Of a DNA stretch of 31,747 bases, positions 1-31,747 are shown piece by piece; position 1 is the first letter of the stretch, and each line of letters begins with the position of its first letter. The notes beneath the pieces are model-generated. The model made no database searches. It saw nothing but the letters and a program-made list of their open reading frames with translations, and had not been told where the DNA came from. This DNA is from a virus: the IMG/VR virus record IMGVR_UViG_3300042888_000304, positions 1 to 31,747 of that record. One strand, written 5' to 3'. The position numbers were made by a program, and so were the translations under genes.

Positions 1-290
1 TGTGATGCTGCTGACATAATGCTGTTGATGTCAGGTGTGCGGCGGTTTGCTGCGTTGGTGACCATCTCGGATTGACGCTGCTGACCAATTGCCTTTGCGG
101 TCGCTGCTTGTTGCGCCTTCTTCTGCTGACGCATTGCATCCTGTTGCGCTTGCTGCCCCGCCATTGCAGATGCTGCTGAAATGCCAACACCCGCTGCTGC
201 TGCGCCGGCTCCAACCGCTGCCGCGCCGGTTGCTGCTGCTGCTGTTGCCGATGCGCCGAGCGCAAGTCCAAGTGATGTAAATACTGGCAT
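1..290 (-). CDS. Ala-rich phage virion-associated protein (partial, C-terminus off the window)
   Basis: The reading frame opens at ATG 290 and stays open to the window edge, so only the first 96 residues are visible. The protein starts MPVFTSLGLAL and has a long Ala/Gly-rich hydrophobic stretch (about residues 5-45). A Gln/Lys-rich, probably helical segment follows, ending in TPDINSIM. A hydrophobic start followed by a Gln-rich helix resembles small podovirus internal or head-neck proteins, including the gp14-like protein at the other end of this window, but I cannot assign a family. The start is supported by AAGGAG lying inside the end of the preceding acetyltransferase gene and by a TAATG stop/start overlap. 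Its position just after the terminase genes suggests it begins the head module, with portal expected next. Confidence 0.7.
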   Translation of the reverse strand, partial: MPVFTSLGLALGASATAAAATGAAAVGAGAAAAGVGISAASAMAGQQAQQDAMRQQKKAQQAATAKAIGQQRQSEMVTNAANRRTPDINSIMSAAS

Positions 291-739
291 TACAGTCTCC
301 TTGCGTATGTGTGTTCTGATTCCTTGTATCCCAATTTGTGCAGCAACTTGCCAACCGCGTTGTTCAGGTCAATCTGAAGGGAAGACATTGTTGCCACCGT
401 TGCACCTTGTTCTGCTGCCCACGCCTCGTATGCCTTGACAAGCATGATCCCCGCTCGACCGCCCCGATACTCGGTGTTTACCCACCAGGCAAGTTCGCAA
501 GCGATCTTGACACGGGGCGCAAACCAAATGGGATTGATGATTGCACCAAGCATCCCAACGACTTCGCCTTGCAGGTCAGCGACAAGCACACAACCATGCG
601 TCATAAGTGCGCGTACAGCGTCAGCCAATTCGTCGTCTGTTGCGTTGATCATCGCTGCATGTGGCGCGTATTCGTGGAATTGCCTGCTCATATGCGTTAG
701 CACCTCCACATCGTCCATCGTTGCATTGCGAATGATCAT
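290..739 (-). CDS. GNAT-family N-acetyltransferase
   Basis: The 149-residue protein has the GNAT layout: N-terminal MIIRNATMDDVEVL, a central strand VLVADLQGEVVGML, and the acetyl-CoA pyrophosphate-binding segment EYRGGRAGIMLV (about residues 90-101). A helix and C-terminal strand with LLHKLGYKESEHTY follow. GNAT enzymes move an acetyl group from acetyl-CoA to an amine; the target here is unknown and could be a host or virion protein. The start ATG is preceded by AAGGG about ten bases upstream. It lies 36 bases after the large terminase gene, and that gap holds a 13-base motif shared with the gap before the tail-fibre gene. Phages often carry such enzymes near packaging or head genes, but their role is rarely known. 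Confidence 0.85.
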   Translation of the reverse strand: MIIRNATMDDVEVLTHMSRQFHEYAPHAAMINATDDELADAVRALMTHGCVLVADLQGEVVGMLGAIINPIWFAPRVKIACELAWWVNTEYRGGRAGIMLVKAYEAWAAEQGATVATMSSLQIDLNNAVGKLLHKLGYKESEHTYARRL

Positions 740-763
740 CGTAAAGTTATCCCTTGCAATAGA

Positions 764-776
764 TAATACGGGTACT
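764..776 (-). repeat. Copy 1 of a 13-bp intergenic motif, AGTACCCGTATTA
   Basis: The minus-strand sequence AGTACCCGTATTA begins at the last base of the TerL stop codon. It is repeated exactly at 19473-19485, directly after the stop codon of the giant ejection gene. Both copies are followed within 5-6 bases by GCAA and then by the leader of the next minus-strand gene. Such placement suggests a late regulatory site, such as a phage-specific promoter, antitermination site or processing site. The function is not shown by sequence. Confidence 0.55.
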
Positions 777-2098
777 CACTTGTAATTCGCGTACGGGTCG
801 TACTCTTTCAATTTCGCACCCTTCACCTTGTACTTGTCAAAGAGTGTGCGCCGGCGAACGGGGTAAGCGAAGGTGAGAGCGAGCGCATCGGCAAGGTCTG
901 GGGACGCACCACCCTGCAAACGCTTCTTGATCTCGTCCTTTGATTCAAGCACCTTGCGACCTGCCTGGTCAAACCAATACACAGGCGTTGCAATCTCTTG
1001 CTTCAACGCGACATCTTGCGGTATTTGACCGCCTGCATGAATCCACTCACGCATACCCCACCACATCTCAGTGCGTCGATTGACAAACTGGTCAGGCTGC
1101 ATGGCTTTGCCACCGAACGGCACTTCGATGGGGTCAAAGTCAAGTTGCCGCAACCTGTCAATGACACCCGCTCCCGCTCCGCTGTCAACGAACACAGCAT
1201 CAGGCTCCCAATCGTCAATGACCTGTGCAACGCGAGCGGCCAACTCCATGTTGTCAATGCCCCGGTACACCAGTGGTTGGAATGCCACAAGACCCTGCCG
1301 CTTGAAGATGACCGAGCGGTCATCGCCAAACCGCGCAGGATCAACGCCAAGTATCCGCGCTGATCCTTCCACATCTTTGTCGGTGTATTCCCGCTTCGCT
1401 GCCATCTCGGCGTCTGACAGGCTGATCAACTGGTCGTCGCCGGCCGCGCTGAAGTCACACAGGTACTCGCGAGCGAACGCCGTTTCAGGCATGTCGCGCT
1501 TCAGTCGCTCAACTTCAACCGGATCAATGGATTGAGTATCGTATACGGTATATTTCGCTGCGTTCCAACCTGATAACGACTGTGCGCGGAAGTACAACTC
1601 GCTGAACAAGTTGACACCCGTAGGTGTGCCAATGAACATTGCCCACCCCTGACGATCAGACAACGCCGGCTGAATGATGTCGTTCCACACCTCGGGTTTA
1701 ACCTGGGCAACCTCATCAATCACGCAACCGTCAAGGCGAACACCGCGCATTGCATCGGGGTTGTCACCACCAAAGATCCGGATGACGCAACCGTTGTGCT
1801 TGAAAGTGACAAGCAAGTCACCTTCGTTGATGTCAACGGCATTAGCAACAAGTAGCGGTGACAACTTCTGTTTAAGTCGCGCCCACGCAATGGCTTTGGC
1901 CTGCTTTAAGAACGGTGCAATGTAGAAGAACAAGCCAAGTTCCTTGTCAAAGCGCATGGCCTTGTCAATGAGTTCCATGATGGCAAGTTCCGTTTTGCCG
2001 GCGCGACGGTGAAGAGCCAGCACAGTAAACCGCTTGCGAGCAATGTGACATTCTCGTTGCCACTTGCGCGGTTGGTAATCAATGCGGATCTCGGTCAT
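776..2098 (-). CDS. terL: Terminase large subunit (packaging ATPase and nuclease)
   Basis: This 440-residue protein is the DNA-packaging motor. The ATPase domain has a Walker A loop LHRRAGKT (about residues 29-36), a Walker B CVIDEV (125-130) and the coupling motif GTPTG (157-161). The C-terminal RNase H-fold nuclease has acidic residues in GVDPARFGDD (251-260, D253), VFVDSGAGAG (D305) and SPDLADALALTFA (D401 and D404). Length and motif order match a complete terminase. It pumps DNA into the prohead through the portal, with the small subunit choosing the site. The ATG overlaps the small-subunit stop codon by four bases (ATGA), so the two are translationally coupled. It is in the same minus-strand operon as the regulatory genes to its right. 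Confidence 0.97.
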   Translation of the reverse strand: MTEIRIDYQPRKWQRECHIARKRFTVLALHRRAGKTELAIMELIDKAMRFDKELGLFFYIAPFLKQAKAIAWARLKQKLSPLLVANAVDINEGDLLVTFKHNGCVIRIFGGDNPDAMRGVRLDGCVIDEVAQVKPEVWNDIIQPALSDRQGWAMFIGTPTGVNLFSELYFRAQSLSGWNAAKYTVYDTQSIDPVEVERLKRDMPETAFAREYLCDFSAAGDDQLISLSDAEMAAKREYTDKDVEGSARILGVDPARFGDDRSVIFKRQGLVAFQPLVYRGIDNMELAARVAQVIDDWEPDAVFVDSGAGAGVIDRLRQLDFDPIEVPFGGKAMQPDQFVNRRTEMWWGMREWIHAGGQIPQDVALKQEIATPVYWFDQAGRKVLESKDEIKKRLQGGASPDLADALALTFAYPVRRRTLFDKYKVKGAKLKEYDPYANYK

Positions 2099-2559
2099 GT
2101 GATTAATGGGACACCAGTTGTCACCGTAAGTGTGACACCACCACCGTGATCAACTGCGGTGCGGTCGCCGTATTTCTTTGGATGCCATTTGGCTAGCAAA
2201 CGCAAGCGTGTGTCAACTTGCAACCTTCTCCAGGCTGCTTGCACTTGGTCAACTGGCTCGGTGTCGGCGAGTGCTTGACAGTCTTCCGCAATGACATCAC
2301 ACCCGCTATCTCTCGCGCGCGCGAATTGTATAGCGAATTGTTTATCACTGTCAATCCAATTGTAAACACTTTGCCGAGTGATACTTCCGTGAAGTTTGCA
2401 GAATTCGTTTAACGATCTTCCGCTACTAATCCAAGCAATAAGTGCTTCCCGTAATTCAATTCTTTCCGGGGTGATTTCTTTCTTTGGCCGGCCGCGTTTC
2501 TTCGGCAAGGACTTGGACGACCCGTTTGTAACCGCGAGGGATTTGTGCTCTTCGTTCAT
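2095..2559 (-). CDS. terS: Terminase small subunit
   Basis: This 154-residue protein begins with a basic AT-hook-like segment KKRGRPKK (about 20-27). A helix-turn-helix region (about 40-75, LNEFCKLHGSITRQSVYNWI) follows. The C-terminal half contains DTRLRLLAKWHPKKYGDR, a signature of phage small terminase proteins. The small subunit binds the packaging site on phage DNA and hands it to the ATPase. The stop overlaps the TerL start (ATGA). The start at 2559 lies 104 bases inside the upstream HTH gene in another frame, and it has no clear Shine-Dalgarno sequence, so translation may depend on ribosomes passing through the upstream gene. Function is well supported; the exact start is less certain. 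Confidence 0.9.
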   Translation of the reverse strand: MNEEHKSLAVTNGSSKSLPKKRGRPKKEITPERIELREALIAWISSGRSLNEFCKLHGSITRQSVYNWIDSDKQFAIQFARARDSGCDVIAEDCQALADTEPVDQVQAAWRRLQVDTRLRLLAKWHPKKYGDRTAVDHGGGVTLTVTTGVPLIT

Positions 2560-2752
2560 AGTTGCAGATTTTTTGAATAGTTGACTTGCCTAGGTTAAAC
2601 ATCACCGCCAACTTGTTATACGACAATTTGCGTTCTTCACGGGCGATACGAATTGACAGCACAACACTGTCAAGTATTCGTGCGTTGTGGTGTGACTGCC
2701 CTATACGTTTTCCGTATTCGTTAACAGCAATAAGGGCAATCCGTGTATTCAT
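2456..2752 (-). CDS. Small helix-turn-helix DNA-binding protein
   Basis: The 98-residue protein has a recognisable HTH of the resolvase/transposase-like type at about residues 42-70 (LSYNKLAVMFNLGKSTIQKI), followed by a basic segment NYERRAQIPRGYKR. It probably binds DNA as a regulator or packaging accessory factor; no specific family is certain. Its start overlaps the upstream 78-aa gene by ATGA. Its last third (from about residue 65) shares 104 bases with the beginning of the small terminase gene in another frame. The HTH signature lies upstream of the overlap, which supports the gene independently. Being just before terS suggests a role in packaging-site recognition or late-gene control, but that is inference. 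Confidence 0.7.
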   Translation of the reverse strand: MNTRIALIAVNEYGKRIGQSHHNARILDSVVLSIRIAREERKLSYNKLAVMFNLGKSTIQKICNYERRAQIPRGYKRVVQVLAEETRPAKERNHPGKN

Positions 2753-2985
2753 ACGCGTTTTTGTAGAACAAGGTCAAACCCTGCTGCGTGTGCTACTTGC
2801 AGGGCAGATCGAAAGTTTGGTACTCGCGAGCCATTGCGTGTGCCTGGTGCTCCGAGGAGGCATCGCACTGTATGTGCGCGTAGGATTCCCTCCTCCTCCA
2901 TCCGTAAGGCAAGGTCGTTTCGTGTCAATCCCTCTGATTCAAGGGACGCTTTAATTGCAAATTTGAAATCGTCGTAACTGTGCAT
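2749..2985 (-). CDS. Small HTH-like regulator, probably translated from a leaderless mRNA
   Basis: The 78-residue protein (MHSYDDFKFAIKASLESEGLTRNDLAL...) has an XRE-like arrangement. LTRNDLALRMEEEGI looks like the start of an HTH, and ALQVAHAAGFDLVLQKRV resembles the C-terminal end of many small phage repressor-like proteins. It may be a repressor or Cro-like protein, but the HTH is not canonical. There is no Shine-Dalgarno sequence. Instead an extended -10 element (TGC TATACT) ends seven bases before the ATG, so the transcript probably begins at or next to the start codon, as for lambda cI made from PRM. It is the first gene of a coupled unit with the next HTH gene and the terminase genes. 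Confidence 0.65.
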   Translation of the reverse strand: MHSYDDFKFAIKASLESEGLTRNDLALRMEEEGILRAHTVRCLLGAPGTRNGSRVPNFRSALQVAHAAGFDLVLQKRV

Positions 2986-3002
2986 ACGACCGAGTATAGC
3001 AT
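2986..3002 (-). promoter_or_regulatory. Extended -10 promoter for the HTH/terminase genes
   Basis: On the minus strand TGC precedes TATACT (2998-2993), giving an extended -10. Seven bases separate it from the ATG at 2985. The 16-base block TATACTC-N4-CGTATG or GTATG closely matches the block before the gene starting at 4333, with identical spacing. No good -35 hexamer is visible at 17 bases, which is usual for extended -10 promoters. Confidence 0.5.
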
Positions 3003-3006
3003 TGCA

Positions 3007-3549
3007 TTACATTTCCCAATACACTTCTTCGCCACGTTTGTACAACTTTAACTGTTGCTTGTAGGCATCGGGCTTAACGAAGTGTTTGTCAACGACAGTG
3101 AAATGATTGTTGGGGATGAGCAGGAAGTAGCCTTCAAAGGTGGTAATGAGGCTAAGTGGCTTGTGTTCGGCCGGGTATCGGCTTGAACCGTCAGCCCAAT
3201 CAATCACAATACCTGTGTGTATTCCTTCCTCTTCAGCGCGGAATGCGTTGACAGTTAGACCTTCAAGGTAATCCAATCGAATGGCTTCAATGTGTTCTCC
3301 CATAGCACCCCACGGCTGAGAGGAGTCATCAACATCCGGGTCAAAGTTAGTGGTGGAGGATAGTGCGTGAAGCGGCAAACCTGACCAGTGCGCTCCTGAC
3401 GCTAGAACGACATGGCAACACAGGTACTGACCGGGACGGGCGTACACGGCATGCCAGATGCCTGGTGTTGTGCCGGCTGGCATGTTAGGGCCAAGGAACT
3501 GATTGTCAACATACACATACAGGTGATGCGGCAAGTTAGCGTGTTTCAT
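3007..3549 (-). CDS. Hypothetical phage protein, 180 aa
   Basis: I do not recognise this family. The protein (MKHANLPHHLYVYVDNQFLGP...) has no signal peptide or membrane segment. It looks like a globular, mostly beta protein: it has alternating aromatic/hydrophobic strands such as GQYLCCHVVLASGAHWSG, HTGIVIDWADGSSRY and EGYFLLIPNNHFTVVD, and it is rich in His and Trp. The start overlaps the stop of the upstream 112-aa gene by ATGA, so it belongs to the operon beginning at 4333. Only 22 bases separate its stop from the next ATG, and the extended -10 of the next gene lies in that gap. Confidence 0.7.
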   Translation of the reverse strand: MKHANLPHHLYVYVDNQFLGPNMPAGTTPGIWHAVYARPGQYLCCHVVLASGAHWSGLPLHALSSTTNFDPDVDDSSQPWGAMGEHIEAIRLDYLEGLTVNAFRAEEEGIHTGIVIDWADGSSRYPAEHKPLSLITTFEGYFLLIPNNHFTVVDKHFVKPDAYKQQLKLYKRGEEVYWEM

Positions 3550-3884
3550 GCGTTTAACTTCGACGGCACTGGTCGATTGGATGACTGCAATACGCGTGAT
3601 GGAACAACTGCTTTAGGATCGTTTGCCCACTGTGTCAACTCGTCAATGATGCGAGTAAACCAATCGGTGGTTGGCACTTTCCTGACATATTCCTCGCGAA
3701 TCCTGCGGGTGGTGTTGTGCCGTATCTGTGCGCTTGTGCGGTACGGGGTGCATTGAATGACAATGCCGTCATCGTCTACCCCAATGAATCCTGTCTTGGT
3801 GTACCCACACAGGAAACCCTCGTTCTTAAGGTAAAACATCACTTGTTCGCGGTGCTGCATTGTGACTCGGGAATCGGTTCTCAT
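3546..3884 (-). CDS. Hypothetical phage protein, 112 aa
   Basis: This soluble protein of unknown function starts MRTDSRVTMQHREQVMFYLKNEGFLCGYTKTGFIGVDDDGIVI. The N-terminal half could be a compact alpha/beta domain and the C-terminal half is basic (IRHNTTRRIREEYVRK, then a helix DWFTRIIDELTQWA). The start overlaps the upstream gene's stop by ATGA, and its own stop overlaps the next start the same way, so three genes (4333, 3884, 3549) are translationally coupled. An alternative start at the second Met (residue 9) is possible. The basic patch would allow nucleic-acid binding, but no motif proves it. Confidence 0.65.
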   Translation of the reverse strand: MRTDSRVTMQHREQVMFYLKNEGFLCGYTKTGFIGVDDDGIVIQCTPYRTSAQIRHNTTRRIREEYVRKVPTTDWFTRIIDELTQWANDPKAVVPSRVLQSSNRPVPSKLNA

Positions 3885-4333
3885 CGGTTGCCTCTCTTTG
3901 TGTTTAATCGGACATGCTCAACAGCGACTGCAAGAATTCGGCGCGACTCAGGGACATGGCCAATAAAGTCAGATACCTGCTCTAGTTCTCGCACGGTGAC
4001 ATCGTTGAGCATTGTTTCAGCCCAATCATCCCACTCCTTCAGTTCTCGTTCTGACGGTGGTGTGCATCGCTGTAGGTCGTCGCGTGTTTGCTCAACCTCA
4101 CGCTCGCCTACCAGGTTCTGAGGGATGAGAGCGCAATACGCTTTGTGTATCGCTGCAATCTCAGGCTTAAAGTCACGAACAAGTCGGTGCTGGCGAATGC
4201 ATGCTTGCAACTTGTCCTGATGCAAAGACCCCCACTTCTCGTTCAATAAACTTGACAGCACAGGCTCAAGTTTCCACTTCGGCCACATCTCTTCCATCAA
4301 CTTTCGGTTGTCCATCCATGTGATTGTTGTCAT
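3881..4333 (-). CDS. Hypothetical phage protein, about 150 aa, first gene of the leftward operon
   Basis: This helical, charged protein of unknown function begins MTTITWMDNRKLMEEMWPKWKLEPVLSS. It contains WGSLHQDKLQACIRQHRL and PEIAAIHKAYCAL, a Trp-and-Leu-rich helical pattern seen in phage proteins of the early or replication region. I chose the ATG at 4333, not the in-frame ATG at 4351. A TATACT -10 element lies exactly seven bases upstream of 4333, with the same spacing and flanks as before the gene starting at 2985, and neither ATG has a Shine-Dalgarno sequence. The mRNA is therefore probably leaderless. If 4351 is used the protein is six residues longer. It heads the operon that runs left to the terminase genes. 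Confidence 0.65.
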   Translation of the reverse strand: MTTITWMDNRKLMEEMWPKWKLEPVLSSLLNEKWGSLHQDKLQACIRQHRLVRDFKPEIAAIHKAYCALIPQNLVGEREVEQTRDDLQRCTPPSERELKEWDDWAETMLNDVTVRELEQVSDFIGHVPESRRILAVAVEHVRLNTKRGNR

Positions 4334-4350
4334 ACGCGAGAGTATATACA
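4334..4350 (-). promoter_or_regulatory. -10 promoter element giving a probable leaderless start
   Basis: TATACT (4346-4341 on the minus strand) is followed by seven bases and ATG 4333-4331. The block TATACTC...GTATG is shared with the promoter at 2986-3002 at the same spacing. TTGCGC lies about 17 bases further upstream as a weak -35. This promoter would drive the leftward operon. Confidence 0.5.
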
Positions 4351-4371
4351 TGTTTCAAGTTACGCGCAAAT

Positions 4372-4398
4372 CTATGCATGTCTATCAAACGTGCATAG
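4372..4398. repeat. Inverted repeat CTATGCA...TGCATAG
   Basis: CTATGCA at 4372-4378 is the reverse complement of TGCATAG at 4392-4398, with a 13-base gap. It lies 26 bases upstream of the -10 at 4341-4346, where a regulator of the leftward operon could bind. Confidence 0.45.
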
Positions 4399-4404
4399 TT
4401 AAAC

Positions 4405-4420
4405 CCATCGAATTCGATGG
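4405..4420. promoter_or_regulatory. Perfect 16-bp palindrome, operator candidate
   Basis: CCATCGAATTCGATGG is its own reverse complement. It is intergenic, 59 bases upstream of the -10 element of the leftward operon. Perfect palindromes of this size are typical dimeric-repressor sites. The small HTH proteins encoded in this window are candidate ligands; binding is not shown. Confidence 0.5.
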
Positions 4421-4489
4421 TATTAGGCCGGGTCTTTGAATTCAGTTGAGTAGGTTTGTTTTTGAAATTTCGTTTTTTCAAGCACATAA

Positions 4490-4509
4490 ATCTGCATACA
4501 AGCGCAGAT
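4490..4509. repeat. Inverted repeat ATCTGC...GCAGAT
   Basis: ATCTGC (4490-4495) pairs with GCAGAT (4504-4509) across eight bases. The left arm is part of TCTGCATA, which recurs at 5280 and, inverted, at 5311, suggesting a shared binding site in this control region. Confidence 0.35.
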
Positions 4510-4562
4510 GCTAAGGCTGGAATGGTAAGTTTTTTTGATTCAAAACATGACATGTCGCGTTG

Positions 4563-4875
4563 TCAACGTACTAGCACGGAGAGCGTTGAGGGAGCATCCC
4601 CGACCGTAGTCGGAGAAGCGTACTTGCACGGTTTCGCGCATCGGTATGCCTGTTGGTCTTTCACCTTGTTTCGGGTGGACGATTCCCTGGTATGCCACTA
4701 CACCACATGCTTTCGCACGGCCATGCGCCGGGATGCTTGGCACATGGACTTACTACGTCCGTTCCCACCAACCTTCGCCAGTGGGTAATACTCCTAACTT
4801 GAGCCGGAGTACCGCAACTTGTGTGCTATGAGGGCTGCCTCGTCGGCGATACCCGTTCGTAATGCGGCTGCACAC
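4563..4875 (-). ncRNA. Candidate large structured RNA, class unassigned
   Basis: Read on the minus strand, this non-coding stretch folds into a chain of helices: GTGTGC/GCACAC (4875-4870 with 4826-4821), GAGG/CCTC (4841-4830), GTACTCC/GGAGTAT (4812-4806 with 4794-4788), CCCAC/GTGGG in inverted order (4785-4764), GGAC/GTCC (4760-4746), CATGTGCC/GGCGCATG (4746-4722), CGTGC-GAAA-GCATG (4719-4706), CCGAC-TACG-GTCGG (4613-4600) and TCAACG/CGTTGA (4589-4563). Three helices contain G-U pairs that become C-A mismatches on the plus strand, and two end in stable GNRA and UNCG tetraloops only on the minus strand, so the minus strand is the RNA strand. At over 300 nt it is in the size range of ornate phage RNAs such as GOLLD or IscB-type omega RNAs (HEARO), but I cannot assign it, and no IscB gene is visible. 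Confidence 0.6.
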
Positions 4876-4892
4876 CTACCACCAAATTGTCG

Positions 4893-5063
4893 TTACTTTG
4901 CGGCTGGAGGCAAGTCTGTTCGGACTTTGCCGTACTTCCGCACATGAACTTTCGAGCGATTCAAGAACTCAGGAGTCAAAGGAATCGTGTCCATCCAATT
5001 TGGATCTCCACGCTTGCCGAATGGCTTCTTGATCTTGCGCCCCTGACTCATGCCGCGAATCAT
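4893..5063 (-). CDS. Possible small basic protein, 56 aa
   Basis: An open frame starting MIRGMSQGRKIKKPFGKRG and ending RTDLPPAAK would make a 56-residue, strongly basic protein. A second ATG (5051) would make it four residues shorter. There is no Shine-Dalgarno sequence, and the frame ends 18 bases before the first helix of the candidate structured RNA on the same strand. The composition looks protein-like rather than random, and a basic RNA- or DNA-binding role next to a structured RNA would be attractive. I recognise no family, and it could be a chance ORF in a regulatory region. Confidence 0.3.
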   Translation of the reverse strand: MIRGMSQGRKIKKPFGKRGDPNWMDTIPLTPEFLNRSKVHVRKYGKVRTDLPPAAK

Positions 5064-5129
5064 AACAATTAAATCAAGCCGCGCAACCCGCCGCGATTGG
5101 TTTGGATTATTACGCCAAATACATGCCAG

Positions 5130-5158
5130 TTCGGATTCTTGCAGCAATGTGGTACACT
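5130..5158 (+). promoter_or_regulatory. Extended -10 promoter candidate
   Basis: TGG-TACACT (5150-5158) forms an extended -10 element, with a weak -35 (TTCGGA, 5130-5135) 17 bases upstream. Predicted transcription would start near 5165, just where the strong hairpin of the plus-strand RNA candidate begins. Confidence 0.35.
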
Positions 5159-5164
5159 CAAGTT

Positions 5165-5433
5165 CCCCGGAAGCGCGGCGCGTAGATCGAAAGATCCGCG
5201 CCGTGTTTATTTCCGGAGCAGGAAATACAGGTTAAAGTGGAATGTTGACAGCATCGACACAGCCTGCAAACTATGTCGATCTGCATAAAGGTTCAAATTA
5301 TTCATAGGTTTATGCAGACAGCAGCGCGTTGCCGCGCCCTGTCCCGTCGGTAGGTTCTGTTACCCCATTGCCTGGAAAACGAGGGGCGTACCTTACGGCC
5401 TTGTGCCTCGTCGCAAGTGGGAGTCTTACCCAC
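5165..5433 (+). ncRNA. Candidate structured RNA or long structured leader
   Basis: The strongest element is a three-part hairpin: CCGGAA/TTCCGG (5167-5172 with 5211-5216), a 10-bp stem (5173-5182 with 5197-5206), a TA bulge, and GATC-GAAA-GATC (5185-5196). Two G-U pairs in the 10-bp stem would be C-A on the other strand, and the GNRA loop exists only on the plus strand. Further helices follow: ATCGACA/TGTCGAT (5253-5280), TCTGCATAAA/TTTATGCAGA (5280-5318), GCGCG-TTGC-CGCGC (5324-5337), GGTAG/TTACC (5349-5364), ACGAGG/CCTCGT (5379-5411) and GTGGG/CCCAC (5417-5433). It has no start codon with a ribosome binding site. It could be a separate small RNA or the leader of the early operon. Confidence 0.45.
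5280..5318. repeat. 10-bp inverted repeat TCTGCATAAA...TTTATGCAGA
   Basis: Perfect 10-base arms are separated by 19 bases. The half site TCTGCATA also occurs at 4491. As DNA it could be an operator; as RNA it is one helix of the plus-strand structured candidate. Confidence 0.5.
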
Positions 5434-5462
5434 ATCACCGCGCAAGCATCATACATGGCTTG

Positions 5463-5524
5463 TCTGTCAACAATTTGTTGCCATTATCCAACTACAAATT
5501 GTCAATATGCACAAATCTGTCAAC
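5463..5524. repeat. Direct and inverted repeats upstream of the early promoter
   Basis: TCTGTCAAC occurs twice in direct orientation (5463-5471 and 5516-5524). Between them CAATTTG (5471-5477) and CAAATTG (5495-5501) form an inverted repeat. They lie 20-80 bases upstream of the -35 box at 5543, where activator or repressor sites are expected. Confidence 0.5.
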
Positions 5525-5542
5525 TTTATGTAAGTGTAGGGG

Positions 5543-5570
5543 TTGACGCTGTAATACGGCAGCGTATTCT
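5543..5570 (+). promoter_or_regulatory. Sigma70-type early promoter with a palindromic spacer
   Basis: TTGACG (5543-5548) and TATTCT (5565-5570) are separated by 16 bases. An inverted repeat, CGCTG (5547-5551) and CAGCG (5560-5564), fills the spacer, so a repressor bound there would block RNA polymerase. The first gene, a 22-aa peptide, starts about 48 bases after the expected start site. Confidence 0.65.
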
Positions 5571-5624
5571 GTGTGAGTCAAGAGCGCGGCTCAAGACAAC
5601 GCACCTAGTTTGAGAGGACTGACA

Positions 5625-5693
5625 ATGGCAAACCCAAACGACCCATATATCAACGACACCGCCGACGGCGCGGACGACACCTTCAAATTATAA
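5625..5693 (+). CDS. 22-residue leader peptide or small early protein
   Basis: ATG 5625 opens a 22-codon frame, MANPNDPYINDTADGADDTFKL, ending in TAA. It is preceded by GAGAGGA at the correct distance. The whole leader TTTGAGAGGACTGACAATG recurs with one change before the next gene (5700-5720), so the frame has the same translation signal as a neighbouring gene. The product is acidic, with five Asp in the C-terminal 12 residues, and has no recognisable domain. It could be a small host-takeover protein or a leader peptide coupling transcription and translation. Its reality rests on the start signal rather than homology. Confidence 0.5.
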   Translation: MANPNDPYINDTADGADDTFKL

Positions 5694-5717
5694 ACACTCA
5701 ATTTGAGAGGATTGACA

Positions 5718-5972
5718 ATGACTACTAAGATTCAACTGACCGTAACCGAAGCCATAAATAACCCGTACCTTGTTCGCGTTTATTGTGACGTTCTTGTTGC
5801 AACGGCTCGCGAGATCAACGATGCAGTTAGCCAACGCGTCATCCGCGCTCACAACGAACGCGCTTGTGTTGACGTTGACAACGAAGCAGCATTTGACCAG
5901 TGCATTGAAGAAATGGATGCTGCCGAAGGCGCATTTATTGCCATTCATCAGAACACGGTGGTGACCCTATGA
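5718..5972 (+). CDS. Hypothetical early protein, 84 aa
   Basis: This is a small soluble protein of unknown function (MTTKIQLTVTEAINNPYLVRVYCDVLVATAREIND...). It has an alternating beta pattern near the start and an acidic C-terminal half (CVDVDNEAAFDQCIEEMDAAEG). ATG 5718 was chosen over an upstream TTG at 5703 because TTTGAGAGGATTGACA stands directly before it, the same translation signal used for the 22-aa ORF. The stop overlaps the next start (ATGA). It is probably expressed immediately after infection from the promoter at 5543. Confidence 0.75.
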   Translation: MTTKIQLTVTEAINNPYLVRVYCDVLVATAREINDAVSQRVIRAHNERACVDVDNEAAFDQCIEEMDAAEGAFIAIHQNTVVTL

Positions 5973-6286
5973 CCAAGCAAATCATGCAAATTGACGTTCT
6001 GTCGGAGTGGGTTACCGATGACCGGGCTGCGGAATACCTCAGCGAACACGTTGTCACCGCTACGCTTGAGGTGCATTGGCAACACCACAAGCCCGGACAC
6101 TACACCGGGGTGCATGGCTGGGAACTCATCTCTTGGAACATCCTTGAGATTGCGCTTGATGACGTTGAACTCACTGACCAAGACATTGTCCCGTCAGACT
6201 TCCCAATGACCGAGGTACGCGCAGCCATTGAAGACGCGGAGCCAGTACGCAAGTACATTGCTGCTCGACCACCGGAGGACGCATGA
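5969..6286 (+). CDS. Hypothetical early protein, 105 aa
   Basis: This is an acidic soluble protein of unknown family. It begins MTKQIMQIDVLSEWVTDDRAAEYLSEHVV, contains a His/Trp-rich centre (EVHWQHHKPGHYTGVHGWEL) and ends with an acidic helix (EDAEPVRKYIAARPPEDA). The His cluster could bind metal, but no known motif is present. It overlaps the upstream gene by ATGA and the methyltransferase start by four bases, so the three genes are translated as a coupled set. Confidence 0.75.
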   Translation: MTKQIMQIDVLSEWVTDDRAAEYLSEHVVTATLEVHWQHHKPGHYTGVHGWELISWNILEIALDDVELTDQDIVPSDFPMTEVRAAIEDAEPVRKYIAARPPEDA

Positions 6287-7533
6287 AATACCTATCCGTA
6301 TGCTCAGGCATTGAAGCGGCAACAGTTGCTTGGCATTCTCTTGGCTGGGAGCCTGTTGGATTCTCGGAGATTGAACCCTTCCCCAGCGCAGTTCTCGCGC
6401 ATCATTACCCTCACGTTCCCAACTTCGGGGACATGACCAAATTTCAGGAGTGGCCGCTAGATGCAGGAGCAATTGACCTTTTGGTGGGAGGAACCCCATG
6501 CCAGTCATTTAGCGTTGCCGGACTCCGGCAAGGACTCCGCGACCCACGCGGAAACCTCATGCTTACCTACCTTGCGATTGCTGCACGTCTACGGCCTCGA
6601 TGGGTTGTCTGGGAAAACGTCCCCGGTGTTTTGTCGTCAAACGGAGGACGGGATTTTGGTTCCCTCCTCGGGGGGCTGGTGCAGTTGGGGTACGGGATCA
6701 GTTACAGGATTCTCGACGCTCAATGGGTGCGAACACAACGGCATCCCCGTGCCGTCCCGCAGCGCAGACGCAGAGTCTTTGTTGTTGGTTGCCTCGTTGA
6801 GCGAGGTGCTGGAAACTGGGACGCTGCCGCAAAGGTATTGTTTGAGCGCGAAAGCGTGCAGCGGCATTCTGCGAAGAGCGGAGCGGCGCGGGAAGAAATT
6901 GCCTCAGATGCTGAGGGACGCGTTGGAGCAGGCTGCTGGTGGGACGGCGGAAACACCTCCGACACCCTGACCAAATGCGGAGCCAACGGGGCGCAGCGGA
7001 TGCCGGACAAGGACAACTTTGGTGCTGTGTTGCAGCCAATCGCGGGGACGCTTGGTAATCGAGGCACTCGCTCACACACAGAGTTAGATGGTCACGGCGC
7101 ATACATCCCTGTACATATCCAAGATGGGCGTGAGATCAACAAGCAGCAGAACGGTATTGGCGTTGGGCAACCCGGTGACCCGCAATTCACTTTGCAAGCC
7201 GCGCATAGCCACGCGGTGGCAATAGGCACTGACTGCTACAACGGTGCGATTACGGGAGATGTAGCCGCCACAATGGGAACACCCGGATCAAGCGTAAACG
7301 CAAGTGGTCCAACTGTGATGCAAACCATGACCGTGCGCCGATTGACCCCAAGGGAATGCGAACGCTTGCAGGGGTTCCCCGACGACTACACGCTCATTCC
7401 TTGGCGGAAGAAGGCGGCAGACGACTGCCCGGATGGGCCGCGATACAAGGCTTTAGGAAACAGCATGGCGGTAAATGTGGTTACTTGGATTGGAGAACGC
7501 ATTGCAGCCTTTGAGGCAGGGGAGGACGCATGA
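6283..7533 (+). CDS. dcm: DNA (cytosine-5) methyltransferase
   Basis: This 416-residue enzyme methylates cytosine at carbon 5 using S-adenosylmethionine. Motifs appear in the usual order: I SVCSGIEAA (5-13), IV GGTPCQSFSVAG (69-80) with catalytic Cys73, VI ENVPGV (111-116), VIII QRRRRVFVVG (160-169), a target-recognition region (about 215-345), IX RRLTPRECERLQGFPDDY (352-369) and X YKALGNSMAV (388-397). No restriction partner is visible, so it is probably an orphan enzyme protecting phage DNA or marking it for regulation. ATGA overlaps join it to both neighbours. Residues about 60-229 share their DNA with a second plus-strand gene in another frame. Confidence 0.96.
   Translation: MKYLSVCSGIEAATVAWHSLGWEPVGFSEIEPFPSAVLAHHYPHVPNFGDMTKFQEWPLDAGAIDLLVGGTPCQSFSVAGLRQGLRDPRGNLMLTYLAIAARLRPRWVVWENVPGVLSSNGGRDFGSLLGGLVQLGYGISYRILDAQWVRTQRHPRAVPQRRRRVFVVGCLVERGAGNWDAAAKVLFERESVQRHSAKSGAAREEIASDAEGRVGAGCWWDGGNTSDTLTKCGANGAQRMPDKDNFGAVLQPIAGTLGNRGTRSHTELDGHGAYIPVHIQDGREINKQQNGIGVGQPGDPQFTLQAAHSHAVAIGTDCYNGAITGDVAATMGTPGSSVNASGPTVMQTMTVRRLTPRECERLQGFPDDYTLIPWRKKAADDCPDGPRYKALGNSMAVNVVTWIGERIAAFEAGEDA
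6461..6970 (+). CDS. Overprinted protein nested inside the methyltransferase gene
   Basis: A 169-codon frame lies wholly inside the methyltransferase gene, shifted by one base. It has its own ATG with AGGAG ten to eleven bases upstream. The C-terminal segment (about residues 125-160, QRYCLSAKACSGILRRAERR) strongly resembles a small phage-protein family typified by LSPKACAGILRRAEKRGK, which I recall from prophages near C5 methyltransferases. The N-terminal part (QLTFWWEEPHASH, LSGKTSPVF, GILVPSSGGWCSWGTGS) also matches that family's style. The methyltransferase frame is equally well conserved over the same DNA (VLFERES), so both appear to be coding. The function is unknown; it may assist methylation or DNA modification. 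Family recall is from memory, not a search. Confidence 0.7.
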   Translation: MQEQLTFWWEEPHASHLALPDSGKDSATHAETSCLPTLRLLHVYGLDGLSGKTSPVFCRQTEDGILVPSSGGWCSWGTGSVTGFSTLNGCEHNGIPVPSRSADAESLLLVASLSEVLETGTLPQRYCLSAKACSGILRRAERRGKKLPQMLRDALEQAAGGTAETPPTP

Positions 7534-7859
7534 ACAAGTCAGCAGACGGCAACGAACCGCGCAGTACGCGCCGGCAAGCAACGCGGTGGGATACACAAGA
7601 CGCAGCCTGGTCAAACATTCAGCCGCGCCTTGGAACGTTAAACGCGTTGGTGCTTGACGCAATCACTCAACAACCAGGCACTTGCGACGAACTTGAGGTG
7701 CGGTTGTCATTAACACATCAGACTTGCAGCGCGTGTGTCAACAGCCTAATGAACGATGGACTGATTGTTGCTGACGGAAAGCGACCAACACGGTCAGGCC
7801 GAGCAGCGCGTGTGTGGATATTACCAATACCAACAACCTTGTTTGAGAGGACGACATGA
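7530..7859 (+). CDS. Winged-helix-like DNA-binding protein, 109 aa
   Basis: After a basic N-terminus (NKSADGNEPRSTRRQATRWD), residues about 34-85 form a likely winged helix: LGTLNALVLDAITQQPGTCDELEVRLSL is helix 1-2, THQTCSACVNSLMNDGLIVAD a recognition helix and strand, and KRPTRSGRAARVW the wing. This is the MarR/ArsR-like or phage replication-protein pattern in which the domain reads DNA sequence. It probably acts as an early regulator or replication accessory protein. It overlaps the methyltransferase stop by ATGA and the next start the same way. Confidence 0.7.
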   Translation: MNKSADGNEPRSTRRQATRWDTQDAAWSNIQPRLGTLNALVLDAITQQPGTCDELEVRLSLTHQTCSACVNSLMNDGLIVADGKRPTRSGRAARVWILPIPTTLFERTT

Positions 7860-8095
7860 GCGATCTACGAGATATAGCGACATTGTGCAAAGAGATTGAC
7901 TATTTGATGGAACAGGTGGACACGCTTCGCAAGGAACGGGACGAGGCTAGGTTAAATCTTTGCGATATGTACACACGAACACAGCCAACAGGATGCCAAA
8001 TGAAAGCAGAAGATTATGCCAAAGATTATGGCTGGGATTGCTTCAAGAGCAACACTTTGTCGCAAAAAGTGTCGCAAGAAGGAAAACAACAATGA
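7856..8095 (+). CDS. Small coiled-coil protein, 79 aa
   Basis: The first half (LRDIATLCKEIDYLMEQVDTLRKERDEARLNL) is a clear heptad-like coiled coil, so the protein probably dimerises. The second half is polar, with KAEDYAKDYGWDCF. No known domain is recognised. GAGAGGAC before its ATG copies the leader found before the first genes of the operon. ATGA overlaps join it to both neighbours. Confidence 0.7.
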   Translation: MSDLRDIATLCKEIDYLMEQVDTLRKERDEARLNLCDMYTRTQPTGCQMKAEDYAKDYGWDCFKSNTLSQKVSQEGKQQ

Positions 8096-8481
8096 AAGAA
8101 GATGACAACCGATGGGCGCGGCCAACAATGGACGACTGCAAGTGGACTACCGCTGACGGCCTGCCTGCTTGGATGTGCGAGGAAGGCATTCAACGCGGTC
8201 TGAGCATGCAAGCAGAAAACCCAGTGCTAGTGCTTGTCGGCAGCGACCCAATGCTTCACCGCGTTGACGAAGGTGATGGCAACCCACCCATGTACTTCTG
8301 GCGAGCATGCGTGTACATGCTGACGCTCAGCGAAATCGGTGTTGACGGGACGCGGTTTGCGTCAACTTGCATGCGCGAAGAAAGTGATACAGCAAACAGT
8401 ATTCGCGACGACTATGTCGAAAAAGTCGTGAATTTCATTGCCAAGTGTTCACCGAGTACACGGATTCGACATGTCAACTAA
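8092..8481 (+). CDS. Hypothetical early protein, 129 aa
   Basis: The family is unknown. The protein begins MKEDDNRWARPTMDDCKWTTADGLPAWMCEEGIQRGLS and includes AENPVLVLVGSDPMLH and MYFWRACVYMLTLSEIG. It is acidic, has several Trp and Cys residues, and has no membrane segment long enough to be convincing. ATG 8092 is used because it overlaps the upstream stop (ATGA) and follows AAGAAGG. A longer in-frame opening upstream is less likely because it would run far into the previous gene. The stop lies just after the next gene's start (eleven-base overlap). Confidence 0.65.
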   Translation: MKEDDNRWARPTMDDCKWTTADGLPAWMCEEGIQRGLSMQAENPVLVLVGSDPMLHRVDEGDGNPPMYFWRACVYMLTLSEIGVDGTRFASTCMREESDTANSIRDDYVEKVVNFIAKCSPSTRIRHVN

Positions 8482-8671
8482 AGCAGGATTTTTGACAATC
8501 ACACTACGCAAGCGCAATGAGAGCATTATTTTGCTTGACAGCGAAGGACACCAAGTCGCGCAAATATACGCGCAACTACAAGGATCTGACGCACACGACC
8601 GTATCCGCGTCAGCATCAGAGCAGACCAGGCTTACAAAATCAGAAGGCATTTCCATCAGGAGTCAGAATGA
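8471..8671 (+). CDS. CsrA-like translational regulator (tentative), 66 aa
   Basis: The sequence FLTITLRKRNESIILLD...IYAQL...RIRVSIRADQAYKIRR follows the pattern of carbon storage regulator proteins: an opening strand L-x-L-x-R-K-x-x-E-S-I, central strands, then R-I-R-V-x-I-x-A and a terminal basic R-R. Length (66 aa) also fits. CsrA dimers bind GGA in mRNA leaders and control translation; a phage copy could redirect host metabolism or tune the phage's own GGA-rich leaders. The match is by eye and partial, lacking the exact GD turn and AP of CsrA, so this is a hypothesis. The ATG at 8471 is the start; the upstream in-frame opening lies within the previous gene. It is linked to the next gene by ATGA. 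Confidence 0.5.
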   Translation: MSTKAGFLTITLRKRNESIILLDSEGHQVAQIYAQLQGSDAHDRIRVSIRADQAYKIRRHFHQESE

Positions 8672-8883
8672 GTACATCACCCGCACATTTCTACGAAGAA
8701 CTGCTCAACGAGCGCAACCGCATTATCACTCAACTTCGCACTCGTTTGTTTGATTTACAGCAACAATCACGCATGCTTGGTGTCATTGGCGGTGTCATTG
8801 ACAGTGGGGTAGACTTTGACAAAGCAAAGGTTGCCGAAGAAATCAAGTCGTTATTGGAATCAATTAACAGGAAAGTCCCATGA
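8668..8883 (+). CDS. Small coiled-coil protein, 71 aa
   Basis: The N-terminal 35 residues (PAHFYEELLNERNRIITQLRTRLFDLQQQSRML) form a strong amphipathic helix, followed by a short Gly-rich hydrophobic turn (GVIGGVIDSGVDFD) and a second helix (KVAEEIKSLLESINRKV). There is no recognisable family. It has four-base ATGA overlaps with both neighbours. Confidence 0.65.
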   Translation: MSTSPAHFYEELLNERNRIITQLRTRLFDLQQQSRMLGVIGGVIDSGVDFDKAKVAEEIKSLLESINRKVP

Positions 8884-9038
8884 AGAAACTTACTCCATAC
8901 ATTGTTGAAGGTGTGCGCGTTGACAAGGCAGCAGGCATGCGCCAGTGTGCCATTGCCATCAAGTACGGCATTAGTCCCGGGAGCGTGTCACGCATCCTGC
9001 GCGGTAGCCGGCACAAGGTGAAAGTAGCGGCCGAATGA
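8880..9038 (+). CDS. Mini helix-turn-helix protein, 52 aa
   Basis: The start at 8880 overlaps the previous stop by ATGA, and the stop (9036-9038) overlaps the next start the same way. The peptide is MKKLTPYIVEGVRVDKAAGM followed by RQCAIAIKYGISPGSVSRIL and a basic tail RGSRHKVKVAAE. Residues about 20-42 are a typical HTH (helix, Gly-containing turn, Ser-Val-Ser-Arg recognition helix) like the DNA-binding tip of resolvases and phage regulators. Its tiny size suggests it acts as a single HTH module. Confidence 0.7.
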   Translation: MKKLTPYIVEGVRVDKAAGMRQCAIAIKYGISPGSVSRILRGSRHKVKVAAE

Positions 9039-9298
9039 AACATGTTTTTGAGGACGGCGTTGGTGGGGGGCGTTCCCCCACCGATGTCAAATCATTAGGC
9101 GAGCGCATTGAATTTGCATCGGGTATTCCACTAGCGTATTGGCGGTCGATTACTCAACAAAGATCGCTTGAAGATCAAATTAAATTGCTTGAAGCGCAAT
9201 TACTTGCGTCGCAACAAGAATGCGAATCAATGCGCGAAGCGGTACGCGCTCGATTCAGATCAAGCCTTGAACGGGTGTTGTATGAGGGAGAGGGATAA
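9035..9298 (+). CDS. Hypothetical early protein, 87 aa, coiled-coil C-terminus
   Basis: A Gly-rich N-terminus (MKHVFEDGVGGGRSPTD) is followed by a helix-rich segment. The last 50 residues (SLEDQIKLLEAQLLASQQECESMREAV) are a good coiled coil. The family is unknown. ATGA and TAATG overlaps on its two sides show translational coupling within the early operon. Confidence 0.65.
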   Translation: MKHVFEDGVGGGRSPTDVKSLGERIEFASGIPLAYWRSITQQRSLEDQIKLLEAQLLASQQECESMREAVRARFRSSLERVLYEGEG

Positions 9299-9453
9299 TG
9301 GACTACCCCGAGGACATCGTTGATAGAATCGCGTCCTCAAAATCAACTGACCCGTTGTTGCTGGAGGCAAGTGTAGAAATTGTGTACCTCCGACAAGAAC
9401 TAGCAAGAGCAATAGCAGAGCGATATAAGATCCACGGTGACGCATTTGATTGA
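9298..9453 (+). CDS. Hypothetical small protein, 51 aa
   Basis: ATG 9298 overlaps the preceding stop (TAATG) and follows GAGGGAGAGGG, a strong ribosome-binding region. The product MDYPEDIVDRIASSKSTDPL is followed by an amphipathic helix (EASVEIVYLRQELARAIAER). The pattern resembles small phage helper proteins found near DNA-metabolism genes, but there is no named family. It overlaps the resolvase gene by 17 bases. Confidence 0.6.
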   Translation: MDYPEDIVDRIASSKSTDPLLLEASVEIVYLRQELARAIAERYKIHGDAFD

Positions 9454-9868
9454 GTTCCGCGTTTTTGGTGTCGCCGCTCCGCAAGGCAGCAAGAAGGCGT
9501 TCAGGACGCGAGGTGGTCGCATTGCCCTCGTAGAGTCCTGCGCTCGCGTAAAGCCCTACAGAGCAACCGTAGCCCTTGCAGCGCGAGCGGCGTGGGTTGA
9601 TGTGCCAACAAACGGGACGGTCGGCGTGTCAATCGCGTTCACGTTTATCAGGCCGGCAAGCCACTACAACGCCAAGGGCGTACTCCGCGCCGGCGCGGCG
9701 ACCCACCCAGGCAAGGGAATCGGAGACATTGACAAGTTGTGCCGGGCAGTTCTTGATGGTCTTACGGGCGTTATCTACGCCGATGATTCGCAGGTCGTAA
9801 GTCTTGTTGCCACCAAGGCGTACGGAAATACTGCTGAATCTCGCATTTCCATTTACACTACTTGTTGA
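9437..9868 (+). CDS. rusA: RusA-like Holliday junction resolvase
   Basis: This 143-residue protein has the RusA signature GIGDIDKLCRAVLDGLTGVIYADDSQV (about 94-120). Its Asp residues (D97, D99 and D116/D117) would hold the catalytic magnesium. RusA dimers cut four-way DNA junctions, which in phages resolves replication or recombination intermediates before packaging. The N-terminal strand FRVFGVAAPQGSKKAFRTRGG is also typical. It pairs naturally with the ERF annealing protein just downstream. The chosen start is a GTG at 9437 overlapping the previous gene by 17 bases; a TTG three codons later is the alternative. No strong Shine-Dalgarno is visible, so translational coupling is likely. Confidence 0.9.
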   Translation: MTHLIEFRVFGVAAPQGSKKAFRTRGGRIALVESCARVKPYRATVALAARAAWVDVPTNGTVGVSIAFTFIRPASHYNAKGVLRAGAATHPGKGIGDIDKLCRAVLDGLTGVIYADDSQVVSLVATKAYGNTAESRISIYTTC

Positions 9869-9892
9869 CATTAGGATACTTGAAGGTATAAC
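9865..9892 (+). promoter_or_regulatory. Internal sigma70 promoter for the recombination genes
   Basis: A consensus -35 TTGACA (9865-9870) overlaps the end of rusA. After 16 bases comes TATAAC (9887-9892). Transcription would start near 9899, adjacent to a palindrome, and lead into the ERF and Gp157 genes. Confidence 0.65.
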
Positions 9893-9900
9893 TATCACAT

Positions 9901-9917
9901 TGACACACGTTGTGTCA
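9901..9917. promoter_or_regulatory. 17-bp operator-like palindrome
   Basis: TGACACA-CGT-TGTGTCA is a perfect 7-base inverted repeat with a three-base centre. It lies right after the predicted transcription start, so a bound regulator could block the ERF promoter. It could also form a hairpin at the 5' end of the mRNA. Confidence 0.5.
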
Positions 9918-9921
9918 GTCG

Positions 9922-9939
9922 TGCGCGGCGTTCCGCGCA
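9922..9939 (+). other. GC-rich hairpin in the ERF mRNA leader
   Basis: TGCGCGG-CGTT-CCGCGCA forms a perfect 7-bp stem with a four-base loop, about 20 bases before the ERF start codon. It has no U-tract, so it is a leader stability or translation-control element rather than a terminator. Confidence 0.45.
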
Positions 9940-9959
9940 GTCACTAGAGAGGACTTCAC

Positions 9960-10760
9960 ATGCAACGCAGCGAAACAATCGGAGAGTTGGCGAAGGCACT
10001 GGCGGCGGCGAACGGCCACATCAAGAACCCCAACTTGGACGCAGTCAACCCGCACTTTAAGTCAAAGTACGCAACGCTTGGTGCAATCATCAACGCGGTA
10101 CGCGCACCACTTGCAGCGCACGGTATCAGCGCAGTTCAGACCGTCAGCAACGACGGCGGCTCGGTCGGCGTGACCACCACCCTGCTGCATTCAAGCGGGG
10201 AGTGGATGGCTGAAACGATTTGGTCTGCACTTCCTGACCGTGCAACGGTGCAGCAGTTGGGGTCGAGCATCACCTATTTGAGAAAATACTCACTTGCAGC
10301 CATCACCGGAATAGTCGGCGAGGAGGACGATGACGGCAACGCTGGCAGCAGCGGCGACCGCAACGACCGCCCTGAGCCTCGCAAGACGTTCAAGCCAACA
10401 GAAGCCAAGGGTGCGACTCCGGCCGCTCCTAAGGCATCTGCGCCCCCTGCAAAGGCAGCACCTGCAAAGGAAGAGCCTGTCAAGGATCGGATCGTTGCCG
10501 ACGCGTATCCCGAAGAGTACGCCGGGGTGTTTAAGATCCTGCGCGTAGTGGCGCGACCAGGCAAGCCTTACGCTATTCAGGCTGAAGGAGAGCATGGCGT
10601 TGCGTGGATTGCGACAAGTGTGCAGGAGTACGCGACCCTGCTTGGTGAGACTGTCAACGAGTCAATCACCCTTGATGTCGAGCGCATTGGTGACACGCTT
10701 CAAATCATGCGCGTCCTTGGCAATTCCAAGAAGTCGGTGAAAGAGGAGGTTCCTTTCTAA
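9960..10760 (+). CDS. erf: ERF-family single-strand annealing protein with SSB-like C-terminus
   Basis: Residues about 1-125 carry the ERF family pattern: NPNLDAVNPHFKSKYATLGAIINAVRAPLAAHGI, then GSVGVTTTLLHSSGEW, and QLGSSITYLRKYSLAAITGIV. ERF proteins form rings that anneal complementary strands in phage recombination and genome circularisation. An acidic loop and a Pro/Ala/Lys-rich linker (about 125-180) lead to a second small beta-rich domain (about 180-255; KILRVVARPGKPYAIQAEGEHGVAWIA). The last residues EEVPF resemble the acidic DDIPF-type tip by which SSB recruits partners. No separate SSB gene is seen. GAGAGGACTTCAC precedes the ATG. It overlaps the Gp157 start (TAATG). Confidence 0.9.
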   Translation: MQRSETIGELAKALAAANGHIKNPNLDAVNPHFKSKYATLGAIINAVRAPLAAHGISAVQTVSNDGGSVGVTTTLLHSSGEWMAETIWSALPDRATVQQLGSSITYLRKYSLAAITGIVGEEDDDGNAGSSGDRNDRPEPRKTFKPTEAKGATPAAPKASAPPAKAAPAKEEPVKDRIVADAYPEEYAGVFKILRVVARPGKPYAIQAEGEHGVAWIATSVQEYATLLGETVNESITLDVERIGDTLQIMRVLGNSKKSVKEEVPF

Positions 10761-11263
10761 TGTCGCTCTACGCAATCACATCCGAAATGCAGGGTATCTT
10801 GGACGCAGTTCTTGATGGGGGTATCGACTCCCAAGAAGCGCAGGACGCGCTAAATGAACACCTTGCGGGACTTGACACTGCCCTTGAAAGCAAGGCTGAG
10901 TCTTACGCGGGGTTTATCAAGGAACTAGAGATGCGAGCGGAGGCGCGAAGCAAGGAGGCTTCGCGTATCCGTGCGCTCGCTGCTGCCGACGATGCGCTGG
11001 CTACACGCCTCAAGGAAGGCTTGAAGGCAGCAATGGAGCAGGTCGGGAAACTTAAGATTGACACGCCGCGTTTCAAATTAAGTGTCGCTGGCGTGGGAGG
11101 CAAGCAATCGCTTGAGATTGACGATCCGTCTGCACTTGACCCGATCTTCGTACGAATTGTGCGCGAGGCTGACAAGGATGCCATTCGTGCAGCACTTGAC
11201 TCAGGTGCTGAAATTGCGGGTTGCCGTCTGCTTCCACGCGGAACGAGTCTGCGAATCCGCTAG
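10760..11263 (+). CDS. Gp157-family protein
   Basis: This 167-residue protein matches the Siphovirus Gp157 family: a long helical N-terminal half (residues about 1-90; LDTALESKAESYAGFIKELEMRAEARSKEASRIRAL) followed by a beta-rich half (KLKIDTPRFKLSVAGVGGKQSLEIDDPSALDPIF... and EIAGCRLLPRGTSLRIR). In other phages the family sits next to ERF or other annealing proteins, as here, and is linked with recombination or phage resistance; its biochemistry is not known. The start overlaps the ERF stop (TAATG) and follows AGGAGG. It is the last gene of the plus-strand operon; a strong terminator follows within 25 bases. Confidence 0.9.
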   Translation: MSLYAITSEMQGILDAVLDGGIDSQEAQDALNEHLAGLDTALESKAESYAGFIKELEMRAEARSKEASRIRALAAADDALATRLKEGLKAAMEQVGKLKIDTPRFKLSVAGVGGKQSLEIDDPSALDPIFVRIVREADKDAIRAALDSGAEIAGCRLLPRGTSLRIR

Positions 11264-11285
11264 ACTGAATCCGTCCGATCCTCTC

Positions 11286-11330
11286 CCCCTGCGTCGTAGC
11301 ACCACACACTGCGGCGTAGGGGTTTTTATT
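11286..11330 (+). terminator. Intrinsic terminator of the early operon
   Basis: A 14-bp stem (11286-11299 with 11309-11322) with a nine-base loop is followed by TTTTTATTT. Several pairs are G-U on the plus strand and would be C-A on the minus strand, and the minus side has no T-run, so it acts on plus-strand transcription. It separates the early operon from the convergent late operon. Confidence 0.9.
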
Positions 11331-11592
11331 TGATGACCTGCCGATAGCCCAACTTCCACAGCAATCGCGCAATGTCTGTTGCAGTGTCAGCAACCGCAGC
11401 CTCGTCGAGTTCGGGTCTGATGCAGTGCAATGCTTCGTGGATGAGCGTATCCATCCTGTCCTGCTCAGACGGCCAGGTTCCGATGCGAATGATGCGACCC
11501 TTCAAATGACCTGGGTCGTGCATGTCACCGTAGTCGCGCATGTTTGCGACGAAGCGAAGCGTCCAGTACTTGCCACCAAGTCGTACACGCAT
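11326..11592 (-). CDS. Small HExxH metallopeptidase-like protein, 88 aa
   Basis: The protein has TLIHEALHCI (His52-Glu53-x-x-His56), the zinc-binding HExxH motif, followed by acidic residues (PELDEAAVADTATDIARLL) that could supply a third ligand. At 88 residues it is a minimal version of the SprT/ImmA-like fold seen in small phage proteins: three N-terminal beta strands (VRLGGKYWTLRFV, GRIIRIG) and the HExxH helix. It may be a peptidase or a metal-binding structural protein. It is the last gene of the late leftward operon; its stop lies just at the 3' edge of the early-operon terminator. Nine bases separate it from the phosphoesterase gene. Confidence 0.7.
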   Translation of the reverse strand: MRVRLGGKYWTLRFVANMRDYGDMHDPGHLKGRIIRIGTWPSEQDRMDTLIHEALHCIRPELDEAAVADTATDIARLLWKLGYRQVIK

Positions 11593-11601
11593 GGCAATAC
11601 C

Positions 11602-12519
11602 TCAGTGTGCAAGATGGAATTCGGGAGTGAGCGTGTACTTGGTGTCGGGTTTGCCGTTTCGTGTCTTTGAAGTGCGCTTTGCAAGGAACAAACGCATCCA
11701 CACTGCACCCTGTACTTCCGGCCCTCTGCCTTGCTCAATGTGCCAACCTGCATGACCGTCGTCAAACTCGTCCTTGTAAGTACCTGTGCGTACATGGTAT
11801 TGAATGTCGCTGACAATTCGTGCGCCACCTCGGTCACACACTAGCCGCTCACGCGACAACGGCATAAACCACTGTTTGTGTACATGACCCTGCACAATGA
11901 CATCAGCGTCAGGAGTAACGGCAGCAGCGCGTCGAATCTTGAGCGTGTCAAACGACATCAAGGCAGCACCGCCAGCACCGTGGAAATACTTGAGTGCAAG
12001 CGAATACCGCTCGTTCTTGTGCATTTCAATGTTGAATCGCACCCACCCACCGTACCCACCCGCATGCACCTTGCATTTGGAAATCTGTGACATCCGCTCG
12101 CATGTGCGCTCGGTGATATCTGTTTCGCAATTCTTAAGGATCGCGGACTCATGGTTCCCACGACCAATGACTACAAAGTTCTTTGAGTACGGGGCGTAGA
12201 AGTCTGACGCGTACCGTACTAAGGAATCGAGATAGTCTGGAGCCATTGCATGCTCCTCACGAATACCCGCCTTGCTGCGCCTAGGATCGAACTTGCCTTC
12301 CATCGCGCAGTGCAAATCACCGACATCAATGATGCCAGCGTTGCGGTCACGCGCTTCGTTAAGGTGTTTGAGTTCGAGTTCATGGTCAGCGTGTGGGTTG
12401 TCGTGGTGGCGATCCCCGGACAGTAGGAACCACCATTCATTCGATTTCAGGCTGCAATCCAAATCGACAAGATGTATGTTTCTTGACGCTGCCCGTACCT
12501 GAAACGGAATGCTTTCCAT
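11602..12519 (-). CDS. Calcineurin-like metallophosphoesterase
   Basis: This 305-residue protein carries the metallophosphoesterase motifs in order: a DxH-like GDRHHD (D36, H38), VGDLHC (D68), GRGNHE (N122, H123), a His before Gly-rich HGAGG (H180) and GHVHK (H212, H214). These bind two metal ions that hydrolyse phosphomonoester or phosphodiester bonds. In phages related enzymes act as phosphatases or nucleases, with unclear targets. The order with an intact GNHE suggests an active enzyme. The start overlaps the stop of the upstream 37-aa membrane peptide (TAATG) and lacks its own Shine-Dalgarno. It sits after the virion genes. Confidence 0.9.
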   Translation of the reverse strand: MESIPFQVRAASRNIHLVDLDCSLKSNEWWFLLSGDRHHDNPHADHELELKHLNEARDRNAGIIDVGDLHCAMEGKFDPRRSKAGIREEHAMAPDYLDSLVRYASDFYAPYSKNFVVIGRGNHESAILKNCETDITERTCERMSQISKCKVHAGGYGGWVRFNIEMHKNERYSLALKYFHGAGGAALMSFDTLKIRRAAAVTPDADVIVQGHVHKQWFMPLSRERLVCDRGGARIVSDIQYHVRTGTYKDEFDDGHAGWHIEQGRGPEVQGAVWMRLFLAKRTSKTRNGKPDTKYTLTPEFHLAH

Positions 12520-12632
12520 TAGAACTTATGCCCGTACTTTCCTTTGAGTAGCCATCCAGCACCGAAGGAAATTGCGGCTGCTGCCAATGCAAACCAAATC
12601 GACCCAAGCGTTGAAGAAAAATCTGCGAGCAT
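12519..12632 (-). CDS. 37-residue single-span membrane peptide
   Basis: ATG 12632 follows AAGGAGACACAGTA, a strong ribosome-binding region, and overlaps the upstream stop; its own stop overlaps the phosphoesterase start. The product has a polar start (MLADFSSTLG), a hydrophobic span (SIWFALAAAAISFGAGWLL, residues about 11-29) and a basic tail (KGKYGHKF). This layout, a periplasmic N-terminus and short positively charged cytoplasmic end, is typical of very small phage membrane proteins such as holin-type or lysis accessory peptides. There is no family match. Confidence 0.75.
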   Translation of the reverse strand: MLADFSSTLGSIWFALAAAAISFGAGWLLKGKYGHKF

Positions 12633-13117
12633 TACTGTGTCTCCTTGTGTGCCGCCCGTGCCTCTTTGAAGGCCGCATCAAAGTATGGATCAGAGGCACG
12701 ACGGGCAGCGATATATTCGCGAGCGTCCTCTGGTTTCGATGGGTCAAGCATACCTGCGGCAAGGTCTGCGTCCTGACGTTGTTTGCGAGGAAGCCAGCCC
12801 ACGGCAATTCTTATCATTGTCCCAAGGCCTGTCTGCCACAGCAATACCACCACAGCCACTACAACGGCTGCTATGGCGATCCATGTCAACATTGACATCC
12901 AAGCAGGGGTCTTGTCCTCAACGCCTCCTAGGGCAATGTGTATCCCTGCGGCAAGGGTGTCAATACGAGTCGCGCCTGTCACCACTACCGGGTCATTGAT
13001 TGTCATACCGTGGTCGGCAAGCAACTGAGCCTGGGTGCGAATCTCGTTGGTGTTGTTGGCAATGCGACTCACGGGCGAGCAGCCGGCAAGCAGGAATGCC
13101 AACGCAACGCGGTACAT
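12632..13117 (-). CDS. Lipoprotein-type membrane protein, possible spanin-like role
   Basis: The N-terminus MYRVALAFLLAGCSP contains a lipobox (LAGC, Cys13), so it is probably a lipidated protein. A second hydrophobic segment of about 20 residues (MLTWIAIAAVVVAVVVLLW, about 75-94) should span the inner membrane, followed by a charged, helical C-terminal region (RKQRQDADLAAGML...AAFKEARAAHKETQ). A lipoprotein signal plus an internal membrane span is the plan of unimolecular spanins, which link inner and outer membranes at lysis. The span is central rather than C-terminal, so this is tentative. It is coupled to neighbours by TGATG and TAATG overlaps. Confidence 0.7.
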   Translation of the reverse strand: MYRVALAFLLAGCSPVSRIANNTNEIRTQAQLLADHGMTINDPVVVTGATRIDTLAAGIHIALGGVEDKTPAWMSMLTWIAIAAVVVAVVVLLWQTGLGTMIRIAVGWLPRKQRQDADLAAGMLDPSKPEDAREYIAARRASDPYFDAAFKEARAAHKETQ

Positions 13118-13422
13118 CAGGCAAACACCCGATATGGGATGGACGGCTCAGGGGTAAAGGTTGGCAAAGCGGTGACTTGCGCAGGGGTCAACTCAATCAT
13201 GGCGCGGATGTTGGTGTGCCAGCGGGTGTCACCGGGACTGATGATGTTGCCATCAATATCCACGGTTGGTGGGATAGCACCGATGTGATCAACAGAAATG
13301 CCAGGAATTGGTATGACCGTTGCAACTCCATACATATCAGTTCCATCAGTAATTAAACCAACAGCAAATAATGCTGATTCCATTGCTGCATAATTTTCAG
13401 TACGAAGCATGTAATCACTCAT
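13117..13422 (-). CDS. Hypothetical virion-region protein, 101 aa
   Basis: A helical N-terminal half (MSDYMLRTENYAAMESALFAVGLI) is followed by strands and loops (VIPIPGISVDHIGAI). The C-terminal motif RWHTNIRAMIELTPAQVTALPTFTPEPSIPYRVFA ends the protein. Phage genomes often carry such a protein, with ALP...P.P.VFA at the end, next to fibre genes; it is described only as hypothetical. It is possibly a fibre assembly or tail-associated protein. It overlaps the fibre gene stop by ATGA. Confidence 0.7.
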   Translation of the reverse strand: MSDYMLRTENYAAMESALFAVGLITDGTDMYGVATVIPIPGISVDHIGAIPPTVDIDGNIISPGDTRWHTNIRAMIELTPAQVTALPTFTPEPSIPYRVFA

Positions 13423-14702
13423 GTTGTAATCTCTTTAATTTGAGCGTCACTAAGACGAGCAGGGAAGTATTTGATCTTGCGAATGGCGTTGTTAAGAACA
13501 ACCGCCGTGTCGGTGATGCTTGTCCCGTTTGTTGACGGGCCGCCAATACTTAGCCATGTCGGCGCGATCGTAAATGTCAGCGTCCCCGGCACAACCGTGC
13601 CGCCATTGAGGCACAGGCTTTGCACCGATCCGGAGTACGAGAACGCGCCCTTGTTGATTGAATTGTCTACAGACGCGTTCGCGGTTTCGATGAACGCGGG
13701 AACCTTGTCAGCCAGTCGAAGCCGCGAGGTGGTCGCTGCTATGTACTGGTGAAGGTGTTGGTTGGAAACGTCGCTCGTTGCAATGACGGTGCGTTGGGTA
13801 GTGGTTGGACTGCAACGACACCACTCTGTCACAAACGTACCTGTTGTCCCGCCCGTGTACCACGAACTAAAGTTTGTCCCTGCGGCAATGATAGCGGTGT
13901 CTACTGCACGCGTGACCTGACTCGCACCCGTAGGGATGTAGGAGGATGCGCCGGAGCCGAGTTCTAGTTGTGCGCCCCACACAAGCACATCGACTGAACC
14001 ACTAGTAGTCGAAGTTGGGTAGATAATTATTGCTGTGCATCCTACTGGTGTAGTAAATGTGACGGAGATTCTTACCCATGTTGAGGATGTGTTGTTTGCT
14101 CCACCAATCAGCGAAACATAGTTGCTTCCGGGTAAGGTGGCATCAACTATTGATGATGCGGCCGTAGCATTCCAAACTCGGTATCGGGCTTGCGATCCTC
14201 CGTTGTTTCGCGCCCAGAACGAAAAGGTGTATTCAGTTGACGCAGTTACAGTAATCTGTTGACTAAAGAAAGCACCACTACCGCTGGCAATTGATATTCG
14301 TCTTGCATTACCAGTAGATCCATCAGGTAGTTGCGTGCTTAATGTACCAACGGTGTAGCCAGATGAAACCCATTGCGAGCCATCAGTAACAACAGTATTA
14401 AAATCATCCGTCCGCCGCGCAAGGTTTGTAGTCTGCCCCTCAATCAGCAGTCCCCTTGGCTGCCCAATGTTCGTAGGGCTGTAATCGAACCGAGGGGCGT
14501 TGATGGCTGCACTAGTGACATACCCGCTGCTGTTGATGTAAGTAGCAGTAGTACTTCGCGTGAATGTCAGCCTTGAGTCCAACACACCCGTAGTGAAATC
14601 AAGGGACAGCGTAGAGCCATCGCCAAGACTATTCATCGTCAGCATGTCACCCATAGCACCGCGAGACATGGGACGGTGGAAGCGGCCGAGGAGACTTCGC
14701 AT
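13419..14702 (-). CDS. Carbohydrate-binding tail or head fibre protein
   Basis: This 427-residue protein opens with MRSLLGRFHRPMSRGAM. A head/tail-spike domain follows: LDSRLTFTRSTTATYINSSGYVTSAAINAPRFDYSP and then PRGLLIEGQTTNLARRTDDF, a signature seen in phage fibre proteins. A CBM-like beta-sandwich (about 120-250; EYTFSFWARNNGGSQARYRVW) and a C-terminal LamG-like domain follow, ending KIKYFPARLSDAQIKEITT, a standard closing motif for such lectin folds. It probably binds host or environmental polysaccharide. The start lacks a good Shine-Dalgarno; internal Met12 or Met17 are alternatives. Confidence 0.85.
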   Translation of the reverse strand: MRSLLGRFHRPMSRGAMGDMLTMNSLGDGSTLSLDFTTGVLDSRLTFTRSTTATYINSSGYVTSAAINAPRFDYSPTNIGQPRGLLIEGQTTNLARRTDDFNTVVTDGSQWVSSGYTVGTLSTQLPDGSTGNARRISIASGSGAFFSQQITVTASTEYTFSFWARNNGGSQARYRVWNATAASSIVDATLPGSNYVSLIGGANNTSSTWVRISVTFTTPVGCTAIIIYPTSTTSGSVDVLVWGAQLELGSGASSYIPTGASQVTRAVDTAIIAAGTNFSSWYTGGTTGTFVTEWCRCSPTTTQRTVIATSDVSNQHLHQYIAATTSRLRLADKVPAFIETANASVDNSINKGAFSYSGSVQSLCLNGGTVVPGTLTFTIAPTWLSIGGPSTNGTSITDTAVVLNNAIRKIKYFPARLSDAQIKEITT

Positions 14703-14717
14703 AGGTGTGCCTGTCGA

Positions 14718-15254
14718 TCAGAGGAATGAATGGAAGGCGTTCAACGTGCCGCTGCTTGACTTGCATTGAATGGTGATGTAGCGGTGACCAATCGTGTCGA
14801 TGACCGCGTGAGCAGCAGGAGTACCAAGGATGGCAGCAGTACCTGGGCTGTACAGGTTTACGGTTGGTACGCCCGAAGCAGCAGTCAGCCCGTGGAAGAA
14901 GTACTGAGCAGTACCCTCAAACGTCACGGTTGGGATGCTGCCTGACGTTGCGTTGTAAGCAGGGGTCAACTCGGCAAGCAGGTTAGGGACGTACAGATCC
15001 ACGCCGCTTGCCTGGGTGTACACAGACCAACCAATGACGCGGATGCCAAGACCCGTCGCGTTGTTGGCCGTGTGGTACGGGGTCAGCCGCAACAGGCTCG
15101 GCTTGTCGCCGGCACTTGACGGGATGAGGAAGGTCGTGCCTGTCGTAGCAGGAGCGGTCAGGGTAGGGACAGCAGCCAAGTAGGCAGTGCCAGCCGCTGC
15201 TGAACTAATGCGGTACGAGGGCTGTTCGGTAGAGATAGTGATGTCAGTAGCCAT
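14718..15254 (-). CDS. Hypothetical structural protein, 178 aa
   Basis: This Ala/Thr/Ser-rich, beta-type protein (MATDITISTEQPSYRISSAAAG...), without membrane or catalytic motifs, has a pattern similar to virion decoration or tail proteins: an N-terminal strand region, PATTGTTFLIPSSAGDKP, and a C-terminal GHRYITIQCKSSSGTLNAFHSFL. The family is not recognised. AAAGGAAC stands before the ATG. It sits between a fibre gene and a holin-like gene in the late operon, which fits a virion component. Confidence 0.65.
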   Translation of the reverse strand: MATDITISTEQPSYRISSAAAGTAYLAAVPTLTAPATTGTTFLIPSSAGDKPSLLRLTPYHTANNATGLGIRVIGWSVYTQASGVDLYVPNLLAELTPAYNATSGSIPTVTFEGTAQYFFHGLTAASGVPTVNLYSPGTAAILGTPAAHAVIDTIGHRYITIQCKSSSGTLNAFHSFL

Positions 15255-15263
15255 AGTGTTCCT

Positions 15264-15488
15264 TTAGGTGAATGCGCGAATTAAGAAACTAGCAGCGAGG
15301 CTCATGCCGGCTCCAATAGCCGCTGACCAACCGAGCATGTAGCCGCGTGAGTATTCAAGAGATCGGATGCGCTCGTCGTGTTCCTTCAGAGCAGCCGAGT
15401 GTTGAGTGTGCATTGATAGCAACGAATCCACCTTGCCTTCTAGGCGACCTATGGCGAGAAACAGTTCTTCGTTGTGGGAGGAGGTCAT
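15264..15488 (-). CDS. Coiled-coil membrane protein, holin/XhlA-like
   Basis: This 74-residue protein has an N-terminal coiled coil (EELFLAIGRLEGKVDSLLSMHTQHSAALKEHDERIRSLE) and one C-terminal membrane span (MLGWSAAIGAGMSLAASFLI, about 51-70). It follows the plan of XhlA/haemolysin-type holin accessory proteins or small tail-anchored membrane proteins. ATG 15488 is chosen rather than an upstream TTG (15503), which would overlap the preceding gene. It probably helps lysis, but no endolysin is visible nearby. Confidence 0.7.
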   Translation of the reverse strand: MTSSHNEELFLAIGRLEGKVDSLLSMHTQHSAALKEHDERIRSLEYSRGYMLGWSAAIGAGMSLAASFLIRAFT

Positions 15489-15496
15489 GTGGTTCT

Positions 15497-15751
15497 TTAG
15501 CAATCAGTTGCGTTCAAGAACTCAGGGAGCGTCTTCAAATGCAGGTAGGCCTGTTTGATCGGATTCTCACCATTGATGTCGTAGGCGCACATAAACCCGT
15601 TATCGCCAAATGCAGGGAATGAAACATCCTTGTACGCACGGACGCGGAAAGTCATTGATGCGTTGGTAATCAACGAAATGCTTTCAACGCGGTGGTATGC
15701 GTTTGTTGCTTCAAAGCCCTGCGGTGATGTTGTTGTCTTTGAGAGTGCCAT
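15497..15751 (-). CDS. Hypothetical structural protein, 84 aa
   Basis: The start at 15751 follows AAGGAACACAAC, a good ribosome-binding site; an upstream in-frame opening that runs into the tailspike gene was rejected. The product MALSKTTTSPQGFEATNAYHRVESISL has a beta pattern (ASMTFRVRAYKD, DNGFMCAYDINGENPIKQAYLHLKTLPEFLNA). Small proteins of this kind are common among phage tail and neck genes. Function unknown. Confidence 0.65.
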   Translation of the reverse strand: MALSKTTTSPQGFEATNAYHRVESISLITNASMTFRVRAYKDVSFPAFGDNGFMCAYDINGENPIKQAYLHLKTLPEFLNATDC

Positions 15752-15764
15752 GTTGTGTTCCTTA

Positions 15765-17054
15765 TTACTTTCCAACCCAGCCAGTATTCCCGGCTCCTGA
15801 TTCTTTGACATACAAACTAGTACCAGCACCGCCATCGGTTCTCATAAACAGACTTCCAACAGATGCTGTGATCGCACCTTCGGGCGTTCCTGTTCCTGAA
15901 TTGATCTTCGGGCCTGTCTTTGACTGCAATGATCCATCGGTATTCATAACCCATTGCTGCACCGAATTAATCAGGAATTGATGAATGCCCGAAACGCCTG
16001 CAAAGTATTGAACTGATGCTCCAGCATTGTTGTTGATTTGCAAGTTGTTTGCAGAACTTAAACTTACAGAAATTCTGTCTGTAATTAAACCACCAACTTT
16101 TTGAAACACATATCCACTTCCAAAGCCTGTGTCTTGAATGAGTGTCTCGCCTACAAATCTTGTTTGACCACAGGAACCACCAGTGCTATTTACAATAAGT
16201 GAGTTAGAGCAATTGCTCATTGCAACTGTTCCGCCAGCCATTGTTGATTCAAATGTAATGGTGCTGCCAGTTGTTTGAACTATTTGAGAGAAGTTTGAAT
16301 AACTTCCACCAACAGAAATGTTGGCGCATCTTGCACCACTCACTGTAAATCCACCTGCGCCAGCAGACACCGCTACGGATCCCGTAATTTTTCCGCATTG
16401 AATTGCGGTTAACATACTTGCGCCAGTATTTGTTAATAGAATTCCACCGTTAAATGTTCCGGTAGTAATTCCGTGTAACCAATTGTAAAGAGATGCGGCT
16501 GCTGTGCTTCCAATTTCGATGCAGTAGCCAGTAGCAGTAGTGTCACTTGTTTGCCAATTACCGTTTGTTCCAATAATTTTCTGACCACTGCCAGTAGCAA
16601 GCAACGCTCGTCCTTCTGCCCATACAGATCCGCAATTCAAATACGAACAATTGTTGCCACTTGTTACAAGGTTGTTTCCGGTAAATGCTGGTGGTGTTGA
16701 TGTTCCACCGTAAAACAACAAGTCCTTGAATGTCAACGTCTGCCCAGTACATGTAAGCAACGGGCCGTTTGCATTCTTCATTAGGAATGCTTGGCCGTGT
16801 CCATGAAACGATTGCGAGTTTGTTGACTGCGTTAAATTGTTGACACGGTAAGTGCCTTCGGGAAACACAATGTTTTTGCCCGTATTGATAGCCGCCTGAA
16901 TCGCAACCGTATCATCGGTTGTGCCATCACCAACCGCTCCAAAGTCTTTTACGCTCACCGTGTCGCGGAACTTCGTCAGCGCGGTGCGCTGGACTGCGCC
17001 CGTGCCGGAGGCTAGGAACGTGACTTGCTCGGATGTTGGCTTGGTGTTGGGCAT
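15765..17054 (-). CDS. Tailspike-type protein with pectate-lyase beta-helix
   Basis: This 429-residue protein opens with a short adapter (MPNTKPTSEQVTFLASGTGAVQRTALTKFRD). The pectate-lyase entry motif VSVKDFGAVGDGTTDDT (about 33-49) follows. A right-handed beta-helix with many Thr/Ser/Gly/Asn turns is predicted through about residue 330, then a C-terminal domain ending AGTSLYVKESGAGNTGWVGK, a closing motif of many phage fibres. It probably depolymerises or binds host surface polysaccharide. It is clearly related over its whole helix to the larger fibre just upstream, but it lacks that protein's tail-anchor and S74 domains. The gene starts three bases after that fibre's stop. Confidence 0.88.
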   Translation of the reverse strand: MPNTKPTSEQVTFLASGTGAVQRTALTKFRDTVSVKDFGAVGDGTTDDTVAIQAAINTGKNIVFPEGTYRVNNLTQSTNSQSFHGHGQAFLMKNANGPLLTCTGQTLTFKDLLFYGGTSTPPAFTGNNLVTSGNNCSYLNCGSVWAEGRALLATGSGQKIIGTNGNWQTSDTTATGYCIEIGSTAAASLYNWLHGITTGTFNGGILLTNTGASMLTAIQCGKITGSVAVSAGAGGFTVSGARCANISVGGSYSNFSQIVQTTGSTITFESTMAGGTVAMSNCSNSLIVNSTGGSCGQTRFVGETLIQDTGFGSGYVFQKVGGLITDRISVSLSSANNLQINNNAGASVQYFAGVSGIHQFLINSVQQWVMNTDGSLQSKTGPKINSGTGTPEGAITASVGSLFMRTDGGAGTSLYVKESGAGNTGWVGK

Positions 17055-17056
17055 GA

Positions 17057-19426
17057 TTAAATTCCAGCAATTATGAAGGCAAGTAGTTCGTCGTATCGAA
17101 TTCCGTAACGGTCGCCGGCTTCTTGGGCTGGGCTGACAATAGTTCCGTCATCGGCCATAACTGCTTCGCGTCCCTCCCACGAATCATGGCAGAACAACCC
17201 GTATGCGTCTGGGTTTAAGCCACCTGCAATGAATGCATCGCGGACATCTTGAGCAACTACGCCAAAGTGAATGCGTGCGGCGTTTCCCTTGGCGGCAACG
17301 GCATCGGTAAATTTGAACGCTGAAATCATTCCCTTAATTTGCAAGGCAACAGCAATTTCTGCCGCGCTAATAACTCGCACTTGCTCCTTGGAACGAGCGT
17401 CAGAAGTATTAATTGTTCCGGTCACTGCGTACACCGTTGACCATCTGTTTGACGCACCGCCGCAAGTCTTGCTGTTATCTGCAACAGGAATAAATGCAGA
17501 CGCGGTAGTTTGCGTAATTGACGTACCACCAACTGTATTAAATACTCCAACAGTACCCGAAGATACGCTAGTAAAATTTACCCCGTTATTTGAGCCAAAT
17601 GTGTAATCATCGCCTGAACTTAAAACAACAGCATTAATACTTGTTCCACCGCTGTCTCTAATTTGAATGCTTTTTGCGTTGGGCAAGACAAGGTTGCCGG
17701 AGAATTCCCATGTGCCGACGTTATTAAGTTTGACAGTATTTGTCCAAGACGAAGCACCAAATGACAAATCCATAGTGCCACCAGTTGATGTGCCTCTAGT
17801 CAGTATGGAGTTTGAATTTCCATTGTTAACAATGGTTGCAGATGTTGCGATATTAGATTGATCTAAAGTGTGCAGTGATGTTCCAACGGCAAACGTAATT
17901 GTCTGAGTGCTAAATTGATTTCCAATAAACACAGAATTTGAAAGTTCAACCGTAACATCGCCAAGAATTCGGCAAGCAGAAACTATTCCACCGTTACAAC
18001 CAGCCGGAGATGTTCCGGAAGCAATGTACAACTTTCCAAATTGACCCCCAACAATCCATTGCGATCCAGTATCAATTAGTTTAATACCACCAGTGGCCGT
18101 AGATGAATACACACCGCGCAATTCGTGATAGAGCGTTGCGGTTCCCGACACGCCAATTTCAATTTCGTATCCTGTACCACTTGTGTCTGTAGTCGTATAA
18201 GAACCGCAAGTACCAATAATTGAAACTCGGTTACCAGTACATTTTACGGCTCGTCCGGGAGTACCAAATGAAGAACAGTTAATAAGCGCAAACGCGTTTC
18301 CTGTTGCTTCAACATTGTTTCCTGTAAATCCAGTTCCAAGAAACTGAATGCCGTGAAATTGAACATAACTACCAGTAGATGACAACAAAACTCCATTGGC
18401 ATTCTTAGATAGATTTACAAATCCATTTGCATAAAATCTTTGAAACGACGTCGATTGAGTCAGATTGTTACAAAGATAAGTTCCGGCAGGAAACACAAGC
18501 GAATATCCGCTATTAATTGCCGCTTGAATTGCCGCAGTGTCATCGGTCGTGCCGTTACCCACCGCACCAAAGTCCTTGACATTCACGACATCCCGCAACT
18601 TGGCTTGTACCGTCCTTTGCGTCGCACCCGCCCCCGCAGGGATGTATGTGACCAACGAAGAATCTGTCGTACCAATTGCCGATGTCAGGAAGTTAACAAC
18701 CTCAATGTTGTCAGTACCTGCGACCGGGGCTGCGCTAAACGTCAGCGTTGTGCCGCTGATCGTGTAGGTGTCGCGCTGTTGGTAGATGCCACCAATGAAC
18801 ACCTCGCAGGAATTGCCAAGCGCACCAGGGTCTGAAGCAAGCGTAAACGCTACCTGCGAACCCGTGCCGCTAAACTGCTGCCGTGTGATTGAGGTTGGCG
18901 CACCGGGCGACCCAGCGGAAACCATAAGTGGTTCGCCGGAAGCATCAAACGACAGGAACGAGTTTGCCCTGTCAACGGCTGACGGCAGTTCCATGTCAAG
19001 GTTTAGGCCGTCCGTGACAGGGATCTTGATAGACCGTGTCAACTCGTCAGCCATCTGCTGAATCTGAATCGTTGCTCGGTCGAGTGCGTCCGTGATGACT
19101 TCGGGGTAGAACCCACCCTGATTCGTCAGGTCGGTTGGTTGCAGGTTTGCAATGTCTGAGGTGATAATTAGGTTGAAACCAACAGCAAGGACAAGAGATC
19201 CCGATGTCAATACAATTGATCCACCAGGATTGCTGTCTTGGTCTGCGTTCAACCCCACCGCGTAGTCAGTATTGAAACCAAGCGTTGTCTCAATCCCAGT
19301 GGTGGTGTCCACCCGAACAACCTGCAAGTCAGATGCGTTAAACACCTTGAAAGTAAAGGGAAACGCAGACGCAGTGCCTGTGCCAATAAACGGCCCAGCG
19401 ATTCGTACGGTTGAACTAATCGTCAT
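17057..19426 (-). CDS. Tail fibre with T7-type anchor, pectate-lyase helix and S74 chaperone
   Basis: Residues about 1-135 are a T7 tail-fibre N-terminal domain (VRIAGPFIGTGTASAFPFTFKVFN..., ELTRSIKIP) for attachment to the tail. A second small domain of similar type (about 180-248) follows. Then comes a beta-helix entered by VNVKDFGAVGNGTTDDT (about 282-298). The last about 119 residues are a peptidase S74 intramolecular chaperone, TINTSDARSKEQ (from about 671), which assembles trimers and cleaves itself just before the Ser of TSDA. This is the main receptor-binding fibre. AGGAG lies at the right distance before ATG 19426. The leader contains copy 2 of the 13-base repeat. Confidence 0.93.
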   Translation of the reverse strand: MTISSTVRIAGPFIGTGTASAFPFTFKVFNASDLQVVRVDTTTGIETTLGFNTDYAVGLNADQDSNPGGSIVLTSGSLVLAVGFNLIITSDIANLQPTDLTNQGGFYPEVITDALDRATIQIQQMADELTRSIKIPVTDGLNLDMELPSAVDRANSFLSFDASGEPLMVSAGSPGAPTSITRQQFSGTGSQVAFTLASDPGALGNSCEVFIGGIYQQRDTYTISGTTLTFSAAPVAGTDNIEVVNFLTSAIGTTDSSLVTYIPAGAGATQRTVQAKLRDVVNVKDFGAVGNGTTDDTAAIQAAINSGYSLVFPAGTYLCNNLTQSTSFQRFYANGFVNLSKNANGVLLSSTGSYVQFHGIQFLGTGFTGNNVEATGNAFALINCSSFGTPGRAVKCTGNRVSIIGTCGSYTTTDTSGTGYEIEIGVSGTATLYHELRGVYSSTATGGIKLIDTGSQWIVGGQFGKLYIASGTSPAGCNGGIVSACRILGDVTVELSNSVFIGNQFSTQTITFAVGTSLHTLDQSNIATSATIVNNGNSNSILTRGTSTGGTMDLSFGASSWTNTVKLNNVGTWEFSGNLVLPNAKSIQIRDSGGTSINAVVLSSGDDYTFGSNNGVNFTSVSSGTVGVFNTVGGTSITQTTASAFIPVADNSKTCGGASNRWSTVYAVTGTINTSDARSKEQVRVISAAEIAVALQIKGMISAFKFTDAVAAKGNAARIHFGVVAQDVRDAFIAGGLNPDAYGLFCHDSWEGREAVMADDGTIVSPAQEAGDRYGIRYDELLAFIIAGI

Positions 19427-19472
19427 GGACTTGGCTCCTAGTAGTGATATTTAGGGTAGATGTTTGCATGTG

Positions 19473-19485
19473 TAATACGGGTACT
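19473..19485 (-). repeat. Copy 2 of the 13-bp intergenic motif, AGTACCCGTATTA
   Basis: This is an exact match to the copy at 764-776, one base after the stop codon of the 3181-aa gene and 47 bases upstream of the tail-fibre ATG. In both copies GCAA follows within five or six bases. It is probably a late regulatory or processing element. Confidence 0.55.
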
Positions 19486-19486
19486 G

Positions 19487-22400
19487 TTACTTCTTCTTGC
19501 TCTCTGCGCTCGGCACTCCGGTGATCAGTCCGCGCATGTAGTCGATTGGGTCGGTCGGCTCGACTGCACCACGCTCAATATCAACCTGGTAACCGATAGG
19601 GCGACCGAGGACAGACACCGGGACTCCGGTTGCATTCGTGATGAGTGTCAACACATCGCGGACATTCCTGCCTGTCAATTCCTTGTCATCGTCTGCAATA
19701 TTGATGATCGCCTTGCCAACCCCAATAGTTGACGCTTCAAGGGAAGTAATGGATGGGCTGCTCGTAATGCGGTCGTCGTATGGCTTGTCGTTAAACGGTG
19801 CAGTTACCGCTGTGAGAGCGGCCGAACCAAACGGAACGAATCCAGCGACATACCGAGCCTGACTACCAAAGAACCAGTCGGCAACATCGTCAAGGTAGCC
19901 GTCATCATCGTCATCCCAGCCCTGACCGAGCGAACGCGAAATAGCGTCTGACATTAGCGCAGGCAATGCAATGCCAAGGATGTAGATCATCATCAACTTG
20001 CCCTTGTTTCCACGCCAACCCAAATCCCTAAACAACATCACAAATTCATCGGCGTTTAGGTTGGCTGTCATATTGAAGAAGCCCATGAACTGGGTCATGC
20101 TATTGTCAAATGGCGTGCCAACTTGAAATCTTGCAACGTCTTCAGGTGACATGCCGCCTTGTGTCAATCGAACGGCAGCGTCAGCCTGTTGCACGGCTTC
20201 GTACTGAGCCTCGCTGTCAGAAATACTGGCATCAATTTCTGACAGCACTTGGTTGTACTTTCCCAACCAAGTAACAATATTGACAATGTTTTGATTTGCA
20301 GTTTGCAGAAAGTAAGCGTGATGATCCGTCCAATTCTTAAACCGCTGATATTTGCTTGGGTTTAGCAAGAGTTCGTTCATTTGATCTTGCAGTACAAAGA
20401 TTTGACTGTTCATGAAATCGTTCATAAACGGCGATAATGACGCGACATATGCCGCAGTCTTCATTGGATTACGAAAGTAAGTTGACGCAGCGTTCTTTAG
20501 TTCGCCCTTGCTTACTAGTAATGCGGCTGGGAACCATCCCGTAAATTGCTGCATGGCATTTCGCACACCACCCATCATTATTGATATGCCAGTGCGCTTA
20601 CGAATTATGTTCCAACTTTTGTCCCACACTGGGTGAATACCAGGCACACTCGTTGTCTGTCGAGCAGTTCGATTAAGCCAAGGCAACAGAACATCATTAA
20701 TGGCAAACGGCTGAATTGCTGTCAAGTTGTCGGCAAATTTACCCCTGCCAATGATTTTCAACACATCCTTGATTGCCGGCTGAATGTGCGCGAATCGCAA
20801 CACGCTGTCAATGTGGCCAGCAATGAGACGAGCGTCCATTGATAGCGGCTTGTCGTATTCAACACGACCCATCGTGAACCCCATACCAGTGCTAGGCATT
20901 GAAGCGCGGAAGTCCGCTTCAAGTTCTTCCATCTTTGCTTGGCGTTGTGCATCGCGCACAATCATTGCATCTGTCTTTGCGGGTACATATCCACCTCGAT
21001 ATGTGCCAAAGCGATTAGTAAACGACTTTGCTTCAATCTCGTTGAAGTAGTAGCCGTACAGGTCGCGGTGCGCCTTCTGTGCAATTGGCTTGATTTCCTC
21101 AAGCAGATCCCATGTTGCTTGCAGGAACTCAAAGTCTTCCTTGGTCAGTTTGCCCTCGCTGATCATGCGCTCAACAAACGCATCCCACCGCGAGGTATCA
21201 AGTGTGCCGTCTTCGTTGAGTGAACCCCATCCGCGACCAAGAAGCAACTTACGCAAATTGCTCAGGTTTCCCATGTGCATTAGCGCACCAAGTAACTCAG
21301 CCTTGCCGTTGCCGCCGTTGCCAACGCCAAAGGTGTAGTCAAGTTCATCAGACCTAATCTTGCCAACAGGCAAATCGACCTTGTCAAGCAACTCTTTATA
21401 TTTCTTGACATACTTATTCCTAGCAATCTTGTACTCGGTGACCGCGTTCTTGACTGGTCGCCAAATGTACTTCGTTGCTGGGCCGACAGTACCAGATTCT
21501 TGTGGGCCGTCAAATCTTCGCGCCCAGTTTTCGACACGCTGAAGCACTGCACCAGCAGACATCAAATGTTGAATTCGCTTCTGATTCTCAGTCAATGCTT
21601 GCTTTAATCCAAGTGCCTCTTTAGGTATTCCAATTTCTTCAGTTCGTACAATAAGTTCACCCTGAATCTGTGCGACTGACACCATCTTGCCGGCAATCTC
21701 TGCTTGCTTATCACGGCGAGACTGCATCCACAATGCGTCAACCACCTCGCGCATCATGCGGAACTCAGACACCGTGAGCGTTTCGTGGTTGCCACCAGCA
21801 CCAACCCGTTGTGACATTTCAATGATTGGCTTAACAGCCTCGTACATCTCAGGGTTGTACGCTTGCAACTTGTCCGTGTACGCCGACGGCAACTTGTCGT
21901 GCTTGCCTAGCCCGTAGAACGCAAGGATTGAACGAGCAGCGTCAACCAAGTCCATGTTGCGATTCTTGGCGATCTTCTCGTCAGCCTTGAAGAACCTTCT
22001 AAAGTCCTTGAGTGCCTTGTCAACTTCCTCAAGCGCAGCGGTAGAAACCTTGACCAATTGGTTCTGAACTACTTGCGCCTGTTTGGCGCGAATGACCACC
22101 TGTGCCGGCTCGCGGTTCCCGTACTTTGCAGCGAACGCATCCTGACGATCCTTGGCAGCGGTAGCAGCCTGGTCGCCCTTCTTGGTGGCTTCGGCAACGG
22201 CAGTTGCCTCGTCAACCCCAGCAGCGATCTGCTCGTTGTAGGAACGGGTGTAGGAGGTCTTACGAGCCTGTTCAGGAGTCTGACGCTGCTTGTAGGCATC
22301 GGCAGCATCTCGGGCTGCACGGGCCTCTGCGGCGGCGTAATTGCTCGGTCTGATGTTCTCAATCTTCTGTGCGTTGACAATCGTGCTAGCAGCCTGCTGT

Positions 22401-25400
22401 GCAGCGTCGATCATTACACGGACAGGTCGGGTGGCACTTGCAACGAATCGAGCCTCAACACCAATGAAACGCTCGCGAGCCTCATTGTGAAGTGCCTTCT
22501 GTACTTGCACCTCTATCTCAGCAGGGGTGTTCATGTCCCCGTACTCAGCAAGCATGCGAGCGTCGAGCCTGCTGTCAACCTCTTCCTTGACAGGCTTGGC
22601 AGCGAGAAGCGCAAGAACCAACTCGTCACCGCTCTTGAAACCAAACATCTCGGCGACCATGTCGGGGTGCAAGCCATCTTCTGACAGCATTCCAAACTTG
22701 CCATATCCCAACTTAGACAGGTTCTCAGCAGGGATCATCGACTTGACAATCGCTAGGTTCAACTTGTACTTGTCGCTGAAGACCACCATTTCGCCGTTTG
22801 CCACTCGACCCTTGCCAGTCTTAAGGACTGACATCGCCATGTACACAGGCTCGGCTGCAACCTCCTCAGCAATGTCGCTACGCATCTTGTCGCGGATGTC
22901 ATCGTGCTTGGCCTGCATTTCCTTGAGCAGTCGAGTACGGGCGTTTGACAGCCATTCCATCTGACGAAGACTTGCCTTGGTCAAGTCAGTCACGGACTGG
23001 TCGTGCGCTTCCTGCACCATCGCCTGGTACGCAGCCCACCGTGCATCGTCGTATCCGGACTGCTCTTGAGTCAAGAACAGCGGTGTCATGTTGTTGACAG
23101 ACTCCGCGTATTTGATTTGCTTCTCGGTTGCCAACATGCGATCCATCACCCCACGAATCTCGGGTGTCAGCATTGGCAGGTCTTCGCCAAACTTCTCACG
23201 GTAAATGGCGTTGAGTTCATCGCGAATATTCTTGTAAATTGCTCGTAACCAAGCAGAGAATCGGTCGAACACACCCTGCATCTCAACGCTCGGTGACTTG
23301 CCTTCAAACAAATAGATTTCGTGGTTGTAAGCAAACGACTCCCAATACTTGCGTTGCTCCTCAAACGTCATGGCATTCCACGCCGCAAGGTCTTTAATGC
23401 CAAGCCAGTCAAATATGATTTGCAAGTCAGCCGTGATTTGAGGAGGCGCACCAGGCTCGTTGGCAATATTTATATATGTCACCATATAGAAATGTGCCAT
23501 CTCATGCAGGTATGACGATAGATCAGCAGCCGTGTTCAGCGTAGTAATAAACGTGCTGAGGTCAATCGTTGCACGCGGTTTGCCGGATGGCATGGCTTGT
23601 TCAAGGATGCCACCATTGGCAATATTGCTCGTTGCCTTTTTCTGAACGCGGACTGCCGCATCTTCTGATTTAGCAACCTTGCCATCTTTGTTGGAATACT
23701 GCCCGAAATAGGTCGGGTCGTACACCATAAACACCACATCCGGTTCGCCATTGTTGAACTTGGCAAACGTCTTCTTGTCCCAGCCTTCAGGCTTGCGCCC
23801 CTCATCCCATCGCAGTCTTGCCACAGCGCGGAAGCCGTGCGGCGCGTACAGATAAGGAAGCACCGTATCAAATGCATCTAGTCTGCGTCCACCTACAGAC
23901 ACAGCCATTTGCATGAGGGCATGACCAACCGCTGCGTCAGACATTGAGAACACAGAAACAATGTCGTCGCCCTTCAATGCAAATCCACTTAAAGCATCTT
24001 CAGATACAAACAAACGCATGTCAGCGTATTCCTCAACGGTATACGCATAGACAGACGCGCCGAACTCGCTCTTTGATTTGCTTTCTGTAATCAGTCGGTG
24101 AAACGCTATTGGCGATTTTTCTGACTTCTCTAATTCGTGGAACTTAGGAGTGTCAAATGGACGCTTTTCACCGCCGGCTGCTGCGAGTGCGTTTCGTAAT
24201 CTTCCCTGCGGTTGAAACAGCGAGACAACTCTAGCGCGAATTAGTTTTACCAGCCGAGGCTTTGTATTTGTCTTACTGCTGCTTCGGGTGTAAGGGTCGG
24301 GTGATCCCGCAATATTGCCGCGACTGGCCCGGTCATTGCGAATGACGGCGGCTCCATTGAACTGCCGTTTTTCATTGTCAGAGAATCCTCTAGTTGCTGC
24401 CGTGTTACGGGCTTCAACGGGGGAGCCACTTTTCTCTTGTAGTCGTGATTGTCTTGATCGCTCATTGTTGGATTCTCGCTGTAGTGTTTGTGAAATCTTC
24501 TCGTTTGAAACACCAGCAATTCGCGCAACATCCGCTGCTGCGTTGGCGTAGTCAGGTGCTTCATCATCAGCATACCCTTCGATATCTTCCTCATCTATCG
24601 TAATATCTTCTTTTGCAGTCTCATAAAGTCGCTTCTCTGCGTACCACAGGGCGGCCTGTAGGTCTGCCATAGTGAGTTCTGCGTATTCGGGCAATTGCTG
24701 TAATTGCTGAAGAATCGTTGTAAAGATGCCACGAATGCGAACGCGCTCGCCTGGGCCGGCTGGTGCTTCCTTCTGACCGTCAAGGTATTTGGCGAGTCCA
24801 TTACCTGCCTTGCGAACTTCTTGCCCAGCAAAGGTTTCATTCATCTTTGCGCGAACTTCTTTGTCCATACTTGCCTTCTGAATCACAGAAGAAAGTGCAT
24901 CGAAGTCAACGCCACTGCCGGCTTCAACAGCATCAATGACCGCTGTTTGCTTTGGAACTGCTTCACGCAATATGGAAGCCATAGAAGCGCGTTCGTCTTG
25001 AGTGAGCGCAGTGATGACCGTTTGTAATCGCGTTCGTGCATTCTGTGTTTGCACTGGCATTGGCATAATCAATGTGCCAGTCCATCGACCCCATGTACGA
25101 ACTAGCCAACGATCCATTGTCAGACTTCGGAAATCGCCGTACAGATTGCTGAAGAAACCATTGCCAATCTTTGGGCCAAGTACGGCAGCACCCTTGACTA
25201 CCGTGCTTGCGTATTCGCCGCCCGAATCAGTATCGGCAACGATGTACTTCAATTCTTGGATGGTGTATTCAGTCTGAGCAAATCGACGTAGGTTGTCAAT
25301 TCCCCAGGCATCTCGCAATGTGTTGAACAAACTAAGTGAATTGTTGATTGCTTCCTGTGATGTTCCAGCAGCCAAATCTGATGGCATCTTGCCGTCACTC

Positions 25401-28400
25401 TTGTATCGTCGATAAACCATCTCGGCAAGTTCAAAGTTCTTGCCAACCTTAATTCCATTAGACGTAACTGCCAACGCCCATGTAAACGCAAAGCGAGCGT
25501 TCTCGTCTGTCAAAATTTCCGGATGCACCAACGCCATTACAGCGAGTGCTTGGCGCGTTTTCTCGTCATACCAACCAACTGAATTGGGGTTTTGACGCAG
25601 CGCGTACAGAGCATCACGAAGACCAACACGCGTCAAATATTCAGTAGTTTGCGGAGTATCTATAAGAAGATCGACACCGGAACCACCAGCAAGTGTGGTG
25701 GCTTCTTTTTGCATCTCTACTTTAAGATCGCGCCCACGCTCCCACGCACGACTAGTTGCTAGTTTGGCAACAGAATCAAGAGATATGGCATCATCAATTG
25801 CTGTCGGAATGTTTGGTTGCGATTCAGCAGTGGCAACGGTGTCATCGCTTTCTTGAGAAGCCTGTTCATTTATTGCGTTTGCGTCTGCCTTTGCCGCTTG
25901 TTCAAGAACCTGCGGTGCTACCTGCTGGCGAGACAATGAAACCAATGCGCCAATTTCGTCCGTTGATTTTGCTGATCCAAACACATCAATCTTGTTTGAG
26001 TCAGTTGTGAAATACAACTTCTCGCCATCGGGCATGACAAACACAATGCCATCGCTGCCGTTGGCAACCATCCGATCCATTGCTGCCTTTTTATTTTCGT
26101 AGAACTTCTTTGGATCAGTGACAACCTCAACGGTTGGATTCTCCATCCTGACCTGTGCGCCAAGAACCTCATTGGTTCGCTCAACTTGCGCTCCGGATAC
26201 CTCGCTCCACAACTCTTTCAACTTGAATTCGTTTGCTAGTCGTGGGAACAATTGACGGTATTCGCGCACCATTTCTTGCGCGGCGTAGTAAACACTCTTG
26301 TCATCAGCGACATCGGACAGGCCTTCGGCAGTAAATTCAACTTCGTTTAATTCAGAACCGTGGTAGTCAAAGGAAACCTTTTGCTCTGCTTCTGTCAACT
26401 TGCTTTCAATACTTTGAATGCGCTTGTTCAACGCAGCAGCAAGCGCGACAAGTTGATCGTCCTTTACTTGTTCCTTTGTAAACTTTGTTGGCCGCAACAT
26501 GGCATAACGATTGGATGCTTGTTCTGAATCGTTGGTAAACCAAAATCCCTTTAGCGGGTCGGTAGACATTGGAGCAAGACCAAACCGTGATCGCTCGGCT
26601 GCGCCAGTGTCAATCTTTGTCGGATCAAACTTTGTAAACCCACCAGTGCGTGTTCCGTGAAACGCTGAAATTGTTACCGGCTTGCCTTCAACAAATTCGT
26701 ACGTCTTAGATTTTTCGTCGGTGATTACATCAACTTTGACGGCTTGTTCAAGCATTTGCTGCTGAGTCATTTGCTCCGCAGCAGCCTGGACAGCAGACTC
26801 AAATGCCTTGTTTGCGGTGTCCATGTCACCGCGACCTTTAAGTTGGCGGTCATACGCCATTTCTTCTCGGAATTGATCTACGACATATGCAAGACTTGAC
26901 GGTGCTTCATCAGAATCAATAAGACCTTCAATTGTGTCAGCAAGATCACTTGTATTTCCGTAGTCTTCTCCATCAAAATAATTCTTCCATGTTTCCGCAA
27001 GCACCGGATACAACGGCTGCGGTTGCATTGCCGCTTGCTCAAGCGGGGCGGCTGCTGGTGCTGCCTGTCCTTCGCCAATTACCTTTGAGCCATACTTGTT
27101 GTGCCAATCAAGCGGAGTCATATTGAAACGAGCCGACATTACTGTTGCAACAGCAGATGCCACAGAAGCCATTGACCGCGATTCTGACTCCGTGTACCTG
27201 CCAGTAGCAACCAATTGAGCGGTGACGCTGTCGGCTACGGCCTGTGCGCTTTGGTCAATAGCAGCGTCAGCCTTCATCAACTCCATTGCCGATTTCTTCA
27301 TCTCCTCGACAATCTGCTCACGCTCTTTGACGTATTGGTTGTTCTCGGCAATTGACATGTCGTTCGGGTCGAACCGCATGTGTTCTTGCAATGCTTGACC
27401 AAACGCAATGTCGGACAGACGGGCTGCGTACACGGATGTTGGGAACGCAAAGTCAATACCGCTCATGCCCTTGGCATCGGCAATCGCCTTAGTCACGCCT
27501 GGCAAGATGGTTTCGAGTTGCTCGGCAGATACATTGTTCTTAGCCATCGCCTCGCGCAACTTCTCAATGTCAATGAACAAAGTGTGGTTGGCTGTTCCAC
27601 GCGCCTTCTCCTCATACCACTCTTGGTATGAGCGCGGGTTACGACCCTTCAACTTCGATTCTTTTGCGTTCTTGTCGATGTCCTTGAAGAACTGGCGCGT
27701 TGCCTTTGCCTTACGGGCGCGGCGAGCATCACCGATGAAGTTTGCGCCGGGGAGGAACGCACCCATGATTGCCATTCCCTGTCCAACTTCTTTGAATGTC
27801 TCTAGAAATTGTTTCGCTAGTTCGGCGCGACCTTTTTCAGACTTCCACTTCTCCTCGTACAGTGGATCGGTTGCCAACATCGCCATCTCTTGGACATAAG
27901 TACTAACAGCATCTTGGGCAAGTTCTGTTCCTACTTCGGTTGTAACGCCAATTCCATACGACTGCAAGAATCGTTTAAATACATCAAGCATTCCCGTTTG
28001 CTTCAGTGTGTCAATGACTTGTCCTGCAACCTCGCGCTTAATCAACTTCTTTGCTTCGCCAGTCACAAACTTGAGCGGAAGAATTTCAAGTGCAGCCATA
28101 ATTGCCCCACCAATTGGTGCAGCAACAAGAGCCGTGTCTTCAGGAATGCCATCATCAAGCATTTCAACAAATAAGTTGCCGCCTTCAATTTGAAATGACT
28201 GCACGACTCCGGCAGACATCACTCCCATTCCAGCACCGGCAACCATTCCCGGAACCATGCCAATACCACCAGTTGGCGCACCAAGTATCAACCCACCCGC
28301 TACTGCGCCGTACAACGCCATCTCTGCTTGCTTGGGAATCGTTGACTCAATGTTGCCTTCAAGCGCACCGAAACTTTCTAAAAACCCACCACTTGCACGA

Positions 28401-29032
28401 AGTTCATCCAATTCCTGTTTTTGTTGCGCTGCCTTTGCTCGCAGCGATTCCGGAATTGGAACGCCGCTTGCCTTTGCAGCCAACATATCCATGCCAGTAA
28501 GTCCAAGTTCAGTTCCTTTGTACCCTCTTGCTCGTCCAATCAGAAACTCTTCAATCCACGACAAGTCAGGGTTGATCTGCTCACCAGATTCCATGAGGTT
28601 TGGCAGGTCATCGTGCGCGACGGCAGCGAAATCCTTGTTTGCCAACATACGGGCAAGCACAGGGTCGCGCTTAAACAAGTCAAGTTGTGCCAATCGGTCT
28701 GTAGCCAAACGCTGCTCAAGCAACTGCTTGTTGCGAGCGGCAATCTCAGCACCAACCCCAGTCTCGTATCCAAGTCGCTGCGCTGCTGCTGCCTCTTCGG
28801 CGTTGCCAGCAGCGGCCCTAGACATCGACAGCATCATGGCATTGTTTTGTTGGTCAATAATTTGGCGCGTTTGCTTTCTAATCTTGTCAGCAAAGTCATT
28901 GCCAGACGAAACAAAGTCAACCTGTTGCGTCATTGTGTTTGGCAACGCGACAGATCCGGAACTGTTCAATGGATCAATAGGATTTTGTGATGGGGCGTAT
29001 TTGAAACTTGGATCGGTAATATCTGTGTCCAT
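19487..29032 (-). CDS. Giant polyvalent internal virion (DNA-ejection) protein, 3181 aa
   Basis: This fills the place of T7 gp16 in the ejection-protein cluster. N-terminal helices are followed by a Gly-rich hydrophobic region (about 238-320). An ADP-ribosyltransferase-like PolyVal module has SAFHGTRTGGF (789-799), GFWFTN (829-834) and NGSDGIVFV...SNKIDVFG (991-1019). Residues about 1150-1320 form a helical module containing GPKIGNGFF and DRWLVRTWGRW. A possible GNAT-like module (about 1655-1772) has GGRRLDAFDTVLPYLYAPHGF. A zinc-metallopeptidase motif, YLHEMAHFY (H1843, E1844, H1847), has E1898 as possible third ligand. The remainder is long coiled-coil and helical, with a hydrophobic stretch near 3015-3030. 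It would enter the host with the DNA. AGGAAC precedes the ATG, which overlaps the upstream stop (TAATG). Confidence 0.88.
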   Translation of the reverse strand: MDTDITDPSFKYAPSQNPIDPLNSSGSVALPNTMTQQVDFVSSGNDFADKIRKQTRQIIDQQNNAMMLSMSRAAAGNAEEAAAAQRLGYETGVGAEIAARNKQLLEQRLATDRLAQLDLFKRDPVLARMLANKDFAAVAHDDLPNLMESGEQINPDLSWIEEFLIGRARGYKGTELGLTGMDMLAAKASGVPIPESLRAKAAQQKQELDELRASGGFLESFGALEGNIESTIPKQAEMALYGAVAGGLILGAPTGGIGMVPGMVAGAGMGVMSAGVVQSFQIEGGNLFVEMLDDGIPEDTALVAAPIGGAIMAALEILPLKFVTGEAKKLIKREVAGQVIDTLKQTGMLDVFKRFLQSYGIGVTTEVGTELAQDAVSTYVQEMAMLATDPLYEEKWKSEKGRAELAKQFLETFKEVGQGMAIMGAFLPGANFIGDARRARKAKATRQFFKDIDKNAKESKLKGRNPRSYQEWYEEKARGTANHTLFIDIEKLREAMAKNNVSAEQLETILPGVTKAIADAKGMSGIDFAFPTSVYAARLSDIAFGQALQEHMRFDPNDMSIAENNQYVKEREQIVEEMKKSAMELMKADAAIDQSAQAVADSVTAQLVATGRYTESESRSMASVASAVATVMSARFNMTPLDWHNKYGSKVIGEGQAAPAAAPLEQAAMQPQPLYPVLAETWKNYFDGEDYGNTSDLADTIEGLIDSDEAPSSLAYVVDQFREEMAYDRQLKGRGDMDTANKAFESAVQAAAEQMTQQQMLEQAVKVDVITDEKSKTYEFVEGKPVTISAFHGTRTGGFTKFDPTKIDTGAAERSRFGLAPMSTDPLKGFWFTNDSEQASNRYAMLRPTKFTKEQVKDDQLVALAAALNKRIQSIESKLTEAEQKVSFDYHGSELNEVEFTAEGLSDVADDKSVYYAAQEMVREYRQLFPRLANEFKLKELWSEVSGAQVERTNEVLGAQVRMENPTVEVVTDPKKFYENKKAAMDRMVANGSDGIVFVMPDGEKLYFTTDSNKIDVFGSAKSTDEIGALVSLSRQQVAPQVLEQAAKADANAINEQASQESDDTVATAESQPNIPTAIDDAISLDSVAKLATSRAWERGRDLKVEMQKEATTLAGGSGVDLLIDTPQTTEYLTRVGLRDALYALRQNPNSVGWYDEKTRQALAVMALVHPEILTDENARFAFTWALAVTSNGIKVGKNFELAEMVYRRYKSDGKMPSDLAAGTSQEAINNSLSLFNTLRDAWGIDNLRRFAQTEYTIQELKYIVADTDSGGEYASTVVKGAAVLGPKIGNGFFSNLYGDFRSLTMDRWLVRTWGRWTGTLIMPMPVQTQNARTRLQTVITALTQDERASMASILREAVPKQTAVIDAVEAGSGVDFDALSSVIQKASMDKEVRAKMNETFAGQEVRKAGNGLAKYLDGQKEAPAGPGERVRIRGIFTTILQQLQQLPEYAELTMADLQAALWYAEKRLYETAKEDITIDEEDIEGYADDEAPDYANAAADVARIAGVSNEKISQTLQRESNNERSRQSRLQEKSGSPVEARNTAATRGFSDNEKRQFNGAAVIRNDRASRGNIAGSPDPYTRSSSKTNTKPRLVKLIRARVVSLFQPQGRLRNALAAAGGEKRPFDTPKFHELEKSEKSPIAFHRLITESKSKSEFGASVYAYTVEEYADMRLFVSEDALSGFALKGDDIVSVFSMSDAAVGHALMQMAVSVGGRRLDAFDTVLPYLYAPHGFRAVARLRWDEGRKPEGWDKKTFAKFNNGEPDVVFMVYDPTYFGQYSNKDGKVAKSEDAAVRVQKKATSNIANGGILEQAMPSGKPRATIDLSTFITTLNTAADLSSYLHEMAHFYMVTYINIANEPGAPPQITADLQIIFDWLGIKDLAAWNAMTFEEQRKYWESFAYNHEIYLFEGKSPSVEMQGVFDRFSAWLRAIYKNIRDELNAIYREKFGEDLPMLTPEIRGVMDRMLATEKQIKYAESVNNMTPLFLTQEQSGYDDARWAAYQAMVQEAHDQSVTDLTKASLRQMEWLSNARTRLLKEMQAKHDDIRDKMRSDIAEEVAAEPVYMAMSVLKTGKGRVANGEMVVFSDKYKLNLAIVKSMIPAENLSKLGYGKFGMLSEDGLHPDMVAEMFGFKSGDELVLALLAAKPVKEEVDSRLDARMLAEYGDMNTPAEIEVQVQKALHNEARERFIGVEARFVASATRPVRVMIDAAQQAASTIVNAQKIENIRPSNYAAAEARAARDAADAYKQRQTPEQARKTSYTRSYNEQIAAGVDEATAVAEATKKGDQAATAAKDRQDAFAAKYGNREPAQVVIRAKQAQVVQNQLVKVSTAALEEVDKALKDFRRFFKADEKIAKNRNMDLVDAARSILAFYGLGKHDKLPSAYTDKLQAYNPEMYEAVKPIIEMSQRVGAGGNHETLTVSEFRMMREVVDALWMQSRRDKQAEIAGKMVSVAQIQGELIVRTEEIGIPKEALGLKQALTENQKRIQHLMSAGAVLQRVENWARRFDGPQESGTVGPATKYIWRPVKNAVTEYKIARNKYVKKYKELLDKVDLPVGKIRSDELDYTFGVGNGGNGKAELLGALMHMGNLSNLRKLLLGRGWGSLNEDGTLDTSRWDAFVERMISEGKLTKEDFEFLQATWDLLEEIKPIAQKAHRDLYGYYFNEIEAKSFTNRFGTYRGGYVPAKTDAMIVRDAQRQAKMEELEADFRASMPSTGMGFTMGRVEYDKPLSMDARLIAGHIDSVLRFAHIQPAIKDVLKIIGRGKFADNLTAIQPFAINDVLLPWLNRTARQTTSVPGIHPVWDKSWNIIRKRTGISIMMGGVRNAMQQFTGWFPAALLVSKGELKNAASTYFRNPMKTAAYVASLSPFMNDFMNSQIFVLQDQMNELLLNPSKYQRFKNWTDHHAYFLQTANQNIVNIVTWLGKYNQVLSEIDASISDSEAQYEAVQQADAAVRLTQGGMSPEDVARFQVGTPFDNSMTQFMGFFNMTANLNADEFVMLFRDLGWRGNKGKLMMIYILGIALPALMSDAISRSLGQGWDDDDDGYLDDVADWFFGSQARYVAGFVPFGSAALTAVTAPFNDKPYDDRITSSPSITSLEASTIGVGKAIINIADDDKELTGRNVRDVLTLITNATGVPVSVLGRPIGYQVDIERGAVEPTDPIDYMRGLITGVPSAESKKK

Positions 29033-31113
29033 TATTTAGTTCCTGCCTTGCCCATTGTTTTCCACTTCTCTTTAATCTGACTTTCAGTCGGATTCCGAAT
29101 GCCGTCAATAAGTTGCAACCGTTCAATGACAGCGGCTCGGTTTGCAGGCGTAAGCGTTTTCATTCGTCCTTCTAATTCGGACGGGGTAAGAGCCATGGCT
29201 GGCTTTAGCGTTGTACCCCACCATCCCGTGTCCACGGTGTCAGCAATTGCCATGTCAATGATCTTTTGCTTTTGCCCATCATCCAATTTTTTGCCTGTCG
29301 CTGATTGCGTTTCAAAAATCTTCTTCTCAATGTTGACGCGCATTTGCAAGTTTTCTGCATCTGACAATTTCATGTTTGGAACTGCGGCCAAAGTTGCATT
29401 TACCATGTCGGAATCGACTTTTGCTTCAATCAAATTTCCGCTATTGACCTTGTCAAGAAGTTTGATACATGTCTCAGGGGTAAAATTTTTCCAGTTTTCA
29501 AATATATATTCGCGAGTTAACTTGCTTGGATCTTTTGCTAGTTCAAGCAAAGCACCAGTTTCGTTTGACTTGCGCTGAATTCCAAGTGCATCAGACTGTT
29601 GGGCTGGAGTAAGCGCGGCAAACAATGCCGGATCAATAGCATTTGGATTTGTTAGTTGCGCTCGCGTGACCGCTTCAAGAACGCGTTGGTTCTCTTGCGC
29701 TGCCATTGCACGGTCTTGCGCCCAACGCTGACTAATCTTCTGCTTGACAACATCCCTAATCTCGCGCCGATCAATCAGTCCAGCGATAGCCAGTGCCTCT
29801 TGTTCTGTTTGTGGCCGTCGAGCGGCATCCCTGTTTATGATTGGGTTAACGTCATTGACGCTACGATAGTCAATTGGTTCACCGTTACGAAGGATTCGAT
29901 ACGACACCGGGGTATCAATTCCAAATGAGCCAATTGCCTCGCCTCGCTTTAATCGTTGACCCTCAAATAAACCAACATCTCCTTTGCCTTCAACTTGCAA
30001 ATCAGAAAAGCCTTCAAAGAACACTTCTGACCCGTCATTCATCCGAATTACCGTCTCTTTTCCTCTCTTGCCAATGACAATGCCATCCGATGGGCTGACA
30101 ACAGGAGTGCCAGCCTCAGCAGTAATTGACGCGCCAACAGGAATTGTTGCGCCGTCTTTGCCCGGTCGAGTGACAAGGACGTATTCGCCACCCTTTACAG
30201 GCAACTCATTGTTGGATGTGCCAGCCGTAGTGGTAGTCGTTCCGTATAAAGAGATAGATTCCTCAATTTGGCTTGCCATCTGTCGGTCGCGGTTTGCTGA
30301 CACCGATGTCAACAGGCTTTGCGCTGCGTTCTCGTCAATGTACTTTTTGTCTTTCTGTTCAACAACGTAGTCAAGCGCAGCCTGGTATTGATCTTTGAGC
30401 ATTAGTCGGTTGACAACACCGCCTGTGATGGCAGTTCTAACCCCGCGTTCCAACTCAAGCATTTGCTGCGAGTTGACCGGAACACCAACACTTGCTGCTC
30501 GCCTTTGCGTTTCGGCAATTGCTGCCCCTTCGGCGGCATTGAATGGGCCAATTGGATTGCCTTTTTGATCAACTTGGTCGCGAAATTCGGAATTGTTTAT
30601 TGCTTCACTAGTTAACGACGTTACATATGCCTGTGACTCGTTTGCAGCGTATCGAAATGCTTCTTTGCTCTTGTGATCGAGCATCTGCGCTCGGTATTGA
30701 GTCATGTGGCTAGACGCTGCTTGCATGAACATCGCCTTCTGCGTGTCATTGCCAAGTCCGTCCATCACCGAGTTTGCAGACGATGACAACGCGTCTTGCG
30801 TTGCCTGGTAGTTGGTGTCAGCGTCCTTGCCATAGGCATTGAAGTAGCCGTTCTGACCGCGCAATACATCTTGCGCCTGCGCCTGCCATTGCGTTAAAGC
30901 CTGTTTGGCGTTGCCGTCATTCAGGTTGTCCTGCATGATCGCGCCGATGCGGTACTCCACATTGCCGGCTTGCACCATTGCGTTCCCAAGTTCGACCGCT
31001 TGACCCGCTGCTAGGTTCTGTGCTGGCTGACCAGGCGTTGCCTCAAACGGTGCAATACCCGCTTGTGATGAAATGTCGGCTTGTGGCACAAACGATGTTG
31101 GGACTGTTGGCAT
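29032..31113 (-). CDS. Internal virion protein (gp15-like) with a degenerate M23-type domain
   Basis: This 693-residue, mostly helical, Gln/Ala-rich protein lies between the gp14-like and giant genes, matching T7 gp15. The sequence at about 325-417 follows the LytM/M23 peptidase fold: SITAEAGTPVVSPSDGIVIGKRGKETVIRMNDGSEVFFEGFSDL...GLFEGQRLKRGEAIGSFG...VSYRILRNGEPIDYRSV. The zinc ligands (HxxxD and HxH) of active M23 enzymes are missing, so it is probably a structural or peptidoglycan-binding remnant. The rest includes coiled-coil regions that would form the ejection channel. AAAGGT lies before ATG 31113. Confidence 0.85.
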   Translation of the reverse strand: MPTVPTSFVPQADISSQAGIAPFEATPGQPAQNLAAGQAVELGNAMVQAGNVEYRIGAIMQDNLNDGNAKQALTQWQAQAQDVLRGQNGYFNAYGKDADTNYQATQDALSSSANSVMDGLGNDTQKAMFMQAASSHMTQYRAQMLDHKSKEAFRYAANESQAYVTSLTSEAINNSEFRDQVDQKGNPIGPFNAAEGAAIAETQRRAASVGVPVNSQQMLELERGVRTAITGGVVNRLMLKDQYQAALDYVVEQKDKKYIDENAAQSLLTSVSANRDRQMASQIEESISLYGTTTTTAGTSNNELPVKGGEYVLVTRPGKDGATIPVGASITAEAGTPVVSPSDGIVIGKRGKETVIRMNDGSEVFFEGFSDLQVEGKGDVGLFEGQRLKRGEAIGSFGIDTPVSYRILRNGEPIDYRSVNDVNPIINRDAARRPQTEQEALAIAGLIDRREIRDVVKQKISQRWAQDRAMAAQENQRVLEAVTRAQLTNPNAIDPALFAALTPAQQSDALGIQRKSNETGALLELAKDPSKLTREYIFENWKNFTPETCIKLLDKVNSGNLIEAKVDSDMVNATLAAVPNMKLSDAENLQMRVNIEKKIFETQSATGKKLDDGQKQKIIDMAIADTVDTGWWGTTLKPAMALTPSELEGRMKTLTPANRAAVIERLQLIDGIRNPTESQIKEKWKTMGKAGTK

Positions 31114-31121
31114 ATGTACCT

Positions 31122-31745
31122 TTAGAATCTGCGTTGTGATTGCGCTGCAACAAGTTCATCCATACGACGCTGTGTAGCCCACGTTGACCCGATACTTGAG
31201 GCACTACCAAGCAGACTGCTAAACGAACTGGAGTACGGGCTAATTGTGCCAGCGGTAGCCATGAGGTTGTTCGCGCTTGTACCTGCGATCACACCTTGGT
31301 TGATGTAGTTGATCCGCTGCGCTCGCGCTGCCTCGGCCTGACGTACGGCGTTAGAACTGATGGTCAACTTGTCAATTTCCTTGATCAAGTCCATGCTTGC
31401 GGTGACCTCACGCGCACTGCCGACACCACCCTGAATTCCTCTCGCTGCCATCGACGCGGTAGCCGATGCACGGCGTTGACCTGCACCCATCGTGTATTGA
31501 CCGATTGCCCGTTCGCCAGCAAGGAGCGACTGCTGCGCTTGCATCTCAGCACCGCGAGCGTTGATTGCTGACATCTGCGCCTGAAACCGTTGGTTCTGCG
31601 CTTGCATCTTGAGTTGCGTCTTCTGACTGTCAGCCGCGTAGAACGAACCGATGGCACTGTTGACAGCACCGAAGATTGACACGATTGAACCACCCATCAT
31701 CAACGCTTCGCCGCTCGTCCAACTTGTGCCGGCTGCACCGCCCAT
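31122..31745 (-). CDS. Internal virion protein, gp14-like (start near the window edge)
   Basis: This 207-residue protein has an N-terminal hydrophobic stretch (SGEALMMGGSIVSIFGAVNSAIGSFYAA, about 11-38). A long Gln/Ala-rich helical part (KMQAQNQRFQAQMSAINARGAEMQAQQSLLAGERAIGQYTMG) and a Ser/Ala-rich C-terminal region with GASSIGSTWATQRRMDELVAAQSQRRF follow. This is the layout of T7 gp14, the ejection protein that inserts in the host outer membrane. Its place just ahead of the gp15-like and gp16-like genes supports that. The ATG at 31745 is only two bases from the window edge, so the true start may lie outside. Confidence 0.75.
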   Translation of the reverse strand: MGGAAGTSWTSGEALMMGGSIVSIFGAVNSAIGSFYAADSQKTQLKMQAQNQRFQAQMSAINARGAEMQAQQSLLAGERAIGQYTMGAGQRRASATASMAARGIQGGVGSAREVTASMDLIKEIDKLTISSNAVRQAEAARAQRINYINQGVIAGTSANNLMATAGTISPYSSSFSSLLGSASSIGSTWATQRRMDELVAAQSQRRF

Positions 31746-31747
31746 AG

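Follow-up and report, generated by a model that had tools for sequence, protein, structure and literature searches.

Between its rightward early genes and a leftward unit, which runs from a gene of ~150 aa to the terminases, the viral genome analysed here carries a stretch without a credible gene. Does this stretch encode a structured RNA, on which strand, to which class would such an RNA belong and what might it do? The window, i.e. the whole stretch of DNA that was analysed, comprises all 31,747 bases of an IMG/VR virus record. The genome is podovirus-like; it has genes for a large terminase and an Sf6-like small one, for an Erf recombinase and for the tail. The first-pass annotation had proposed a structured RNA of more than 300 nt on the minus strand, in a stretch with no confident gene, and had suggested that it may be a new phage RNA. 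To our knowledge, few phage RNAs of such size and complexity are known.

Two features elsewhere in the window are recorded here for completeness. A polyvalent protein of 3181 aa (19487-29032, minus strand) contains an LPD22 domain and weakly matches an ADP-ribosyltransferase (ART-PolyVal). On the plus strand, a near-identical leader, TTTGAGAGGA(C/T)TGACAATG, stands at 5612-5630 and at 5703-5721 ahead of two consecutive small genes at the head of the rightward operon.

Evidence for a noncoding RNA and its strand

Folded as RNA, the minus strand of 4563-4875 reaches -117.2 kcal/mol (z -1.95, with 4 of 100 shuffles equally good), and the plus strand of the same region has a z of -0.10. By itself the folding energy favours the minus strand weakly, which is a hint and not proof. 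The energy is thus borderline, yet the existence of the RNA was decided by comparison with its homologues. Relatives were collected via two proteins neighbouring the RNA. In related lake phages the flanks diverge while the RNA core stays 92-100% identical: the block 4566-4903 shows 98-100% identity in four loci (L006, L058, L037, L016) and 92.6% in L059, although the large terminase of the latter is only 75% identical. The limits 4875-4563 drawn at first were therefore replaced by those of the homologous core, 4903-4566.

The short ORFs of the region are broken by indels in homologues, and frame-breaking indels lie within the RNA block of L058, L059 and L122. A coding explanation was rejected on these grounds; a conserved protein frame, which the first-pass annotation had named as evidence against an RNA, was not found across the region. 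The substitutions within the block of the window's form, here called type A, preserve pairs (G-U to A-U, G-U to G-C, U-G to C-G, and G-C to C-G at 4686/4674). Pair-keeping substitutions together with frame-breaking indels show a conserved noncoding RNA with the minus strand as sense strand. The strand is confirmed by a second form, type B, whose well-aligned helices contain 62 G-U versus 2 A-C cells (one mis-assigned helix left out). The strand call that had been made from the G-U pairs of the single sequence was thus correct.

A basic 56-aa ORF abuts the core (Table 1). It shows few nucleotide differences in relatives, is reduced to a remnant in L059 and had no match in a Pfam search; the RNA block is present without it in L059 and L096. 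This ORF occupies the site where other loci have HNH endonuclease genes.

Architecture of the RNA

The features of the locus are collected in Table 1. Three helices of the fold that had been drawn by eye hold within type A, where consistent substitutions only were seen; the fold is partly different from the single-sequence prediction.

Table 1. Features of the RNA locus and of its surroundings in the window
Feature	Position	Strand	Remarks
Terminase large subunit	776-2098	-	downstream of RNA, same strand; PHROG and Pfam matches
Terminase small subunit, Sf6-like	2095-2559	-	downstream of RNA, same strand; PHROG and Pfam matches
Downstream gene, ~150 aa (156 aa from earlier ATG)	3881-4333	-	-10 TATACT at 4346-4341
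RNA core, type A, 338 nt	4566-4903	-	conserved block in relatives with differing flanks
Near-identical copies CCGUGC(A/U)AGUACG, two, either side of P5	4631-4619 and 4579-4567	-	sequence
Hairpin P5 (CUCCGAC UACG GUCGGGG)	4598-4615	-	covariation
Conserved block GGUGAAA ... GAUGCGCG	4635-4665	-	degenerate pattern
Hairpin P4 (GGG..CCC, loop with GUCC), then CGAAA	4673-4687	-	
GAAA-loop hairpin (GUGC GAAA GCAU)	4703-4721	-	first-pass helix 4719-4706
Type-A hairpin CCAUGUGCC / GGCGCAUGG	4721-4747	-	first-pass helix 4746-4722
Type-A hairpin CCCACUGGC / GUUGGUGGG	4764-4785	-	consistent changes in L059, L058
Hairpin P2, conserved loop CGGC..AGG	4788-4812	-	first-pass helix 4812-4788
5' domain	4821-4875	-	P1 4875-4870/4826-4821; inner helices 4854-4852/4834-4832, 4847-4845/4839-4837
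Basic 56-aa ORF	4893-5063	-	ends at 5' edge of RNA core
Large hairpin upstream of RNA locus	5167-5216	.	dyad CCGGAA...TTCCGG enclosing GGCGCG..CGCGCC

Among these three, P2 shows a change from G-U to A-U in L059, the hairpin at 4721-4747 one from U-G to C-G in L059 and one from G-C to G-U in L122, and the GAAA-loop hairpin one from G-U to A-U in L058. The hairpin at 4764-4785 changes from A-U to G-U, from U-G to U-A and from G-U to G-C in L059/L058, and one outer pair is lost in L122. Homologues of the GAAA-loop hairpin read GGUUGC:GCAACC in a more diverged locus (L222) and GCGCCACC GAAA GGUGCGC in type B.

The covariation in related phages that the first-pass annotation had proposed to look for was found, in the form of compensated helices. 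In the 5' domain, compared across type A and the loci L222 and L221, 7 of 12 pairs are compensated and 100% of the cells are paired (84% in the shuffled alignments); its covariation score was reached by 0 of 500 shuffles, slid controls were near zero, and RNAalifold and a direct count concur. Helix P1 is missing from the minimum-energy fold, and five of its six pairs are compensated. Over the whole family, P2, P3, P4 and P5 each occur as at least 6 different complementary helices; examples of compensated helices are GUGUGC:GCACAC, UCACGC:GCGUGA and UCGCGU:ACGCGA. For P2, family members have UACUCC:GGAGUA, CCUCCC:GGGAGG, CCGCCC:GGGCGG, GCUCCC:GGGAGC and GAUCCC:GGGAUC; for P4, the arms GGG:CCC, GCGU:ACGC, GCGG:CCGC, GCUGG:CCAGC, GUUGG:CCAAC and GGCGA:UCGCU were seen among types A, B and C and the bridging loci described below. 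At the position of P5, 7 different fully paired helices are found across these same groups.

In type B (24 RNAs), RNAalifold gives 59 pairs, 12 of them with compensatory changes. The cells of the curated type-B helices are paired at a fraction of 0.965, against a maximum of 0.905 in 500 shuffles; their count of compensated pairs, 11, does not exceed the shuffle maximum of 11. The alignments behind these counts were partly read by hand, and the P4 arms assigned in L213 and the H9 arms in the L030 group were left out of the support as unpaired. Type B reaches ~100 nt further 5', with a stem P0 (arms GCAUG:CAUGC, GCAUC:GAUGC, GCAGC:GCUGU) that is preceded by a strong hairpin.

Besides the compensated helices, the RNA contains conserved unpaired blocks. 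The alignments show a conserved 3' core of P4, the GGUGAAA and GAUGCGCG blocks, P5 and CGCUC-CC, joined to a 5' part that depends on the form. A repeat pair analogous to the one around P5 in the window also exists in a third form, type C (L005), and these direct repeats in types A and C suggest an internal duplication in the 3' domain.

Three forms of one family

In every close relative with sequence at this place, the site holds type A (~340 nt), type B (~280-nt core) or type C (~470 nt). In two more distant relatives (L086, L176) none of the three forms lies directly upstream of the ~150-aa gene. Of the three, type B is found most widely and has also diverged furthest. At least three interchangeable forms replace one another at the same locus.

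Are these forms really related? Pairwise alignment scores 37.3 for A and C (shuffle maximum 27.6) and 28.4 for A and B (21.1; 300 dinucleotide shuffles). A search pattern was made from the shared 3' block, GAAAN{1,4}GGTRARAN{12,26}GCGCGNNNCCG. Within the first 181 loci it matched members of A and B only, and in the viral collection it retrieved at least 110 further loci. Two loci form bridges: L222 is matched over the full length by the A profile (6e-10) and also by the B profile (1e-12), and L221 is matched by the B profile (1.6e-36) and has the 5' domain in common with A. This link is not circular, because the search pattern does not cover the 5' domain. Furthermore, a profile of A, B and the bridges, into which no C sequence had been included, locates type C correctly (E 2.7e-5 to 1.4e-4). 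Given that the bridges connect A with B, and that C is recovered by a profile in which it had no part, the three forms belong to one family. A covariance model of the type-B core (R1) did not match A or C.

In total, at least 181 loci with the RNA were found, many of which are overlapping pieces of the same contigs, with at least 73 distinct match sequences. Several candidates were rejected: the matches of an exact 18-mer pattern in L089, L091, L094 and L097 (chance or coding), L232 (coding) and three matches in bacterial genomes, L292-L294 (chance).

A search of Rfam 15, as the first-pass annotation had proposed, returned no family for the window region at E up to 10, nor for types B and C, and none at E up to 1 for a divergent B and a tested bridge. 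Identity with a known Rfam family was therefore rejected, permissive thresholds included. Likewise, there was no convincing match to the RNA in cultured phages (50,697 phage records) or in plasmids. Lacking a counterpart in any of these collections, the RNA represents a new family; in a wider sense it counts among the large structured RNAs of phages. Taking existence, strand and family jointly, we consider it nearly certain that positions 4566-4903 on the minus strand are the core of a new structured phage noncoding RNA family. The proposal of a large minus-strand RNA is thus borne out by covariation in homologues and by strand asymmetry, and the suspicion of its novelty by the lack of an Rfam match.

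Natural variants that preserve a common core make questions of structure and function directly addressable, and the alignments could become an Rfam family.

Genomic context

The RNA lies upstream of a large terminase, at a distance of 1.4-4.5 kb and on the same strand, in 135 of 135 loci showing both (a redundant set of overlapping, non-independent loci). In L197 and L242 it is followed by a different terminase family and a Mu-like portal, and in L262 and L267 by related portal or head genes, all names being read from translations. A second terminase/portal module after the RNA argues that the RNA is not tied to one motor.

The next gene downstream codes for the ~150-aa protein, which has HQDKL and WPKW motifs and no Pfam or PHROG match; its 156-aa version had no homologue in genome contigs. 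In 36 of 36 distinct upstream regions a -10 box TATACT stands exactly 7 nt before the ATG, and many also have a -35 box TTGACA. From this invariant spacing, the gene is probably a conserved, leaderless phage gene with its own sigma70-type promoter. Since this gene has a promoter to itself, the RNA does not have to be a leader. A promoter of the RNA itself was looked for and none was identified: the motif TTGCAT-N17-TATSAT upstream of type B was rejected, as it consists of the covarying arms of stem P0, and we therefore claim none for the RNA. A search 3' of the RNA core revealed no intrinsic terminator, so that read-through into the downstream genes is possible. Promoter-like motifs antisense to type B RNA were seen at L030:7191-7218 (TTGACA-N16-TAGAAT) and L142:2146-2173 (TTGACC-N16-TACAAT); they are built from the arms of the first helix of type B and may be due to chance.

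The large hairpin upstream of the RNA locus has a T-rich tail on the plus strand. Relatives have an equivalent hairpin upstream of the RNA, with the dyad kept and a sequence different from that of the window.

In subsets of the loci, three kinds of HNH gene lie 5' of the RNA and end at a distance of 13-94 nt from it (13 nt in type C, ~90 nt in type B); they are missing from most loci, the window included. The encoded proteins are small, with HNH or HNH and AP2 domains only and no RuvC match. In two type C loci (L025:6000-6680, L041:5400-6300), one and the same position is taken by HNH genes from different families; these have the first 12 residues in common (MATKLKTQISQE) and also the last residues (R-I/V-T-x-K-Y/N), as if the middle part alone had been exchanged. 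The most plausible view of the HNH genes is that they are homing elements which sit next to a conserved target, the RNA gene.

Possible functions

What might such an RNA do? We tentatively favour a stand-alone, trans-acting late RNA scaffold, although we give this somewhat less than an even chance. The RNA would be transcribed as a separate molecule in the late/packaging region and would act in trans as a folded scaffold, bound by a putative phage or host protein, at a late stage when heads are being filled; alternatively, it might self-assemble as GOLLD and ROOL do. The HNH genes would be optional hitchhikers homing next to the RNA gene and may help the forms to replace one another. A trans scaffold would agree with a downstream gene that has a promoter of its own, with the swapping of entire RNA forms, with blocks that are conserved and unpaired, and with the lack of dependence on any one terminase. 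The fixed synteny upstream of late genes counts against it, as it also fits a cis element. The main rival, unlikely in our judgement, is a cis-acting late leader: the late/packaging transcript would begin with the RNA, which would act on RNA polymerase or the downstream mRNA; antitermination as by the put RNA of HK022 would be one example. That the RNA invariably precedes the packaging genes on the same strand, also where the terminase family has been exchanged, and that no terminator was seen behind it, speak for a leader. However, a conserved promoter with a leaderless start separates the RNA from the next gene, variable genes lie between the RNA and TerL, the RNA is far larger than put, and neither the exchange of forms nor HNH insertion 5' of the RNA is expected for a minimal nascent element. 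In every locus that shows both, the RNA precedes the terminase genes, a position that would also suit a packaging RNA that is part of, or docked on, the DNA-packaging motor, like phi29 pRNA. This idea is weakened by the two different terminase/portal modules and appears improbable; an Sf6-like small terminase is present, Rfam yields no pRNA match, and relatives with a TerL 68-77% identical were unmatched by the type-B core model, which would miss other forms.

The endonuclease genes 5' of many B and C loci raise the thought of a guide or scaffold RNA for the adjacent HNH protein, OMEGA- or HEARO-like. Because the HNH gene is optional and without RuvC, we regard this as highly improbable; moreover, the kinds of HNH vary while the RNA does not, and HEARO gave no match. 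Homing-type endonuclease genes beside a structured RNA are also the classic arrangement of introns, and GAAA-type loops occur in the RNA, but a ribozyme or group I-like intron is scarcely probable since no gene is split around this intergenic RNA and no group I or II model matches. The control region close to packaging genes and the large palindromes adjoining the RNA could point to an element acting as DNA (an origin, a packaging site or a cruciform); yet the excess of G-U over A-C cells in type B is the strand asymmetry expected of RNA, and with the long conserved unpaired blocks it makes a DNA element very unlikely. A chance fold or a cryptic coding region might be suspected from the modest energy z-score and the existence of short ORFs. 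Such an origin is already contradicted by the compensatory changes, and with the frame-breaking indels and the near-identity across phages with diverged flanks its probability becomes negligible.

What we describe is a previously undescribed folded RNA family, common to many freshwater phages and located upstream of their packaging genes. It is conceivable, though rather doubtful, that it constitutes an RNA class acting in virion assembly or DNA packaging, or in late-gene control, across several terminase lineages, with three forms that are swapped like cassettes and owe their spread to HNH homing endonucleases. If a role in packaging or late control is true, an RNA component would be added to a step considered protein-only in most tailed phages.

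Comparison with known RNAs

The first-pass annotation had been reminded of GOLLD and of HEARO without finding a match, and by any test run the RNA is a member of neither. HEARO/OMEGA RNAs (of IscB, IsrB) are similar in being structured RNAs of ~300 nt, and an HNH gene is nearby in some of our loci. They differ in their protein partner: the RNA described here is without IscB or IsrB, the HNH gene being optional, upstream and lacking RuvC, and the HEARO model did not match; the earlier remark that no IscB or TnpB gene is visible was confirmed. Models of group I and II introns did not match this intergenic RNA either.

Phi29 pRNA, with a length of 174 nt, is likewise a phage RNA positionally tied to packaging functions, but the RNA described here occurs with two terminase modules and a small terminase subunit, and the pRNA model had no match in the window. 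The put RNA of HK022 is far smaller and works in cis within early transcripts. Put is a structured phage RNA ahead of an operon and, as a nascent RNA element, suppresses both pausing and termination (PMC9378689); the operon downstream of the RNA described here differs in having its own promoter.

Closest in kind are GOLLD and ROOL, large phage RNAs whose function is unknown; they are encoded near tRNA islands and form RNA-only assemblies (PMC12286853). The covariance model of GOLLD in Rfam was unmatched by the window region, types B and C, the divergent B and the tested bridge, and that of ROOL gave no sequence or structure match. Like GOLLD, the RNA combines a conserved 3' region with a variable 5' region; GOLLD, however, is often longer than 800 nt and is found close to tRNA islands, whereas this RNA has ~340-500 nt and lies near terminase genes, with no tRNA genes in the window or in 19 related loci. 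ROOL is also a large structured phage RNA, longer (659 nt in the solved example) and near tRNA islands. Beside these two, the family stands out as smaller, widespread in freshwater phages and fixed in its position next to the packaging genes.
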